This document shows, piece by piece, positions 1-64,000 of a stretch of DNA of 64,000 nt. Under the pieces are notes generated by a model, which searched no databases, had not been told where the DNA came from, and saw only the letters and a program-made list of their open reading frames with translations. A program made the position numbers and the translations under genes. Source of the DNA: an uncultured Muribaculaceae bacterium (GTDB lineage: Bacteria > Bacteroidota > Bacteroidia > Bacteroidales > Muribaculaceae); contig CANQZG010000010.1 of assembly GCA_947628305.1 (NCBI GenBank), positions 62,001-126,000 of the forward strand, written 5' to 3'. Each line of letters starts with the position of its first letter. Within the stretch, counting starts at the first letter, position 1.

Positions 1-735
1 GAGCTGTGTTGCGCCACCCCATGCCTCCCATTCGGGCACGGAACCGTTGAATGTGTTCATGTCCACTTTGTCGTGGATGCCGGCCACTTCTCCGCGGTGG
101 CTGTATTGCCAGAGTGTCCAGTCAATATCGTCGGCCGGAGGGGAGAATGTGCATATCCATAGAGGCAGATGGCTGAAACGCTCTTTCAGGAATCGTTCAT
201 ACCCGTCCTTGTTGCTGTAGAGGATGACACGATGCCCGTGGCTGTTCAGGTGCTGAATCATCTGCGACAGCTGTGCCGAGATGGCATCGGTGGTGTATTC
301 GCGGGGATTGGCCCACTCCTCGATGTCAATCATCAACGGAAGGTCGAGTGGATATCCCCTCACGGAGTTGAGGAAGTTGAGCCCCTGCATGTACCCTGGT
401 GTGTCGAAACGGAAAAAATGATAGGCGCCGACACGCAGTCCGGCGTGTTTTGCATCGAGGATGTTGCGCCGGAAACGTCTGTCCTTGAATGTCGCTCCCT
501 CCGTGGCCTTTACGTAGACAAAATCGATGCTGTCGCCCTTGACCTTTTCAAAGTCGATTATGCCGTTGTGGGATGACACGTCAATCCCCCTGACCGGGAA
601 ATCGAGACGCGAAGGTGTGTGTGACAGCGGATGCTCGGTGTCGGAAATGACAAAATAGGCGACCGAGAGCACGATTGCAATCGCCACGGATATTGCCGAT
701 AGTGTGATGACTCGTGTCCGTGTCAACCTTTTCAT
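1..735 (-). CDS. GH25-family muramidase (lysozyme), membrane-anchored, 3' end beyond window
   Basis: Reading the minus strand from the ATG at 735 gives 245 codons without a stop to the window edge, so the gene is truncated at its 3' end. Residues 9-31 form one hydrophobic segment (signal anchor). From about residue 49 the sequence matches glycoside hydrolase family 25: GIDVSSHNG, FVYVKATEG, GAYHFF, the DxE-type catalytic motif in LMIDIEEW, and WQYSHRGEV near the end. GH25 enzymes cleave the beta-1,4 bond between MurNAc and GlcNAc in peptidoglycan; here the catalytic domain would face the periplasm. The start overlaps the mfd stop in an ATGA, so translation is probably coupled. The long plus-strand frame at 169-576 is its antisense shadow. 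Family assignment is firm; the substrate (own wall or foreign wall) is not known. Confidence 0.9.
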   Translation of the reverse strand, partial: MKRLTRTRVITLSAISVAIAIVLSVAYFVISDTEHPLSHTPSRLDFPVRGIDVSSHNGIIDFEKVKGDSIDFVYVKATEGATFKDRRFRRNILDAKHAGLRVGAYHFFRFDTPGYMQGLNFLNSVRGYPLDLPLMIDIEEWANPREYTTDAISAQLSQMIQHLNSHGHRVILYSNKDGYERFLKERFSHLPLWICTFSPPADDIDWTLWQYSHRGEVAGIHDKVDMNTFNGSVPEWEAWGGATQL

Positions 736-3700
736 GCCGAGGGGAGCGATTGTATTGATGACAGTATCTCCACGGCGGTCTCGACTGTGGGGACATCGGT
801 GACTGCGAAACTCCGCTTGCCGTTTTTCTCGCGGATGCGTGTGCGGCGCGGGTTGGCCTGAAGATAGGAGAGAAGTTTGCCGAACATCGGTGACTGGTAA
901 TAGGCCTTGTTGGTCTCGTCGACAAAGTACAGGTACATGATGTCCTGTTTCAAAGCCACTTTCTCGATGCCGAGTTGGCGGGCGAGACGGCGTAGGCGTG
1001 GGATGCGCAGAAGTTCGGCTGTGACATGCGGTATTTTGCCGAAACGGTCGATGAGCCTTGAACGGAACGCCTGCAGGTCGATTTCTCGCTCTATGTTGTC
1101 GAGTTCTTGATACAGGGCGATGCGTTCGCTCTCGGTGGGAACATAATCGGGTGGCAGCATCAGTTCAAGGTCACTTTCAATCACGCAGTCGGCGACATAT
1201 TCCTTTTCCTCCTCGTTCACAGGTGTCTCGAGGTCGCTGAATTCCTCGGTGCGCAATTCTGTGACGGCCTCTTTGAGTATCTTTTGGTAGGTCTCGTAAC
1301 CGAGGTCGGCGATGAAACCGCTCTGTTCCGCGCCAAGGAGATTGCCGGCCCCGCGTATGTCGAGGTCCTGCATGGCGATGTGGATTCCGCTCCCAAGTTC
1401 GCTGAAACTTTCGATTGCCTGCAAGCGTCGGCGTGCTACGGGTGACAGCGGGACATGGGGTGGCACGATAAGGTAACAGAACGCCTTGCGTGAACTGCGG
1501 CCCACACGTCCGCGCAGCTGGTGCAGTTCGCTCAGCCCGAAATTCTGGGCATTGTTAATCATTATGGTGTTGACGTTGGGCATGTCAATGCCGCTCTCGA
1601 CTATAGTTGTGGCGAGGAGTACATCATACTCATGGGCGGCGAAGTCCACGATGGCTTTTTCAAGACGTTCGGGCGGCATCTGGCCGTGGGCGACGATTGT
1701 ACGGGCATCAGGAACTACACGTTTCAGCATCGCTTCCAGTTCGTGCAACCCCTCGATGCGGTTGTTGATGATGAATACCTGGCCGTTGCGAGACAGTTCG
1801 AAGTTGACGGCCTCGGCGAGCAGTTCGTCATTAAGCGCGTTTACCGAGGTCAATATGGGGTATCGGTTGGCCGGAGGGGTGGTGATGGCCGATAAATCCC
1901 GTGCTCCCATCAGCGAGAATTGAAGTGTGCGCGGGATTGGAGTCGCGCTCATCGTCAATGTATCGACGTTGGTCTTCAATTGTTTAAGTTTCTCCTTGAC
2001 GGCTACGCCAAATTTCTGTTCCTCGTCAATGACCAGCAACCCGAGGTCCTTGAACTTGACTGATTTGCCGATGATTTTGTGTGTGCCGACGAGGATGTCT
2101 ATCTTGCCGTCCTCAAGGTCGGTCAATATCTGTTTGACCTGTTTTGGGGTGCGTGCGCGTGAGAGGTAGTCGACACGTACCGGGAATTCCTTGAGCCTGT
2201 CAGAGAATGTATTGAAATGTTGATAGGCGAGGACGGTCGTAGGGACGAGCACCGCGGTCTGTTTCCCGTCAACAGCCGCCTTGAACGCGGCTCTAATCGC
2301 GATTTCGGTCTTGCCGAAGCCCACGTCACCGCATATCAATCGGTCCATTGGTCGGTCGCTCTCCATGTCGGCCTTGACGGCCTTTGTAGCTGTGAGCTGG
2401 TCGGGGGTGTCCTCATAGATGAATGAGGCCTCGAGTTCCTGTTGCAGATAGGAGTCGGGGGCGAATGCGTGCCCTTTCTCCTCTTTACGCGCCGCATAGA
2501 GTTTGATGAGGTCGCGTGCGATGTCCTTCAGCTTGGTCTTGGTTTTCTCCTTGACCTTGTTCCATGCCCCCGAACCGAGTTTGTTGATGCGTGGTGGCAC
2601 ACCCTCTTTGCCGCGGTATTTCGCGAGTTTGTGCAGGGCGTGGATTGACACGAAGATAATGTCGTCGTTGGCGTAGACGAGTTTAATCATCTCCTGCATA
2701 CGTCCGTTGACATTTGTGCGCAGGAGTCCGGCGAATTTGCCTATGCCATGGTCGACATGCACGATGAAATCGCCGGGTTCAATGGAACTTAATTCCTTAA
2801 GGGATAATGCGAGTTTGCCTGAACGGGCACGGTCGCTTTTGAGGCTGTATTTGTGGAAACGGTCAAAAATCTGGTGGTCGGTGAACACGCATTTTTTTGT
2901 CGAGGCGTCGGAGAATCCCTCGTGCAGCGTTGAAATCACGGGGGTGAACACGATGTCGTCACCACGGTCGGCAAAGATGGCTTTCAATCGCTCAATCTGT
3001 TTGGAACTGTCGCTTAGGATGTATATGGTGTATCCGTCCGACAGCAATTGGGAGAATGAACCGCTGATTAACTCGAAGTTCTTGTGGTAGATTCCTTGCG
3101 GGGAACATTTGAAATCGATTGTAGCCGCGGCAGCCGGGTCGGGATTGGCTCCGGCGGTGAACCGTATTTGTCTGAACGATGCGAGTGCCTGTTCAAATTC
3201 CCCGGCATCTACAACTTGTTCCATCGCATGGATGTCCCCTTCATCGGCAATCATGGCGCTTTGGGAGAATGTCTCTGAAGCGATTGCCTTGATGCGCCCG
3301 ACAGTATAGTCAGCGTCACGCATGGCGATGGTGGTGCCGTTCGGGATGAAATTCAACAATGATTCGCCACGTGACTGCGAGGCGACATTGGATGTCACGG
3401 ATATTTCGTCAAGACGTTCCTCCGACAGCTGTGTCTCGACATTGAAGGTGCGCAACGACTCGATTTCATCGCCGAAAAAGTCGATGCGGAACGGTAGTTC
3501 GTTGCTGTAGCCGTATATATCGAGAATCGAGCCACGGCGGGAAAAGTTGCCTGGTTCGTAGACATAGTCCTGTTCTGTGAATCCGTTTTCACGTAGCCAT
3601 TTGACCGTCTCGGTCATGTCGGCCGTCCCTCCCTTGGCGAGTCGTAATGTGTGGCGGTCTATTGTCTCCCGTGACGCGACCTTCTCGGCGAGAGCCTCGG

Positions 3701-4073
3701 GATATGTCACCACAATCCTTAACCCCGGGTCGCTGTGCCAGCGGTTGAGTGCCTCTGTCCGCAGGATTTGTGACGGAGGGTCGGGTTGGCCGTATTTAAT
3801 GTCGCGTTTGTAGCCTGACGGGAACATCAACACCGCACCTTCGTCTAACAGTCTCGACAAGTCGTGGTAAAGGTAGCCGGCATCGTCAAGTGTATCGCCC
3901 ACCACAAGCAATGGACACCCTGTCGGCTGCATGGCCGAGAACTGCATGGCGGGGGATGAGCCGGCGAGATTGTATAAAGATATAATCGCAGCATCGCCGC
4001 CGATGGCCTTTTCAAGGGCCTGCCGGCGGCGTGGCGTGTAGAAATATTGGCTTAATTCAGAGAGCGTTGTCAT
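732..4073 (-). CDS. mfd: Transcription-repair coupling factor Mfd
   Basis: This 1113-residue protein has the full Mfd plan. It has a UvrB-like N-terminal part and a CarD-like RNA polymerase interaction domain starting near residue 435 (VDHGIGKF). A superfamily 2 translocase follows, with Walker A near residue 580 (GDVGFGKTE), DEEQ near 680, SATPIPRTL, and QLRGRVGRSSR near 855. The C-terminal TRCF domain is present. Mfd removes RNA polymerase stalled at DNA lesions and recruits UvrA for nucleotide excision repair. The length is normal for the family. The gene lies between the CTP protease and the GH25 gene with 4-bp ATGA overlaps at both ends, so the three are likely one transcript; no functional link between repair and the two envelope enzymes is evident. 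Confidence 0.97.
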   Translation of the reverse strand: MTTLSELSQYFYTPRRRQALEKAIGGDAAIISLYNLAGSSPAMQFSAMQPTGCPLLVVGDTLDDAGYLYHDLSRLLDEGAVLMFPSGYKRDIKYGQPDPPSQILRTEALNRWHSDPGLRIVVTYPEALAEKVASRETIDRHTLRLAKGGTADMTETVKWLRENGFTEQDYVYEPGNFSRRGSILDIYGYSNELPFRIDFFGDEIESLRTFNVETQLSEERLDEISVTSNVASQSRGESLLNFIPNGTTIAMRDADYTVGRIKAIASETFSQSAMIADEGDIHAMEQVVDAGEFEQALASFRQIRFTAGANPDPAAAATIDFKCSPQGIYHKNFELISGSFSQLLSDGYTIYILSDSSKQIERLKAIFADRGDDIVFTPVISTLHEGFSDASTKKCVFTDHQIFDRFHKYSLKSDRARSGKLALSLKELSSIEPGDFIVHVDHGIGKFAGLLRTNVNGRMQEMIKLVYANDDIIFVSIHALHKLAKYRGKEGVPPRINKLGSGAWNKVKEKTKTKLKDIARDLIKLYAARKEEKGHAFAPDSYLQQELEASFIYEDTPDQLTATKAVKADMESDRPMDRLICGDVGFGKTEIAIRAAFKAAVDGKQTAVLVPTTVLAYQHFNTFSDRLKEFPVRVDYLSRARTPKQVKQILTDLEDGKIDILVGTHKIIGKSVKFKDLGLLVIDEEQKFGVAVKEKLKQLKTNVDTLTMSATPIPRTLQFSLMGARDLSAITTPPANRYPILTSVNALNDELLAEAVNFELSRNGQVFIINNRIEGLHELEAMLKRVVPDARTIVAHGQMPPERLEKAIVDFAAHEYDVLLATTIVESGIDMPNVNTIMINNAQNFGLSELHQLRGRVGRSSRKAFCYLIVPPHVPLSPVARRRLQAIESFSELGSGIHIAMQDLDIRGAGNLLGAEQSGFIADLGYETYQKILKEAVTELRTEEFSDLETPVNEEEKEYVADCVIESDLELMLPPDYVPTESERIALYQELDNIEREIDLQAFRSRLIDRFGKIPHVTAELLRIPRLRRLARQLGIEKVALKQDIMYLYFVDETNKAYYQSPMFGKLLSYLQANPRRTRIREKNGKRSFAVTDVPTVETAVEILSSIQSLPSA

Positions 4074-5740
4074 TTCTTTGCCGTTGATTGTTGAGGAGAG
4101 AGCAGTCTACGGTAACGTGACTGGTCATTTAGAAGTGACGAGACGGTATCGAGTCCGGCGTCGGTCTTGAGGCCGTTGGCAATCTGCCCGCGGTCAAAAT
4201 AGTATCTCTGGACTATCTCGCGGGCGAGATAGGGGGATATCGCGTCACGGTTTATGTCCAGGTCGCGTTCCAGATTATGTTTGAGCATTTTCTCAAGGTG
4301 GCTGAACGCCTCGGTTGTAGAGTCGTTCATGTATCCTTCACGTTTGGCGGCTTCGCGCAGTTCCTTGAGCATCGTCTCGCAGACGCGGTCATAGTTGAAC
4401 CGGGCCGGGTCGATGAAGCGTTTGAAGTCGGCATAGATTGTGTCGGTGATTACAAAATCCTTGGGAGAGCCGATTGACTCATGACAGGCGGCGTATTTGT
4501 TGGCGAAGTCAAACGCCCAATTGTCTTGCACGATATTATAGGTCAGGCGGTTTATCTCGGGATATGTCACCGTGACATCGGGCGTTATGCCACCTCCGTC
4601 GCGCACTTCGCGGCCGTTGGCGGTGTGGAAGACATGTGTCAGGCTGTCGGGTATGCGTCCGACCGAGCCGTCAGGATTGCGGTGGGAATAGTCAATCGCC
4701 TGGATGAGACGCCCGCTTGGGATGTAATATTTTGCGATAGTCACTTTCAGCAGTCCCTCGAAAGGCAGCTCTCGGGTGCTCTGCACCAGTCCCTTGCCAA
4801 ACGAACGGTTGCCGACAATGACAGCGCGGTCAAGGTCCTGCAGTGCGCCCGACACGATTTCCGATGCCGATGCGGTCCTGTTGTCGACGAGGATGGCCAG
4901 CGGGATTTCTGTGTCCACAGGCGGTTGCGTGGTCTTGTACACCTTTTCCTGGGTCACGGACTTTCCACGTGTGCGCAGCACTTCTGTACCCTTGGGGACG
5001 AAAAGTCCGATGATTTTGACTGCGCTTTCAAGCAGTCCGCCACCGTTGCCACGTAAATCAAGCGCGATGGCTTTCACGCGTGGGTCTTTCTTCAACTCGA
5101 GCAGGGCGGTCTTGACTTCTTCAGGCGATTTGTCGGTGAAAGATGTCAGCGCGATATAGCCTATGTTGTCTTTCTCGACACCATAATAGGGGACTGACGG
5201 CATCTGTATTTTACGCCTTACGATTGTGAAATCAAGGATTGAGTCGCTGACATACGGGCGTTTGACCTTGACCTTGACCTGTGTCCCCGGTTGTCCTTTG
5301 AGCTTCTCGCTGACCTTTGAACTTTTCCATCCTGTCACTGAATCGTTGTCGATGACGAGCAGCATGTCGCCCGGACGGAGACCGGCGAGTTGTGCCGGTG
5401 CACCCTCCTGTGGCTCCGAGATATACACGTTTCCGTCACGTTCCATTATGAATGACCCTATGCCTGCGTATTCTCCCGTGGTCATGGACGTGAATTCGGC
5501 CTGTTCCTTGTAGGGGATATATTCGGTGTAGGGGTCTATGTCATCGAGCATCGCCGAAATCGCGATTTTAATCGAACGCTCGGGGTCGATTGAGTCGACA
5601 TAGAATGTGTTCAACTCCTTGTACAAGGCGTTGAATGTCTCGAGGTTCCGCGCGACATCCTTCTTGTTGTTCTTGGCGGTCACTGAACCGGCGATGGTCA
5701 GTGCGACGATTGCTGTTGCGGCTATTATCAGTTTCTTCAT
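4070..5740 (-). CDS. S41-family C-terminal processing peptidase (CTP/Tsp-like)
   Basis: The 556-residue product starts with a signal peptide (MKKLIIAATAIVALTIAGSVTA). A PDZ domain lies at about residues 90-165 (GSFIMERDG, AGLRPGDMLLVIDNDSV). The S41 protease core follows, with the catalytic serine near residue 290 in NRTASASEIVSGAL and the partner lysine in NRSFGKGLVQS. The remaining C-terminal 200 residues are typical of Bacteroidota CTPs. These periplasmic serine-lysine proteases trim or degrade proteins from the C-terminus, including envelope proteins. It is the first gene of a minus-strand run with mfd and the GH25 gene. No clear TAnnTTTG element was found in the short region between it and the divergent sdaA gene. 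Confidence 0.93.
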   Translation of the reverse strand: MKKLIIAATAIVALTIAGSVTAKNNKKDVARNLETFNALYKELNTFYVDSIDPERSIKIAISAMLDDIDPYTEYIPYKEQAEFTSMTTGEYAGIGSFIMERDGNVYISEPQEGAPAQLAGLRPGDMLLVIDNDSVTGWKSSKVSEKLKGQPGTQVKVKVKRPYVSDSILDFTIVRRKIQMPSVPYYGVEKDNIGYIALTSFTDKSPEEVKTALLELKKDPRVKAIALDLRGNGGGLLESAVKIIGLFVPKGTEVLRTRGKSVTQEKVYKTTQPPVDTEIPLAILVDNRTASASEIVSGALQDLDRAVIVGNRSFGKGLVQSTRELPFEGLLKVTIAKYYIPSGRLIQAIDYSHRNPDGSVGRIPDSLTHVFHTANGREVRDGGGITPDVTVTYPEINRLTYNIVQDNWAFDFANKYAACHESIGSPKDFVITDTIYADFKRFIDPARFNYDRVCETMLKELREAAKREGYMNDSTTEAFSHLEKMLKHNLERDLDINRDAISPYLAREIVQRYYFDRGQIANGLKTDAGLDTVSSLLNDQSRYRRLLSPQQSTAKK

Positions 5741-5839
5741 CAGGCTCTCGATAGTTGGTATATACGTGGCGTGTTACCTAATTTTTGAAAATTGGGGACT
5801 AAGTTAGTCATTTATTATAACAATTGAGCAATAATGTCG

Positions 5840-5870
5840 TTTAATCTTATCGATTATTTACGTAAATTTG
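5840..5870 (+). promoter_or_regulatory. Bacteroidota-type promoter of sdaA, suggesting a leaderless mRNA
   Basis: A -33-like TTTA at 5840-5843 is followed after 19 nt by TAAATTTG at 5863-5870, a full match to TAnnTTTG. Only five bases separate it from the ATG at 5876, so transcription would begin at or very near the start codon. This also argues against the ATG at 5834, which lies upstream of the -7 element. Confidence 0.6.
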
Positions 5871-5875
5871 CACTG

Positions 5876-7072
5876 ATGGAATCAATAAGACATATATACA
5901 AAATCGGAAACGGCCCGTCGAGTAGTCACACCATGGGGCCGCATAAGGCGGCGACACATTTTGCCGAGGGCGCGGTTGACGCCGCGCGTTTCAGGGTGAC
6001 ACTTTACGGCTCGCTTGCGGCCACCGGGAAAGGACACCTGACCGATGTGGCGATTCTCAATGTGCTTGAACCTATCGCCCCTACCGAGATAGTATGGTAT
6101 CCCGACATTGAGTTGCCTTATCACCCCAACGCAATGAAATTTGAAGCCCTGCGTCCCGATGGCTCTGTCATGGCCGAGGAAACGGTGTATTCCGTTGGCG
6201 GCGGTGACATCGTCAGGGACGGGGAGGAGCGACGCCGTGCCGAGGATGTATACGGGATGACCACTATAAGGGAGATTCTTGACTGGTGTGAGGCCAATGG
6301 CCGTTCCTATTGGGAATATGTCGATACATGTGAGGGGTCTGCGATATGGGACTATCTGCGACAGGTGTGGCTGACGATGAAGGACGCGGTCGAACGCGGC
6401 ATCGAGGCCGAGGGTGTTCTCCCCGGAGGTCTCGGGGTGCGCCGAAAGGCTGTCAGTTACCATGTGCATGCGGCTGGGTATGCCCAGAATCTCCGTAGCC
6501 GTGGGCTTGTCTATGCCTACGCCCTCGCGGTGTCGGAGGAGAATGCTGCAGGAGGGCGTATCGTAACCGCTCCCACATGCGGCTCATGCGGTGTGGTCCC
6601 TGCGGTGCTGTATCATTTGCACACATCAAAACAATTCTCGGAGATGCGCATCCTGCGCGCCCTTGCCACGGCGGGTCTTTTCGGCAATGTCGTCAAACAC
6701 AATGCCTCGGTCTCCGGCGCCGAGGTCGGATGCCAGGGCGAGGTAGGTGTTGCATGCGCCATGGCCGCCGCGGCGGCCAGTCAGCTTTTCGGCGGGACTC
6801 CGGCCCAGATTGAATATTCGGCCGAAATGGGTCTTGAACACCACCTGGGTTTGACGTGCGACCCTGTCTGCGGCCTTGTGCAGATTCCGTGTATAGAACG
6901 TAATGCCTACGCCGCCGCACGTGCGCTTGATGCCAACCTTTATGCCGCTTTTTCCGACGGTCGTCACTCGGTCAGTTTCGACCGTGTCGTCGAGGTCATG
7001 AAACAGACGGGCCATGACCTCCCGAGCCTCTACAAGGAGACCGCGCGTGGCGGTCTCGCCGCTATAAAGTGA
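5876..7072 (+). CDS. sdaA: L-serine ammonia-lyase (L-serine dehydratase), iron-sulfur type, single chain
   Basis: The 398-residue enzyme deaminates L-serine to pyruvate and ammonia in the cytoplasm using a [4Fe-4S] cluster. The N-terminal beta domain opens with the family hallmark GPSSSHTMGP. The C-terminal alpha domain carries conserved cysteines in APTCGSCGVVPA, VGCQGEVGVAC and LTCDPVCGLVQIPC, which include the cluster ligands. An upstream in-frame ATG at 5834 would add 14 residues (MSFNLIDYLRKFAL). I chose 5876 because homologues begin just before the KIGNGPSSSHT block and because a -7 promoter element sits at 5863-5870. The gene stands alone, divergent from the CTP protease gene and followed by tRNA-Asn genes. 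Confidence 0.95.
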   Translation: MESIRHIYKIGNGPSSSHTMGPHKAATHFAEGAVDAARFRVTLYGSLAATGKGHLTDVAILNVLEPIAPTEIVWYPDIELPYHPNAMKFEALRPDGSVMAEETVYSVGGGDIVRDGEERRRAEDVYGMTTIREILDWCEANGRSYWEYVDTCEGSAIWDYLRQVWLTMKDAVERGIEAEGVLPGGLGVRRKAVSYHVHAAGYAQNLRSRGLVYAYALAVSEENAAGGRIVTAPTCGSCGVVPAVLYHLHTSKQFSEMRILRALATAGLFGNVVKHNASVSGAEVGCQGEVGVACAMAAAAASQLFGGTPAQIEYSAEMGLEHHLGLTCDPVCGLVQIPCIERNAYAAARALDANLYAAFSDGRHSVSFDRVVEVMKQTGHDLPSLYKETARGGLAAIK

Positions 7073-7123
7073 GAAGTCTTGTCGGGATATGGAAACTTTT
7101 TTGCGATATTTTTTCGACAAGAT

Positions 7124-7155
7124 GTTGCATATTTGAAAAAAGTCCACTAATTTTG
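7124..7155 (+). promoter_or_regulatory. Promoter of the tRNA-Asn pair
   Basis: GTTG at 7124-7127, a 20-nt spacer and TAATTTTG at 7148-7155 match the Bacteroidota housekeeping promoter. It lies about 37 bp upstream of the first tRNA-Asn. Confidence 0.6.
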
Positions 7156-7192
7156 CAGCGCAATTCTTCAGTGGAAGAACGGTATTGCATCT

Positions 7193-7266
7193 GCTTCAGT
7201 AGCTCAGTTGGTTAGAGCACCTGACTGTTAATCAGGGGGTCGTTGGTTCAAGCCCATCCTGAAGCG
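7193..7266 (+). tRNA. tRNA-Asn (GTT), copy 1
   Basis: The 74-nt cloverleaf has a 7-bp acceptor stem (GCTTCAG with CTGAAGC), D arm TAGCTCAGTTGGTTAGAGCA, anticodon stem CCTGA/TCAGG with loop CTGTTAA (anticodon GTT) and a T arm with GGTTCAAGCC. CCA follows directly in the DNA at 7267-7269; the second copy lacks it. Confidence 0.95.
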
Positions 7267-7291
7267 CCAAAAGAATTTAGGGTTTAGTTAA

Positions 7292-7365
7292 GCTTCAGTA
7301 GCTCAGTTGGTTAGAGCACCTGACTGTTAATCAGGGGGTCGTTGGTTCAAGCCCATCCTGAAGCG
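7292..7365 (+). tRNA. tRNA-Asn (GTT), copy 2
   Basis: It is identical over 74 nt to the copy starting at 7193, with 25 nt between the two, so this is a tandem duplication on one transcript. The sequence after the discriminator is CAAAAA, so CCA must be added after transcription. Confidence 0.95.
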
Positions 7366-7366
7366 C

Positions 7367-7410
7367 AAAAAGACTTTATCAAGGCATCATGCCATGGTGA
7401 AGTCTTTTTT
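7367..7410. terminator. Bidirectional terminator between tRNA-Asn and trkH
   Basis: AAAAAGACTT at 7367-7376 pairs with AAGTCTTTTTT at 7400-7410 around an inner hairpin (GGCA, TCA, TGCC). T-runs are present on both strands, which suits termination of the tRNA transcript and of the convergent trkH gene. Confidence 0.65.
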
Positions 7411-7433
7411 GCATACTCCCCCTGTGCTATCTT

Positions 7434-8810
7434 TCAGGCAGCGAGGTCTGATTCCAACGGGGGAGTGAGCCGATTCTTCTTCGCCCTGATTACGAGGGCC
7501 GAGCCTAAGGTTATGACTCCCACGCGTCCCACATACATCATGACTATTATAACGAGTTTGCCTGTAACCGATAAGGCTGGGGTGATGCCTGTGCTCAGTC
7601 CCACCGTTCCTATGGCCGATGTCGCTTCAAAAAGAATCTGTGACAACTTGAAAGGCTCGCTATAAGACATGACGAGACATCCGATGAAAATCACCGTCCC
7701 GTAAACGAAGATGTTGGTTACCGCGGTGTCTACACGGTACATGGGTATCGCACGGCCAAGAAACGTGACATCCTTTCTGACACCGAGACGTGATACGATG
7801 AACCCCCATACGGCGGAGACCGATGTGCATTTCACTCCGCCGCCTGTGCCTGACGGGGATGCCCCGATGAACATGATGAGTGAGAACACAAGTATAGGGC
7901 CTACGCCGAGTGCCGAGAGGTCCATGGTGTTATATCCGACGGTAGTCATTGCCGACATGGTCTGGAAAAATGATAATGCGACCTTATGCCTCGAATCACA
8001 CCCTGTGGCCATCTGTGGGCTTACGGCGAGTATCAGTGTGCCACCGATGGTCATTATCGCGGTGATTAGTATTATGACCTTTGTGGTGAACGACACCCGG
8101 TAGCGACGGTCGCGCAACTTGTAGGAGAGGTCGGTGATGACGATGAACCCCATTGCGCCTGCGTAGCTTAGGATGGCGACGGTTATGTTTATGGCCACAT
8201 TGTCACTGAAACTGCACAGTGAGTCGCTGAAAGGGCTGAAACCGGCGGTACAGAACGAGGAGACCGACAGGAACAGGGCGTTCCATCCCGGGAGCGGAGT
8301 TCCAGTGTGCAACAGTGTAATATAGAATGCAATGAAACCTGCTGATTCAAATATGAGGGTGAAATGAATCACATTGTTCACAAGGTCGCGAAGCCGCATG
8401 CCGAATGGCACTGCCATAGATGCGCTGACAACGCGACTGCTGTAGGTCGTTGCGTGATGTGTCAGCCGGTAAATTATATAAGAACTTAACGTCATGTATC
8501 CTATTCCGCCTAACTGCACGAGAAACAGTATGACCGTCTGTCCGAAAAATGTGTATGTGGTCGATGTGTCGACCGTGGCCAGTCCGGTGGTCGATATGGC
8601 CGATGCCGCTGTGAACAGGTTGTCAATCCATGGCGTGGGGTGCGTCACCGAGAACGGCAGCATGAGCAACCCGAACCCGATTGCAAGGTACACGATGTAC
8701 CCCATTATAATGTTGCGTTCAGGGATGTCGGAATAATGGCCTAACGTAATGAATCGTAATAGATTGAAGCGCAGTAATATGTAACGTAACCGCCTTGCCG
8801 ATTTTTTCAT
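7434..8810 (-). CDS. TrkH/KtrB-family potassium uptake protein
   Basis: The 458-residue inner-membrane protein has the four membrane-pore-membrane repeats of the Trk/Ktr family. Selectivity-filter glycines are visible in each pore loop: SAISTTGLATVD, SSFCTAGFSPF, SAMTTVGYNTMD and TSAIGTVGLSTG. It mediates K+ uptake, normally gated by a cytoplasmic TrkA/KtrA subunit; no such gene is seen here. The start is the ATG at 8810 (MKKSARRLRY). A longer frame reaching 8912 would run to within 3 bp of the tRNA-Arg gene through its terminator hairpin and adds a non-conserved peptide, so I reject it. It could be co-transcribed with tRNA-Arg if readthrough occurs. Confidence 0.92.
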   Translation of the reverse strand: MKKSARRLRYILLRFNLLRFITLGHYSDIPERNIIMGYIVYLAIGFGLLMLPFSVTHPTPWIDNLFTAASAISTTGLATVDTSTTYTFFGQTVILFLVQLGGIGYMTLSSYIIYRLTHHATTYSSRVVSASMAVPFGMRLRDLVNNVIHFTLIFESAGFIAFYITLLHTGTPLPGWNALFLSVSSFCTAGFSPFSDSLCSFSDNVAINITVAILSYAGAMGFIVITDLSYKLRDRRYRVSFTTKVIILITAIMTIGGTLILAVSPQMATGCDSRHKVALSFFQTMSAMTTVGYNTMDLSALGVGPILVFSLIMFIGASPSGTGGGVKCTSVSAVWGFIVSRLGVRKDVTFLGRAIPMYRVDTAVTNIFVYGTVIFIGCLVMSYSEPFKLSQILFEATSAIGTVGLSTGITPALSVTGKLVIIVMMYVGRVGVITLGSALVIRAKKNRLTPPLESDLAA

Positions 8811-8870
8811 TGACGTGGATTGATATAGGATGTTATTACATAATAACACATCGGCGGGCGTTGATGTTGA

Positions 8871-8909
8871 CAGCGACAGCGGCCTGTGAAAGCATGGCCG
8901 CTGTCGCTG
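8871..8909 (-). terminator. Strong hairpin 3' of tRNA-Arg
   Basis: CAGCGACAGCGGCC at 8871-8884 is perfectly complementary to 8896-8909, giving a 14-bp stem with an 11-nt loop, 5 bp beyond the tRNA 3' end. There is no T-run, so it may be a weak terminator or a processing and stability structure. Confidence 0.5.
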
Positions 8910-8914
8910 CATTG

Positions 8915-8986
8915 TACCCCGGAGCAGAATCGAACTGCTATCTAAAGTTTAGGAAACTTCTATTCTATCCGTTGAACTACCGGGGC
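8915..8986 (-). tRNA. tRNA-Arg (CCT)
   Basis: On the minus strand a 72-nt cloverleaf is present. The acceptor stem is GCCCCGG with CCGGGGT (a G-T pair at position 1-72). The D arm contains GTTCAACGGATAGAAT. The anticodon stem GAAGT/ACTTT encloses loop TTCCTAA (anticodon CCT). The T arm is AGCAG, TTCGATT, CTGCT. The discriminator is A and CCA is not encoded. Confidence 0.93.
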
Positions 8987-8993
8987 GATTGTC

Positions 8994-9035
8994 GAAGTCA
9001 TTTAGACTTTTGAATCGATAAGTTTAAATGACTTC
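8994..9035 (-). other. Inverted repeat in the tRNA-Arg leader
   Basis: GAAGTCATTTA at 8994-9004 pairs with TAAATGACTTC at 9025-9035. It lies between the -7 element and the mature 5' end of tRNA-Arg. Role unknown; it could guide 5' processing or be a remnant of a terminator for the upstream sugar transferase gene. Confidence 0.5.
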
Positions 9036-9042
9036 ATCGGTG

Positions 9043-9050
9043 CAAAGTTA
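9043..9050 (-). promoter_or_regulatory. -7 element of the tRNA-Arg promoter
   Basis: The minus strand reads TAACTTTG, a TAnnTTTG match 57 bp upstream of the tRNA-Arg 5' end. Confidence 0.5.
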
Positions 9051-9095
9051 ATGTTTCCACGCGAAACGGCCAAATCATCATGACCGGGCGTGAGG

Positions 9096-10490
9096 TTAAA
9101 ATGCGTTTTTGTCGTTGAAAAATGCGTTGAGAACCGTACGGCTTATGATTTTGATGTCAAGGAACACCGACCAGTTCTCGATGTACCAGACATCATACTC
9201 GACGCGTTTCTCCATTTGCCATAGTTCGCGGGTTTGCCCGCGCAGACCGTTTATTTGAGCCCAGCCCGTGATGCCCGGTTTTATTTCATGTCGCATCATG
9301 TACTTGTCGATGAGTTTGCGGTAGTCCTCGGTGTGTTTCAGCATGTGGGGACGCGGGCCGACAACCGACATGTCCCCGGTGAACACATTGATGAACTGTG
9401 GCAGTTCGTCAAGGCTTGTGCGACGCAGGAAATCGCCAAGACGTGTCTTGCGGGGGTCGTTGCGGGATGCCTGTAGCGTGTCGCTTTCGGTGTTTACACG
9501 CATCGTCCTGAACTTCAGGCATGTAAACTCCGAGCCTTTATACCCTGTGCGTTTCTGTCTGAAAAACACCGGGCCGGGGGATGTCACTTTGATTGCGATT
9601 GCAATCGGGATGAAGATTATCGGTGACAACGCCAGGAAAAATGATGAGAACGTCAGGTCAAAGGCGCGTTTAAACATGCGGTTGCGCAATGAACTTAGCG
9701 GGGTGTTCCTGACGGCGAGCACAGGAATCGAGCCTATGGAGTCAAGCTGCAGGGTCTTGTTGAAGTACCTCGACATCTGCGGGACATAGTAGAGGTTGGC
9801 GACATTGTCGGTCGAGGCTTTGAGCGTGGTCTGAATCGCTTCTTCGTTCTCACCTGACATGGTGTAGAATATGTCGTCTATTTTCATTTCCTCTACATAT
9901 CGTTCAAGATTGTCGAGGTCGCCCAGGTAAAGTTCAGGCCAAGGGAAGTCGACAGGACAGTGTCCCGAGAAGAACCCCATCACCTTGTATCCGAATCCCG
10001 CCTCGTTCTCTATTTCGCGGTATAGACGGCGTCCCGTAGTGGCCGTGCCGATGATGACTGCGCGTGAGTAATTGCGGCCTGATTTGCGTATGTGCTTTAT
10101 TATGAGCCGGCAGACGCTCCACCACGCCGGCATTATTATGATGCACAGGCCATAGAACACCACGAAACATCTCCAAGGGATATTGTCGAATTGCAGGAAA
10201 TAGAGCAACAGGATAAAGAAAAGGGCATGTACCGCGATTGTCCTGAATGAATACAGCAACACATCCTCCATTGTGATGGCGCGGACATTGTGGATGCGTT
10301 TTGTCAGGTATGCGGCAGGGATATATGCGACACTCACGAGAAGCCACACGGTGCGGGAACGGTCTGACACGAAATCGGGTGTCAATACCGTGGAAAGCAG
10401 GAACACGATGTTGACAGCGATAAAATCGGTCAGGGTCAATATGTTGCCGAGGTATCGTCCGTATTTCCCTCTTTGGATTGCCTTGGTCAT
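9096..10490 (-). CDS. Polyprenyl-phosphate glycosyl-1-phosphate transferase (WbaP/WcaJ-type)
   Basis: The 464-residue inner-membrane enzyme has an N-terminal block of four to five membrane segments (about residues 15-140). A Rossmann-like CoA-binding-type domain follows (AVIIGTATTGRRL), then another membrane segment and the bacterial sugar transferase domain from about residue 270. That domain shows KRAFDLTFSSF, PVFFRQKRTGYKG, CLKFRTMRV, RRTSLDELPQF and GDMSVVGPRPH. Such enzymes move a hexose-1-phosphate from a UDP-sugar to undecaprenyl phosphate, starting capsule or exopolysaccharide repeat units. It stands alone here, with no other capsule genes beside it; a CpsB-like phosphatase lies at 30754. 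The exact sugar cannot be told from sequence. Confidence 0.93.
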   Translation of the reverse strand: MTKAIQRGKYGRYLGNILTLTDFIAVNIVFLLSTVLTPDFVSDRSRTVWLLVSVAYIPAAYLTKRIHNVRAITMEDVLLYSFRTIAVHALFFILLLYFLQFDNIPWRCFVVFYGLCIIIMPAWWSVCRLIIKHIRKSGRNYSRAVIIGTATTGRRLYREIENEAGFGYKVMGFFSGHCPVDFPWPELYLGDLDNLERYVEEMKIDDIFYTMSGENEEAIQTTLKASTDNVANLYYVPQMSRYFNKTLQLDSIGSIPVLAVRNTPLSSLRNRMFKRAFDLTFSSFFLALSPIIFIPIAIAIKVTSPGPVFFRQKRTGYKGSEFTCLKFRTMRVNTESDTLQASRNDPRKTRLGDFLRRTSLDELPQFINVFTGDMSVVGPRPHMLKHTEDYRKLIDKYMMRHEIKPGITGWAQINGLRGQTRELWQMEKRVEYDVWYIENWSVFLDIKIISRTVLNAFFNDKNAF

Positions 10491-10538
10491 CCGTTGTGGG
10501 TTGTGTATGTAATGTGTATATTGGTTAGAGGTGGCAAA

Positions 10539-10570
10539 ATATGAGGGCGCACAAAACTACGCCCTCATAT
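10539..10570 (-). terminator. Terminator of the DUF349 gene
   Basis: ATATGAGGGCG at 10539-10549 pairs perfectly with 10560-10570 (11 bp, 10-nt loop). On the minus strand the stem runs into TTTTG. It lies about 20 bp beyond the DUF349 stop and before the sugar transferase start. Confidence 0.65.
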
Positions 10571-10590
10571 CGGTGGCTGTGGTGATGTCG

Positions 10591-12468
10591 TCAGATTTTC
10601 TGGTCGATGACCTCGATTTTCTTACGGAGGTCTTCGATGTCGTCCTTGAGACGTTGGATTTTACGTTCCATGTCACGCATCATCGAATCCCCGCTCTTGG
10701 ACTTGGAACTAAAGAATCCGAGGTTGTTCTCGTAGGTCTGAAGGTCGGACTTGCGCTGTTCGTAGGCGCGTACAAGGCGTTCGCGTTCCCGGTAGAGTTT
10801 GTTCTCGTCGCCGTCCATCCGGCTAATCGAGCTTTCAAAGTTTTCCATACGTGCGCGTGACCGACTGATGTCGAGACTGTCATAAATGGCATCCACGACC
10901 TTGCGGTATTCATCATAAACTTTGTCTTTCTCGTGGAAGGGGACGTGGCCTGTCTGTTGCCACTCGGCCTGAAGTTCGCGTGTGGTCTTGAGTATCTCGT
11001 CCCGTGAGCCTTCGGTGTCGATTTGCTTCAGACGTTCGATAATGTCGCGTTTGGCTTTAAGGTTGGCCTGTTCGGCCTTGCGTGTGCCCGATGTGTTTTT
11101 CTTCTTCTGTTCGAAGAAATAGTCGCAGGCATCGAGGAAACGCCGCCACACGGCATCGCTGTGTTTCTTGGCGACGGTGCCTATTGTCTTCCACTCTTTC
11201 TGCATTGCGACGAATTCATCGGTGGCTTTTCGCCAGTCGGTGCTGTCTTTCAGGGCTTCGGCGCGTTCACACAGGGCGGTTTTCTTGGCGAGGTTCTCGG
11301 CCAGCGAATCCTTCATCTGTCTGAAGAACTCGGCTTTCTGTTCAAAGAACCTGTCACATGTCTGGCGGAAGCGGGCAAACAGGGCGTTATTCATCTTGCG
11401 TGATGCGAACCCGAGTTTTTTCCAGTCTTCCTGGGCCTGCATTATCTCTTTTGTCATGGAGTCCCATGCCGAATAGGTTTTCAGGCCGGAGAAATCGAGG
11501 GCCTCGACGCGTTCACATATCGCTGTCTTGGCGGCCTCGTTCTCGCGTTCACGTGCCTTGCGCTCCTCAAAGTGGGCTTGGTAACGCTTGTTGACAAGGG
11601 CCGATGCGTCCTTGAACTGTTGCCATATTTCCTCCCTGACCTCCTTGGACACCGGGCCTATCTCGCGCCATTTGTCATGAAGTTCCTGTAGCCTTTTAAA
11701 CGCGGTGATGACATCGGCCTCATCGTTGAGTTTGCATGCCTCGTCGATTATCAATTGCTTCTCGGCAAGATTTTTCTTGAAATCATAGTCGCGAAGTTCC
11801 TTGTTTATTTTGTGTTGGTCGTAGAAGTGTTCCACGGCCTCCTGGAACGACTTCCACAGGTCGGCGGCGACTGTCGGCGACACTTCGCCTATCTCCTTGA
11901 ACGCGGTTTGCAGTTCCTTTACACGCGGAAAATGGCGGTGTACATTGTCGGTGTCCTCGCTCATCGAGTTGATTTCGGCGACAATTTCACGCTTGCGTTC
12001 ATAGTTTTTCTCGCGCTCGGCATCGATTGCAGCGCGGTGTTCGGCTTTTTTGGTCTTTATGGTGTTGAGCAGTTCCTTGAATTTTTCCTCATCGGCGTCG
12101 GGTAGGGGTGCGAATGCACTTTCCTCGTTGCCTTTGGCAAGGAATTCTTCTTTCTCCCGGCGCAATTCTTCGTGGCGCATGGCGTAGAACAACTGCTTGA
12201 ACCGTGAAATATCCTCTGTCGCAATCTCGGCGGCGTCACGGGCGGCCAAAAGTTCAAGTTCCCCGATTATATCAGCCTTTGATGTCGCCACGGGCGTGGT
12301 CTCCGCTGAATCATCAGTGACCACGACAGCGTCTTCACTGTTGTCTTGGGGTTGATTGCATTTTTCTTCGGCGGCTACTACACTTTCGGTAGTCTCCGGT
12401 GTCAGGGTTGTCTCCTTGCCGAATTCAGTGTTTTCCGGTAGGGTTGAGGACAGTTCACAGGGTTCCAT
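10591..12468 (-). CDS. DUF349-domain coiled-coil protein
   Basis: The 625-residue, highly charged cytoplasmic protein contains several tandem DUF349 repeats. Their shared pattern is a helix followed by W+xIGxVxK, for example WREIGPVSKEVREEIWQQF, WKKLGFASRKMNNALFARF, WKTIGTVAKKHSDAVWRRF and WQQTGHVPFHEKDKVYDEY. The N-terminal 80 residues are acidic and low in complexity, and the C-terminus ends in a coiled coil. There is no signal peptide. DUF349 proteins are widespread in Bacteroidota and their biochemical role is not established. The gene is monocistronic, with a -7 element at 12496-12503 and its own terminator. Confidence 0.88.
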   Translation of the reverse strand: MEPCELSSTLPENTEFGKETTLTPETTESVVAAEEKCNQPQDNSEDAVVVTDDSAETTPVATSKADIIGELELLAARDAAEIATEDISRFKQLFYAMRHEELRREKEEFLAKGNEESAFAPLPDADEEKFKELLNTIKTKKAEHRAAIDAEREKNYERKREIVAEINSMSEDTDNVHRHFPRVKELQTAFKEIGEVSPTVAADLWKSFQEAVEHFYDQHKINKELRDYDFKKNLAEKQLIIDEACKLNDEADVITAFKRLQELHDKWREIGPVSKEVREEIWQQFKDASALVNKRYQAHFEERKARERENEAAKTAICERVEALDFSGLKTYSAWDSMTKEIMQAQEDWKKLGFASRKMNNALFARFRQTCDRFFEQKAEFFRQMKDSLAENLAKKTALCERAEALKDSTDWRKATDEFVAMQKEWKTIGTVAKKHSDAVWRRFLDACDYFFEQKKKNTSGTRKAEQANLKAKRDIIERLKQIDTEGSRDEILKTTRELQAEWQQTGHVPFHEKDKVYDEYRKVVDAIYDSLDISRSRARMENFESSISRMDGDENKLYRERERLVRAYEQRKSDLQTYENNLGFFSSKSKSGDSMMRDMERKIQRLKDDIEDLRKKIEVIDQKI

Positions 12469-12495
12469 AATCGAATTTCTAAGTTAAAGAATCCC

Positions 12496-12503
12496 CAAAT
12501 TTA
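12496..12503 (-). promoter_or_regulatory. -7 element of the DUF349 gene
   Basis: The minus strand reads TAAATTTG, 27 bp upstream of the ATG at 12468. No clear -33 TTTG was found at the standard distance. Confidence 0.45.
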
Positions 12504-12584
12504 GCAAATATTTTGTATAGATTGGCTTTTTGTCAATAAAATTTGGTGTTTAGAGTGCATTTGCTTTTAACAGTAAACAGGCTC

Positions 12585-12977
12585 TTAGTCCATCTCGGAG
12601 ATTGCATTTTCAAGAAATTCGGCCGCATCGGCCACGCAATCGTTGCATTGGCGCAGTGGGCAACGGGTCTTGATTCCTTTAAGCTGGTTGCATATTGTTG
12701 ATTGGTTGCGTTGCTTGAATTTTGTCATGACCCCTTTCATGGCCGCCATGGCCTTTGCGCGGTCATGTGTCTTCATGCCGAGGATTATGCCTGCCCCGAC
12801 CAGTGCGCCACATGTACCTTCCATATTGCCCATCCCGACACCGAATGCGTTGGTGACGTCACGCATTGTCTCCTCATCCATGTCCACGATGTCACAATAG
12901 GTGCATGCCACCGCCTGGGCGCAGTTGTATCGTCCGCTTGCCTTCTTCTCGAATGCTTGTTGTATCCTTGATTCCAT
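12585..12977 (-). CDS. C_GCAxxG_C_C family redox/metal protein
   Basis: The 130-residue cytoplasmic protein belongs to the C_GCAxxG_C_C family (TIGR01909 type). Conserved cysteines occur in GRYNCAQAV, in the glycine-rich GTCGALVGAGIILG, and in the C-terminal cluster KTRCPLRQCNDCVADA. Members are thought to bind a metal or Fe-S cluster and often sit near electron-transfer genes, but the function is unproven. The start is the ATG at 12977 (MESRIQQAFEKK). The longer frame from 13004 would place translation inside the -7 promoter element at 12994-13001. The gene is divergent from the GH127 gene. Confidence 0.85.
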   Translation of the reverse strand: MESRIQQAFEKKASGRYNCAQAVACTYCDIVDMDEETMRDVTNAFGVGMGNMEGTCGALVGAGIILGMKTHDRAKAMAAMKGVMTKFKQRNQSTICNQLKGIKTRCPLRQCNDCVADAAEFLENAISEMD

Positions 12978-12993
12978 TTTTCTCTTTTTGATG

Positions 12994-13001
12994 CAAAAGT
13001 A
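12994..13001 (-). promoter_or_regulatory. -7 element of the C_GCAxxG_C_C gene
   Basis: The minus strand reads TACTTTTG, a TAnnTTTG match 16 bp upstream of the chosen ATG at 12977. It decides the start of that gene. Confidence 0.55.
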
Positions 13002-13043
13002 CAAACAATAAGTATAAATGTGGATATGTACGTATTAAAATGT

Positions 13044-14972
13044 ATGATGAAACATAAATTCGGACTATTTTTGTTTGCAATTATGATGCTGCCGTCGGCG
13101 GTGTCGGGGCAGTCGGTTTATCCCGGACAGCATAGTGGAAAGATGAAGGTCGAGACCATCGTGCCGCTGAAGGCACGGGCGTTTGACCTTAAGGACGTAA
13201 GGCTGTTGCCTGGCCGTGTCCGTGACAATCTTGAACGTGACTCGGCGTGGATGGTGAACATCTCGGTGAACCGTCTGTTGCATAGTTTCCGTAATAACGC
13301 GGGAGTGTTCGCCGGCCTTGAGGGTGGATATGAGAGTGTCAGGAAGCTCGGGGGATGGGAATCGCTCGATTGTGACCTACGCGGTCATACGACAGGGCAT
13401 CTTCTGTCGGCCTACGGCCTGATGTATGCCGCGACCGGGGACAGCATATTTAAATTGAAAGGGGATTCCCTTGTCGCAGGGTTGGCCGAGGTGCAGACGG
13501 CTCTTGGCCCGGAAGGCTATCTAAGCGCTTTTCCCGAGGAGCTAATCAACCGCAATCTTCGTGGCAAGAGCGTGTGGGCACCGTGGTATACGCTGCACAA
13601 ACTCCTATCGGGACTAATAGACCAATATCTATATGCCGACAACAGGCAGGCTCTCGATGTCGTTACAAGGATGGGCGAGTGGGCCTACAGTAAACTCATC
13701 GGACAAACCGAGGAGACCCGCCGTCTTATGTTGCGCAACGAGTTCGGCGGTTGTAACGAGGCGTTCTATAACCTGTATGCCGTTACCGGGGATAAGCGGT
13801 TTGAAGAACTGGCACGATACTTTTATCATAACGATGTAATAGACCCGCTTCGCGACGGGGATTTCAATATGGGGACGAAACACACCAACACATTCATCCC
13901 CAAAGTCATTGGCGAGGCGCGTAATTATGAACTGAATGATGATGGCGCAAGCCGTCGCATCGCCACCGATTTCTGGGATTGCATGATTGACCGCCACACG
14001 TTTGCCACGGGGTCAAGTAGCCAGAAGGAGCATTATTTTGACCCGTCTAAGTTCTCGAAGTTCATCAACGGGTACACCGGCGAGACATGTTGCACCTATA
14101 ATATGTTGAAACTCTCGCGGCACTTGTTCTGCTGGGAGGCGTCGGCACGTGTCGCCGATTATTATGAACGGGCGTTGTACAACCATATCCTTGCACAGCA
14201 GGACACGACATCGGGGATGGTGTGCTATTTCCTGCCGTTGCTAAGCGGGTCCTATAAAGTCTATTCCACGCCCGAGCAATCGTTCTGGTGTTGTGTTGGC
14301 AGCGGGTTCGAGAGCCATGCCAAGTATGCCGAGGCGATATATTATCACAGTGATGACGAGCTGTTTGTCAATCTCTTTATCCCATCCCGTCTGTCCTGGA
14401 ACGAAAAAGGGTTGACGTTGACACAGTCCACGTCGTTTCCCGAGTCGGACAAGACTGTGCTGACGATAGATGATGCCCCGTCAGGTGCGCTCAAGCTGTC
14501 ATTGCGCTATCCCTCGTGGAGCGGGAAGCCTGTCGTCAAGGTCAATGGAAAGAAAGTGGCGGTGAAAGCGTCCCCGTCATCCTACATGACCATATCACGC
14601 CGTTGGAGCAAGGGTGACCGCATAGAGGTCACATATCCCATGTCGCTGCATGTCGAGACCACACCCGACGACCCGAAACGAGGCGCGTTACTCTATGGGC
14701 CGGTCGTCCTTGCCGGTGACCTTGGCACCGAAGGGATGGAGTCGCCCGCGCCGTTCTCTGACCCGACCGTGCGCAATGATTATTACACATATAATTATAG
14801 GATACCCGAGGGGTTGGACACAACCTTAGACATAGACCTGCGCAATCCCTCGGCATCGGTTAGGCGTGACGGTGGCGTTGGACTGCATTTCAGGTCATCA
14901 AGAGGACAGAAAATCGTTCCTCTATATGACGCGCATCGTTGTCGATATGTGGTTTATTGGGATTTGAGATGA
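13044..14972 (+). CDS. GH127-family glycoside hydrolase (beta-L-arabinofuranosidase-like), secreted
   Basis: The roughly 642-residue product starts with a signal peptide ending near SAVSGQ and matches glycoside hydrolase family 127 (former DUF1680). Family hallmarks are CDLRGHTTGHLLSAYG, PWYTLHKLLSGLIDQY, the ExC pair in YTGETCCTYNML and the CC pair in FWCCVGSGFESHAKY. In characterised GH127 enzymes a glutamate and three cysteines bind zinc, and one cysteine acts as nucleophile; those residues are all present. The family removes beta-L-arabinofuranose from plant glycans. The ATG at 13044 (or 13047) fits the signal peptide; a GTG start at 13020 is also open. The stop overlaps the next gene in an ATGA, so the two act together. 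Confidence 0.92.
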   Translation: MMKHKFGLFLFAIMMLPSAVSGQSVYPGQHSGKMKVETIVPLKARAFDLKDVRLLPGRVRDNLERDSAWMVNISVNRLLHSFRNNAGVFAGLEGGYESVRKLGGWESLDCDLRGHTTGHLLSAYGLMYAATGDSIFKLKGDSLVAGLAEVQTALGPEGYLSAFPEELINRNLRGKSVWAPWYTLHKLLSGLIDQYLYADNRQALDVVTRMGEWAYSKLIGQTEETRRLMLRNEFGGCNEAFYNLYAVTGDKRFEELARYFYHNDVIDPLRDGDFNMGTKHTNTFIPKVIGEARNYELNDDGASRRIATDFWDCMIDRHTFATGSSSQKEHYFDPSKFSKFINGYTGETCCTYNMLKLSRHLFCWEASARVADYYERALYNHILAQQDTTSGMVCYFLPLLSGSYKVYSTPEQSFWCCVGSGFESHAKYAEAIYYHSDDELFVNLFIPSRLSWNEKGLTLTQSTSFPESDKTVLTIDDAPSGALKLSLRYPSWSGKPVVKVNGKKVAVKASPSSYMTISRRWSKGDRIEVTYPMSLHVETTPDDPKRGALLYGPVVLAGDLGTEGMESPAPFSDPTVRNDYYTYNYRIPEGLDTTLDIDLRNPSASVRRDGGVGLHFRSSRGQKIVPLYDAHRCRYVVYWDLR

Positions 14973-16264
14973 AAAGATTGTTGATTTTGTTTTGCATCGC
15001 TGTCGGTGTGACGGTGATGGGGGCCGATTTCCAATGGGCGGCCAAGATTGAGGGTGTCGTGTCGTCAGAGACCGGCGACTCCCCCGAAGGGTATCTGTGG
15101 ATTCCGCAGGGTTGTAAGAGTGTCAAGGCCTTGATGTTCGCGTTCCAGAATATGAATGAGGAGACTCTATTCAAGATGGAGAGCTTCAGGCAACGAATGT
15201 CGGCGGCGAATGTCGCGTTGCTGTGGATTGCACCTGGGTTCGGTCAGGAATGGGACACCGACCGACAGGACATACAGGGGCCGTTTGACCGTCTCATTGA
15301 TATATTGGCCGTGAAAAGCGGCCATCCCGAATTGGCATCCGTGCCGTTGATTCCGTTCGGTCACTCGGCCCAGGCCACGATGCCATGGAATTTCGCGGCG
15401 TGGAATCCCGGACGCACATTGTGTGTGATTTCCTATCACGGGGACGCGCCCCGGACAAACCTGTGCGGCTATGGTCGCGCCAATGTCGAGTGGGGGCGCA
15501 CGCGCAATATCGACGGTATTCCCGGCCTGATGGTCGAGGGGGAGTATGAATGGTGGGAGGCGCGTATCAACCCGGCGCTTGCGTTCCGCATGATGTACCC
15601 TCGCAGTTGCATTTCATTTCTTGGTGACGCGGGGCGCGGACATTTCGATTTGTCGGAACAGACAGCTGATTATATCGCCCGTTTTATAGAGAAATCGATT
15701 GAAAAACGGCTGTGCAATGATGGATTGAAGCCAATCGACCCCCATGACGGATGGCTGGCGGCGCGTTGGCATCCCGATGAGGGGGACCGTCCGCAGGCCG
15801 CCCCGTTCAATCGGTACAAAGGCTGTCGCCACGAGGCTTTCTGGTATTTTGACGAGGAGATGGCAATGGCGACCGAGGCACGTTACGCCGACACTGACGG
15901 CAAACGTCCCACATGGCTCGGGTTCATCAGCGATGGCGGCTCGCTCTATAGATATAATCCCAAGGGACATTGTAAAATCATTGCTGACATTGTGCCTGAT
16001 AAGGATGATAGTTTCGTGATGACCGCAGTGTTCACCGACAGTACGCGCACCCTCCTATCGGGCGAGCGTGACAATTCCCTTGTCAGGGTGCGTTACGTCA
16101 GCGGGCCTGCCAGGGAGGTCGGTGTCAATCGTTTTGTCATAGACCGGAAACATCCCACATGGAAAAATCCCCGTCGTCGTGGCAAAATCACCTTGTGCGC
16201 CGAGGTACCTTCCGACTCCGTCTATAAAGGCGTGGTACAGGAAATCGAGGTGACGGTTAGATAG
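14969..16264 (+). CDS. Secreted alpha/beta-hydrolase-like protein, translationally coupled to GH127
   Basis: The 431-residue protein begins with a signal peptide (MKRLLILFCIAVGVTVMGA). The first half looks like an alpha/beta hydrolase: a beta strand with ALMFAFQNM, then VALLWIAPGFG, then a nucleophile-elbow-like PFGHSAQATMPWNF (GHSAQ, with serine as candidate nucleophile). A late RGHFDLSEQ could supply the histidine. The last 170 residues look like a beta-rich accessory domain. The frame is open from 14939, but the ATG at 14969 overlaps the GH127 stop in an ATGA and gives a clean signal peptide. Given its partner, it may be a carbohydrate esterase acting on plant arabinan or pectin decorations; that is inference, and I do not recognise a named family. 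Confidence 0.75.
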   Translation: MKRLLILFCIAVGVTVMGADFQWAAKIEGVVSSETGDSPEGYLWIPQGCKSVKALMFAFQNMNEETLFKMESFRQRMSAANVALLWIAPGFGQEWDTDRQDIQGPFDRLIDILAVKSGHPELASVPLIPFGHSAQATMPWNFAAWNPGRTLCVISYHGDAPRTNLCGYGRANVEWGRTRNIDGIPGLMVEGEYEWWEARINPALAFRMMYPRSCISFLGDAGRGHFDLSEQTADYIARFIEKSIEKRLCNDGLKPIDPHDGWLAARWHPDEGDRPQAAPFNRYKGCRHEAFWYFDEEMAMATEARYADTDGKRPTWLGFISDGGSLYRYNPKGHCKIIADIVPDKDDSFVMTAVFTDSTRTLLSGERDNSLVRVRYVSGPAREVGVNRFVIDRKHPTWKNPRRRGKITLCAEVPSDSVYKGVVQEIEVTVR

Positions 16265-16312
16265 GACGGCGTTATCACCGGGTATTGCAAAACTGATGTC
16301 TTATGATAAATC

Positions 16313-16399
16313 GTAGGGACGCGTCAACGGACGCGTCTGGGGGAATAGATGATTGCTAGCCAGTTGTAATGGAGGACGCGCTCGTTGGCGCGTCCCTAT
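16313..16399. repeat. REP pair (GTAG outward) between the hydrolase gene and secDF
   Basis: Element one: GTAG at 16313-16316 abuts a hairpin (stem GGACGCGTC, loop AACG, to 16338). Element two: hairpin at 16374-16395 with CTAT at 16396-16399, a one-base variant of CTAC. The rest of this 306-bp gap holds only the secDF promoter. Confidence 0.8.
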
Positions 16400-16503
16400 G
16401 ATGCCAATATGCGAATTTTTCAATATTCGGAACTAACTCCGACATAATGATGGCATTGTGGAAAAAATCTAGGGTGGATGTGGCTTTAAATCAAGAAATG
16501 TCG

Positions 16504-16511
16504 TATATTTG
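16504..16511 (+). promoter_or_regulatory. -7 element of secDF
   Basis: TATATTTG matches TAnnTTTG and lies 59 bp upstream of the secDF ATG, giving an AT-rich leader of about 55 nt. Confidence 0.45.
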
Positions 16512-16570
16512 CAAGCTGAAAGAATCTCGAAATTTATTAATTAACCAATTTTAACATATTCATCTAACAC

Positions 16571-19483
16571 ATGCAAAGCAAAGGAACCTTAGGGAGCGTT
16601 GTCGCCGGAGTCATTGCGATTTTCCTGGTGATAATCTGCCTTTTCTACCTGTCTTTCTCGTTGGTTACCAATCATTACGAGAACAAGGGTGAGGAATATG
16701 CGCTTGCCCGTTCAAGCAAAGGGGGCGCCGGTTCTGTCACCTACCGCGAAGCCTACAAGGAGTACATGGACTCCATTTCGCAGGAAAAAGTATTTATCGG
16801 ATACACTTTTAATGAAGTGCAGAAACTGGGCGTAGGTCTCGGTCTTGACCTGAAGGGCGGTATGAACGTCATCCTTCAGGTGTCGGTGCCTGATATCCTC
16901 CGCTCGATGGCCGCCAATCCCGATAACCCCAAGCTGTTGAACGCCCTTCAGGTGTCGGACTCTGTCGCCAAGGTTACAAAGAGCAATGACTATGTCGGCA
17001 TTTTCTGCAAGGAATACAACCGGCTCTATCCCCAGAGCGACATGTATGAGTTGTTCAAGAACAATGACGCGTTCAAGACCAAGCTGAAACGTGGTGCGTC
17101 ACAGGCTGCCATTGAGGGTGTCCTCAAGCAGGAGGTAAAGGATAACGTGAGCAACGCCACCAACGTGTTGCGTGCCCGTATCGACCAGTTCGGTGTTGTC
17201 GCCCCTAATATTCAGGAACTTGAAAAGGACGGTCAGATACTTCTTGAGCTTCCGGGCGTGAAGGAGCATGACCGTGTGCGCGAGCTGTTGAAATCATCGG
17301 CCAACCTTGAGTTCTACGAGACAATGCCCTACGTCAACTTCCAGGCCGCACTCCATGAACTCGACCGTACTTTCCGTGCCGACTCCACGGCTGACGGTCG
17401 TGGCCTGTTCGGTTTCTTTGTGCAGGAAGGCGACCCCACCGACCAGATTGGCGTGGGTCTCGCGTTGAAGGCCAATCGCGACACGATTCTCGCGATGCTC
17501 AATTCACCCGTGGCCAAGCGTGTGCTTCCCTCGCGTGTCAAGTTCGCATGGGAAATCAAGCCGCAGGTCGTCACACTCAACGATTCTGTCAACAAAGGTC
17601 GCAAGGCCGAAATCTATAAACTTGTCGCCCTTAGCACCACCGATGGCAAACCGGCACTCTCGGGTGATGTCGTAAGTTCCGCTTCAAGCGATTACGACCA
17701 AATGCAGGGTGGTAACTACGTCAACATGTCGATGAAGAATGACGCGGCCAAGATATGGTCACGTGTCACCGGCAACAACATCAACAAGCAGGTTGCGATT
17801 GTCCTTGATGACAAGGTTTATTCAGCCCCCCGCGTCAACTCCAAGATTGACGGTGGCCGTTCGCAAATCACAGGTAACTTCACCACCGACGAGGCCAAGG
17901 ACCTTGCCAATGTGCTGAAGTCGGGTCAGATGAACGCCAAGGTTGAAATCATCTCCGATACCGTAATCGGCCCGTCGCTCGGTCAGCAGGCCATCCATGA
18001 CGGCTTCATGTCGTTCATCATCGCGCTTGTGCTGTTGATGATATTCATGATGGCGTTCTACGGTGTCATCCCGGGTCTCATCGCCAACCTCGGCCTTGTG
18101 TTCAACCTGTTCTTCACGTTCGGTATCCTGGCGTCGTTCCAGGCCGTGCTCACCTTGTCGGGTATCGCCGGTATTGTGCTTGCGCTTGGTATGGCTGTCG
18201 ATGCCAACGTGCTCATCTTTGAGCGCGCCAAGGAGGAACTTCGCGCCGGCAAGAACATACGCACTGCAATCGCCGATGGTTATTCCAACGCATTCTCCGC
18301 TATTTTCGACTCTAACCTTACCTCTATTATCACAGGCGTGATTCTGTTGCTCTACGGTACAGGCCCCATTAAGGGTTTTGCCACTACCTTGATTATAGGT
18401 ATTATCTGCTCGTTCTTCACTGCGGTTTACCTCACACGTCTCGTGTTCATCATCGGTGGCAAGAGCAAGGCTTTCCAGAACCTGACATTCTCGACCCCGC
18501 TGTCACGCAAGATGTTCACCAACACCAAGTTCAATTTCCTCGGTGCACGCAAGACAGCGTTCGCTATCTGTGGTGTCGCCATCGTGGTTGTCGTGGTTTC
18601 ATTTTTCTGGCGCGGGTTGAGTCAGGGTATCGACTTCTCGGGTGGCCGCAACTATGTCGTGCAGTTTGACCATCCCGTCAAGACCCATGAACTGAAGGCC
18701 AAGCTCCAGCCGTTGTTCAACGGTGCCGAGGTCAACGTCATCACAATTGACGATGACACCAAGGTGCGCATATCGACCAACTACAAGATTGATGTGGAGG
18801 ATGAGGGTGACAACATCGACAACGAAATCACCGACATCCTTTACAAGGGTCTCCAGGGCGAACTTAACGGAATGTCACTCTCCGACTTCTCGACCACCAA
18901 TGAGAATGTAGGTATCATGAGTTCGCAGAAAGTCGGCCCGACAATCGCCGCCGATATGAAGGCAAACGCTTACATTGCCGTCATCCTGTCGCTGATTGCG
19001 ATGTTCCTTTACATCCTCATACGTTTCCGCAACATCGCGTTCTCTGTCGGTGCGCTCGCGGCTGTCGCGTTTACGGCGTTCATGATTGTAGGCTTCTATT
19101 CGCTGTTCTACGGAGTGTTCCCGTTCGCGATGGAAATAGACCAGTCGTTCATCGCCGCAATCCTGACGGTCATCGGTTATCAGATTAATGATACCGTGGT
19201 TGTGTTCGACCGCGTGCGTGAGAATGTAGGTCTCTATCCCAAGCAGGATTTCTTCACCACAATCAACAAGTCAATCAACTCGACCCTCGGTCGTACAGTG
19301 ATGACTTCGGCATCGACCCTCCTGGTGTTGCTCTGTATCTTCATCCTCGGTGGTGACGCCATCCGTTCGTTTACATTCGCGATGATATTCGGTGTTGTTA
19401 TCGGTACTTTGGCGACAATGTTCATCGCCGCGCCGGTGGCTTATCTGACCGACCGTCGCAAAAACAGTGTAAAGAAAGCGTAA
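16571..19483 (+). CDS. secDF: Protein translocase SecD-SecF fusion
   Basis: The 970-residue inner-membrane protein joins SecD and SecF in one chain, as usual in Bacteroidota. The SecD half has a first membrane segment, the D1 motif LGLDLKGGMNV, a large periplasmic P1 domain, DEAKDLANVLKSG, and the transmembrane motif LALGMAVDANVLIFERAKEE. The SecF half starts near residue 650 with the second D1-type motif QGIDFSGGRNYVV and has VIGYQINDTVVVFDRVREN. SecDF uses the proton gradient to pull exported proteins out of the SecYEG channel. The gene is monocistronic, with a promoter upstream and a perfect 12-bp terminator downstream. Confidence 0.97.
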   Translation: MQSKGTLGSVVAGVIAIFLVIICLFYLSFSLVTNHYENKGEEYALARSSKGGAGSVTYREAYKEYMDSISQEKVFIGYTFNEVQKLGVGLGLDLKGGMNVILQVSVPDILRSMAANPDNPKLLNALQVSDSVAKVTKSNDYVGIFCKEYNRLYPQSDMYELFKNNDAFKTKLKRGASQAAIEGVLKQEVKDNVSNATNVLRARIDQFGVVAPNIQELEKDGQILLELPGVKEHDRVRELLKSSANLEFYETMPYVNFQAALHELDRTFRADSTADGRGLFGFFVQEGDPTDQIGVGLALKANRDTILAMLNSPVAKRVLPSRVKFAWEIKPQVVTLNDSVNKGRKAEIYKLVALSTTDGKPALSGDVVSSASSDYDQMQGGNYVNMSMKNDAAKIWSRVTGNNINKQVAIVLDDKVYSAPRVNSKIDGGRSQITGNFTTDEAKDLANVLKSGQMNAKVEIISDTVIGPSLGQQAIHDGFMSFIIALVLLMIFMMAFYGVIPGLIANLGLVFNLFFTFGILASFQAVLTLSGIAGIVLALGMAVDANVLIFERAKEELRAGKNIRTAIADGYSNAFSAIFDSNLTSIITGVILLLYGTGPIKGFATTLIIGIICSFFTAVYLTRLVFIIGGKSKAFQNLTFSTPLSRKMFTNTKFNFLGARKTAFAICGVAIVVVVVSFFWRGLSQGIDFSGGRNYVVQFDHPVKTHELKAKLQPLFNGAEVNVITIDDDTKVRISTNYKIDVEDEGDNIDNEITDILYKGLQGELNGMSLSDFSTTNENVGIMSSQKVGPTIAADMKANAYIAVILSLIAMFLYILIRFRNIAFSVGALAAVAFTAFMIVGFYSLFYGVFPFAMEIDQSFIAAILTVIGYQINDTVVVFDRVRENVGLYPKQDFFTTINKSINSTLGRTVMTSASTLLVLLCIFILGGDAIRSFTFAMIFGVVIGTLATMFIAAPVAYLTDRRKNSVKKA

Positions 19484-19504
19484 TCACGCTTTGAGATACT
19501 GACA

Positions 19505-19538
19505 AATCGGCATGCGTTTATCGCATGCCGATTTTTTT
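19505..19538 (+). terminator. Intrinsic terminator of secDF
   Basis: AATCGGCATGCG at 19505-19516 pairs perfectly with 19522-19533 (12 bp, 5-nt loop) and is followed by a run of T to 19538, 21 bp after the secDF stop. Confidence 0.92.
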
Positions 19539-19548
19539 GAACGCATTC

Positions 19549-19579
19549 TTTGCGATGATTGTTTTTATAAGTACTTTTG
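19549..19579 (+). promoter_or_regulatory. Consensus Bacteroidota promoter of ferritin
   Basis: TTTG at 19549-19552, exactly 19 nt, then TACTTTTG at 19572-19579: a perfect -33/-7 pair. The ATG is 26 bp further on. Confidence 0.8.
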
Positions 19580-19605
19580 CATACTGACAAAAAAGAAACA
19601 TCATT

Positions 19606-20121
19606 ATGTTGAACAACAAAATTCAAGATGCGTTAAACGCACAAATCAATGCCGAGTTTTGGTCGGCATATCTTTATCTCTCGATGGCGATGCACTTTGA
19701 GCAGGAAGGCCTGACGGGTATTGCCAACTGGTTCAAAATCCAGTTCAAAGAGGAGCAGGCCCACGCCGAAATCTTTATCAACTACGTCAACCAGCGTGGC
19801 GGACGTGTCACCCTCAAGGCCATTGACGCCGTGCCCACCCAATGGGAATCGCCCCTTGACGCCTTCAAGGCCACTCTCGCCCATGAGGAGAAGGTCACCG
19901 CGATGATTAACGAGATTTACGCCATCACCGAGGAGGTGCATGACTATGCCACACGCGACCGCCTGAAATGGTTTGTGTCAGAGCAGGTCGAGGAGGAGGA
20001 AACCGCCCGCGGTCTCATCGACAAGTTCACTATGATTGGCGACAACAACATGGGATTGTATATGCTCGACCAGGAACTTGGCTCACGCGTATATAACGCC
20101 CCGTCGGCTCTCGCCGAATAA
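19606..20121 (+). CDS. ftnA: Bacterial ferritin (Ftn)
   Basis: The 171-residue cytoplasmic protein has the non-haem ferritin fold. Ferroxidase residues are visible: Glu in NAEFWSAYLYL, Glu and His in KEEQAHAEIF, Glu in LAHEEKVTAMI and the Gln-Glu region FVSEQVEEEE. Ferritins form 24-subunit shells that oxidise and store iron, protecting the cell from iron-driven oxidative damage. The length is normal. It is a single-gene unit with a perfect consensus promoter and a 13-bp terminator, consistent with high expression. No iron or peroxide operator could be recognised by eye. Confidence 0.96.
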   Translation: MLNNKIQDALNAQINAEFWSAYLYLSMAMHFEQEGLTGIANWFKIQFKEEQAHAEIFINYVNQRGGRVTLKAIDAVPTQWESPLDAFKATLAHEEKVTAMINEIYAITEEVHDYATRDRLKWFVSEQVEEEETARGLIDKFTMIGDNNMGLYMLDQELGSRVYNAPSALAE

Positions 20122-20151
20122 TCTGCCAAGGGGGAAATATAGCAAAACAGG

Positions 20152-20187
20152 ACGGCTCTTGAGGATGATTACCTCAAGAGCCGTTTT
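20152..20187 (+). terminator. Intrinsic terminator of ferritin
   Basis: ACGGCTCTTGAGG at 20152-20164 pairs perfectly with 20172-20184 (13 bp, 7-nt loop), followed by TTTT. Confidence 0.88.
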
Positions 20188-20189
20188 CG

Positions 20190-20324
20190 TCATTCGGGCC
20201 GTGGCATGTCGTGGCCGTAATGTCGTAGGGATGTTCTATCGGACGCGTCCGTTGACGCGTCCCTACGGCCATTGTGCACCCGTGATTGTGTCTGTGTCGT
20301 AGGGACGCGCCAACGGGCGCGTCC
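20190..20324. repeat. REP pair unit A1 (GTAG inward) with conserved linker
   Basis: A degenerate GGCC...GGCC palindrome and a GTAGGG remnant precede hairpin 20241-20262 plus CTAC 20263-20266. A linker containing CATTGTGCACCCGTGATTG follows, then GTAG 20299-20302 plus hairpin 20303-20324 (stem GGACGCGCC, loop AACG). The same arrangement recurs at 20636-20765 and 23686-23822. Confidence 0.85.
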
Positions 20325-20383
20325 GCCGTGAATGTTGTCGCGTTTTTTTGGGTTGGGTGTCGCGTTCATGTACGGTCGTGGCT

Positions 20384-20408
20384 GTAGGATTGCGAAGCAA
20401 TCTTTTTT
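20384..20408 (+). repeat. Short GTAG hairpin followed by a T-run
   Basis: GTAG at 20384-20387 abuts GATTGC, loop GAA, GCAATC, followed by six T. It resembles the REP pattern with a shorter stem and could also act as a terminator. Between it and 20530 I see no gene. Confidence 0.45.
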
Positions 20409-20529
20409 AATAGCCGGGGGCCGAGCCGTCAGGCGAGACCCTCGGTTGCATTGTCCATCGCGATATTGAATCTGGAAGATTCGTCTTTATAAATGATTCT
20501 TTCAGAAACATTTATTCGGGCGTTATTTC

Positions 20530-20562
20530 CCGTGGATTTCACTGTGTTCAATCCACGGCTAC
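20530..20562 (-). repeat. GTAG hairpin with a different stem (CCGTGGATT)
   Basis: CCGTGGATT at 20530-20538 pairs with AATCCACGG at 20550-20558 and CTAC follows directly at 20559-20562. Same architecture as the REPs, with a longer 11-nt loop and an unrelated stem. Confidence 0.6.
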
Positions 20563-20604
20563 CCATAATGATTGCTTCGAAATCCCCTGGTGGGTATGAT
20601 GGCA

Positions 20605-20632
20605 GAGAGGCGACCGATTTCGGTCGCCTCTC
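20605..20632. repeat. Perfect inverted repeat GAGAGGCGACCGA
   Basis: A 13-bp stem with a TT loop. The same hairpin, extended to 14 bp, recurs at 23648-23677; both copies precede a REP pair and the 3' end of a sorting-domain gene. There is no T-run. Confidence 0.75.
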
Positions 20633-20635
20633 GCT

Positions 20636-20765
20636 ATCCGGGCCGCGTTGTTTAGCGACCGTAATGTCGTAGGGTGTTCTATCGGACGCGTCCGTTGACG
20701 CGTCCCTACGGTCATTGTGCACCCGTGATTGTGTGTATCGTAGGGACGCGCCAACGTGCGCGTCT
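20636..20765. repeat. REP pair unit A2 (GTAG inward) with conserved linker
   Basis: Hairpin 20684-20705 plus CTAC 20706-20709, the linker with CATTGTGCACCCGTGATTG, then GTAG 20740-20743 plus hairpin 20744-20765. It ends 4 bp from the stop of the gene at 20770. Confidence 0.85.
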
Positions 20766-20769
20766 GCCG

Positions 20770-23088
20770 TTATTTCACGAGGACTTTGGTGGCGGTGTTG
20801 CCCTGGCGGCGGATGTATACACCGTTTTCGGGGTTGTCAACGCGGATGCCTTGGAGGTTGTAGTATTCGACTGGAGCATCGGCATTGTCGGTATCAATCG
20901 AGCCGATACCTGATGAGCCGACTTTCTGACCGTTGAATTCAACGAGGATGGGAACGTTGTCCTCGCCTTGTTTCCACACCACGTTGATGGTCATCTTGGC
21001 CACGCCGGCTGCATCGACTGTTCCGGTCAGGTCTACATCGGCTGTGATTTCACCTCCGGCGAGCTTCATGTCTGATACATGACCGACATATTTATTAGCT
21101 TCGCCTTCCTTTGTCACAGTGACATCGGGTACGACAATGTCGCCAAGAGACTGCGGGCCGTCACCAAAGTCAAGAGAGAAGTTGGGAAGCGAGAATGTAC
21201 ACTTGCCATCAGTGGTTGGAACGATATAAATGGTGGTCTCTTGACCTCCGCCCGTGATGTCTCCCATTCCGGCGAGGTCTATTGTCACCTTGCCGTCGTA
21301 ACGGTCACCATCGGTCGGCGCAACAGCGGCCTCCTTGGTGATTTTGACAGTGGTGGGCTCGTTTACGCTGAACGTGTACTTGCCGTCATCTCCAAGGGCT
21401 ACGTCGGTGTCATTGACGGATACCTTGACCTTGGACCCTTCCTTAGGTTCGATTACATACTGTGTGCCGGGGAGCGCGTTGTAGGCTGCGGCGAAGTCGG
21501 TCACAGGGACGATAAGGTCACGTGTCACCTTGACTGCGTCCTTGGCGTCGTCGGCGATGTCAAATGTCACAGCTGATGATTTGGGCGCGTCAGCCTCGTC
21601 TGTGTAGGTGTAAATTTTGAATACACCGTATGGGGCGTCTGCTGCGGGAGTGATTTTGCCACTTTTGCTGTAATACCCTGTAAATGGTATTTCGGTGTCA
21701 TCGAGGTAGGCTTTCACGTTGTCGTATACGTAGGTCGAGAAAGGTATATCGCCGGCGTAATAGTTATACTGAGAGTAACCCTCGGTGGCCTTATGTGACA
21801 TGGCATTGGGATATACACCCCAGGTTATATTCAGAGTGGACTCTTTTGTGTCGTTGTTGTCATCGAAGTAAACCACCATTGTCTTGTCGCGGACAATCTC
21901 GGCGGAGCGTATTGTCACTACCATTCCGTCTGCGACCTCCATCTTCAGGCTTCCCTCTGATACGTCAAGGTCTTTGGTGCCGTCATTGACGCTGACAAGG
22001 TAGCAGTTGGTAGCTGCGTTTATTTCGATTTCCTTTTTCTGCTCGGTGAACTCTACGACATTGTCCTTGCCGGCTTTAAGCTCGATGGGCGTGCGGCTGA
22101 ACATGCTGATAACGCGCGATACCGTAACACGCGCGGGGTCGTCGACATCGAACGTTACATTGAATGTCGCGTATTTATGAGCCTTAACGCCGAGTGTCAG
22201 ATTATCAAGAACCACAGTCGAATAGGATGACATGCTTTTCTTTGATACACCGTTGACAACAACATCATCGATGCTGTAAAGGTCGGTATCAAACGTGATG
22301 TCAAGTTTGTCGCCGATGTTGACAGAGATGTCGCGGAAGTCCGAAACCAGTTCGCCGGCCGCTCTGACGGTCTTGATACATGCGGCAGGTGTCTCCTCGA
22401 GGAGATTTATGGTGACAGTGCGGTTTTCCTGGGGATAGACGGCCACTATGTCGATTTTGTCATTGTTCTTGGGGTTGTCGAAGTCGTAGGGTTGGGTGCC
22501 GTCGGGGCGTTCCATCTCGACGTTGTTATATTTTACAGAGTAGAGGGGATGGTCGCTTGACTTGGATGTCACATGCAACGCCTCGGCGTTATCCCCTTCG
22601 GGGATAAACAACACCTCGTTGGAGCCGTTGTTCAGGGTGAGTGTCTCGGTGTTACGCGAGAAACGTACGAGCGATGCGTCATCGACGTTAACGATGGCCT
22701 TTGCCGTACGCACAGATGACTCGGCGGCTGTCACGATGGTGAACTTGATACCATCCTTGCGTGACGACAGATAGGGAGACGCCTTCTTGTAATCGTAGAC
22801 TGATACTTTGCTTTCAGTGCCATCTGACTCTTTGGAGTTGACAGACAAAAGCAGGTTGCCGTCGGTTGGCTCGATATAGAGATAGCCTGACCCCCATTGC
22901 GTGGTGGAAAGGTCTATATCAATTGGATTATCGCCTGGGTTGAGAGTGTAAGGTGCATCCTCCTTGCCCTCAAAATACACTTTGACGCGCGACGGGTCGT
23001 CCACGTTCACTGTCACCGATATTGCGCTCGCCTTGAATGACAGGAGGCTCAACACCAGCAACATCAACACTGAGTTAAGTTTTACCAT
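20770..23088 (-). CDS. Secreted multidomain beta protein with calycin-like domain and C-terminal sorting domain
   Basis: The 772-residue protein has a signal peptide (about residues 1-22). Three or more related beta modules begin with V-DDP-RV-like phrases (NVDDPSRVKVYF, NVDDASLVRFSR, DVDDPARVTVSR). A region at about residues 600-725 resembles the calycin-like domain of Bacteroides lipoproteins (TFSLPNFSLDFG, GDIVVPDVTVTK, VDLTGTVDAAG). The last 45 residues form a sorting-domain-like tail: YYNLQGIRVDNPENGVYI then RRQGNTATKVLVK, as in type IX secretion cargo. It is probably exported to the cell surface; ligand unknown. Its C-terminus and 3' flank are nearly repeated in the gene at 23827. I do not know a characterised homologue. 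Confidence 0.8.
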   Translation of the reverse strand: MVKLNSVLMLLVLSLLSFKASAISVTVNVDDPSRVKVYFEGKEDAPYTLNPGDNPIDIDLSTTQWGSGYLYIEPTDGNLLLSVNSKESDGTESKVSVYDYKKASPYLSSRKDGIKFTIVTAAESSVRTAKAIVNVDDASLVRFSRNTETLTLNNGSNEVLFIPEGDNAEALHVTSKSSDHPLYSVKYNNVEMERPDGTQPYDFDNPKNNDKIDIVAVYPQENRTVTINLLEETPAACIKTVRAAGELVSDFRDISVNIGDKLDITFDTDLYSIDDVVVNGVSKKSMSSYSTVVLDNLTLGVKAHKYATFNVTFDVDDPARVTVSRVISMFSRTPIELKAGKDNVVEFTEQKKEIEINAATNCYLVSVNDGTKDLDVSEGSLKMEVADGMVVTIRSAEIVRDKTMVVYFDDNNDTKESTLNITWGVYPNAMSHKATEGYSQYNYYAGDIPFSTYVYDNVKAYLDDTEIPFTGYYSKSGKITPAADAPYGVFKIYTYTDEADAPKSSAVTFDIADDAKDAVKVTRDLIVPVTDFAAAYNALPGTQYVIEPKEGSKVKVSVNDTDVALGDDGKYTFSVNEPTTVKITKEAAVAPTDGDRYDGKVTIDLAGMGDITGGGQETTIYIVPTTDGKCTFSLPNFSLDFGDGPQSLGDIVVPDVTVTKEGEANKYVGHVSDMKLAGGEITADVDLTGTVDAAGVAKMTINVVWKQGEDNVPILVEFNGQKVGSSGIGSIDTDNADAPVEYYNLQGIRVDNPENGVYIRRQGNTATKVLVK

Positions 23089-23204
23089 AAATTTATGATT
23101 AATGATTGATTATAGATTATTTCCCCGCAAATATAGCAACTTTGATTGTATCCCGCAACTTTTTATCACAAATCGACATCATCCCTGTGATGTTGATTTC
23201 TATC

Positions 23205-23283
23205 GGACGCGTCCCTACGATTGCCGGAAGTGTTTGTTAATTGTGTTTTGCCCTGTTGTAGGGACGCGCCAACGGGCGCGTCT
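23205..23283. repeat. Collapsed REP plus intact REP
   Basis: A half element (GGACGCGTCC at 23205-23214 with CTAC to 23218) lacks one arm and the loop. An intact element follows: GTAG 23258-23261, stem GGACGCGCC, loop AACG, ending 23283. The gap 23089-23826 contains only repeats; I see no gene. Confidence 0.75.
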
Positions 23284-23331
23284 GCCGTAAATGTTGTCTC
23301 GCTTTTTTTGTAGGGTGTCGCGTTCATGTAC

Positions 23332-23351
23332 GGTCGTGGCATGCCACGACC
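23332..23351. repeat. 20-bp perfect palindrome preceded by GTAC
   Basis: GGTCGTGGCA followed by its exact complement. The flanking tetranucleotide is GTAC rather than GTAG. A one-armed copy (TACGGTCGTGGC) occurs near 20371. Confidence 0.55.
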
Positions 23352-23410
23352 CGTTGACAAAATTTCGGCGGCATCGAGGGTGTTGCAAAATTGGTGTTTT
23401 GTGTCAAATT

Positions 23411-23434
23411 GTAGGGACGGGGCGCGCCCCGTCC
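23411..23434 (+). repeat. GTAG hairpin, stem GGACGGGGCG
   Basis: GTAG at 23411-23414 abuts a perfect 20-bp palindrome at 23415-23434. Confidence 0.75.
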
Positions 23435-23469
23435 GAAGAATTGGCTGATTGATGGTCTATTACGACGGC

Positions 23470-23493
23470 GGACACGACACGTCGTGTCCCTAC
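23470..23493 (-). repeat. GTAG hairpin, stem GGACACGAC
   Basis: A 9-bp stem with a 2-nt loop at 23470-23489, then CTAC at 23490-23493. Confidence 0.75.
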
Positions 23494-23549
23494 GATACCG
23501 GCATTGCTCGTTTTGCAACACCCTCGTGGTGAATGTCGTCATCCTTGGG

Positions 23550-23573
23550 GTAGGGTGTCGCCATGGCGACACC
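23550..23573 (+). repeat. GTAG hairpin, stem GGTGTCGCCA
   Basis: GTAG at 23550-23553 abuts a perfect 20-bp palindrome at 23554-23573. Confidence 0.75.
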
Positions 23574-23594
23574 GCCGTCGGCGGTCGCGATTTC

Positions 23595-23618
23595 GGTGCG
23601 GGCATGCCCGCACCCTAC
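23595..23618 (-). repeat. GTAG hairpin, stem GGTGCGGGCA
   Basis: A perfect 20-bp palindrome at 23595-23614, then CTAC at 23615-23618. Confidence 0.75.
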
Positions 23619-23647
23619 CTTATATCATCGTTGCGGACGAAATATAA

Positions 23648-23677
23648 AGAGAGGCGACCGATTTCGGTCGCCTCTCT
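23648..23677. repeat. Perfect inverted repeat AGAGAGGCGACCGA
   Basis: A 14-bp stem with a TT loop; second copy of the hairpin at 20605-20632. Confidence 0.75.
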
Positions 23678-23685
23678 GCCATCCG

Positions 23686-23822
23686 GGCCGCGACATGTCG
23701 CGGCCTTAATATCGTAGGGATGCTTTATCGGACGCGTCCGTTGACGCGTCCCTACGGTTGGTGATACATCATTGTGCACCCGTGATTGTGTGTATCGTAG
23801 GGACGCGCCAACGTGCGCGTCC
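23686..23822. repeat. REP pair unit A3 (GTAG inward) with conserved linker
   Basis: A perfect 20-bp palindrome GGCCGCGACA at 23686-23705 and a GTAGGGATG remnant precede hairpin 23730-23751 plus CTAC 23752-23755. The linker with CATTGTGCACCCGTGATTG follows, then GTAG 23797-23800 plus hairpin 23801-23822. It ends 4 bp from the stop of the gene at 23827, the same spacing as unit A2. Confidence 0.85.
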
Positions 23823-23826
23823 GCCG

Positions 23827-25074
23827 TTATTTTACGAGGACTTTGGTGACGGTGTTGCCCTGACGGCGGATGTAGAGGCCGTTTTCGGGGTTCTCGACGC
23901 GCATGCCCTGCATATTGAAATATTCAACGGGGGCATTGGCGTTGTCGGCGTCAATCGAGCCGATGCCGGTCGGAGTCGCCAGGAACGACAGATTGTAGAC
24001 ATGTTGTTTTTTGCCGTCCTTGTCGTTATCGACGTTGCTGACGGTCACGGTCGCTTTTTTATTGACAGGGTCAATAGCTACTGCTGCAGTAGCCGATTTC
24101 CCGAGCGGTTCACACACAAATGCGTCCTCGGTCGCGGGCATCTCACCGTTAATGGTGTAATCATACTTGCCGTCCTCGAGGGTGACATTTTTCTCCCCGA
24201 CCTTCAACGATTTCAACCGCGAATAATAAATCAGTTTCACGTCATCGACAGTGATGGATGAATTGGCGACAACAGTTGAGTTAAAATAATCCCCTGCTGA
24301 AATTATGACATTAATCTTTTCAGGAGCATCGTTATTTTTATACTCAAATTCATGAAAAAACTCAGTCCATTCGGTCGCAACAGTCGAAATGGGGGCATTG
24401 ATAGACGCAATCAGCGTACCCTTGGATGTTATATCTCTACCTTTTTCGGTTGCAATATCCAAGATGTTACGGTCTCGGTCTATCATTGTCCATAATTTAG
24501 GTTGACTTGGTGTTGCGGACATGCTGAACGTGATATTCCCTGGGACATCTTGTTGAGTATAAGTTCCTTTCCAGAGATATGCTATTATGGTTGAGTTGTC
24601 TGATGATTCAGCACGTGTGTACCATAATGACAGAGCATCTGGCTTATTAGTGAATGAGATGCCTCCGAAAGTGCCACCATCTTTGTTTAAAGGTTTTGTT
24701 AACGATACAACAGTAGATGTTGACCATGTAGTGCCTAAAGAAACATATCCCGGTATTATATTTCCACCGATTTTAGAATCAATATTTATTAATTTTATAG
24801 CAGATGAAGAAAGATGTCCATCAACATTTGAACCAACCGTTGTTTTTCCGGCACTACCTGTTCCAATAGTGTTTGAGATGCACCATGGAGATGGTGTCAT
24901 TCCTTGGTCTGTATCTCCTGTAAATGGTCCGTTGCTATTTTTATTACTTGTCCAGGGATAGCATTTGACCCAGTCGTTTTCGAAGCCGGCGTTGGGGAGC
25001 TGCTGGGCGGCCGCGGGGAGGGCGGCTGCGGTCAGTATCGAACAGCTGATAAGTTTGGTGTAGAGTTTGGTCAT
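23827..25074 (-). CDS. Secreted PCMD-like protein with C-terminal sorting domain
   Basis: The 415-residue protein has a signal peptide ending at AAAQQ, then a region resembling the PCMD domain (putative carbohydrate metabolism domain): QLPNAGFENDW, SNVDGHLSSSAIKL, FTNKPDALSLWYTR and ITVDDVKLIYYS. A beta-rich linker follows and then a sorting-domain tail ending YFNMQGMRVENPENGLYI then RRQGNTVTKVLVK. Such proteins are surface-exposed or secreted in gut Bacteroidota and often linked to glycan use. The middle of the gene (roughly 24240-24960) is visibly richer in A and T than the 3' end, which suggests that a typical tail is joined to a body of different origin. Exact function unknown. Confidence 0.8.
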   Translation of the reverse strand: MTKLYTKLISCSILTAAALPAAAQQLPNAGFENDWVKCYPWTSNKNSNGPFTGDTDQGMTPSPWCISNTIGTGSAGKTTVGSNVDGHLSSSAIKLINIDSKIGGNIIPGYVSLGTTWSTSTVVSLTKPLNKDGGTFGGISFTNKPDALSLWYTRAESSDNSTIIAYLWKGTYTQQDVPGNITFSMSATPSQPKLWTMIDRDRNILDIATEKGRDITSKGTLIASINAPISTVATEWTEFFHEFEYKNNDAPEKINVIISAGDYFNSTVVANSSITVDDVKLIYYSRLKSLKVGEKNVTLEDGKYDYTINGEMPATEDAFVCEPLGKSATAAVAIDPVNKKATVTVSNVDNDKDGKKQHVYNLSFLATPTGIGSIDADNANAPVEYFNMQGMRVENPENGLYIRRQGNTVTKVLVK

Positions 25075-25258
25075 AATGATTGTTTTTACGTGTGAAAAAA
25101 TGCGGTGTCCCGCATGAAAATAACTCTTAAGAGTTCCTTAAAAATCACGGCGAAATTACAAATTGTAACCCGAAGTGACAACTTTTCACTCAAAATATTG
25201 GAATTCCCCGCCAAAAATTATACCCGAACTGCCAAAACAAGCCGTCGCAACCTCTGTC

Positions 25259-25332
25259 GTAGGGACGCGCCAACGAGCGCGTCCGCCATATCCCGGCGTT
25301 TTTTTCGGACGCGTCCGTTGACGCGTCCCTAC
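25259..25332. repeat. REP pair unit B1 (GTAG outward)
   Basis: GTAG 25259-25262 plus hairpin 25263-25284, a linker with CGGCGTTTTTTT, then hairpin 25307-25328 plus CTAC 25329-25332. The gap 25075-25513 holds only units B1 and B2; I see no gene in it. Confidence 0.85.
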
Positions 25333-25427
25333 GATTGCCGGTCGTTTTTTTGTCATATCAAATAGGCCGCCCCGCCGAATCCGCATTGTGTATTTTGCAA
25401 TATCGTTATGCTATCGCGACCTCTGTC

Positions 25428-25502
25428 GTAGGGACGCGACTACGTTCGCGTCCGCGGTGTCTCGGCGTTTTTTTTAGGACGCGTCCGTTGGCGCGTCCCT
25501 AC
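25428..25502. repeat. REP pair unit B2 (GTAG outward), next to the RAYT stop
   Basis: GTAG 25428-25431 plus hairpin to 25453 (stem GGACGCGA), a linker with CGGCGTTTTTTTT, then hairpin 25477-25498 plus CTAC 25499-25502. It starts with the same CCTCTGTC as unit B1 and ends 11 bp from the RAYT gene. Confidence 0.85.
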
Positions 25503-25513
25503 GATGTCGCATT

Positions 25514-26053
25514 TTATTGGTGTATACGACCTATTTCAGATGTGTTATAACGGTCTGAATTCCAACGTGACACATTGTTGCGGATGTATTCTTCAATCAA
25601 GTTTACCTCCCGCATATTGCGTATTGCGCGGTCATGATAGCGGGATTGCCAATTAAACTCAATTCCTTTCATGCGGGCATAGCAAGTGATAGCCGCTTTC
25701 ATTTTGGCGATGTAGGAAGATAATATGGGTAATCTTTTATGACCTAAAGGTAGTAATAACCGTTCCGTTGCTTCTATTAATCTGTCAGATTTATTTTCGT
25801 TGTCGTTTATGCATATTATCGCATGAAAATGATTCGGCATGACTACATAACTTGGTATTTCTATATCTTTACGATATTTGCTGACGTTCTCTAATTTATC
25901 CGTTAGGCATTCACCAATTTCAGATAGTCTCATTCTATCGTTCACAACTTCTCCCAAATAATGTATCATATTCGCTGTGCATACTGTCACAAAGAATATG
26001 CCTCCATTATAATCAATCCAGGGTGCTCTTGGCGATTTACGCGTAGGATTCAT
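25514..26053 (-). CDS. REP-associated tyrosine transposase (RAYT), HUH/Y1 family
   Basis: The 179-residue protein matches the Y1 transposase fold of RAYTs. It has GGIFFVTVCTANM (beta 1), the HUH motif in YVVMPNHFHAIICI, a helix region with IAKMKAAITCYAR, the conserved NWQSRYHDRAIRN, and the tyrosine in EYIRNNVSRWNSD, the likely DNA-attacking residue. Characterised RAYTs (E. coli TnpA-REP) bind single-stranded REP hairpins with a 5' GTAG and cut and rejoin them. GTAG hairpins flank this gene on both sides. I chose the ATG at 26053 (MNPTRKSPRAPW). The frame is open to 26245, but those 64 extra codons read through the REPs at 26125-26227. No second transposition gene is present. Confidence 0.9.
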   Translation of the reverse strand: MNPTRKSPRAPWIDYNGGIFFVTVCTANMIHYLGEVVNDRMRLSEIGECLTDKLENVSKYRKDIEIPSYVVMPNHFHAIICINDNENKSDRLIEATERLLLPLGHKRLPILSSYIAKMKAAITCYARMKGIEFNWQSRYHDRAIRNMREVNLIEEYIRNNVSRWNSDRYNTSEIGRIHQ

Positions 26054-26124
26054 AATCGGTTGATTGTGGACGCTGTGTCGTGTTATCGTTTTTTTGTGGT
26101 TGGATGTCGCCGTTCGTTTGTGGT

Positions 26125-26227
26125 GGACGCGTGGTACACGCGTCCCTACGACGTGCCGCCGTGCCGTTCCCGCCGTTTTCGTGTTGTATTGTTTCCCGCT
26201 TGTTGGGACGCGCCAACGGGCGCGTCC
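26125..26227. repeat. REP pair upstream of RAYT (GTAG inward)
   Basis: Hairpin 26125-26145 (stem GGACGCGTG, loop GTA) plus CTAC 26146-26149, then GTTG 26202-26205 (a variant of GTAG) plus hairpin 26206-26227 (stem GGACGCGCC, loop AACG). It ends 7 bp from the stop of the lipoprotein gene at 26235. Confidence 0.8.
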
Positions 26228-26234
26228 GCCGGGG

Positions 26235-26831
26235 TTATCGGACAATCGCGCTTGCGTCGATGTAGTATAGCGAGATGTAGGGGCGGCCTTCGGCGTTGTT
26301 TCGAGCCTCGATGCGTTGGCGGAAGTCGGCTATCTGTTGCGGGAATGTCAGGAACGCGGGTTGGCCCGACGCGATTTTCTCGATGTCGCAGCGGTCGTTC
26401 AGCTTATCGCGGAATTTTGTGTCGGCAATGTTGGCGAGCTGGGCCGTGTGCTTGTATTCATATTCCTGTAGAGTCTCCTCGTTGATGCGTTGTTCGCGGA
26501 AAATTCCACGGACAGCGACAGTGGTATTCAACATCGAGTCGGCAAACGATTCACCCATGCGCGACGAGGCTTCGACACGCAATAACACCGAGTCATTCTC
26601 GTTGACAAGGAACATCTTGCGGTTGCCGTGTTTGCAGATGTGCACGCATCGGCCTTGGACTATCATACGTTGGTTCAGGAATGAATCGGGTGTGGCCATG
26701 AGGGATTGAACGTTGACGACTGATAGGGAGTCGTTGATTGCTCCGTCATTGGAATTGTTCGTTGCTGAACATGATGATAATGTGATGGAAGTGGAGACTA
26801 TGAGCGACAGAAAGTGGAAAAGTTTTTTCAT
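26235..26831 (-). CDS. Lipoprotein with OB-fold-like domain
   Basis: The 198-residue protein starts at the ATG at 26831 (MKKLFHFLSLIVS) and has a lipobox ending LSSC, so it is a lipoprotein. Residues about 40-130 look like a small OB-fold of the tRNA_anti-like/periplasmic type: FLNQRMIVQGRCVHICKHG, KMFLVNENDSVLLRVEA, TTVAVRGIFREQRI. The C-terminal part is helical and its function is unclear. It follows the U32 gene after 11 bp on the same strand, so the two are probably co-transcribed. A longer frame to 26885 would overlap the U32 coding end and lacks a signal peptide at its front. Confidence 0.75.
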   Translation of the reverse strand: MKKLFHFLSLIVSTSITLSSCSATNNSNDGAINDSLSVVNVQSLMATPDSFLNQRMIVQGRCVHICKHGNRKMFLVNENDSVLLRVEASSRMGESFADSMLNTTVAVRGIFREQRINEETLQEYEYKHTAQLANIADTKFRDKLNDRCDIEKIASGQPAFLTFPQQIADFRQRIEARNNAEGRPYISLYYIDASAIVR

Positions 26832-26842
26832 TTCAAGGTTGG

Positions 26843-28723
26843 TTATGATTGATTGTCGGTGTTGGCAATTAGCCTCATGCGGCATTCCTTGCAGTTGAAG
26901 TCAAGGCGAAACCGTTTACGGCCCGAGACGAGGAAAAGAGGAGTAGGCCATTGCCGTCCGGCTGATGTGAGCAGACATCTTCCGGATTCACGGCGCAGGC
27001 AATATCGCGTTGTCATCACGACTGTCTCAGCACCGGTGTTGCGTGAGGTTTCTATGGCGGGTTGTATGTCGGTCACGCCGTGGTCGCGGTAGAACCGTTC
27101 AGCTAAGTGGTTGGCGATATTGTCGTGATAGGTCAACGTGTCGGTCGGATATATGGAATCCTTTTTCTCGACACCACGTTTCTCACGGGTGAGTCGTGCC
27201 CGCCGTGCCGAGTCGAGAAGTTCCGTCCCTTTACGGCGTAACGATGTCAGGAGTGAGGCCGGGATAAACCTGTCACCGAGACGGTCGTCAAGGTTGCGGA
27301 GGGTGTACACGGTCGCCCCTAACTTGGAAAGCGTCTTGAGCCGTTCCTGTCGCTGTGGACGCTGCGCAGGGGAGATTTCAGCGTCAATTACCGTTGTGAC
27401 GGCGTTGCCCCGGTCATCAGTGATATCGAGGGCGACACGTTCGTTGTCGATAGGACGCAATGCCATGTCGATGTCGATAGTGCGGCGTGTTACGGCACGT
27501 TCCACGGTGTCGTCATGCGCCTTGTCACGGTTGCGGTAAAGGACAGTGCCGGGCGACATGTAGGGTGCCGCCATGGCGGCACCGCCATGTTCGGAATCCC
27601 GTTGTGTCGCCGGGAAAAGAATGTTGCCTTCCACCCGGTTCAGCCTGAACCCGACAAGCATACCGTCGCGGTTGAAGAACGTGAGACCGTCCCCGTTGTT
27701 GAGGGGATGCGTGATATCGGCCTTGATTTTGCCGTTGTTGACTGATATTACCTTGCCCACACGTTCACCGCGCATCTTGGGGGTGTCGGGTGATGACATC
27801 GGAGAGGAGGGACGCTGTCCGTGCAGGAAATAGGATGTGAATCCGCGGTTGAACCCTTTGGAGAGGTCAGGGGTAAATCCGGCGACACTCCGGCCCGATG
27901 ACGAACGCATGTATTTTGCAGGATTGGCAGCGACTATATCATCGAGTATACGGTTGTAGGCAGCAACCGTGTTGCGCACATACAACGCATCCTTGAGACG
28001 GCCCTCGATTTTCAGGGACATGACACCGGCATCGAGCATGGACGCGATTTCATCGGCCCGGTTCATGTCGCGCAGTGACAGCAGATGTTTTTTACGGACA
28101 ATGACACGGCCCGATGCATCGACAAGGTCGTAGGGGAGACGGCACACCTGGGCGCATTCCCCACGGTTGGCACTCCGCCCGGTCGTGACAAAACTGGCTT
28201 GGCAATCGCCACTGTAACATACACATAACGCCCCGTGGATGAATGCCTCGAGGTCAACATCCGGGACAGTGGAATGAACCGCGGAGATTTCGTCAAGTGT
28301 CAGTTCGCGGGGCAGTACCAGTCGTGTGAACCCGGCATCGGCGAGGAAACGCGCCTTGGCGGGGGTGCGTATGTCGCACTGTGTACTGGCATGCAGGGCT
28401 ATCGGCGGGATATCGAGACGGAGCAGCGACATGTCCTGCACAATGAGGGCATCGACCCCGGCACGATATAGCTCGTTGACAAGGTGCTCGACCCGGCGCA
28501 GCTCGTTGTCGTAGGCCAGAGTGTTGAGTGTCACGTAGATACGCACGTCAAACTGTCGTGCGGCCTCGACCGCACGTGCAATGTCACTGACCGCGTTGAT
28601 AGCCGCCGAGCGGGCCCCGTGGGAGGGCCCGCCCATGTAGACGGCATCGGCGCCATGGTTAATGGCGTCAATCGCTATGTCGGCATCGCGCGCCGGCGCG
28701 AGCAGTTCGATTTCAGTCGGCAA
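26843..28723 (-). CDS. Peptidase U32-family protein (YegQ/RlhA-like)
   Basis: The 626-residue protein matches the U32 family: LLAPARDADIAIDAINHGADAVYMG at the front, FIHGALCVCYSGDCQAS, SANRGECAQVCRLPYDL, MSLKIEGRLKDALYVRNTV and a C-terminal domain. Despite the name, characterised members (RlhA, TrhP) take part in hydroxylating rRNA or tRNA rather than in proteolysis. The conserved cysteines in CVCYSGDC, GECAQVC and CKEC suit an iron-sulfur role. The start is a TTG at 28723: no in-frame ATG lies upstream and homologues begin here. It overlaps the 3' end of the carboxyltransferase gene by 11 bp. A REP-like hairpin lies in frame at 27560-27583 and encodes HGGAAMAAPYM. Confidence 0.88.
   Translation of the reverse strand: MPTEIELLAPARDADIAIDAINHGADAVYMGGPSHGARSAAINAVSDIARAVEAARQFDVRIYVTLNTLAYDNELRRVEHLVNELYRAGVDALIVQDMSLLRLDIPPIALHASTQCDIRTPAKARFLADAGFTRLVLPRELTLDEISAVHSTVPDVDLEAFIHGALCVCYSGDCQASFVTTGRSANRGECAQVCRLPYDLVDASGRVIVRKKHLLSLRDMNRADEIASMLDAGVMSLKIEGRLKDALYVRNTVAAYNRILDDIVAANPAKYMRSSSGRSVAGFTPDLSKGFNRGFTSYFLHGQRPSSPMSSPDTPKMRGERVGKVISVNNGKIKADITHPLNNGDGLTFFNRDGMLVGFRLNRVEGNILFPATQRDSEHGGAAMAAPYMSPGTVLYRNRDKAHDDTVERAVTRRTIDIDMALRPIDNERVALDITDDRGNAVTTVIDAEISPAQRPQRQERLKTLSKLGATVYTLRNLDDRLGDRFIPASLLTSLRRKGTELLDSARRARLTREKRGVEKKDSIYPTDTLTYHDNIANHLAERFYRDHGVTDIQPAIETSRNTGAETVVMTTRYCLRRESGRCLLTSAGRQWPTPLFLVSGRKRFRLDFNCKECRMRLIANTDNQS
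27560..27583 (+). repeat. GTAG hairpin inside the U32 coding region
   Basis: GTAG at 27560-27563 abuts a perfect 20-bp palindrome (GGTGCCGCCA and its complement) at 27564-27583. On the coding strand the element is read in frame as GAAMAAPY. Confidence 0.7.
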
Positions 28724-30605
28724 ATTCGATAAGAGGTGCTTCGACGCCTACGACGTCGTTTACTTTGACGAACAAACGTTTGATGACAGCTTCCTTATCG
28801 GCGACGACATCGTTCTCCATCTTCATGGCCTCATATACGAGCAGGACATCGCCGGGTTTGACCTTGTCACCGGCTTTGACTTTCACGTCTATTATACGGC
28901 CTCCCATCGGCGCGCTCAACACCTCGCCTGTAATTGGCTCCTCGGGGGTTTCATCGACAACCTCGATTTCGGGAGCGTTGGCTGCGGCAGTCGCGTCATA
29001 TTCCTCCTGGCGGCGACGGCGCAGGAAGCCGTTGGCTACGCTCGGCAGTAGTTCAAGGAGCAGATATTCCTCGTCATTGGCTGCCAATTTCACGCCGCCG
29101 AGGTCTTCGAGAACCGGGTTTTCAGGTTTGCGGTAGGATGACACGTCGTAGGCTTTCTCCTCGGGACTGCCTGTGATTTTAGCCCGGAATTCCGGGTCAA
29201 CGGGCACGGGGGTATGACCGTATTCACCTTTGACAAGGGAGATGAACTGGTTGGAGGGGTTGGAGTAGTCGGGATTCCCTTTCTTGCGGTCGAGTGCAAG
29301 GCTGACGGCCTGGCTGCCGACAATCTGGCTCGTAGGGGTTACCAAGGGTACAAGACCTGCATCGCGGCGAACCTTGGGAATCAGTTTCATCGCGTCCTCA
29401 AGAAGGTCGGATGCCTGCAGGGCCTTAAGCTGCGCCACCATATTGGAGTACATGCCGCCGGGCACTTCGGCGTCCTTTACAATAAGGTTCGGCTTGGGGA
29501 ATCCGAAATATTCCTCTATGGCGTGACATGCGTTCAGCAACGCATCCTCGTCCCCGGCTTTGGCCGCTGCTATTGCGCTGTCAAACTGCGCTGCGACATT
29601 GGCGGGAAGTTCATCCTTCAACGGGTCGAACGGACGCTGCATGTCGGCTGCGTGCAGGTCAAAGTCCTTAAGTCCACGACGTGCGTCAAGCAGACGGTCA
29701 CGTATGCGGCCGACAGCCTTCATGTCACATTCAACTTCGATGCCGAGACGCTGGCAGAAGATGTAGACCAACTCGATTGCGGGGGCGGCGGAACCACCGC
29801 CGAACCACCAGATATTGGTGTCAAGGATGTCGACACCGTTGAGAATCGCCATCAGTGACGAGGCGAGACCGTAACCGGGGGTGCAATGGGTATGGAAGTC
29901 CACGGGCACTTTCAACTCGCGTTTGAGACGACCGATAATCGAGGCTGCACGTGACGGGTTGACAAGACCGGCCATATCTTTGAGGGTGATGATTTTGGCA
30001 CCGAGAGCCTCCATTTCCTTGGCCTTGTTGACAAAGTAATCATCGGTAAATATTTTTTCGGGTTCCTCAACCTTGGGAGCTCCGCCGAACATCGACTTCA
30101 GTTTCCCCATGAAGCCTGTGGGGGCAGGGGCGGCGGGAGCCTCCGGCTTGGGGTCGACGGTGTAACATACTGCACCGTCGGCGATGCCGCCAAGCTCGTT
30201 GATGAGCTTTATTGACTCTTTGACATTGTCGATGTCATTGAGTGCGTCAAATATACGCATCACGTTGAGACCGTTTGCAATGGCCTCCTTGTAGAATCCT
30301 TCAAGGACTGAATCGGGATAGGGGACATAGCCGAAAAGGTTGCGTCCGCGTGACAGTGCCGACAGCAGCGACTTGCCTTCTATGGCCTTGGAAATCGTGC
30401 GGAGACGGTTCCATGGCGACTCGTCAAGATAGCGCATCACCGAGTCGGGGACTGCGCCGCCCCACACTTCCATGATGTAAAATCCGGCATCCTTGTACAA
30501 AGGCAGGAGCTGGTCGATTGTTTTCTGGTCAAGGCGTGTGGCGAACAGTGACTGTTGCCCGTCGCGTAATGTCAGGTCTCTGATTTTCAGTTTTCGGGAT
30601 TCCAT
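28713..30605 (-). CDS. Biotin-dependent carboxyltransferase (pyruvate carboxylase subunit B / oxaloacetate decarboxylase alpha type)
   Basis: The 630-residue protein starts with an HMGL-like carboxyltransferase domain (IRDLTLRDGQQSLFATR, NVMRIFDALND, DFHTHCTPGYG, MAGLVNPSRAA). A conserved PYC/OADA domain follows (PGGMYSNMVAQL, TPTSQIVGSQAV). The C-terminal biotinyl domain carries the biotin lysine in YEAMKMENDV. It transfers carboxyl groups between biotin and pyruvate/oxaloacetate; as a single gene here it must work with partner subunits encoded elsewhere. A proline- and alanine-rich insert (KPEAPAAPAPTGF then MGKLKSMFGG) interrupts the catalytic domain near residue 155. The U32 gene starts within its last codons. 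Confidence 0.9.
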   Translation of the reverse strand: MESRKLKIRDLTLRDGQQSLFATRLDQKTIDQLLPLYKDAGFYIMEVWGGAVPDSVMRYLDESPWNRLRTISKAIEGKSLLSALSRGRNLFGYVPYPDSVLEGFYKEAIANGLNVMRIFDALNDIDNVKESIKLINELGGIADGAVCYTVDPKPEAPAAPAPTGFMGKLKSMFGGAPKVEEPEKIFTDDYFVNKAKEMEALGAKIITLKDMAGLVNPSRAASIIGRLKRELKVPVDFHTHCTPGYGLASSLMAILNGVDILDTNIWWFGGGSAAPAIELVYIFCQRLGIEVECDMKAVGRIRDRLLDARRGLKDFDLHAADMQRPFDPLKDELPANVAAQFDSAIAAAKAGDEDALLNACHAIEEYFGFPKPNLIVKDAEVPGGMYSNMVAQLKALQASDLLEDAMKLIPKVRRDAGLVPLVTPTSQIVGSQAVSLALDRKKGNPDYSNPSNQFISLVKGEYGHTPVPVDPEFRAKITGSPEEKAYDVSSYRKPENPVLEDLGGVKLAANDEEYLLLELLPSVANGFLRRRRQEEYDATAAANAPEIEVVDETPEEPITGEVLSAPMGGRIIDVKVKAGDKVKPGDVLLVYEAMKMENDVVADKEAVIKRLFVKVNDVVGVEAPLIEFAD

Positions 30606-30703
30606 ATTCTATTTGTTTAGAGTTGTCTTTTGATGTTTTGTGTCAGGTTAGGTCGCAAAAATATGGTATTTTTCTAAATTATGGAAATTTTTCTGTATAT
30701 ATT

Positions 30704-30734
30704 TTTGACAACAGATGCGCTATTGTTAATTTTG
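30704..30734 (+). promoter_or_regulatory. Consensus promoter of the CpsB-like gene
   Basis: TTTG at 30704-30707, exactly 19 nt, then TAATTTTG at 30727-30734. The ATG follows 19 bp later. Confidence 0.75.
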
Positions 30735-30753
30735 TAGACTTAAAATTGCAATC

Positions 30754-31485
30754 ATGTTCAATCTTTTCAAGAAAAATACTGCCGAAAAGGCTGTTATGCC
30801 TTTCAATACCGATATACACTGTCACATTGTTCCGGGTGTCGATGACGGCTCGCCCGATGCCGTGACCTCAGCCGAAATCGTGGAGCGTTTGGGTGCGATG
30901 GGCGTGAGGCGTATCATCGCGTCGCCCCATGTGACGCAGGACACATTCGAAAACACTCCCGAAGTCCTTGACAGTGCCCTCGCGGAACTGCATACCGAGA
31001 TTGAAAAGCGTGGAATAGAAGTGGAGGTGTCCCGCTCATGTGAATATCGTCTCGACGAGTTTTTCCAATCGCAGTTCAAGGCGGGGAACATAACACCCTA
31101 TCCAGGGAACTATCTGCTCGTGGAAAACTCCTTCTTCTCGGAGGTGTGGAATCTTGAGACGGTGTTGTTTGACTTGAAAGTCAAGGGGTACAAGCCTGTG
31201 CTGGCTCACCCCGAGCGTTACATGTACTACGACCGGGCACGTTACGACAAATTGCATGGTGTCGGGACGCTATTCCAGGTGAACATGCTTAGCCTCGCAG
31301 GTTTCTATGGCCCGGCGCAGAAAAAGAATGCGCTTTATCTTCTTGAAAAGGGATATGTGGATTTTCTTGGCACGGACATCCACAACCATCGTCATGTCGA
31401 CGCCATCGAGGCCTACCTCAAATCGCGTGATTACGCCAAAATCGCCCCGCGCCTGACCGTCGGCAACGATTCTTTAATAAGATAG
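30754..31485 (+). CDS. CpsB/CapC-type protein-tyrosine phosphatase (PHP fold)
   Basis: The 243-residue protein has the metal-binding motifs of the PHP-fold tyrosine phosphatases: TDIHCHIVPGVDDGS near the start, ASPHVTQDTF, CEYRLDE, VLAHPERYMYY and FLGTDIHNHRH. These enzymes dephosphorylate bacterial tyrosine kinases that control capsule and exopolysaccharide export. No kinase or Wza/Wzc gene lies beside it; the only related gene in the window is the sugar transferase at 9096. It has its own consensus promoter. It is convergent with the NlpC/P60 gene, with a REP in the gap. Confidence 0.92.
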   Translation: MFNLFKKNTAEKAVMPFNTDIHCHIVPGVDDGSPDAVTSAEIVERLGAMGVRRIIASPHVTQDTFENTPEVLDSALAELHTEIEKRGIEVEVSRSCEYRLDEFFQSQFKAGNITPYPGNYLLVENSFFSEVWNLETVLFDLKVKGYKPVLAHPERYMYYDRARYDKLHGVGTLFQVNMLSLAGFYGPAQKKNALYLLEKGYVDFLGTDIHNHRHVDAIEAYLKSRDYAKIAPRLTVGNDSLIR

Positions 31486-31528
31486 TAATGGAGATAGGGA
31501 TGTTGCGAAACTGATTTTGTGTAAAATC

Positions 31529-31554
31529 GTAGGGACGCGCCAACGAGCGCGTCC
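31529..31554 (+). repeat. Single REP between convergent genes
   Basis: GTAG 31529-31532 plus hairpin 31533-31554 (stem GGACGCGC), 11 bp from the NlpC/P60 stop. The preceding bases (TTGCGAAACTGATTTTG) resemble those before other REPs in the window. Confidence 0.85.
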
Positions 31555-31565
31555 GGGATGGTTGA

Positions 31566-32267
31566 TTACTTTTTGGCGAGGAGCTGCGGTTGGTCGATGA
31601 CGCGCTGCACGTGCAGGAAGTGACGGCTGTAATATCCTCCGTCGGGGAAACTTTGGATTGTGATGCCTTTCTTGCATGAGGCATGGATGAACTTGACCGC
31701 GCCTGTGATTTCGTTAACCTCAATCACCATGCCCACGTGTCCGACCGTTCGTCCACCGGCGCGACCGCTGAAAAAGATGAGGTCGCCCACCTCGGCGTTT
31801 TTTATGCCACCGCTGACACGTGAACCCTGCGTTCCCTGCATGCGGGAAGCGGGACTTAACGAATAACCGAAATTGCGGAAAACGTAGGATGTGAACCCTG
31901 AACAGTCAAACACTTTCGGCCCTTTGCCTCCGTGGACATAACGGCAGCCAAGATATTTCTTGGCGTAGGCCACCAATTGACCTTTTAATGATTCGTTGCC
32001 TGGTGTCGATAATTCCTCTACGGCTTCGTCCAAAAGTTCCTGTTCCTTGTCTTCGCCGAGGAGCTCAAGAGGGGAAAGGGCAAGGACGTCATCCGAGATG
32101 TTGTCGGTGTTCATGTTCTCGACATACATGGCTTTGGACTGGAACGCGGCTACAACGTCAGCGACAGTATATGCGGTCATTGATGTCGATACGGGGGCGA
32201 GGAGTTGAGCGGAGGAGGAGAATGAGATTGTCAGGCAAAATAAAATACTATATATAAAACGAGTCAT
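31566..32267 (-). CDS. NlpC/P60-family peptidoglycan hydrolase, secreted
   Basis: The 233-residue protein has a signal peptide (MTRFIYSILFCLTISFSSSAQ), a 75-residue helical linker and a C-terminal NlpC/P60 domain. The catalytic cysteine is in VFDCSGFTSYV, the histidine in GHVGMVIEV and the third residue in FIHASCKKG. Such enzymes cut peptide cross-links or stems of peptidoglycan, usually next to D-glutamate. It is a single gene, transcribed toward the CpsB-like gene, with a -7 element at 32336-32343. Confidence 0.93.
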   Translation of the reverse strand: MTRFIYSILFCLTISFSSSAQLLAPVSTSMTAYTVADVVAAFQSKAMYVENMNTDNISDDVLALSPLELLGEDKEQELLDEAVEELSTPGNESLKGQLVAYAKKYLGCRYVHGGKGPKVFDCSGFTSYVFRNFGYSLSPASRMQGTQGSRVSGGIKNAEVGDLIFFSGRAGGRTVGHVGMVIEVNEITGAVKFIHASCKKGITIQSFPDGGYYSRHFLHVQRVIDQPQLLAKK

Positions 32268-32335
32268 TATATCGTAAAATGATTGGAGTGTTAACGAATG
32301 TAAAATATTGACATCGGTTGTTTACCGATTGTGAT

Positions 32336-32343
32336 ACAAAGGT
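32336..32343 (-). promoter_or_regulatory. -7 element of the NlpC/P60 gene
   Basis: The minus strand reads TACCTTTG, matching TAnnTTTG, 68 bp upstream of the ATG. Only a partial TTG lies at the -33 position. Confidence 0.5.
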
Positions 32344-32767
32344 ATGGGTAATGGCTGTCAATTGCAAGCTAAATTACTTGATTTATGGCTTTTTACCATA
32401 TTTTAAGGTTGATGGCAGATGTGAAACCGATTGATTTTATTAAGGAGGTTTACTTAAATTTTTATATGTTTTAACAGCTGAATCCCGCTCCTGTAGCGGT
32501 TTTCGGGGCATTGGAAACAAAGGTTATTATTGTTAAGTTTTGTGAAAATGCGGTTGTTTTCGAGCTGATTCCACAGAATGAATTAACACAAAAATTAACA
32601 ATTGTCGATAATATATTGGTAATCAAGGTCTAATTGGGGCGGGTTGCACATCGTGTGTGAGGATGTGTAATAAATATTTAACATCTGTTTGCTTTTAACG
32701 AGGTTAAAAAATAGTAACGGGCAAACTATGTGCGGTCGTTTTTGGTTCTGTTTATAAAGTTTCGGCT
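32344..32767. other. Long AT-rich intergenic region before the efflux operon
   Basis: I see no gene, RNA or REP in this stretch. It must hold the efflux operon promoter, but no exact TAnnTTTG was found near 32768. Its length suggests regulatory sites, for example for a regulator encoded elsewhere. Confidence 0.4.
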
Positions 32768-34204
32768 ATGGTTTATAAGAGATTAGGGTCATATATGCAG
32801 AGGGGGTTAATCGCCATTGCATTGACGGCAGGGATTCATGTCGCTCACGGCGAAGGTCGCGGGGCATATCTGCGGGACAAGCTTCCCGCGACATGGATTG
32901 ATGAGGCCGGTTTCAGCCAGACTCTCCCGTCGGATGACTCATGGTGGAAAAACTTCCATGACCCCCTGCTCGACTCGCTCATATCACAAGGCGAGGCAAA
33001 TAACTTCAATGTGCTGATGGCCGCTAAAAGGATGGAGATTGCACGTCAGACCCTTAACGGGACGAAGGCGGCATATCTTCCCCGGATAGATTTCAGCGGC
33101 GGTTGGACTAAAAGCCGCTCATCGGGAGCGATGACTTCGTCCGGCACATCGGCCTCCACGGTAAGTTATTTCAACCTCGGGTTGGACATGAGCTGGCAGA
33201 TTGACCTTTTCGGGAAAATCACCGCACAGGCACGCCGGAGCAAGGCCTTATGGCAGGCTTCGCGTGCCGAATATGCGGGTGCAATGGTGTCGTTATGCGG
33301 GTCGATTGCGACCACCTATTTCCAGCTGCGCATGTACCAGGGTCTGAAATCAATGGCCGAACGTCACATCGCTTCCCAGGGAGAGGTGGTGAAAATCACC
33401 CAAGCGCGTTATGAGACAGGCCTCGCCTCAAAGCTCGATGTGGCGCAGGCGATGACGGTCTATTCATCGACACAGGCGACATTGCCCCCAATCGAGACTT
33501 CGATTCAATCCTCTATAAACGCATTGGCGGTGCTGCTCGGCGTGACACCCGACAAGGTGTCGGCACGGCTTCTTGAGAATGGCGCGATTCCCGAATACAG
33601 GATGATTGTCGATGCGGGGGTCCCGATGCAACTGTTGCGTCGTCGTCCCGACATTGTGGCATCGGAGCGGGAACTTGCGGCATACGCCGCCGCGCTTGGT
33701 GTCGCCAAGAAAGATTTCCTGCCGACATTGTCACTGAACGGCTCCATCGGGACGGCGGCCCATGATGGCAAGGACCTTTTTGCGGGTAATTCGTTAACCT
33801 ATACTATCGCTCCGACACTGACGTGGACAGTGTTTGACGGATTCGCGCGTAAATATGCCGTGGCTGAGGCGCGTGAGAATATGCAGCTGGGCATCGACAG
33901 TTACAACATGGCGGTTGTCACGGCCGTGCAGGAGGTAGAGAACGCAATGGTCGCCTATCGTCAGGCGTTGGAGCATATCGACCGCCTGAACGAGGTTATG
34001 GAGCATGCCGGGGAGTCTTACCGATTGTCTCTTGACCTTTACAAGGGAGGCCTTGCCGGCTTTTATAATGTAGTTAATTCACAAATGAATATGTTACAGT
34101 ATGCCAACGGTCTTATTTCGGCCAAGGGTGATGCGCTTGTGTCGCTGGTACGCCTTTACGAGGCCTTGGGTGGTGGCTGGGGCGAATATCTTGATGACAA
34201 ATGA
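32768..34204 (+). CDS. RND efflux outer-membrane factor (OprM/TolC-like)
   Basis: The 478-residue protein has a signal peptide (cleavage near VAHGEG) and two outer-membrane efflux domains. Family motifs include SWWKNFHDPLLDSLI near the start, SWQIDLFGKITAQARRS, ITQARYETGLASKLDVAQA, MQLLRRRPDIVASERELAAY and ALGVAKKDFLPTLSLNG. It would form the trimeric channel of a tripartite pump with the next two gene products. Unlike many relatives it has no lipobox cysteine. Its TGA overlaps the ATG of the adaptor gene. Confidence 0.94.
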   Translation: MVYKRLGSYMQRGLIAIALTAGIHVAHGEGRGAYLRDKLPATWIDEAGFSQTLPSDDSWWKNFHDPLLDSLISQGEANNFNVLMAAKRMEIARQTLNGTKAAYLPRIDFSGGWTKSRSSGAMTSSGTSASTVSYFNLGLDMSWQIDLFGKITAQARRSKALWQASRAEYAGAMVSLCGSIATTYFQLRMYQGLKSMAERHIASQGEVVKITQARYETGLASKLDVAQAMTVYSSTQATLPPIETSIQSSINALAVLLGVTPDKVSARLLENGAIPEYRMIVDAGVPMQLLRRRPDIVASERELAAYAAALGVAKKDFLPTLSLNGSIGTAAHDGKDLFAGNSLTYTIAPTLTWTVFDGFARKYAVAEARENMQLGIDSYNMAVVTAVQEVENAMVAYRQALEHIDRLNEVMEHAGESYRLSLDLYKGGLAGFYNVVNSQMNMLQYANGLISAKGDALVSLVRLYEALGGGWGEYLDDK

Positions 34205-35325
34205 TTGACAGGAATTATGGAATAGTGGCGGTTGCGGCGATAGTCGCGCTTGGAGGTATCTCATGCTCACGCCATGGAAAGGATGTGTCACAGGAGGCGG
34301 TGGTCGCCGTTGATGTCGCTGTTCCTGTGATTGACTCGGTGATGCTTTATACCGATTATCCCGGTTATCTGGAGGCAGACGCGACGGTCGATGTCGTGGG
34401 GCGTGTCAACGGTCAGGTGAGGTCGGTCAACTTTGAGGCCGGAAGCCTTGTAAACCGCGGGCAGTTACTGTACACAATCGAGGACACCCGGTATCGTGAC
34501 GCAGTGGAACAGGCCTCGGCGCAGTTGCAGACGGCACGCAGTTCCTACGAGTATGCGTCAAGCCATTACACGGCGTTGAAAAAGGCGTTGCAGAGCGATG
34601 CGGTGTCACAGATGGAGGTGAACCAGGGTGAAAGCGCGATGCTGCAGGCACAGGCCGCCATCCGAAATGCCGAAGCGCAGCTGCAGACTGCCCGCACCAA
34701 CCTTGGCTATTGCCGTGTCACCGCGCCACGCACGGGACATATCACTGGCACTAATATAAATGTGGGTGGATATTGCGGAGGTGAAGGTGCACCGGTGACA
34801 CTCGCCACAATATATGATGATGCACGTCTAAACGCCGTGTTTTCGATTGATGACTCGCGTTTCCTTCAGATGATAGAGCAGAACACCCATGGAGAGAAAA
34901 TTGACTATGCCCGCATCCCCTTGAAGTTCTCCCAGGAACTGCCTCATAAATACACTGCCGACATGTCCTATCTCGCTCCCGACATCCGGCTCAGCACCGG
35001 GACGCTTGAAGTCAAGGCCAAGGTTGGCAACCCTTACGGTGAATTGAAGGCAGGGATGTATGTGACGGTTTCGCTCCCGTCAGGTTTCGAGCCACACGCG
35101 ATACTCGTCAGGGACGCATCAATCGGGACTGACCAGCAAGGGAAGTTCCTGTATGTGGTCAATGACAGCGACAAGGTTGTGTACACCCCCGTTAAAGTTG
35201 GAGCGTTGGTACGTGACTCGATGAGAATCGTCAATAGCGGCATCTCTCCGCAGACCCGTTATGTCACCAAGGCGTTGCTCAAGGTCAAGGATGGCATGAA
35301 AGTCAAACCGATAATGAAGAGGTAA
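34201..35325 (+). CDS. RND efflux periplasmic adaptor (AcrA/MexA-like), lipoprotein
   Basis: The 374-residue membrane fusion protein has a lipobox near residue 22 (ALGGISC). The biotinyl-lipoyl-like first half is in VVGRVNGQVRSVNFEAGSLV. A helical hairpin with AQLQTARSSYEYASSHYTAL follows, then the second lipoyl half (YCRVTAPRTGHITG) and a beta-barrel domain. It links the inner-membrane pump to the outer-membrane channel. It overlaps the upstream gene by 4 bp and ends 6 bp before the pump gene. Confidence 0.95.
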   Translation: MIDRNYGIVAVAAIVALGGISCSRHGKDVSQEAVVAVDVAVPVIDSVMLYTDYPGYLEADATVDVVGRVNGQVRSVNFEAGSLVNRGQLLYTIEDTRYRDAVEQASAQLQTARSSYEYASSHYTALKKALQSDAVSQMEVNQGESAMLQAQAAIRNAEAQLQTARTNLGYCRVTAPRTGHITGTNINVGGYCGGEGAPVTLATIYDDARLNAVFSIDDSRFLQMIEQNTHGEKIDYARIPLKFSQELPHKYTADMSYLAPDIRLSTGTLEVKAKVGNPYGELKAGMYVTVSLPSGFEPHAILVRDASIGTDQQGKFLYVVNDSDKVVYTPVKVGALVRDSMRIVNSGISPQTRYVTKALLKVKDGMKVKPIMKR

Positions 35326-35331
35326 GTTGTT

Positions 35332-38300
35332 ATGTTCTCGCGATTTTTCATTGACCGACCGATATTCGCGATTGTCCTCGCGGTATTGATGATTCTTGCG
35401 GGTCTGTTGATTGTCAAGACGTTGCCCGTGGCGCAGTATCCCGATATAACGCCACCTACCGTCATGGTCAACGCCAATTATCCCGGAGCCGACGCGCAGA
35501 CCGTTGCCGAGACCGTCGGTGTCCCCATCGAGGAACAGGTCAACGGAGTCGAGGGGATGATGTACATGAGCTCGACATCGAGTTCGGGTGGCAATTATTC
35601 ACTGACCATCACGTTCGAGAACGGCACCGACCTTGACGAGGCGACGGTGAAGGTGCAGAACCGTATCTCCATGGCCGAGGCCACTTTGCCCTCGTCAGTC
35701 AAACAACAGGGTGTGTCGGTCATGTCAGAATCGACCAACAACATTCTGTTCATCGCTATTGAAGGGGATTCGGCCCATAATTATGATGCCCTCTACCTGA
35801 CCAATTATGCCAAATTAAATATCGTGGACGAACTGTCGCGTATAGACGGCGTGGGCGGGGTTAATGCGTTCGGGGGAGGCGAGTACAGCATGCGTGTATG
35901 GCTCGACCCCGGCAAGATGCAGGCCCGTTCGCTGTCACCGTCGGATGTCATGTCGGCGATTCAGAGCCAGAACATGGAGGTGTCGGCCGGCAGCGTAGGT
36001 GCGCCGCCTGTGTCTTCGGGAGAGGCTTTCGAGGTGACATTGACATCGCAAGGACGTTTGCAAACGGCCGAGGAATTCGGTAACATAGTTCTGCGCACTG
36101 ATGCCGACGGCTCATTGTTGAGACTTAGGGATGTCGCCAAGGTTGAGTTAGGCTCGCAGAGTTATTCGTCGGTCTCTGATGTCAACGGTCGTCAGGCCGG
36201 GTTGCTCGGCGTCAGTCAGCTTCCCGGGGCTAATGCCCTCGATGTAGCCGACCGTGTGCAAGCCAAGTTGAAGGATTTGGAGACATATTTCCCGCCGGGC
36301 GTACATTGCCGGGTGTTGATGAACGCGACCGATTTTGTCACGGCATCGATTGACGAGGTGCTTATGACTTTTGTCGAGACGACGCTCATAGTCATGATTG
36401 TGATTTTGTTCTTCCTGCAAAGCTGGAGAGCTGTCATCATACCGATGATTACGATTCCCGTGTCATTGATTGCAACTTTTGCCGTGATGAAGCTGCTGGG
36501 ATTCTCGCTTAATACACTGACACTTTTCGGCCTCGTGCTGGCGATAGCGATTGTGGTCGATGACGCGATTGTTGTCGTGGAGGACTGCTCCCGACTGGTC
36601 GACGAAGGGAAACTGACACCGCGTCAGTCGGCCGAAAAAGCGATGACCGAGCTGCAAGGCCCGGTGGTTGGCGAGGTACTCGTGTTGCTGTCGGTGTTCG
36701 TCCCGACGGCGTTCATCTCTGGCATAACTGGTGAACTGTACAAACAATTTGCGTTGACAATCGCCGTCTCGACTGCATTCTCGGGGTTCAACGCCCTCAC
36801 TTTCACGCCCGCGATGTGCGCCCTGTTCCTGCGCCCCAAGATGCAGAGCGGGTTTATACTATACCGTTGGTTCAACAAGGGGTATGATAGAGCGTTGGCC
36901 CTGTATGTCAGGCTTATAGGAAAGTTCCTGCAGAAACCTGTGATTGCGATTTCGGCATATATTATATTGTGCGGGCTCGCATTCTGGGGATTCGTCAAAT
37001 GGCCCACGAGCTATATACCGTCGGAGGACATGGGTTATTTCCTCACCTCGGTACAGCTGCCTACGGGTGCATCGCTCGACCGCACAAAAAAAGTACTTGA
37101 CACTGTATCGTCACGCATCATGTCGCTGCCCGAGGTGGAGAATGTCATGAGCGTAGGCGGAGTGTCGATGATGGGTGGCGGCGACGGGAGCAACTACGGC
37201 TCGGTGATTGTGACATTGAAACCGTGGAAAGACCGCCGTTCAAAGAACGAACATATCAATGCCGTCATCGCCAAGGTCGATGAACTTGTCGCTCCTATCC
37301 AGGAGGCCGTCATCTTTTCACTGAACCCTCCATCGATTCCCGGACTGGGCATGACATCGGGGTTGCAGATGCAGCTTCTCGACATCAACGACAGTGGGGC
37401 CGCTGGCATGTCACGCGCCGTCGCCGATTTACAGGAAGCCGCGAGACGCGACCCGCGTCTCGCCTCGGTGACATCACTCTATGAGGGCGATGTCCCGCAA
37501 TATCGCCTGAACATAGACCGTGACAAGGTCAAGATGAAAGGAATTTCGCTGGAGGCGGTCTACGGCGCGTTGTCGGCATACGTCGGCGGCAGCTATGTCA
37601 ACGACTTTGTCGACTTCGGGCGCGTCTATGAGGTGATTGTCAACGCCGACCCGGCTGGGCGGTCGAGTGTGGAGGATATAGGCCGGTTGAGTGTGAGCAA
37701 TGACAAAGGGGAGATGGTGCCGTTCTCGGCGTTCTCCACGGTCGAGGAGACGATGGGCGCACCGTCGGTCAGCCGTTACAATATGTATCAGACCGCATCG
37801 GTCACCGCCACCCCGGCCAAAGGCGTGAGCACATCCGATGCCATCAAGGCGATGGAGGAGATTGTCGGCTCATCTCTCGGCGACAATTATTCCTACGCGT
37901 GGACCGGCGAGGCCTATCAGGAGACACAGTCAGGAACGACCGTGACAATGGTCCTGATATTCGCCGTCATTATAACATTGCTTGTGCTCGCGGCGCAGTA
38001 TGAGAGCCTGACCGACCCGGTGGCCGTCGTCATATCGATGCCGACGGCGATTCTCGGCACTGTCCTGGGGTGCATGCTGATGGGGCAGAGTATCAGTATC
38101 TATACACAGATTGGCATCATACTGCTGCTCGGACTTTCGGCCAAGAACGCTATTCTGATTGTAGAGTACGCCGTCGATTTCCGCAAGTCGGGGCAGCCTA
38201 TCCGGCAGGCCGCCCTTGATGCCGGACGCATTCGTTTCCGCCCAATCATGATGACCGCTCTTGCTTTTGTATTCGGTGTCATGCCAATGTTATTCGCAAC

Positions 38301-38502
38301 AGGTGCGGGTGCCGCAAGCCGTGTCGCACTCGGTTCGGCGGTCGTGTTCGGCATGGCTGTAAATGCGATTGTCGGCACGCTGTTCGTCCCCAATTTCTGG
38401 GAGTTGCTTGAACGTTTCCGCGAGAAATACCTTGACCGATTTTTCAATCCCGACAAACAGTTAAAGGACGATGGGAATGCCACAGATGTTAATAATAATT
38501 AA
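35332..38502 (+). CDS. RND multidrug efflux pump (AcrB/MexB-like, HAE1 family)
   Basis: The 1056-residue inner-membrane pump begins [18 protein letters not shown] and has the 12-segment HAE1 layout. The proton-relay aspartates are in [18 protein letters not shown] and the relay lysine in [36 protein letters not shown] and porter-domain motifs such as [20 protein letters not shown] are present. It exports amphiphilic drugs, bile salts or other substrates using the proton gradient; the substrate cannot be read from sequence. It is the third gene of the operon and no regulator gene lies next to it. Confidence 0.96.
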
Positions 38503-38535
38503 CATTTGCATCGACAAAGAATATTAAGTTATATG

Positions 38536-38543
38536 TACTTTTG
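38536..38543 (+). promoter_or_regulatory. -7 element of the small lipoprotein gene
   Basis: TACTTTTG matches TAnnTTTG, 27 bp upstream of the ATG at 38571. No TTTG lies at the 19-nt distance. Confidence 0.5.
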
Positions 38544-38570
38544 TATATATAATTTAATTGAATTACAGTC

Positions 38571-39134
38571 ATGAAAAAACTTATTTTGTTTGCCGCCGTA
38601 GCGGCTACCCTCGGCACATTGTTTTCCTGTTCAACTGTTGACCCCAAGGAATACGAAGGCGAATGGTACACGCTTGATGCACCGTACAGCAGTTTTACCG
38701 ACTCGACCTATATCCTGGAGACGAAACTGACATTTGCACCTGAAAACAAATTGACTGAAAACGAGACTTATTATTTTGCCGACAGCACAGCCGTATATAT
38801 CAGCTATGAAGGGACCTGGAAAGTCGAGGAGACCGAGGATGGCGAGCCGATGCTTGTGCGTCAATATGACATCAATTCGCTGAAGTTGACATCACGTCCG
38901 GCCGATGCGATAGAGTATATGCCGGAATTAAAACCCAGCACCGAAAAAAGACTTGTCGCTCTTAATGAAGTTGTCGATTCATGTGCGACAGAAGGTTCAT
39001 TGTGGGGGCAGACTATGAAGAAGGATAACGGTAACCTGATACTGGATGGCACAGCAGTGGTTACTTACACCACCGCCGATAAACTGCAGCAACTCTACCC
39101 CGAACTTTACAACAAAATCCAGCCGTTGAAATAA
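38571..39134 (+). CDS. Small lipoprotein, lipocalin-like
   Basis: The 187-residue protein has a signal peptide and lipobox ending TLFSC at about residue 20. What follows looks like a beta-rich lipocalin-like fold: EYEGEWYTLDAPY, LTENETYYFADST, YISYEGTWKVEET, LDGTAVVTYTT. A cysteine at SCATEGSLW is the only other one. I do not recognise a named family. It is a single-gene unit with its own -7 element and a hairpin downstream. The function is unknown; position after the efflux operon may be incidental because the promoter separates them. Confidence 0.7.
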   Translation: MKKLILFAAVAATLGTLFSCSTVDPKEYEGEWYTLDAPYSSFTDSTYILETKLTFAPENKLTENETYYFADSTAVYISYEGTWKVEETEDGEPMLVRQYDINSLKLTSRPADAIEYMPELKPSTEKRLVALNEVVDSCATEGSLWGQTMKKDNGNLILDGTAVVTYTTADKLQQLYPELYNKIQPLK

Positions 39135-39206
39135 ACAACATCCCGGTCACTGCGGATGTTTTGAAGGACATTCCGGCAATACCGATTTGCGAGTTTAAAA
39201 GATAGT

Positions 39207-39238
39207 ACAAGAGACGACCTGTCATGGTCGTCTCTTGT
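39207..39238 (+). terminator. Terminator-like hairpin after the small lipoprotein gene
   Basis: ACAAGAGACGACC at 39207-39219 pairs perfectly with 39226-39238 (13 bp, 6-nt loop). The T-run is short. Confidence 0.65.
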
Positions 39239-39298
39239 CTTTGACAGGTGTTGCCGATTTATTCGGCGGCGGATAGCAAGGATTTGGGCAAAAATATC

Positions 39299-39306
39299 TA
39301 ACTTTG
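39299..39306 (+). promoter_or_regulatory. -7 element of the LptF/G-ribBA operon
   Basis: TAACTTTG matches TAnnTTTG, 28 bp upstream of the ATG at 39335. Confidence 0.5.
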
Positions 39307-39334
39307 CGGGAGATTATCTCCAACCGCGACTGTC

Positions 39335-41284
39335 ATGCTGAAAGTGAAGAGACTATATTTGTTCATGTTGCAGAGCTTCCTGCCTCTGCTCGTGATGACA
39401 TTCTTTATATGTCTCTTTATCGTGTTGATGCAGTTCCTGTGGCGTTACATCGATGACCTTGTGGGGAAAGGCCTCGGTATCGATGTAATCGGCGAACTGT
39501 TTTTCTATGCCGCCCTGACGATGGTGCCGATGGCGTTGCCTCTGGCGATATTGCTTGCATCGCTGATGACGTTCGGCAATCTCGGCGAGCAGTTTGAACT
39601 GACGGCCATGAAAGCGTCGGGCGTGTCGTTAATCAAGTCGATGAGGCCGTTGATTGTGCTGATGATTCTCATCGCCATCGGGGCATTCTTTTTTCAGAAT
39701 AACGTATTGCCTATCGCGCAGACCAAGATGTGGACCCTACTGTTCTCGATGAGGCAGAAGTCGCCCGAACTGGAAATTCCCGAAGGTGTGTTCTACGACC
39801 AGATACCGGGGTTCAACCTCTTTGTCGAGCAAAAGGACCGCGAGACCGGCACGCTCCATGACATGATGATTTATGATATGTCACAGGGGTTTGACAACGC
39901 CCGTGTCATTCTCGCCGACTCGGGACGGCTGGCTATGACCGAGGACCAGACTCACCTTTTCCTGAAACTGTGGGACGGCGAGATGTTCGAGAACCTGCGT
40001 GAGCAAGGCTCGGGCAATATGAAAAATGTACCATACCGTCGAGAGTCTTTCCTCGACAAGGAAATCATGATAAAGTTCGATGCCAACTTCAATCGTATGG
40101 ACGAGGGGGGCATGCGCAACCAGTATGTGGGCAAGAATATCGCCGAGTTGCAGCATACAATCGACTCGGTGAACCTGCGTGTCGATTCCATGGGGGTGTC
40201 TTACGGCACGGCCCTGCGTGAACAGCCGTTGCTCGGTGTGAGCTATTACAAGCCTGTCTATACCCTTAACGAGAACGGGGAGTCGGAGCAGGAACGCAAT
40301 CCCGAGGTGGCCATGGCCCACCCTGTCAATGTCGACTCGGTGTTGCAGGGCAAGACATCGGGGGTGACGATGAGTTATCTTAACAGTGCATTGAACTCGG
40401 CCAAGCGCAACCGGCAGGACTTTGAATACAAGTCGTTCTCGCTTGTCGATGACATGAAGACTATACGGCGTCACGCCGTTGAGTTGCAGAAGAAGTTCAC
40501 GCTGTCGTTTGCCTGCATCATCTTTTTCTTCATAGGTGCGCCGCTCGGTGCGATTATACGTAAAGGTGGCCTGGGAATGCCACTGGTGATTTCAGTGTTC
40601 CTGTTTATCTTCTATTACATCATCGACAACACGGGGCAGAAAATGGCGCGTGACGGCAAAATCGAGGTGTGGGAAGGCATGTGGCTGAGTTCCATGGTGC
40701 TGTTGCCGCTCGGCATATTCTTCACATATAAGGCCGTCAATGATTCGGCTGTGTTCAACCGTGACGCCTACGTCAACTTTTTCCGTAAGTTGATAGGCAA
40801 GAACGAGACCCGTAATGTCGAGATGAAGACCATAGTGATGGACGAGGTTGTCCCGTCGGTCGCGCTTGAACGCATCGCCGCGTTGCGTGAGTCATCCCGG
40901 CGTTTTCTTGAACATAATACCCGGCGCGATTATCTGCAATACTGGCTCAAGGGGATTGACCGCAAAGAATTGCGCGGTTTATCCTCCGAACTTGAGAACC
41001 TCGTCGAGTATCTGTCCAACACCCGTGACAAGATGGTTGTTATAAAACTGATGGATTTCCCTGTGCTGAGAAGCCTGTGGATATACCATCCCACCAATTA
41101 CCGTTGGCTTGGGTATGTCTGCGCCGCTATTTTCCCCGTGGGATTCCCGGTGTATCTGATAGCGCGTCGTGATACAGCCACATTGCGTGCCGAAATCAAC
41201 ACAATGATTGCCACCTGTGACGCATTGACCGATATTTATAAAACCCATTTGGCATCGTCGGCTGACGTTGCCACCGAAAAATAA
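39335..41284 (+). CDS. LptF/LptG-family lipopolysaccharide export permease
   Basis: The 649-residue protein is a YjgP/YjgQ permease. Three membrane segments lie in the first 120 residues (FMLQSFLPLLVMTFFICLF and following), then a beta-jellyroll periplasmic domain and three more membrane segments from about residue 385 (FACIIFFFIGAPLGAIIRKG). With LptB and LptC these permeases extract LPS from the inner membrane. It is longer than the roughly 360-residue E. coli proteins, because of an enlarged periplasmic domain and a C-terminal extension of about 150 residues with one more hydrophobic segment (YVCAAIFPVGFPVYLIARR). LptC is encoded separately at 52727. It is followed by ribBA after 6 bp. Confidence 0.9.
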   Translation: MLKVKRLYLFMLQSFLPLLVMTFFICLFIVLMQFLWRYIDDLVGKGLGIDVIGELFFYAALTMVPMALPLAILLASLMTFGNLGEQFELTAMKASGVSLIKSMRPLIVLMILIAIGAFFFQNNVLPIAQTKMWTLLFSMRQKSPELEIPEGVFYDQIPGFNLFVEQKDRETGTLHDMMIYDMSQGFDNARVILADSGRLAMTEDQTHLFLKLWDGEMFENLREQGSGNMKNVPYRRESFLDKEIMIKFDANFNRMDEGGMRNQYVGKNIAELQHTIDSVNLRVDSMGVSYGTALREQPLLGVSYYKPVYTLNENGESEQERNPEVAMAHPVNVDSVLQGKTSGVTMSYLNSALNSAKRNRQDFEYKSFSLVDDMKTIRRHAVELQKKFTLSFACIIFFFIGAPLGAIIRKGGLGMPLVISVFLFIFYYIIDNTGQKMARDGKIEVWEGMWLSSMVLLPLGIFFTYKAVNDSAVFNRDAYVNFFRKLIGKNETRNVEMKTIVMDEVVPSVALERIAALRESSRRFLEHNTRRDYLQYWLKGIDRKELRGLSSELENLVEYLSNTRDKMVVIKLMDFPVLRSLWIYHPTNYRWLGYVCAAIFPVGFPVYLIARRDTATLRAEINTMIATCDALTDIYKTHLASSADVATEK

Positions 41285-41290
41285 GATATA

Positions 41291-42505
41291 ATGGAGTCTA
41301 TAAAACTGAATACTATAGAGGAGGCCATCGAGTCTTTCCGTCAAGGGCGTTTCATCGTTGTCGTCGACGACGAGGACCGCGAGAATGAGGGTGACCTCAT
41401 CATCGCCGCCGAGAAGGTCACCCCTGAGGCGGTGAATTTCATGATAACCAACGCCCGTGGGGAACTTTGCGCCCCTGTCACAATAAGCCGTTGCAAGGAA
41501 CTCGGTCTGTCTCATCAGGTCGAGGACAACACGTCGATGCTCGGCACGCCCTTCACTGTCACAATCGACAAACTCGAGGGTTGCACCACCGGTGTCTCGG
41601 CCCATGACCGTGCCGAGACAATACGTTCGCTCGCCGATGAGGCATCGACCCCGGCGACTTACGGGCGACCGGGGCACGTGCATCCTCTTTATGCCCAGGA
41701 CCAGGGTGTCTTGCGTCGTGCGGGGCACACCGAGGCGGCCGTTGACATGGCTCGTCTCGCGGGGATGTATCCTGCCGCCGCCCTCATCGAGATACTTAAC
41801 GAGGACGGCACCATGGCACGACTCCCGCAGCTAAGGGAAAAGGCCGACGGGTGGGGTTTCCCGCTCATCTCAATCAGCGACCTGATTGCCTACCGCATGA
41901 AGCATGACCTTCTTGTCGAGGAGGGTGTGGAGGTGGACATGCCCACTGATTACGGCCATTTCCGTTTGATTCCGTTCCGCCAGAAAAGCAACGGCCTGGA
42001 GCATATCGCAATAATCAAGGGTGACATATCGCCCGATGACGAGGTGCTTGTGAGGGTTCACTCGTCATGCGCCACCGGCGACATCTTCGGGTCGAAGCGA
42101 TGTGACTGCGGCGACCAGTTGCACAAGGCAATGGAGATGATTGAACGCGAAGGAAAGGGTGCGATTGTCTATCTAAACCAAGAGGGACGCGGTATCGGTC
42201 TGATGGATAAGATTCGCGCCTATAAGTTACAGGAGGAGGGTCTTGACACGGTTGATGCCAACATCCACCTCGGTCACAAGGCCGATGAGCGCGACTATGG
42301 CGTGGGGGCGCAGATACTGCATCTCCTCGGTATCCGCAAGATGCGCCTGATGACCAATAACCCTGTCAAGCGCATCGGTCTCGAGGGATACGGCCTGAAA
42401 GTGGTCGAGAACGTCCCCATCGAGGTCGAGCCTAACAGTTACAACATGCGCTACATGCACACCAAAAAGGAACGCATGGGGCATGATTTGAAAAAAGTGG
42501 ACTGA
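41291..42505 (+). CDS. ribBA: Bifunctional DHBP synthase / GTP cyclohydrolase II
   Basis: The 404-residue cytoplasmic enzyme makes both early riboflavin precursors. The N-terminal RibB half (to about residue 200) has [18 protein letters not shown] and [18 protein letters not shown]. It converts ribulose 5-phosphate to 3,4-dihydroxy-2-butanone 4-phosphate. The C-terminal RibA half has the zinc cysteines in [18 protein letters not shown] and [18 protein letters not shown], and opens GTP to the pyrimidine precursor. No FMN riboswitch precedes it, because it lies within an operon directly behind the LptF/G gene. Confidence 0.96.
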
Positions 42506-42512
42506 TTCCCTG

Positions 42513-43838
42513 ATGATTGACAATTCGACATTCGGTAACCGTACCGCCCTGTTCCACACCCTTGGCTGCAAATTGAACTTCGCCGAGACATCGACTGTCG
42601 CGCAGATGTTTGCCGAGCGAGGCATCAGCCGTGTGCAGCATGGCGACACCCCCGACATCGTTGTCGTCAACACTTGCTCCGTGACCGAGCTTGCCGACAA
42701 GAAGTGCCGTCAGCTCATCCGTTCGTTTATCAAGCGTTACCCTCGTGCACGTGTCTTGGTGACAGGGTGTTACGCCCAGCTGAAAGGTGAGGAGGTTGCG
42801 GCGATTCCGGGCGTTGATATAGTCGCCGGTAATGACCGCAAGCATCTTCTCGCAGAATACCTTGACCGTCTCGACTCCGTGATTGATTCCGGGGCATCGG
42901 TTATGGTGACCCCCTACAAAGATATACGGGATTTCACTCCGTCATGCTCGCGCGGTGACCGCACGCGCTATTTCCTTAAGGTACAGGACGGCTGCGACTA
43001 CTATTGTTCCTATTGCACTATCCCCATGGCGAGGGGGCGCAGCCGTTCGGCCCGGATTGCTGACCTTGTCAGGCAGGCCGAGGGGGTTGCCGCCGAGGGT
43101 GGAAAGGAAATTGTGCTCACGGGTGTCAATATAGGCGATTTCGGCAAGGGTAATGGTGAATCGTTCTTTGACCTTATACGTGCCCTTGACGAGGTGGAGG
43201 GTATCGAGCGTTACCGCATCTCGTCGATTGAGCCGAATCTGCTGACCGAGGACATGATTAGGTGGGTGGCCCGTTCACGACGTTTCATGCCGCATTTCCA
43301 CATTCCGTTGCAGAACGGTGACGATGATGTGCTGCGGTTGATGCGTCGCCGTTATGACACTGCGTTGTTCCGCTCGCGTGTCGAGACAATACGTGAGGTG
43401 ATGCCTGACGCATTCATCGGTGTTGACCTTATTGTGGGTGCGCGTGGCGAGACACCTGAACGGTTTGAGTCATCATGCAGTTTTGTCAGGTCGCTCGACA
43501 TTTCACGGCTACATGTTTTCCCCTATAGTGAACGGCCCGGGACACGCGCCCTTGAGATAGGCCATGTCGTCACCCAGGAGGAGAAGCATCGTCGCGCCAA
43601 TATCATGATAAGTCTTTCGGAAGAAAAATTGTGCGGTTTCAGCGAACGTTTCGTTGGCACTGTCCGTCCAGTACTTGTCGAGCACGAACGGGAGGACGGC
43701 ACGATGGCCGGGTTCACCGACAACTATCTCCGGGTGGAAATCACTCCTGACCCGGCGTTGGCCAACCGGGTCGTCAATGTGCGCCTTGACAGCCTTGTCC
43801 GGTCAGGGGAGGAGATGAAGGGGGAGGTGGTCTCATGA
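42513..43838 (+). CDS. mtaB: tRNA (N6-threonylcarbamoyladenosine(37)-C2)-methylthiotransferase MtaB
   Basis: The 441-residue radical SAM enzyme adds a methylthio group to t6A37 in tRNAs reading ANN codons. The UPF0004 domain has its three cluster cysteines in FHTLGCKLNFAET, NTCSVTELADKKC and VTGCYAQL. The radical SAM cluster is in QDGCDYYCSYCTIPMARG (CxxxCxxC). A C-terminal TRAM-like domain is present (GTVRPVLVEHE). MtaB is preferred over MiaB or RimO by the TLGCKLN signature. It overlaps the next gene by 4 bp. Confidence 0.93.
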   Translation: MIDNSTFGNRTALFHTLGCKLNFAETSTVAQMFAERGISRVQHGDTPDIVVVNTCSVTELADKKCRQLIRSFIKRYPRARVLVTGCYAQLKGEEVAAIPGVDIVAGNDRKHLLAEYLDRLDSVIDSGASVMVTPYKDIRDFTPSCSRGDRTRYFLKVQDGCDYYCSYCTIPMARGRSRSARIADLVRQAEGVAAEGGKEIVLTGVNIGDFGKGNGESFFDLIRALDEVEGIERYRISSIEPNLLTEDMIRWVARSRRFMPHFHIPLQNGDDDVLRLMRRRYDTALFRSRVETIREVMPDAFIGVDLIVGARGETPERFESSCSFVRSLDISRLHVFPYSERPGTRALEIGHVVTQEEKHRRANIMISLSEEKLCGFSERFVGTVRPVLVEHEREDGTMAGFTDNYLRVEITPDPALANRVVNVRLDSLVRSGEEMKGEVVS

Positions 43839-44746
43839 AAGATGCGCGTTACATGCCGTTGAAATGGTTGTTCGGCGCATTGTCGAGATTGCCGTTCAGG
43901 GTATTGTATATGCTGTCGGATGTACTATTCGTACTATTATATTATATTGCGAGGTATCGGCGTAAGGTGGTGGAGGATAATGTCAATGGTTCTTTTCCCG
44001 ACAGGACATCCAAGGAACGTCACCGCATCGTCAGGCGGTTTTACCGTAATCTCTCCGACTATTTTTTCGAGACAATCAAGCTGAATCATGTTGGCGATGA
44101 GGAAATCAGGTCGCGTATGCGGTTTGAGGGAATGGAGGTCGTTGACCGCCTGTTTGCGCAGGGACGTTCCGTCACGGCCTATTTTTCCCATTGCGGTAAC
44201 TGGGAATGGGTCACGTCAATAACATTGTGGTCAAGGTTCAGGTGCAATGAAGATGTATACTTTTGTCAGGTGTACCGTCCGCTGACCAATGACTTCTTTG
44301 ACCGTTATTTCCTGCATCTCCGTAGCCGATTCCACTCGATATCGTTTAAAAAGAAAACCGTCTTCCGTGACCTGCTAATGTTGCATCGGGATGGAAAGCC
44401 GTCAATAACAGGTTTCATGAGCGACCAAAAACCGAGCCATGGCGACCCGGTGCATGTCGTCCGATTCCTTAACCGTCCCACGGCGGTAATAACGGGAACG
44501 GAGACACTTTCGCGACGGCTGGGCAATGCCGTTGTGTACCTTGACATGCACAAGGAGTCACGTGGCCATTATAAGGTCGTGGTGAGGTTGATGAGCGAGG
44601 ATGTGAGTGTCCTGCCTGAATATGCGTTGACCGACCGTTATGTGTCGCTTCTGCAACAGACAATCAACCGTAACCCCGCGATATGGTTGTGGAGTCACAA
44701 ACGGTGGAAACACCCTGTAACATATAGAGATGAAACACCCTCTTAA
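43835..44746 (+). CDS. Lipid A biosynthesis acyltransferase (LpxL/HtrB-like)
   Basis: The 303-residue protein has an N-terminal membrane segment (RVLYMLSDVLFVLLYYIARY) and the LpxL acyltransferase core. The catalytic HxxxxE-type motif is in YFSHCGNWEWV; GFMSDQKPS and FLNRPTAVITGTETLSRR are present, and WLWSHKRWKH lies at the end. It would add a secondary acyl chain to lipid A or a related lipid in the inner membrane. It fits with the neighbouring LptF/G permease and glycosyltransferase as an envelope-building cluster. It overlaps mtaB by 4 bp and the glycosyltransferase gene by 17 bp. Confidence 0.9.
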   Translation: MKDARYMPLKWLFGALSRLPFRVLYMLSDVLFVLLYYIARYRRKVVEDNVNGSFPDRTSKERHRIVRRFYRNLSDYFFETIKLNHVGDEEIRSRMRFEGMEVVDRLFAQGRSVTAYFSHCGNWEWVTSITLWSRFRCNEDVYFCQVYRPLTNDFFDRYFLHLRSRFHSISFKKKTVFRDLLMLHRDGKPSITGFMSDQKPSHGDPVHVVRFLNRPTAVITGTETLSRRLGNAVVYLDMHKESRGHYKVVVRLMSEDVSVLPEYALTDRYVSLLQQTINRNPAIWLWSHKRWKHPVTYRDETPS

Positions 44747-45755
44747 AAGCGATAAGCCTGTCGCTGTCATTATATTGAACTGGAACGGAGAGAAACTTCT
44801 CCGGGAGTTCCTGCCCTCGGTGGTGCGTCATACGCCTGACAGGCTTGCCGATGTCATTGTCGCGGATAACGGTTCCGATGATGGCTCGCTGAAACTGCTT
44901 GCCGAGTATTTTCCTATGGTTGAGGTTATACGATTCGACTGTAACCATGGGTTCGCCGAAGGGTATAACCGTGCGTTAAAGGCTGTTCCACATCCCTACG
45001 TCGTGTTGTTGAACTCCGATGTCGCGGCCAAGGATGACTGGCTGACCCCTCTTTACAATTTCATGGAGGAGAAACCCGAGGTAGGCGCGGTGCAGCCTAA
45101 ATTGTTGTCTTACAGCGAACCGGGAAAGTTTGAGTATGCCGGGGCATCGGGCGGTTTCCTTGACCGCAACGGTTACCCCTATTGCCGGGGACGCATATTT
45201 GACACGACCGAAGTCGACACAGGTCAGTATGATGAATCGCTACCTGTATTCTGGGCGACGGGAGCGGCTTTGATGGTGCGCCGTGAACTGTATAATGAGG
45301 TCGGAGGCCTTGACAAGGATTTCTTCGCCCACATGGAGGAAATCGACCTGTGTTGGAGAATCCATTTAGCGGGTTATGAGGTGTGGGCGGTGCCTGCCGG
45401 GCGGCTGTATCATCTCGGTGGAGGAAGTCTGCCGGCATCCGACCCCCGCAAGACCTATCTAAATTTCCGCAACTCCCTGTTGATGCTTCACAAGAATCTG
45501 CCTGACGTGACGCGTCGTGGCCGTCTGCTGCGTCGGCGGTTGCTCGACACTGTCGCCTGGTGCAAATTTGTCGCGACATTGGATTTCAGGAACGCCTCGG
45601 CGATTTTCCGCGCCCACCGCGATTTCTCCCGCATGAGACGCGCCTACACGCAGCACCCGTCAACCGACCTGCTCGCCACGTTCCCCGGCGCAGACCGCAA
45701 CATCCTCACCGACTACTATCTTCGCGGCCGCAAGACATTCGCCTCACAACAGTAA
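44730..45755 (+). CDS. Glycosyltransferase family 2 (rhamnosyltransferase-like)
   Basis: The 341-residue protein has the GT2 GT-A fold: AVIILNWNGEKLL, IVADNGSDDGSLKLL, FAEGYNRALKA, a DXD-like site in VVLLNSDVAAKDD, and the acceptor-side motif FFAHMEEIDLCWRI. The family transfers sugars such as rhamnose to polysaccharide or lipid acceptors on the cytoplasmic side of the membrane. The acceptor and sugar are unknown. It begins inside the last codons of the acyltransferase gene, so the two are translated together and may act on the same envelope lipid. Confidence 0.9.
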   Translation: MKHPLKSDKPVAVIILNWNGEKLLREFLPSVVRHTPDRLADVIVADNGSDDGSLKLLAEYFPMVEVIRFDCNHGFAEGYNRALKAVPHPYVVLLNSDVAAKDDWLTPLYNFMEEKPEVGAVQPKLLSYSEPGKFEYAGASGGFLDRNGYPYCRGRIFDTTEVDTGQYDESLPVFWATGAALMVRRELYNEVGGLDKDFFAHMEEIDLCWRIHLAGYEVWAVPAGRLYHLGGGSLPASDPRKTYLNFRNSLLMLHKNLPDVTRRGRLLRRRLLDTVAWCKFVATLDFRNASAIFRAHRDFSRMRRAYTQHPSTDLLATFPGADRNILTDYYLRGRKTFASQQ

Positions 45756-45813
45756 TGCCGAATCAGGTTTTTACAATGATATGAGAGTGTCGCAAAACTT
45801 GCAAATTGGCATT

Positions 45814-45899
45814 GTAGGGACGCGCCAACGTGCGCGTCTGTTATCGCAAATGGTTGATAATACGTTATTTTGAAGACGCGAACGTAGTCGCGTCCCTAC
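45814..45899. repeat. REP pair unit C1 (GTAG outward) between convergent genes
   Basis: GTAG 45814-45817 plus hairpin 45818-45839, a linker with TTGATAATACGTTATTTTGA, then hairpin 45874-45895 plus CTAC 45896-45899. The linker and order resemble the pair at 62215-62299. Confidence 0.85.
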
Positions 45900-45961
45900 G
45901 ATTTCGTATTAAATCTTAGAGAGTGTTTGAATTTAACAGTCGTGTTTTTGATATTGTCATG

Positions 45962-48868
45962 TCATTGGGCGGCGCGTTTAGGCTTGAAGTCGAAGCGGTA
46001 GTGGACTGTCAGCATCAGATAGCGGGGCAGGATGGTTGAGACCCTCTGTGTCCGGCCTGTGGCGGAAACGGCATAATCGATGCCTTTGCGTTGTTTCAGG
46101 ATGTCATTCGCTTCGAGTGATATAATCCATTTTCGATTGTCAATGGGCACGCTCAGTTCGGCGTTCCAGATGAAGTCGGTCGAGTTCATTGAATCGATGA
46201 TATACCCGAAGCGACGTTGTGCGGAGAATTCGCTGGAAAGGTTGAAATTGAGCGGGAGGAACACCTGCCCGTTCAAACTGACCATACCGGCTCCTGAATT
46301 GTTTTTTGTCAGTAACGGACCTTCTGAACGGGAGTTGTTGAGTATACCGCGGGCAAAGATTCCTACCTGGAATTTTTTCTCACGGTGGTATTCCAGTCCC
46401 AACTCCTCATTCAGTCGGTATTCCCTCACGGCCTGTCTCGTAGGCTCGGTGTCATATCCTACCATGTTGGCATAGTTATGCAATGTACCGCTCAGATAGT
46501 TGAATAACCTGAAATTTTTCGGTGAGCCGAATCGGACTTCGATTATGTTCCTTAGTTCAAACATGTTGTTGCCCGACACGTTATAGGCCTTTGTTGTCCT
46601 TGTGCCTGACTGGGAGTCATATCTGAAACCGTTGACAATGTCGTTTGCCGTCCATTGGGCGGTAAAGCCGATATTGTTGGAGAAGTTGTCGCGCTTCATG
46701 TAAAAGTATATCGCATTGATGGAGTGGCGGGTGGAGTTGCGAAGGTCAGGGTTGCCTTCCCAGATGTTCAATGGGTCGGTGGTGTTGCGTATATCCACAA
46801 GGTTGACAAGGTTGACAGGCTGTTGTGCGAGACGGTAGGTCAGACGCGTAATCCAACGTTGCGCTTTCCATTCTATCAGGCTTTGGGGAATGTTGAATTT
46901 CAGGTAGGAACGTGAGGGGTTGGCATCGGTCTCGCCACGGTGATAGTATAATTGCTGACTCTCGATGATTAAGTTTGGCTCGATGTTGATACGGAGAGTC
47001 CCTTTTCCTTCATACTTTTTATTAAAGTCATACATCACTTTTATTCTGTGCTCGTTCTTGTACAGTTTGCTTGTGTAACTGTTGGCGAGGTCAGGGGTGG
47101 GGATGTCCATGGGGTCGAATTCGGCCATGGAGTTCTCGGCTATGGCTTCGAGTAGCGAGACATCGGAGTTCTTGCGTGTCTGCGTGTGGGCGAACTCGTA
47201 GCTGGCGTTAAGGCTTCCGACCGGGATTTTGAAATAGTATCGTGCAAGGCCCTGTATGTTGAAATTGTAGTGTGGACGTTGATTGGAAAAACGTTGTTGC
47301 AGCAAGGAGGCTTCAGGCCCCGCTCCGTAACATATATCCTGTAGGTTGTCGTCGAACATGCTGCTGCGGGAGTATTTGCTTTGAAACTTGAACGCCATTG
47401 CATCGGAACTGCCCGGGACTTTGACGCGTGCCTCAGCGTTCAGCTGTGAGTCCCACCCGTGGCCGTTGGATTCGTGTTTCTTGAGGTTGCGGTTAATCAG
47501 GGACTCGCGGAGGTCACGGTGGTCATCGGAATAGATTGACTCGATGATTGACTTATTGAGACCTTGTAACTCTTTGTTGAACGAGGCGGCCGTTTCATCG
47601 TTGTTGTCACGGTTTTTATTATAGGAAAATTGGGGTCGTATTCTGAAATTCCAGCCATCCTGTTTGTACTTGAAATCATGGGATGTGGACAGCTTGAAGT
47701 CACGTGCCCGGTTGTAGCGGTCGGAGAATTCGTAGGTGTCGGCCGTTTGAAGATAATTGACCGCATTGGTGACGACCGTGTTATGGCGGTCGGTGTAATG
47801 GGCATCGACATTGCCTGTCGCCTCCCATGTGTGCAGTTTGTTGTCGGCGAAATAGTCGATTCCGCCGTTTATCTTGCGTGTGATACCATTGCCGGAGTTT
47901 TCTATGGACTCATACCTGTCGCGGGTCAGTCGGTTGACGCGGTTGATGTTGTTGGAGTTTCCGTAGACCGCGACGCGTGAATTGTTGGTGTAGTGCATGG
48001 CGAACAGACGGCCGATATATCGCTCGGAGGTCCCTCCGCCAGCCTCGGCGTTAATCATATTGCCTGCCATGTAGTCTTTCTTGAGACGCACATCCATCAC
48101 ATATTCCCGGCTTACATCCCCACGGTCGCCGAGCACTTCGGTCATATCATCCTTTTTCTCATATACCGCCACGTCCTTTACAGCGTATGCCCCGATGTTT
48201 TCAAGCATCACATCCTTGTTCCCCTTGAAAAAGTCTTTGCCGTTGAGCAACAGGGACTCGACGAACCGTCCGTTGACATAGATTTTGCCGCCTTCGCGGA
48301 TTTCCACGCCCGGCATCTGGGCGATGAGGGCATCGAGCATCGACCCTTCGGGGAGCATGAAGGCATCGGCATTGTAGACGATTGTGTCACCCTTGTTGTA
48401 GAATTTGACCTTGCTCGCCTTGACGGTGATTTCGTCGAGCGTTTTCGATGCCTGTCTTGAGAGATATACCTTGGGGGCCTCGTGTCTGATTTCCCGTTTT
48501 TTCAGATTGGATAGAGTGAATGGCTGGTAATGTGTTTCATATCCCTCTTTGCTTACCTTTATAATATATTTTCCTTCGACTTTGGGTATGTTTATATAGT
48601 AGACCGATGTTGAGTCCCTGAAATGTGTCCTGTCAAAATCACTCCATTTCCAGTATTTTTCTCCTCCCTTTCCGGCGTTTATAACAGAACTGTCGGGTCG
48701 CAGTATCTCTATCTTTGTATCGATTATATCACGTGTCGTGAGACGGTCATATATGCGCCCTGTGATTGTGATGCTGTCAGTTTGGGTCTTATGGTCTTGT
48801 CCCTGTATACTTGATGAGAATAAAATTCCTATGAAAAGCAGAGTCAACGATGTGAGGATTTTTTTCAT
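45962..48868 (-). CDS. Outer-membrane beta-barrel protein, TonB-dependent-receptor-like
   Basis: The 968-residue protein has a signal peptide (MKKILTSLTLLFIGILFSSS). An N-terminal carboxypeptidase-regulatory-like beta domain follows (ITGRIYDRLTTRDIID). Next is a plug-like region at about residues 145-260 (LDEITVKASKVKFYNKGD, GSMLDALIAQMPGVEI, YVNGRFVESLLLNGKDFF). A long beta-barrel of the OMP_b-brl_3 type completes it. It resembles SusC-like and related receptors but has no SusD partner beside it and ends in HYRFDFKPKRAAQ. Substrate unknown. It is a single gene. Confidence 0.85.
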   Translation of the reverse strand: MKKILTSLTLLFIGILFSSSIQGQDHKTQTDSITITGRIYDRLTTRDIIDTKIEILRPDSSVINAGKGGEKYWKWSDFDRTHFRDSTSVYYINIPKVEGKYIIKVSKEGYETHYQPFTLSNLKKREIRHEAPKVYLSRQASKTLDEITVKASKVKFYNKGDTIVYNADAFMLPEGSMLDALIAQMPGVEIREGGKIYVNGRFVESLLLNGKDFFKGNKDVMLENIGAYAVKDVAVYEKKDDMTEVLGDRGDVSREYVMDVRLKKDYMAGNMINAEAGGGTSERYIGRLFAMHYTNNSRVAVYGNSNNINRVNRLTRDRYESIENSGNGITRKINGGIDYFADNKLHTWEATGNVDAHYTDRHNTVVTNAVNYLQTADTYEFSDRYNRARDFKLSTSHDFKYKQDGWNFRIRPQFSYNKNRDNNDETAASFNKELQGLNKSIIESIYSDDHRDLRESLINRNLKKHESNGHGWDSQLNAEARVKVPGSSDAMAFKFQSKYSRSSMFDDNLQDICYGAGPEASLLQQRFSNQRPHYNFNIQGLARYYFKIPVGSLNASYEFAHTQTRKNSDVSLLEAIAENSMAEFDPMDIPTPDLANSYTSKLYKNEHRIKVMYDFNKKYEGKGTLRINIEPNLIIESQQLYYHRGETDANPSRSYLKFNIPQSLIEWKAQRWITRLTYRLAQQPVNLVNLVDIRNTTDPLNIWEGNPDLRNSTRHSINAIYFYMKRDNFSNNIGFTAQWTANDIVNGFRYDSQSGTRTTKAYNVSGNNMFELRNIIEVRFGSPKNFRLFNYLSGTLHNYANMVGYDTEPTRQAVREYRLNEELGLEYHREKKFQVGIFARGILNNSRSEGPLLTKNNSGAGMVSLNGQVFLPLNFNLSSEFSAQRRFGYIIDSMNSTDFIWNAELSVPIDNRKWIISLEANDILKQRKGIDYAVSATGRTQRVSTILPRYLMLTVHYRFDFKPKRAAQ

Positions 48869-48870
48869 GA

Positions 48871-48890
48871 TGTGATGTGATGTGATGTAT
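48871..48890. repeat. Short tandem repeat (TGTGA) next to a start codon
   Basis: Three TGTGA units plus a TGTAT variant lie 2 bp upstream of the ATG at 48868 (minus strand), in the ribosome-binding region. Copy-number change could alter translation. Confidence 0.75.
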
Positions 48891-49144
48891 CCTTCTCATT
48901 ATAGTAGACGCACATCTGTACCAAACATTACAGGTGTGAGGGATAAAAATATCCGAAAAGGGCTTTAACAAAATTTATATAATGACAAATTGTCACAAAA
49001 AAGAGGTTGGTTTGTGTATTTTTATGCAATTGTAGTCGAGGATTAATGAAAAATTTCCGTTTTTGAACAAGAAATGGGATGATTTTGCAATATATGTTAT
49101 AAAACAGTGATTTATAAGTATATAGGATATGCCAAATAAATTAT
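48891..49144. other. AT-rich intergenic region
   Basis: I see no gene here. It should contain the promoter of the barrel protein gene, but only near-matches to TAnnTTTG with a 3-nt spacer are present on the minus strand. Confidence 0.4.
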
Positions 49145-49311
49145 TATCTTTGTAATGCTGTTAAATGAGGATGGTTTAGTCCTCATGTCGATGGCAAGAT
49201 AAAACGCTTTTTCATAAATGTTACCAAATTAGACATTAAATAAAAATCCACTGACGTTAAGTACTATGTGTAAGTTTCAAAGGTCACCCGTGAGGGCGAC
49301 CTTTGTTTTTT
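49145..49311 (+). ncRNA. Candidate small RNA with own promoter and terminator
   Basis: TATCTTTG at 49145-49152 matches the -7 element. About 125 nt later a terminator-type hairpin (CAAAGGTC arm at 49278-49285, closing at 49305) is followed by six T. Between them lies a 7-bp hairpin (ATGAGGA with TCCTCAT, 49165-49186) and no convincing open frame. The unit of roughly 150 nt is free of protein genes on either strand. Family unknown; a terminator and a chance promoter match remain possible. Confidence 0.45.
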
Positions 49312-49321
49312 CTTATAATTA

Positions 49322-49753
49322 AATTAGGAGTTAGGAGTTAGGAGTTAGGAGTTAGGAATTGATGTTAGTGGCCGTGGTTTTGGTTATGCTGCTAAGTAAT
49401 TTTCGCAGTTCCTCGCAATCGGAATTAATGGATTCAAATTCGGATTGTGTTATATAATCAGTTTCAATCAGAAGTTCTAGCCAGTATTGAGTCTCAGCGC
49501 ATTCCTTGAATGCAATGTGCATTTTTGCAAGGAAATCTTTTTTGCTTTGTCCGCATAATGCCTCTGTAATATTAGCCCCGATACTTGTTCCGCTTCTTAA
49601 GAGCTGCTTCGATAAAACGTACTCATTTTTAGAACTGCTTAAGTGTTGGTATAACCTGATAATTCTAATTGCAAATCTTTTCGATTTGCTCTTTACTGGA
49701 TTATCAACAGCCATATTACTTTATTTAAAATTCCTAATTCCTAATTCCTAATT
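49322..49753. mobile_element. Candidate mini mobile element: four-helix-bundle gene between inverted 7-bp arrays
   Basis: On the left, five tandem TTAGGAR-type units run from about 49324 to 49359. On the right, three TTCCTAA units at 49731-49751 are the inverted form. Between them lies only the four-helix-bundle gene. The left array supplies that gene's stop codon. The right array ends 2 bp from the sulfatase stop codon, which looks like an insertion point. Confidence 0.5.
49352..49714 (-). CDS. Four helix bundle protein (23S rRNA intervening-sequence/S23 family)
   Basis: The 120-residue protein matches the TIGR02436-type four helix bundle family: KRFAIRIIRLYQHL, LSKQLLRSGTSIGANITEAL, GQSKKDFLAKMHIAFKECAE, TQYWLELLIETDYI. 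Relatives are encoded inside intervening sequences of 23S rRNA genes and as stand-alone genes, and resemble the Avd protein of diversity-generating retroelements. The molecular role is not established; a basic pentameric nucleic-acid-binding barrel is known for Avd. No reverse transcriptase or template repeat is nearby. The stop codon and last serine codon lie inside the left 7-bp repeat array. Confidence 0.88.
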   Translation of the reverse strand: MAVDNPVKSKSKRFAIRIIRLYQHLSSSKNEYVLSKQLLRSGTSIGANITEALCGQSKKDFLAKMHIAFKECAETQYWLELLIETDYITQSEFESINSDCEELRKLLSSITKTTATNINS

Positions 49754-49755
49754 GA

Positions 49756-51336
49756 CTAAGGCATTTGCTCGGGGGGGAGCAGGTTATAGTTCTGGTTGCG
49801 GATTGTCTCGAGGAGGAGATGCATCTGACCGACGAGTTCGGGGTGCTCGGTGGCGACATTCTTGTCCTCGTAGACTTTTGACATGTCAAACAGTTGCTGG
49901 ACGGGTGCGCAGCCGGTCTCGACGTAGGCCCCGCGCGGTTTCATTTTGGGGAATGTGCTCGCTTCGACGTATTTCCATTCGGGAGTGCGGATTGCCAGTG
50001 TGTGGTCATATCCCTGTTGTACCACCCATGGGCGGTTGTTCATGTCGCTTCCGAGCCAGTTGCCGAGTCGGTTGAAACTGTCTGGGGCGCTCCCCTTGGG
50101 GATGGGGCGTTGCAGCAATGCCGCCATTGAGCCGATGAGGTCAATCTGGGACAGGACGGTGGCGTTCTCGCCTCGTTTTAATTTGGCTGCGGGCCAGTGG
50201 ACGATGAACGGGACGCGTGTGCCGCCCTCGTAGAGGCTGTATTTGCTTCCACGCAACGGGCCGGTGATGGAATGTCCGTTGAGCAGTTCCTCGGCGTGGT
50301 CGTCATATCCATCGTTAAGAACTGGGCCGTTGTCGCTCGACAGGATGATGAGCGTATTGTCAAGGATTTTCATGTCTTCAAGAGCGGTTAACAGCTGTCC
50401 TACGCTCCAGTCAAACTGTGCGATGGCATCTCCGCGTAACCCCATCTTGTTTTTGCCACGGAAACGGTCGTGGGGGAAGCGGGGCACATGCACGTCGTTA
50501 GTCGCGAAATACATGAAAAACGGTTGGTCTTTCTTTTCGCGTATGAAGTTGATGGCGTGTGTGGTGATTGAGTCGGCGATGTTCTCGTCTTTCCATAGGG
50601 CCTTGCCTCCTCCTTTCATGTAACCGATGCGGCTGATACCGTTGACAATCGACATGTCGTGGCCGAATGTCGGCTTTAGGTTGTATAACAGTTCGGGGTT
50701 GTCCTTGCCGGTTGGCTCGCCGGGAAAGTTATGTTCGTAGCTGACCTCGATGGGGGCGGAGGGGTCGTAGTTGGCGACCTGTCCGTTCTCGATGAACACA
50801 CACGGGACACGGTCGGCGGTGGCGGCCATCATGTAGGAGTAGTCAAACCCCAAGTCGCCCAATGCAGTAGGCAGCGGTGCGTTCCAGTCCTGTGTGCCGG
50901 TCTTGTCCCCCATGCCGAGGTGCCATTTGCCTATGGCGCATGTACGGTATCCTGCCGACTTGAACAGGTCGGCGATGGTGAACTGTTCGGGGCGTATAAT
51001 CATCCCTGCGTTACCCGGTGCGATGTCGGTACCCGGTTTTCGCCAGCTGTATTCGCCTGTGAGCATCGAGTAACGAGACGGAGTGCTCGTGGCAGCGACG
51101 GCGTAGGCATTGGTGAAACGCACGCCGTTGCGTGCGAGGCGGTTGACATTGGGGGTTGAGATGTTCTTCGCGCCGTAACATTCCAGGTCGCCGTAGCCGA
51201 GGTCATCGGCATATATTATCAGGACGTTGGGTTGAGAGGGTAATTTAGGTGTGGCATTGTTTTTCTGGGCCAATACCGGCATCGTGGCAAGTGTCGCCGA
51301 CATTATCGCGGCTGTCTTTTGAAATTTAAGGTTCAT
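49756..51336 (-). CDS. Secreted sulfatase, serine-type
   Basis: The 526-residue protein has a signal peptide (cleavage after ATMPVLAQ) and the type I sulfatase fold. The metal site is in YADDLGYGDLECYG. The maturation motif is S-T-P-S-R in ATSTPSRYSMLTGEY, where the serine would be turned to formylglycine by an anaerobic sulfatase-maturating enzyme. CAIGKWHLG and LIILSSDNGPVLNDG are further hallmarks. It hydrolyses sulfate esters, probably on host or algal glycans or glycosaminoglycans; the subfamily cannot be fixed by eye. No maturase or glycan locus lies nearby. Its stop codon abuts the right repeat array of the four-helix-bundle element. Confidence 0.93.
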   Translation of the reverse strand: MNLKFQKTAAIMSATLATMPVLAQKNNATPKLPSQPNVLIIYADDLGYGDLECYGAKNISTPNVNRLARNGVRFTNAYAVAATSTPSRYSMLTGEYSWRKPGTDIAPGNAGMIIRPEQFTIADLFKSAGYRTCAIGKWHLGMGDKTGTQDWNAPLPTALGDLGFDYSYMMAATADRVPCVFIENGQVANYDPSAPIEVSYEHNFPGEPTGKDNPELLYNLKPTFGHDMSIVNGISRIGYMKGGGKALWKDENIADSITTHAINFIREKKDQPFFMYFATNDVHVPRFPHDRFRGKNKMGLRGDAIAQFDWSVGQLLTALEDMKILDNTLIILSSDNGPVLNDGYDDHAEELLNGHSITGPLRGSKYSLYEGGTRVPFIVHWPAAKLKRGENATVLSQIDLIGSMAALLQRPIPKGSAPDSFNRLGNWLGSDMNNRPWVVQQGYDHTLAIRTPEWKYVEASTFPKMKPRGAYVETGCAPVQQLFDMSKVYEDKNVATEHPELVGQMHLLLETIRNQNYNLLPPEQMP

Positions 51337-51417
51337 TTTATGATTTAGTTAGGTTAGGTTCAATTTTGATACAACGGGATTTTGCCCGATGTTTATAAAC
51401 TTGACATTACACGATGT

Positions 51418-52716
51418 CTATTCCTGGGCATCGGTGTTGGGATGTCTCTCGACACGTATTTCCTCGAGACGTGTCGCGGTGCGTTTCGTGACCTTGAAAT
51501 CGAGGTCGCCCAGAGTTATAGTCTCGTCCTTGGCGGGCAGTGCGCCGGTTGAGAACAGCAGGTATCCGGCGAGGGTCTGGTATTCGTCATCCTCGGGGAT
51601 ATCGAGGCGGAACTCATCGTTGAGGCGTCTCACCTCTATGCGCCCTGAAAACTCATATATGCCCGGAGATACTTCCCGTGCGGTCAGCGACCCTTTGTCA
51701 TGTTCGTCCTCGAAATCGCCGAATATTTCCTCGACAAGGTCTTCAAGGGTGACGATGCCCGAGGTGCCTCCGAACTCGTCGACAACAATCGCCAGAGAGC
51801 GTTTCTCTGACAGCAGACGTCGCATCATCTTATTGGCGAGCAGTGTCTCCGGGGCGAATATCACCGGTTTTACACGTTTTTTCCAGTCGATTGCCGGGTC
51901 AAAGAGTTCCGACACATGTATATATCCCACGATGTTGTCGATATCGCCTGAATAGACTATGATTTTGGAACGTCCCGATGAGGTGAACAGGGCCGACAGT
52001 TCATCGCGGGTGATAGTGTCGATGTCGGCCGATACAATCTCGTTGCGTGGCAGCATACAGTCCCGCAGCTGTGTCGATGAAAAATCGAGGGCGTTATGGA
52101 ATATCTTGACCTCGTTCTCGAGTTTCTCCTCTTCGCCCTTTGCCGTGGTGCTGTCGATGGTTTTCTCGATGTAGTTGTTGAGTTCGCCCACCGACAGTGC
52201 GCCGAGCGATGACGAGCCAGTGTGAAGTCCGCAGAGTCGCATCAGGGACTTTGACAGCCATGATGTGAAAGCCGACAAGGGGTAAAGCACAATGTAGAAC
52301 AGGAATGTCAGCGGGGCGAAAAGTTTAAGCGACGTGTAAGGGTTTATACGGAAAATCGCTTTTGGGAAAAATTCACCCGTCAGCAATATTATGGCTGTGG
52401 ATATGAGTGTCTGCATTATGAGCACAAACACCTGATTGTCGTTGATTCGGGCGATTTCGGGTTCAAGCAGATAGGCCGCGCCCATACCGTATACAACGAG
52501 CATGATGTTGTTGCCGACGAGTATCATGGAGATGAACAGGTCGCGGTCGGCAAAATAACGGTTGATTATGCGGCTTATTATACCACCTTTTTTCACGTCA
52601 AGTTCCATACGCACCCGGTCGGTGGTTATATAGGCGATTTCAGTCCCTGAAAACAGGGCCGAGAAAATCAGCGATACAATCGCGATGGTTAGCCAGGTCA
52701 TTTGTTGCGGGTCCAT
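51418..52716 (-). CDS. CNNM/CBS-domain membrane protein (CorB/HlyC, GldE-like)
   Basis: The 432-residue protein has a DUF21/CNNM membrane domain with four hydrophobic segments (ALFSGTEIAYITTDR, VGNNIMLVVYGMG, TAIILLTGEFFPKAI). A pair of CBS domains at about residues 210-330 follows (MLPRNEIVSADIDTI, LAIVVDEFGGTSGIVTLEDLVEEIFGD). A C-terminal CorC/HlyC domain ends it. Relatives move or sense divalent cations, and the Bacteroidota version is annotated GldE because of its links with gliding and type IX secretion. I chose the ATG at 52716 (MDPQQMTWL); a TTG at 52743 would overlap lptC. Confidence 0.88.
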   Translation of the reverse strand: MDPQQMTWLTIAIVSLIFSALFSGTEIAYITTDRVRMELDVKKGGIISRIINRYFADRDLFISMILVGNNIMLVVYGMGAAYLLEPEIARINDNQVFVLIMQTLISTAIILLTGEFFPKAIFRINPYTSLKLFAPLTFLFYIVLYPLSAFTSWLSKSLMRLCGLHTGSSSLGALSVGELNNYIEKTIDSTTAKGEEEKLENEVKIFHNALDFSSTQLRDCMLPRNEIVSADIDTITRDELSALFTSSGRSKIIVYSGDIDNIVGYIHVSELFDPAIDWKKRVKPVIFAPETLLANKMMRRLLSEKRSLAIVVDEFGGTSGIVTLEDLVEEIFGDFEDEHDKGSLTAREVSPGIYEFSGRIEVRRLNDEFRLDIPEDDEYQTLAGYLLFSTGALPAKDETITLGDLDFKVTKRTATRLEEIRVERHPNTDAQE

Positions 52717-52726
52717 GGTGGAAATT

Positions 52727-53440
52727 TCAATTGTTTTTGACAACTCTCAAGGCAGGGTTGCCTGTTGAGTTTTGTGATTCGTCCTCCTGCGGTTTGTCGC
52801 CGGGATATGAGGCCGGCGGTTGCGGGGAGTTTATGGTGTCGGGTCCGGCCGCGCTTTTCAGCCCCTCGGTGGGGAATATTCCGGCAACCTGATTGATTTT
52901 ATATGAAGTCATCTTCTCGTTGGAGCGGAATCCGTGTCCCTCGATTATACGGTCGGATTTTTCGATGTGGATGAAAGAGTCGGAGTAGACGGTGTGGTTG
53001 CGTTGGTCCCAAAACAGTTGCTGTGTCAGGAACTTTTCGTTGAGGGTGTTGAAGATTTTTACATGTCCGTCGAGACGCCACAGTTGTTCCTGTTTGAAAT
53101 ATGTGGCTGAGTCACATTCGACTGTCGCGTCTTTCTGTGCCAAGTCGTTGTATCGTTCAAGTTTTAATCCGTCAGGGAAAATCCATTTTGGCCGACTCGC
53201 TTCGTCAAACATCAGCCAGAGAGGTGATGTGATGCGGTAACGCATGATTCCTGAATCGGAAATCAATGTCTCGACGTTGCGCGTGAGCATTGTCGGGACG
53301 CGTTCCAGGTCGAGTTTCCCCTTGACCACCTCCCGGTGTTCCTCCTTGCACGAGGTCGCGGTCATTACAGCGACAATAATGCCGAGGGCGAGTGGTAGCA
53401 TCCTCATCGATGTCATTGCTGTCCCGATGGATGATGGCAT
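52727..53440 (-). CDS. lptC: LPS export protein LptC-like
   Basis: The protein of about 237 residues has a hydrophobic N-terminus and a lipobox-like ending (VMTATSC). It then follows the LptC pattern of beta strands (ISDSGIMRYRITSPLWLMFD, CDSATYFKQEQLWRLDGHV, LNEKFLTQQLFWDQ, VYSDSFIHIEKSDRIIEG), ending in a proline-rich tail. LptC bridges the LptB-F-G complex and the periplasmic LptA-type bridge during LPS export. The ATG at 53440 directly follows the upstream stop; 53416 is an alternative. A start at 53491 would overlap the previous gene by 50 bp. Confidence 0.85.
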   Translation of the reverse strand: MPSSIGTAMTSMRMLPLALGIIVAVMTATSCKEEHREVVKGKLDLERVPTMLTRNVETLISDSGIMRYRITSPLWLMFDEASRPKWIFPDGLKLERYNDLAQKDATVECDSATYFKQEQLWRLDGHVKIFNTLNEKFLTQQLFWDQRNHTVYSDSFIHIEKSDRIIEGHGFRSNEKMTSYKINQVAGIFPTEGLKSAAGPDTINSPQPPASYPGDKPQEDESQNSTGNPALRVVKNN

Positions 53441-53441
53441 A

Positions 53442-54686
53442 TCAGCGTATCTTGTTCTGATAGAACCAAAGCTGGTTGAAGTTGATGCCAAGGGTTATAT
53501 TGAAGTAATTTTCCTTCAACAGATTGGCGGCTGTGGCCTGACGGTGGATATACTCAAACCCGACATTGATTACCGTCTTGGCCCCCGGTGCCGGTAACCC
53601 GAAACCGCATGAGATGCCGTAGTCTTTCACGTGGCTGTCGCCCACCATCATGTAGTCGCGGTTGTAATACCCGCCGAGACGGTAGTTGACACGTTGGATG
53701 AAATTGCCACGGCTGTTGGGGGTGTACTGCATGCCCGCGCCTATGCGGTAACGGTCACAGAATTTGCCCGACTGGAAATTGTCATCGATTTCAGCATGCT
53801 TGGCCTTGGACCATTCCTGGTAGGTGACATCGACTTCGGCGAAAAATTTGTCATCGAAACCGTATCCGAGGCCGACTCCCCATGATGCAGGAAGCGAGCG
53901 AACGCCCTTGAGCGATGTGTAGGACAGTGTGTCGACTTTTACATCCTTGTCAACGTCATATTTTTGAATCCATGTATGTCCCAACAGGTCTTTGCCGGGG
54001 GTGTAGACCACGCCGGCCGTCAGGCGGTTACGTTTGTTGAACTTGAATGTGTACTGTGCGCCGACCTGGATATGCCAGTCCCGCACCTCAAGAACTTGCT
54101 CGAACAATGAGGTGGATGTCCCGTAGGCATATACGTCATTGAAATTTGTGCCGAACAGATATGACACGTTGAACCCGACGTTGAATCCTTTGAACACACG
54201 CCCGGCAAGACCGAGGTTGAGTTGGTTCAGTCCGCCTGTCCCTTCATGGGTGCTGCTTCCGTTCTCGAGCTTGGTGCCGAATGAATATCCTACCGATGAA
54301 TAGGGCAACAGTCCGAGTGACATGCCGAGGCGTTTGCCTATGGGGAATTGCATGGTGATGTAATCAAGGCCACCTCCGAAGTCGTGGGCGCGTCCTCCCG
54401 GGTCTTTTGAATCATAGTATGTCAGGTCGACACCCATGTCAAATAGGAATGTCAGTGAGTCGATTCCGGCGTATGATGCAGGGTTCATGACATTGACCTG
54501 GCGACCTGAACTCATGGCGTACCCGACACCTCCCATCTGGCGTTGCGCCGAAGTGGCGTTGTCGTTGAGAAGTCCATACCCGAATTTGGAATAAGGACTC
54601 TGGGTATTGGTGTTCTGTGCGTTAACTATGCCGCAAACCCCTAACAGCAGGAGAATTGTGGCGATGATTGATTTATTTATGTTCAT
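53442..54686 (-). CDS. Outer-membrane beta-barrel protein
   Basis: The 414-residue protein has a signal peptide (MNINKSIIATILLLLGVCGIVNAQ) and a barrel rich in alternating aromatic and glycine-containing strands, resembling FadL/OMPP1-type transporters: SPYSKFGYGLLND, MGGVGYAMSSGRQVNVMNPA, SWGVGLGYGFDDKFFAEVDV, INVGFEYIHRQ. The N-terminal NPA-containing block matches the FadL family, which carries hydrophobic compounds. In Bacteroidales this gene commonly sits between coaX and lptC, which suggests a link to envelope building. Its substrate is unknown. It overlaps coaX by 4 bp. Confidence 0.8.
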   Translation of the reverse strand: MNINKSIIATILLLLGVCGIVNAQNTNTQSPYSKFGYGLLNDNATSAQRQMGGVGYAMSSGRQVNVMNPASYAGIDSLTFLFDMGVDLTYYDSKDPGGRAHDFGGGLDYITMQFPIGKRLGMSLGLLPYSSVGYSFGTKLENGSSTHEGTGGLNQLNLGLAGRVFKGFNVGFNVSYLFGTNFNDVYAYGTSTSLFEQVLEVRDWHIQVGAQYTFKFNKRNRLTAGVVYTPGKDLLGHTWIQKYDVDKDVKVDTLSYTSLKGVRSLPASWGVGLGYGFDDKFFAEVDVTYQEWSKAKHAEIDDNFQSGKFCDRYRIGAGMQYTPNSRGNFIQRVNYRLGGYYNRDYMMVGDSHVKDYGISCGFGLPAPGAKTVINVGFEYIHRQATAANLLKENYFNITLGINFNQLWFYQNKIR

Positions 54687-55420
54687 AATTGCTCATTATA
54701 CAATAATATTCGGTTCAGACCCTTGCTGACAAGGTGCTCGTCAACGGTCACATCTATACGGCACAAAGGCGCGACAAGACGGGCGTCACCTCCTGTAAGA
54801 ATAACCCGTGTCTCGTGCGGAAGACGTGAACGGTAATACTCCACCGCCCCGGCGATGCCGAAAAGCGCACCTCGCAGCATGGCCGACACCGTGTCGTGAC
54901 CCAGCATCGGCTCGTCACGGTTCACGGTCTCGGGTACATCGAGACGCGGAAGCCTGGCGGTGTAACGATGCAGGGCGTCAAGGCGCATCTTCATTCCGGG
55001 GGCTATATTGCCTCCGACAAACGTACCGTCGGCAAGGACGACATCGTAGGTCACGGCGGTACCTATGTCGACGACCAGCACGGGAAAACCCGCACACACG
55101 GTGTATGCGCCTGTGGCCGCGGCGATTCGGTCGGCTCCGAGACTTGATGGTGTGCCGTAATCTATCTTGACCGGGACGGGAGTCGATGCGTTGAGCCGGG
55201 AGGCTCGTCGTGTGATGCTCAGCAGTTCGTCAACGACCCCTTCGCCGTCCACTGCCACCGAGCAATAGAGGGCCGAGCTGATTTCTCTGGTTTCGGCAAA
55301 CTTCTCAAGCACCGAGGCGTTTAGCACCGGCTCGTTGCTGAACTTTATAAGCCTGTCATCCTCCCAGAGGGCGAGTTTCGCCACTGAGTTGCCCTGGTCG
55401 ATTGTAAGATAATGCGCCAT
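54683..55420 (-). CDS. coaX: Type III pantothenate kinase
   Basis: The 245-residue cytoplasmic enzyme phosphorylates pantothenate, the first step of coenzyme A synthesis. Family signs are the N-terminal phosphate loop LTIDQGNSVAKLALWED, the SLGADRIAAATGAY motif, VVDIGTAVTYDVV and PGMKMRLDALHRYTARL. The length is normal. It is the first gene of the run coaX, barrel, lptC, gldE-like. A -7 element ends 7 bp before its ATG, so its mRNA may have almost no leader. Confidence 0.94.
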   Translation of the reverse strand: MAHYLTIDQGNSVAKLALWEDDRLIKFSNEPVLNASVLEKFAETREISSALYCSVAVDGEGVVDELLSITRRASRLNASTPVPVKIDYGTPSSLGADRIAAATGAYTVCAGFPVLVVDIGTAVTYDVVLADGTFVGGNIAPGMKMRLDALHRYTARLPRLDVPETVNRDEPMLGHDTVSAMLRGALFGIAGAVEYYRSRLPHETRVILTGGDARLVAPLCRIDVTVDEHLVSKGLNRILLYNEQL

Positions 55421-55427
55421 TATGGCA

Positions 55428-55435
55428 CAAAATTA
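55428..55435 (-). promoter_or_regulatory. -7 element of coaX, very close to the start codon
   Basis: The minus strand reads TAATTTTG, then 7 bp, then the ATG at 55420. No -33 TTTG is visible at the usual distance. Confidence 0.45.
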
Positions 55436-55516
55436 GTAATAAGTCGTTAAATACGCCTATTTCGGTGCGCTATTTTTAATCGGAGGGGGATAATCCTGCC
55501 GATAAACGGGTGTATT

Positions 55517-55939
55517 TTAACTCTTTTTGGATTTTCTCACTTCTTCTCCCGCTTTCTTTATGGCGCGGGGAATCATGACCGATGTATACCCTTGGATGAA
55601 TGCTCCGGCGAGCGTGAACGCAATCCAGTCTCGGCCCGATGTCTCATTATAGAACATGAAGAAAACACCGGCGGCGAAAAACAGGGAACTCCACATCTCA
55701 AGACGGTACAGGCGTTTTAGACGTAAATCGTGGGCCACGGGACGTGCTGACAGACGGCCGATGACGGTCATTGCCGCCCCGGCGACATATATCCAGCGGG
55801 CCGTCCCCATTCCGCCGTGCAGCAACGGCAGGGCGGTGGCTACAAGGATAAGCAACAGTCCGAGCGTGGCAATCAGTGTCATGATTGCCGATGTGCGGGA
55901 TTCGGAGATTGTTTCGGGTGTGGTCTTGATTTTGGTCAT
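55517..55939 (-). CDS. Small integral membrane protein
   Basis: The 140-residue protein has four hydrophobic segments (MTLIATLGLLLILVATALPLL; WIYVAGAAMTVIG; LEMWSSLFFAAGVFFMFY; WIAFTLAGAFIQGYTSVMI) and a basic C-terminus. It has no signal peptide and no motif that I recognise. It lies 26 bp after the FtsB/DivIC gene on the same strand and is probably co-transcribed. Function unknown. Confidence 0.75.
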   Translation of the reverse strand: MTKIKTTPETISESRTSAIMTLIATLGLLLILVATALPLLHGGMGTARWIYVAGAAMTVIGRLSARPVAHDLRLKRLYRLEMWSSLFFAAGVFFMFYNETSGRDWIAFTLAGAFIQGYTSVMIPRAIKKAGEEVRKSKKS

Positions 55940-55965
55940 AATGGTGTCGTGTGGAATATTGGGGG

Positions 55966-56271
55966 TTACTCGACGATATATACATCCTCGTTGGGACGTT
56001 GCATGTGGTATTGTTCCCTGACAATCCGCTCCATCGTGCCTTTGTCGGTGTCGAGACGGCGGTTCAGGTCTTCGTAATGCCTAAGGGTGTCCCGATTGTC
56101 CTTGATTTCGGCTTTCAGACGCTCTATTTCCTGGGCGTATTCGTATGTGTGCACAACCGAGTTCTCGTTAAAGAAAAGGACAAACACAATCACGCCCACC
56201 GACAGGATGAGAGTGAGCGAGATGTAGCGGCGTACCCATCTAATGGCTTTTATAAAAGAGGAGTCTGACAT
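55966..56271 (-). CDS. FtsB/DivIC-family cell division protein
   Basis: The 101-residue protein has a short cytoplasmic tail, one membrane segment (ISLTLILSVGVIVFVLFF) and a periplasmic coiled coil (YAQEIERLKAEIKDNRDTLRHYEDLNRRLDTD split over about 35 residues). It ends with EQYHMQRPNEDVYIVE. This is the layout of FtsB/DivIC, which with FtsL and FtsQ links the divisome to septal wall synthesis. A -7 element at 56300-56307 lies upstream. Confidence 0.88.
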   Translation of the reverse strand: MSDSSFIKAIRWVRRYISLTLILSVGVIVFVLFFNENSVVHTYEYAQEIERLKAEIKDNRDTLRHYEDLNRRLDTDKGTMERIVREQYHMQRPNEDVYIVE

Positions 56272-56299
56272 GGATGAGATGATTTCGTTGATGATGTCA

Positions 56300-56307
56300 C
56301 AAATTTA
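56300..56307 (-). promoter_or_regulatory. -7 element of the FtsB/DivIC gene
   Basis: The minus strand reads TAAATTTG, 28 bp upstream of the ATG at 56271. It abuts the terminator-like hairpin of the upstream purF-type gene. Confidence 0.45.
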
Positions 56308-56308
56308 C

Positions 56309-56338
56309 ACAGAAAATCTGTGACAGATGTTTTTCTGT
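56309..56338 (-). terminator. Terminator-like hairpin after the amidotransferase gene
   Basis: ACAGAAAATCTG at 56309-56320 pairs imperfectly with CAGATGTTTTTCTGT at 56324-56338 around a TGA loop, 38 bp after the stop at 56376. Confidence 0.4.
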
Positions 56339-56375
56339 CGCTAAAAAGTGTCAAAAATGATGTTCCACGACTGTA

Positions 56376-58259
56376 TTACCGCATGTCGTGATGACCTTCG
56401 TAGTAGTTTATGAACGCCTGGTTCACGAGGCGGATTCCCCCCGCCGTCGGGTAATCGCCTGAAAAATACCAGTCGCCGGGACATCCGGGGATTGAGCGGT
56501 GCAGTCCGTCCATTGTCTGATAGATGATTTTCACCTCGGCGTTGCAATGGGAAGGGGTCAGCATCTCGGCGATTTTGGCCGATATCTGCTCATCGGTGAA
56601 TGGCTCGTATATTGCCTTGACGCAGTTTGCGAGTTCCTCGTCGGGGCATCCTTTCATGTCGATGCAGCGTTGGTAGACCTCGGTGAGTATGTATTCCCTG
56701 CCGGTATCTTTGAGCAATTCGACAGCGGCCTTGAAGGCGATGAACTCGGCCAGACGGGACATGTCGATACCGTAATAGTCGGGGTAGCGCACCTGGGGCG
56801 ATGAACTGACAATCACGATGCGTGACGGGGCGAGGCGGTCGAGCATCGACAGGATGGACTGTTTCAATGTCGTGCCACGCACAATCGAGTCGTCAATCGC
56901 CACGAGTTTATCCCCGGCTTTGATGCAGTCGTAGGTGATGTCGTAGACATGGGCGGCGAGGTCGTCGCGCGATTCGCCCTCGGTGATGAATGTGCGCAGC
57001 TTGATGTCTTTGATTACCGCCTTTTCAATCCTGACGTGTTGCGACATGATTTCCTTTACATTGTCGGTGGTAAGCTCGCCTCGGGATTGAGCCTCGAGAA
57101 TTTGGTCGGTCTTTATGTCGTTCATGCGGTCCTCGAGTCCCTGTACCATCCCGAGGAATGCGACCTCGGCTGTGTTGGGGATGAATGAGAACACTGTACC
57201 GCGCAGGTCGTTGTCGATGGCCTTCATCACATCGGGGACAAGGTTACGGCCCAAGGCCTTGCGCTCGCGGTAGATGTCGCTGTCGCTCCCTCGTGAGAAA
57301 TATACGCGTTCAAATGAACATCTCTCGTTGCGACCCTTCGGCAGGATGTGGCGTATGCTCATCTCGCCATGCTTGCTGACAATCAGTGCGTCGCCGGGCA
57401 TGAGTTCCTTGACATCGTCGCCCGCGATGTTGAACACCGTGCGTATGACAGGGCGTTCCGAAGCGACCACGACAACTTCGTCATCGGCATAATAGAACGC
57501 GGGGCGTATTCCGTGACGGTCGCGCAGGGTGAACATGTCGCCTGACCCGGTGGCACCGCATATAACGAAACCGCCGTCAAACATCGGCGTGGTGCTTTCG
57601 AGCACGTTGGCCATGTCCATATTGTCCTCTATCGCTATGGTCAGTTCAGGCTCTTGAATCGAATCGCGGAATTGTCGGTATAGGCGATGGTTCTCGCTGT
57701 CAAGGGCGTAACCGAGTTGTTCAAGCAGGATGACAGTGTCGGAATAGATGCGCGGGTGTTGGCCGCGTGCGGTTATTGAACTGAAGATTTCCTCGACATT
57801 GGTCATGTTGAAGTTCCCGCACATCAGCAGGTTGCGTGAACGCCAGTTGTTACGCCGCAGGAAAGGGTGGACATAGCTGATTCCGGAACGTCCTGTGGTG
57901 CTGTAGCGTAGATGCCCCATGTATATTTCGCCTATGAACGGGGCGTTCTCCTCCACCCATTCGGGGGTGTGCTCATTAAGATGCACCGCCTCGACTGCCG
58001 GACGCACTGTGTCAAATATCTCCTGGATTGCCCCTGAACCGGTAGCACGTTCGCGGAACACGTATTCGCTGCCCGGGCGCGCAAGCATTTTCACGACACC
58101 CAGTCCGGCTCCCTCTTGTCCGCGGTTGTGCTGTTTCTCCATGAGCAGATACAGTTTGTTGAGCCCGTAACAGTAGGTGCCGTACTTCTCGCGGTAATAA
58201 CTTAACGGCTTCAGTAGGCGTATCATTGCGACGCCACATTCATGCTTGAGTTGTTCCAT
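56376..58259 (-). CDS. Amidophosphoribosyltransferase-like protein (PurF family)
   Basis: The 627-residue cytoplasmic protein has an N-terminal class II glutamine amidotransferase domain. MEQLKHECGVAMI places the nucleophile cysteine at position 8 after a short propeptide, and KQHNRGQEGAGLGV and YMGHLRYSTTG follow. A phosphoribosyltransferase domain has its PRPP loop in VAIDDSIVRGTTLKQS. PurF makes 5-phosphoribosylamine, the first step of purine synthesis. The chain is longer than classical PurF (about 500 residues); the first 45 residues and the C-terminus carry the extra. The frame reaches 58349 but that would overlap glnN, so I chose the ATG at 58259. A second PurF elsewhere could be the housekeeping enzyme. 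Confidence 0.88.
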   Translation of the reverse strand: MEQLKHECGVAMIRLLKPLSYYREKYGTYCYGLNKLYLLMEKQHNRGQEGAGLGVVKMLARPGSEYVFRERATGSGAIQEIFDTVRPAVEAVHLNEHTPEWVEENAPFIGEIYMGHLRYSTTGRSGISYVHPFLRRNNWRSRNLLMCGNFNMTNVEEIFSSITARGQHPRIYSDTVILLEQLGYALDSENHRLYRQFRDSIQEPELTIAIEDNMDMANVLESTTPMFDGGFVICGATGSGDMFTLRDRHGIRPAFYYADDEVVVVASERPVIRTVFNIAGDDVKELMPGDALIVSKHGEMSIRHILPKGRNERCSFERVYFSRGSDSDIYRERKALGRNLVPDVMKAIDNDLRGTVFSFIPNTAEVAFLGMVQGLEDRMNDIKTDQILEAQSRGELTTDNVKEIMSQHVRIEKAVIKDIKLRTFITEGESRDDLAAHVYDITYDCIKAGDKLVAIDDSIVRGTTLKQSILSMLDRLAPSRIVIVSSSPQVRYPDYYGIDMSRLAEFIAFKAAVELLKDTGREYILTEVYQRCIDMKGCPDEELANCVKAIYEPFTDEQISAKIAEMLTPSHCNAEVKIIYQTMDGLHRSIPGCPGDWYFSGDYPTAGGIRLVNQAFINYYEGHHDMR

Positions 58260-58306
58260 CGGGGTATATGAAAGAGAGGAGAGAGGAGGGTGAGCAATAA
58301 ATTTGG

Positions 58307-60496
58307 TTATCTTATAAATAGAAGTTCGCGGTACTTGGGTAACGGCCACATCTCGTTGTCAATCATCAGTTCGAGTTTGTCAATGTGGTAACGGATTGTC
58401 TCCATGTGTGGCGCGACGGTATCGTGATAGGCGATTGCCTTTTCGCGTTCGCTCTCGATACGGTTGGCGACACGGCGAGCATCGACCATCTCCTCGACCT
58501 CGGTGTTGATGGTCTTGATGTGGGATGACAGATTCTCGATTGCCGTCAGGTCGCTCGCTGCGAGTTCTTCACCCTTTTGTCCGGGGAAAAGGCTTTTTAG
58601 CTTGAACGCGTTGTCCAACAGAATTGACTGGTAACGTGTGGCTACCGGGATGATATGGTTGATGGCGAGGTCGCCGAGCACACGTGCCTCAATCTGTACT
58701 TTCTTGGTGTACATCTCCCATTTAACCTCGTTGCGGGCCTCGAGCTCGTTCTTGGTCATGACCTCGGTTCGGCTGAACATGTCGATTGATTTATCGCTGA
58801 GGTAGGCATCAAAAATCAATGGAACCGATGCCTCGCAGTCGAGACCGCGGCGTTCGGCCTCGGCTTTCCATTCATCGGAATAGCCGTTGCCGTCGAAGTG
58901 GATTGCCGCCGAGTCCTTGAAAAGTATCTTGATTTCGGCGAGGATGGCATGGTTGAGTTCTTCTCCGGCCTCAAGGCGACGGTCGATTGCGCTCTTGAAG
59001 TCAATGAGCTGTTCGGCGACAGCCGAGTTCAACGCTATCATGGCCGAGCCACAGTTGGCCGACGAGCCGACGGCACGGAATTCAAACCGATTGCCTGTGA
59101 ACGCGAACGGAGACGTGCGGTTGCGGTCGGTGTTGTCGAGCATGATTTCGGGAATCTGCGATACACCGACAGAGAGTTTCTCGTTTGATGCCAAAGCTAT
59201 TAACTCGTCCTTGTCGGAGTTGACGATTGTGTCTATGATGCGGCTCAGGTGGGAGCCGGTGAATATAGAGATGATTGCGGGGGGTGCTTCGTTTGCACCG
59301 AGACGGTGGCCGTTGGTCGCCGACATGATAGATGCTTTCAGCAGCGCGTTGTGACGGTGTACGGCGGCCATGACATTGGCGACAAAGGTTAGGAAGCGTA
59401 GGTTGTCCTCCGGGGTTTTGCCGGGTGAGAACAACATGGCCCCGGTGTCGGTGCCGAGACTCCAGTTATTGTGTTTGCCCGAACCGTTCACACCTGCGAA
59501 GGGTTTCTCGTGCAGCAGCACACGGAAGTTGTGGCGTCTCGCCACCTCGCCCATTATCGACATCAGCAGCATGTTGTGGTCGTTGGCGAGATTGGTTTCC
59601 TCGAATATCGGGGCAAGCTCAAACTGGTTGGGTGCGACCTCGTTGTGACGGGTCTTGGCGGGGATTCCCAGGCGGTGACACTCGATTTCAAGGTCGAGCA
59701 TGAACGCCTCGACGCGTGAAGGGATTGCACCGAAATAATGGTCTTCGAGCTGTTGGTTCTTGGCCGATTCGTGACCCATGAGGGTGCGCCCTGTCATCAC
59801 GAGGTCGGGGCGTGCCGAGTACAGGGCCTCGTCAACGAGGAAATACTCCTGTTCCCATCCGAGGTAGGATATCACATGATTGACCTTTGGGTCGAAGAAT
59901 CGTGCCACGGCTGTGCCGGCATGGTCTACGGCGGTCAAGGCGCGCAACAGCGGGGTCTTGTAATCGAGCGATTCGCCTGTATAGGAGACGAAAATCGTGG
60001 GGATACAAAGGGTCTTGTCCAAAATAAAGGCCGGGGACGAGATGTCCCAGGCCGAGTAGCCGCGAGCCTCGAATGTGTTGCGGATTCCTCCGTTGGGGAA
60101 ACTTGATGCATCGGGTTCTTGCTGTACAAGCAGTTTGCCGTTGAACTCCTCGACGACACCGCCTTTCCCGTCATGCTGGATGAAGGCGTCGTGTTTCTCG
60201 GCCGTTGTCTCGGTCAGGGGTTGAAACCAGTGGGTGTAATGGCGTGCGCCGTTGTCAATCGCCCAGCGTTTCATACCCTCGGCCACGCTGTCGGCCACGC
60301 TGCGGGGCAGAGGCTCCTTGTTGTCGATTGCGTTGACAAGTGCCTGATAGGTGGTCTGCGGGAGGTATTCAAACATCTTGTTGCGGTTGAACACGAGCTT
60401 GGCATAATACTCTTGCGGACGCTCCTTGGGGATGTCTACCGACACGGCCTTGCGGTCGAAGGCTTCCTCTACGACTTTAAATCTTAACGAAGACAT
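58307..60496 (-). CDS. glnN: Glutamine synthetase type III
   Basis: The 729-residue cytoplasmic enzyme joins glutamate and ammonia to glutamine. It matches GSIII (GlnN) rather than the smaller type I. Signs are VSYTGESLDYKTPLLRAL, YLGWEQEYFLVDEALY, RHNEVAPNQFELAPIFEE, the metal- and ATP-site block NGSGKHNNWSLGTDTG, NEAPPAIISIFTGSHL and FTGNRFEFRAVGSS. GSIII is the usual glutamine synthetase of Bacteroides relatives and forms double-ringed hexamers. The gene sits 47 bp upstream of the purF-type gene, so nitrogen assimilation and the glutamine-using step may be co-expressed. Confidence 0.96.
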   Translation of the reverse strand: MSSLRFKVVEEAFDRKAVSVDIPKERPQEYYAKLVFNRNKMFEYLPQTTYQALVNAIDNKEPLPRSVADSVAEGMKRWAIDNGARHYTHWFQPLTETTAEKHDAFIQHDGKGGVVEEFNGKLLVQQEPDASSFPNGGIRNTFEARGYSAWDISSPAFILDKTLCIPTIFVSYTGESLDYKTPLLRALTAVDHAGTAVARFFDPKVNHVISYLGWEQEYFLVDEALYSARPDLVMTGRTLMGHESAKNQQLEDHYFGAIPSRVEAFMLDLEIECHRLGIPAKTRHNEVAPNQFELAPIFEETNLANDHNMLLMSIMGEVARRHNFRVLLHEKPFAGVNGSGKHNNWSLGTDTGAMLFSPGKTPEDNLRFLTFVANVMAAVHRHNALLKASIMSATNGHRLGANEAPPAIISIFTGSHLSRIIDTIVNSDKDELIALASNEKLSVGVSQIPEIMLDNTDRNRTSPFAFTGNRFEFRAVGSSANCGSAMIALNSAVAEQLIDFKSAIDRRLEAGEELNHAILAEIKILFKDSAAIHFDGNGYSDEWKAEAERRGLDCEASVPLIFDAYLSDKSIDMFSRTEVMTKNELEARNEVKWEMYTKKVQIEARVLGDLAINHIIPVATRYQSILLDNAFKLKSLFPGQKGEELAASDLTAIENLSSHIKTINTEVEEMVDARRVANRIESEREKAIAYHDTVAPHMETIRYHIDKLELMIDNEMWPLPKYRELLFIR

Positions 60497-60624
60497 GTTG
60501 TAAGTGATATTGAGTTAAGTAGGATGTGATGAGCGATATAATCCCTGCCGACATTACATGGTCGGACACTATACGTGAATCAGACAATATTGCGGCGTTT
60601 TCGCCGCCGTTCCTTTTCATGGCG

Positions 60625-60632
60625 CAAAGGTA
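60625..60632 (-). promoter_or_regulatory. -7 element of glnN
   Basis: The minus strand reads TACCTTTG, 128 bp upstream of the glnN ATG. This leaves a long leader of about 120 nt that contains a small GC-rich hairpin near 60592-60609, possibly regulatory. Confidence 0.5.
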
Positions 60633-60689
60633 AGAATTTTCCTAAAAAATTTCAATCACGCGGTCGTTAAAAAATTTGTGACCGGTCAT

Positions 60690-60721
60690 TTTGTTTATAT
60701 AAAGGAATATATGTATCTTTG
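60690..60721 (+). promoter_or_regulatory. Promoter of the alpha-amylase gene
   Basis: TTTG at 60690-60693, 20 nt, then TATCTTTG at 60714-60721, 32 bp upstream of the ATG. It is divergent from the glnN promoter. Confidence 0.65.
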
Positions 60722-60753
60722 ATTCAGATTCATACTTACAAATATTTATTACA

Positions 60754-62181
60754 ATGAAAAAACTGATGATTCTTGCGACAGTCGCGCTCGCGGCCGGCTC
60801 TGTCGCGACTGCGGGGCGTCTGACCCGAAACAACCCCTCGGCCACCGACAATGAGGTGATACTTCACGCATGGTCGTGGTCGTTCGATACAATCGCCGCA
60901 AACATGAAAGATATCGCCGAGGCCGGGTATGCATACGTGCAGACCTCTCCGGCCAACACGTGTTATGTCGGAGACAACGGCGGGATGGCTCTCTTTAGCC
61001 AGCCCGGCGACTCGGTGATGGGAAAGTGGTACTATTATTATCAGCCGACCGACTGGAAAATAGGTAATTACATGCTTGGCACACGTGATGATTTCAAGGC
61101 GATGTGTGACAGCGCGATGAAATATGGTGTGAGGGTGCTCGTCGATGTCCTCCCCAACCATACGGCTGTCGACCACACGGCCGTGCTGCCTGACCTTGAC
61201 CGCGCCGTGGGCGGTCACGAGAACCTTTTCCATGCCAACGGGTTCAAGCCTATAACCGATTATAACGACCGTCTGCAATGTACAACAGGCGAGATGGGCG
61301 GTTTACCTGACGTGAACACCGAGAATCCCGATTTCCAGTATTACTACATGCAGTATGTCAACGACCTCATCAACCTCGGTGCACGCGGGTTCCGCTATGA
61401 CACGGCCAAGCATATCGGTCTGCCGTCCGACCCCCTCGACCCCAAGGCCAAACAGAATGACTTCTGGGACATATTCACAGGTCGTAAAGCGGTCAAGGGA
61501 CTTTCGATGCTGATGCCTGACAGTCTTTATATTTATGGTGAGGTGTTGCAGGACAAGAACGTGAAAGAAAAAGAGTATGCTGAGTATGTCGATGTTGTCG
61601 CGAGCAACTACGGTCACGCCCTGCGCACGGCTCTTGAGAAAGGTGACTTCACCGCCGATGACCTCAATTCGTGGCACAATCCCGCCGACCCTAACCGTCT
61701 CGTGACCTGGGTGGAGAGCCATGACACCTATTGCAATCAGAACGAGAGCGCGGGCATCGAGGATGACAAAATACGCCAGGGTTGGGTGCTGATTGCTTCC
61801 CGCGCACATGGTACGCCGTTGTTCTTCAGCCGTCCCGCCGGAAGCACCCGTGAGAATTACTGGGGAAATAACCGTATCGGCGCACGCGGTAATGATGAGT
61901 TCAAGCATCCCGAGGTAGTGGCTGCCAACCGTTTCCGTGCCGCGATGGCCGGACAGGATGAAAAACTCGTCTATGCCAACAAGGGCGCGGTCATCGAGGT
62001 TGAACGCGGCGACAAAGGCGCGGCTCTCATCAATATCTCCGACAAACCGCAGAAACTCTCAATCGAGACATCGTTGCCCGACGGGGAATATACCGATGCC
62101 GTCCATGGCAACAAATTCAAGGTTAAGAACGGCAAACTGACAGGACGTCTCGCCCCGGTTTCCTCCTGTCTGCTCTATTGA
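60754..62181 (+). CDS. Secreted GH13 alpha-amylase
   Basis: The 475-residue protein has a signal peptide (MKKLMILATVALAAGSVATA) and a GH13 barrel. Conserved regions are region I VRVLVDVLPNHTA, region II GFRYDTAKHI with the nucleophile Asp near residue 216, region III IYGEVLQ with the acid/base Glu near 262, and region IV WVESHDTY with Asp near 324. A C-terminal beta domain follows from about residue 395. It cuts internal alpha-1,4 bonds in starch. There is no lipobox, so it is probably periplasmic or secreted. It converges on the SusE/F-like gene, which fits a starch-use locus. Confidence 0.94.
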   Translation: MKKLMILATVALAAGSVATAGRLTRNNPSATDNEVILHAWSWSFDTIAANMKDIAEAGYAYVQTSPANTCYVGDNGGMALFSQPGDSVMGKWYYYYQPTDWKIGNYMLGTRDDFKAMCDSAMKYGVRVLVDVLPNHTAVDHTAVLPDLDRAVGGHENLFHANGFKPITDYNDRLQCTTGEMGGLPDVNTENPDFQYYYMQYVNDLINLGARGFRYDTAKHIGLPSDPLDPKAKQNDFWDIFTGRKAVKGLSMLMPDSLYIYGEVLQDKNVKEKEYAEYVDVVASNYGHALRTALEKGDFTADDLNSWHNPADPNRLVTWVESHDTYCNQNESAGIEDDKIRQGWVLIASRAHGTPLFFSRPAGSTRENYWGNNRIGARGNDEFKHPEVVAANRFRAAMAGQDEKLVYANKGAVIEVERGDKGAALINISDKPQKLSIETSLPDGEYTDAVHGNKFKVKNGKLTGRLAPVSSCLLY

Positions 62182-62214
62182 ATAAGCCTACTCTAAAACT
62201 CTCAAATCGACATC

Positions 62215-62299
62215 GTAGGGACGCGCCAACGTGCGCGTCCTTTATTATATATGATTAATAATCTGTTTTTTGAAGACGCGCACGTTGGCGCGTCCCTGT
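62215..62299. repeat. REP pair unit C2 (GTAG outward) between convergent genes
   Basis: GTAG 62215-62218 plus hairpin 62219-62240, a linker with GATTAATAATCTGTTTTTTG, then hairpin 62274-62295 plus CTGT 62296-62299 (a variant of CTAC). Same order and similar linker as unit C1. Confidence 0.85.
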
Positions 62300-62348
62300 G
62301 ATGTCGCATTAATTCTCAATTTTGCAACACCTTTGTTTACAAAGACAC

Positions 62349-62379
62349 AACGCCCGTGACGGTTACCGTCACGGGCGTT
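62349..62379. terminator. Shared hairpin between the amylase and SusE/F-like genes
   Basis: AACGCCCGTGACGG at 62349-62362 pairs perfectly with 62366-62379 (14 bp, loop TTA). It lies between two convergent genes; no T-run on either side. Confidence 0.6.
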
Positions 62380-62416
62380 GCTCCAGTTTAACTAATTGGC
62401 TTCTCAGCCACAGGGG

Positions 62417-63913
62417 TTATTTCTTGACAAGTGTCGCCGAGTAGGGGTAGACACCGAGATTGAGTGTGACAATGTAGTCACCTTCGCCCGGGGTGGCGAT
62501 GTTCGGGCCGTTGTTGGGGTTCAGGTTGGAGAGGTCACCTCCAAGGCTGATGTCCCAGTTGTTGTTGGCGCGGAACTTGAACTCGCCTGTGCCGTTGAAA
62601 TGTATCGTGCCTGTCCATGTGAGGAAGTCGGCCGACGGGGTGAGATTGGTTTGGCCGCCCCATCCGAGAGGGGTAGCGTCGCCGATTACACCGTAGGTTA
62701 CAATTTGGTCGATTGTGAGGGCGCGGGTGTTGTAGTTGAGCTTCACGAAATAGAGTCCATCCTCGGGGACATTGATGTTGCTGCCTCCGTTGGCAGTGCC
62801 CTTGGCTGTCATGGCGACGGTGCCTTCCTTGTCGACCGGGGTGTACTCAAGGTCACCGGGAACGCCGAAGTCGTTGCCTTTCCAGCCGTTGTCGGGATTG
62901 AACTTGAAACCGTCCTTACCGTGGATGTAACCGAAATAGTTCACATAGTCGGTAGTCTGCATCAGCTGGCTTGCACCTGCGTCCCAGCCGTTACCGCCAC
63001 CGGGGGTGTAGAAGAACGGTATGGCCTTGATATAGCTGAACGAGAGTTTCTCCATATTCACGGTCATGAGCTGCGGCCCGGCGACCATCATGTTCAGCCC
63101 CGGGACGGTGCTTTCGTCGAGCGATGTCACGAGTGTGCCTTCGGTGGCGGGTTGTTCATCTTCGGTGGTGCCGTACCATGCGCCTGTCTGCCAGTCGGTC
63201 ATGTTGTAGACCGATGCGGGGATGACTTTCCAGAACATTCCGCCGTTGTCAATCTGGTCCTGTGTGACGGTGTAGATAAACTTGAACACGGGGTCGTCAT
63301 AGACGTTGGTCGACGAGTGGTCGCTGACAATCGCGCCACTCTTGTCCCATGTCTCGCCGTCGGTCGACAGTAAGAGGTAATAACTCTGTTCGATGACCGT
63401 GGTGGGTTCAAACGGGGTGGCCTTGACCTGGAACGGCCCGAATGATGTCTCGACTTTCACTTGGGTGGATTCATTGGTCTCGCTCACGATGTAGGGGAGC
63501 AGCATGACGTTGACGGTCTGGTCGACAACATCCTTGGAGAAAGAACGGAGGACTCCGTTGAGAACGTCAGGCATGATGCCTATCGAGGTGCCGTTGTAAA
63601 CGCATGCCACCTCGGGTGCGCCGTTGAAATCATCATTCTTTGATACCCGGGCGATGAATTTCAGGGTGTATCCTGCGGGGAGATTGTCACATTTTGAAAC
63701 CTGTGCCACGGGCACGGGTGCGCTAATCTGGTTGAGTTCGGTCAGGTTGGCTACCGTCTGTGCCGCAGGGTCGGCTTCGACAGCGAGGTCTTTCTTGTCG
63801 AATATCACCTCCTGTGGATTGGACTGTGCGGGCGGGTTGGGGAGGTCGACATTGTCACACGACACCACACCCAGGCACAGGGCCAATATGCTGAATATTG
63901 CTATTTTTTTCAT
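62417..63913 (-). CDS. SusE/SusF-like outer-membrane starch-binding lipoprotein
   Basis: The 498-residue protein has a lipobox (LGVVSC at about residue 19) followed by an aspartate-rich start (DNVDLPNPP). The N-terminal part resembles SusE/F domains (IFDKKDLAVEADPAAQTV). The C-terminal half has two repeats typical of SusE/F and CBM-like starch-binding modules: FKFNPDNGWKGNDFGVPG and FKFRANNNWDISLGGDLSN, each followed by EDGLYFVKLNY or GEGDYIVTLNL. It probably binds starch or maltodextrin at the cell surface. SusC/D partners would be expected upstream, beyond 64000. The ATG at 63913 is preferred over 63976 because of the signal peptide. Confidence 0.85.
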   Translation of the reverse strand: MKKIAIFSILALCLGVVSCDNVDLPNPPAQSNPQEVIFDKKDLAVEADPAAQTVANLTELNQISAPVPVAQVSKCDNLPAGYTLKFIARVSKNDDFNGAPEVACVYNGTSIGIMPDVLNGVLRSFSKDVVDQTVNVMLLPYIVSETNESTQVKVETSFGPFQVKATPFEPTTVIEQSYYLLLSTDGETWDKSGAIVSDHSSTNVYDDPVFKFIYTVTQDQIDNGGMFWKVIPASVYNMTDWQTGAWYGTTEDEQPATEGTLVTSLDESTVPGLNMMVAGPQLMTVNMEKLSFSYIKAIPFFYTPGGGNGWDAGASQLMQTTDYVNYFGYIHGKDGFKFNPDNGWKGNDFGVPGDLEYTPVDKEGTVAMTAKGTANGGSNINVPEDGLYFVKLNYNTRALTIDQIVTYGVIGDATPLGWGGQTNLTPSADFLTWTGTIHFNGTGEFKFRANNNWDISLGGDLSNLNPNNGPNIATPGEGDYIVTLNLGVYPYSATLVKK

Positions 63914-63966
63914 TATTTTATATTCTTGAGTTGAAAATTGGATAAGAATAAGAATCCGGTATCGAG

Positions 63967-63992
63967 GGACGCGCACGTAGGCGCGTCCCTAC
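63967..63992 (-). repeat. REP upstream of the SusE/F-like gene
   Basis: Hairpin 63967-63988 (stem GGACGCGC) plus CTAC 63989-63992, 54 bp upstream of the gene start. It marks a break or 3' end of the next gene beyond the window. Confidence 0.8.
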
Positions 63993-64000
63993 GATTGGAT

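Follow-up and report, generated by a model that had tools for sequence, protein, structure and literature searches.

The RAYT Gene and Its Flanking Hairpins

The window, i.e., the whole stretch of 64,000 nucleotides that was analysed, which comes from a gut-dwelling member of the Muribaculaceae, contains on its minus strand an intact open reading frame at 25514-26053, which translates into exactly 179 residues and carries MPNHFH (with H75 and H77) and Y156. Based on these motifs and on the predicted fold, this reading frame is identified as a RAYT (TnpA-REP), a class 2 Y1 HUH transposase, which bears out the initial annotation of a 179-residue protein with the HUH and tyrosine motifs of this group. 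The HUH motif H75-F76-H77 is encoded at 25823-25831 (minus strand) and the catalytic tyrosine Y156, which corresponds to Y115 of the E. coli protein in the alignment to the structure 4ER8, at 25586-25588 (minus strand), with both histidines and the tyrosine being invariant in alignments of 12 and of 49 sequences.

The alignment of the window RAYT (P0001) to 4ER8 also brings together the equivalent of N119 (N160) and the segment WQ....ER/DR...R, in which W94, Q95, E100, H101, and R104 of E. coli match W135, Q136, D141, R142, and R145. As these E. coli residues have been tied to the reading of GTAG (PMC6006769), the segment W135-R145 (WQSRYHDRAIR, 25619-25651, minus strand) is the putative equivalent of the GTAG-reading segment W94-R104. 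Across 49 relatives, no substitution is seen at H75, H77, W135, Q136, or Y156, and at least 90% of the sequences retain D141, R145, and N160.

The only NCBIfam family that matches the protein is NF047646 (REP_Tyr_transpos), with E=1.7e-13 and 50.7 bits against a curated cut-off of 80, which is an annotation threshold rather than a biological definition, and which is narrow, given that it was reached by none of 20 genomes and by only one of the 14 named control genomes. The match to Pfam Y1_Tnp also lies below its cut-off (E=7.6e-4, 20 bits against a gathering value of 23). In the case of the AlphaFold2 model (mean pLDDT 87), the complex of E. coli TnpA-REP with its REP, 4ER8, ranks first in both Foldseek and VIA-align, with a VIA-align Z of 12.6 over 130 residues at 3.0 Å, against 10.8 and less for the IS608 transposases.

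The RAYT gene is flanked on both sides by REPs in inverted orientation, and no REP lies inside the gene itself. A REP-A dimer, or REPIN, of 75 bp is found directly downstream at 25428-25502 (hairpins 25428-25453 and 25477-25502), followed by a second dimer of 74 bp at 25259-25332, which consists of two inverted GTAG hairpins (25259-25284 and 25307-25332). Directly upstream lies a REP-A-like hairpin with a GTAG foot (26125-26149, minus strand) and, further on the same side, a REP-A hairpin on the plus strand at 26202-26227, although these two do not form a dimer of the type found downstream. The GTAG hairpins initially annotated on both sides of the gene are thus present at 25259-25332, 25428-25502, and 26125-26149, whereas the foot at 26202-26227 has decayed to GTTG. 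Single REPs fold as DNA hairpins, with z of about -4 to -6. Both of the dimers that adjoin the gene contain runs of T7-T8 and the spacer CCGGCGTTTTTTT (25291-25305 and 25461-25476), whereas the spacers of the dispersed dimers of 84-90 bp are AT-rich.

The Copies of REP-A in the Genome

The sequence GTAGGGACGCG, with one mismatch at most, occurs 26 times in the window, where 1.04 occurrences are expected from shuffling, and its exact form is found 174 times (86+88) in the 3.67-Mb genome, against three (2+1) for the reversed pattern used as a control. A genome-wide count of the full hairpin, which had been suggested as a check in the initial annotation, gave 104 exact copies (49+55) of GTAGGGACGCG-NNNACGNN-CGCGTCC, in which NNNACGNN is the 8-nt middle, and none of the reversed control. 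The 9-bp stem with an AACG loop that had been proposed for the hairpin exists as one variant, but many of the genomic copies have an 8-bp stem and a 6-nt loop. The base of the REP-A stem is GGA/TCC.

While the genome-wide counts are pattern searches, the finer analyses were based on a sample of 853 kb, which represents approximately 23% of the genome and was in part selected for its proximity to known REPs. In this sample, a de novo scan recovered 135 stem-loops tagged with GTAG, the median for a tetranucleotide being 9, and the only commoner tag was TAGG, with 162 stem-loops, which we read largely as GTAG sites shifted one base out of register. A looser definition of REP-A gave 119 copies in the sample, 111 of which lie outside open reading frames, even though these frames, called by length alone (at least 120 aa), cover 89% of it. 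The copies favour the gaps between convergent genes (44 copies, in a class that makes up 58 of the 339 gaps) and avoid the divergent ones (5 copies, 66 of the 339 gaps). Apart from a single pair of 42 bp, the 44 plus/minus pairs in the sample form units of 30, 71-76, or 84-90 bp, and the 30-bp double-foot class accounts for 13 of them, several with one decayed foot. An identical 26-nt sequence is common to 28 of the sampled copies, which suggests that REP-A has spread recently.

Elsewhere in the window, REP-A is found as dimers at 16313-16399 (87 bp), 45814-45899 (86 bp), and 62215-62299 (85 bp), and as hairpins at 20241-20266, 20684-20709, and 23730-23755 on the minus strand and at 20299-20324, 23797-23822, and 31529-31554 on the plus strand, together with a 30-bp unit of the double-foot length class at 63963-63992, the left foot of which is CGAG. 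Two further families are represented by a REP-B dimer (23411-23493), of the type that flanks a second RAYT on contig C24, and by a REP-D dimer (23550-23618) and a REP-D hairpin (27560-27583, plus strand), of a type that has no detected RAYT. In the approximately 630 bp between 23193 and 23822, REP-A, REP-B, and REP-D lie next to one another as a mosaic of three REP families.

These counts bear on the possibility of an ordinary transposase of the IS200/IS605 type, in which case the hairpins would be the ends of an insertion sequence. The HUH-Y1 superfamily is common to both types of protein, and the fold searches also match the IS608 and ISDra2 transposases. On the other hand, the gene is present as a single copy, its second-best match in the genome being only 49% identical, against more than 100 hairpins, and the protein has the WQ...R segment typical of TnpA-REP, in addition to NF047646 as its sole NCBIfam family and 4ER8 as the first match in both fold searches, which makes this explanation extremely improbable.

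Other RAYT/REP Pairs in the Same Genome

The genome contains three diverged RAYT genes, i.e., that of the window (on contig C10), the C24 RAYT, which is 49% identical to it, and the C9 RAYT, which is 39% identical to P0001, and each of them adjoins its own type of REP. The C24 RAYT is surrounded by REP-B hairpins (GGACGCGACGTGTCGCGTCC and GGACAGGGCGTTGCCCTGTCC) and the C9 RAYT by REP-C (GGACGCTTTTCAAAGCGTCC), with one hairpin within the gene in each case. The C9 gene was suspected, from split matches, of being interrupted, an idea that was rejected, given that its open reading frame is intact, with 188 aa, and contains the REP in frame. The word “domesticated”, which had been applied to the window RAYT at the outset, would be compatible with the occurrence of each RAYT as a single copy.

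No RAYT was detected in the genome for a fourth family, REP-D (GGTNCNGCCATGGCNGNACC), of which there are 37 copies. The loop core GCCATGGC of REP-D recurs in the REPs of two related RAYTs, L017 and L238, both of which fall with the C9 RAYT in the tree. It is conceivable, if on balance unlikely, that the A/C10, B/C24, and C/C9 systems exist side by side while the RAYT of REP-D is gone, with a different RAYT, for example C9, maintaining REP-D or mobilising it in trans. If this were true, both the specificity of RAYTs for their REPs and mobilisation in trans could be tested inside one cell.

REPs and RAYTs among Related Genomes

Pattern searches of 36 other Muribaculaceae genomes returned no copies of REP-A, and the best match to P0001 there is 48% identical. 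A relative with an equal number of REPs and no RAYT, which had been named beforehand as the finding that would count against the pairing, was not seen for REP-A among these 36 genomes. REP-D and the REP-B pattern tested are likewise absent from the 36 genomes, and in the same pattern search of the family REP-C was found only in the present genome (8 copies) and in one other, G035 (37 copies), in which the C9 RAYT has no close relative. For the GTAG repeats of one genus (g3), no cognate RAYT was detected, and the RAYT-like genes at the loci examined do not have that repeat in their flanks. None of the RAYT-like genes examined in G001, G004, G019, and G032 (NF047646 matches, with several weaker ones left out) is flanked by the GTAG repeat of its genome. 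As REP-D in this genome, REP-C in G035, and the REPs of genus g3 all occur without a detected RAYT, the presence of REPs and RAYTs is not strictly coupled. The presence of a RAYT is therefore no strict requirement for the persistence of REPs at 20-40 copies. In G004, a RAYT-like gene that is more distant (L159:466-1260, in G004:C104) is flanked by its own GTAG-CCGCGGTTTTC family (CCGCGGTTTTCAACCGCGG) and forms a further RAYT/REP pair.

A broader comparison covered 90 related RAYT loci, mostly from Bacteroidota. A GTAG hairpin is located inside the gene or no more than 350 bp from it at 69 of the 90 loci, against one of 90 in shuffled sequences; it lies inside the gene at 44 loci, which include the C24 and C9 RAYTs, and on both flanks at 33. 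The density of GTAG hairpins is 2.27 per kb near the RAYT genes and falls to 0.04 per kb at distances above 900 bp, i.e., a 57-fold difference. These values can be set against the possibility that the gene is surrounded by chance by hairpins with no relation to it, acting as terminators or regulatory palindromes, as might be suggested by their extragenic position and by the T runs inside the two dimers near the RAYT. In addition to the density and to the 44 loci with a hairpin inside the coding sequence, the six terminator-like sites in the 3.6 kb scanned do not exceed the shuffles (mean 5.0), and only one of them, at 23801-23822, is a REP hairpin, so this possibility is barely credible.

The distances between RAYTs and those between their REPs are weakly correlated (Mantel rho 0.24), with none of 2000 permutations reaching as high a value. 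The tree places the C10 RAYT as sister to that of C24 (99/72, not starred) and the C9 RAYT with those of G010, G008, and L238 (96/96). A Prevotella RAYT (L171) comes first in the ranking by identity to the C24 RAYT (52%) and has the same 20-nt hairpin in its flanks as the C24 RAYT, although in the tree it is part of the same open group rather than a resolved sister. No clean rule was found between the base that precedes GTAG and the RAYT residues at the E100/H101 positions. An empty-site comparison was not possible because the main matches in G001, G002, G008, G010, and G004 are only 63-72% identical and scattered.

Two other observations arose from this set. RAYTs of two Pasteurellaceae (Rodentibacter and Actinobacillus seminis, L191 and L199), with GTAG hairpins, fall within the mostly Bacteroidota set, which suggests transfer between phyla. 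The RAYT reading frames of G012 and G002 extend upstream through repeats, in the form of a 54-nt REP tandem (L014:1255-1500) and a 15-nt tandem that codes for VGTHA (L012:430-590), so these proteins could have a repetitive N-terminal tail.

Relationship to Known REP/RAYT Systems

The biology of REPs and RAYTs has been studied mostly in the gammaproteobacteria. Nunvar 2010 (PMC2817692) found RAYTs that met the criteria of that study only in this group, and the GTAG families listed by Di Nocera et al. 2013 (PMC3733652) are from Proteobacteria, Cyanobacteria, Chloroflexi, and the PVC group, but not Bacteroidetes. Quentin et al. 2018 (PMC6006769), by contrast, described a TnpA-REP subclass 2.4, given there as equivalent to Bertels group 4, which is abundant in Cyanobacteria and Bacteroidetes and has GT[AG]G REPs, including REPs in frame between the HUH and the Y motifs. 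The features of this subclass are the motifs NH[IFV]H, WQ, and YIxNNP, together with REPs that either have a double foot or are long, with the base of the stem then formed by three G-C pairs (PMC6006769). The initial annotation knew of no description for this family of bacteria, and no paper on REP/RAYT in Muribaculaceae was found in the open-licence literature, although subclass 2.4 had already been described in Bacteroidetes.

The window RAYT resembles subclass 2.4 in its NHFH, WQ, and YIxNN and in the GTAG foot directly at the stem; of the paired REP-A units, 13 of 44 fall in the double-foot length class, several of them with a decayed foot, and an in-frame REP between HUH and Y is found in its sister RAYTs C24 and C9 and in many relatives. 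It differs from the subclass in its Y motif (YIRNNV, rather than YIxNNP), in having no REP inside the gene, in the base of the REP-A stem (G-C, G-C, A-T, rather than three G-C pairs), and in that REP-A was seen only in this species. As the locus fits subclass 2.4 in most of the features tested, it represents a known RAYT/REP partnership rather than a new kind of system. Subclass 2.6 of the Bacteroidetes, with NH[LIV]H, YIH[QN]NP, and atypical flanking structures (PMC6006769), was rejected for this protein, which has NHFH, YIRNNV, and regular GTAG hairpins.

The window RAYT is also similar to the E. coli TnpA-REP (RayT, yafM; 4ER8) in its predicted fold, catalytic residues, GTAG-reading positions, and the inverted REP pairs around the gene, but the two proteins are only 26% identical over 130 aligned residues, and E100/H101 are replaced by D/R. 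In addition, the REP-A stem is perfect, with no bulge, and its sequence is unrelated to the E. coli REP beyond GTAG. Like the GTAG-tagged repeats surveyed by Di Nocera et al. 2013 (PMC3733652), the present families consist of GTAG and a short stem-loop, as singles and head-head dimers, with several families per genome.

The paired REP-A units have size classes of 30, ~73, and ~86 bp. The REPINs of Pseudomonas, known from the work of Bertels and Rainey in 2011, are reportedly two inverted REPs that form one dispersed, RAYT-tied unit with a variable spacer, as do the REP-A dimers; they differ from the present units, with these sizes, in both RAYT subclass and REP sequence.

A Proposed Mechanism

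It is highly probable that the window RAYT is a single-copy TnpA-REP of the subclass 2.4 type which reads, cleaves, and spreads REP-A. In this reading, the anatomy of the locus, motif conservation, copy number, between-genome REP specificity, and extragenic placement are observed, and the binding, cleavage, mobility, and any host benefit are inferred. The RAYT would recognise REP-A in single-stranded DNA, the template of the lagging strand being the probable site, by its 5' GTAG foot and GGACGCG stem-loop, and Y156 would cleave there through HUH chemistry. This cleavage may lead to the copying or movement of REP-A dimers (REPINs of ~73 or 86 bp and the 30-bp double-foot form) to extragenic sites. 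In this way, REP-A would have spread jointly with the C10 RAYT within this single species, and each of the other two RAYTs, C24 and C9, may act likewise on its own REP type. The RAYT is very probably responsible for the more than 100 scattered copies of REP-A, and the initial view of a RAYT placed within its cognate REP cluster is upheld by the motifs, the fold, the REP-A copy number and restriction to one species, and the same arrangement at 69 of the 90 loci.

One other pathway to the same genomic pattern would be that of a relic, in which the spread of REP-A is over and the hairpins are retained for a function in the host, such as 3'-end protection, termination, or supercoiling, without the enzyme acting. 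The preference for convergent gaps and the avoidance of divergent ones are what 3'-end elements should show, REP-D is still present even though no RAYT was detected for it, and one of the flanking REPs has a decayed foot. However, the open reading frame of the RAYT is intact with all of its catalytic positions kept, the identical 26 nt in 28 sampled copies points to recent spread, and the REPs that flank the gene are mostly intact, all of which renders a relic improbable.

Significance

Much of the repetitive DNA seen between the genes of this genome can be assigned to the REP families. Having three pairs of RAYT and REP, in addition to a fourth REP family for which no RAYT was detected, this bacterium offers a natural set for the study of how a RAYT picks its hairpin, and lets one ask whether REPs outlive their enzyme.
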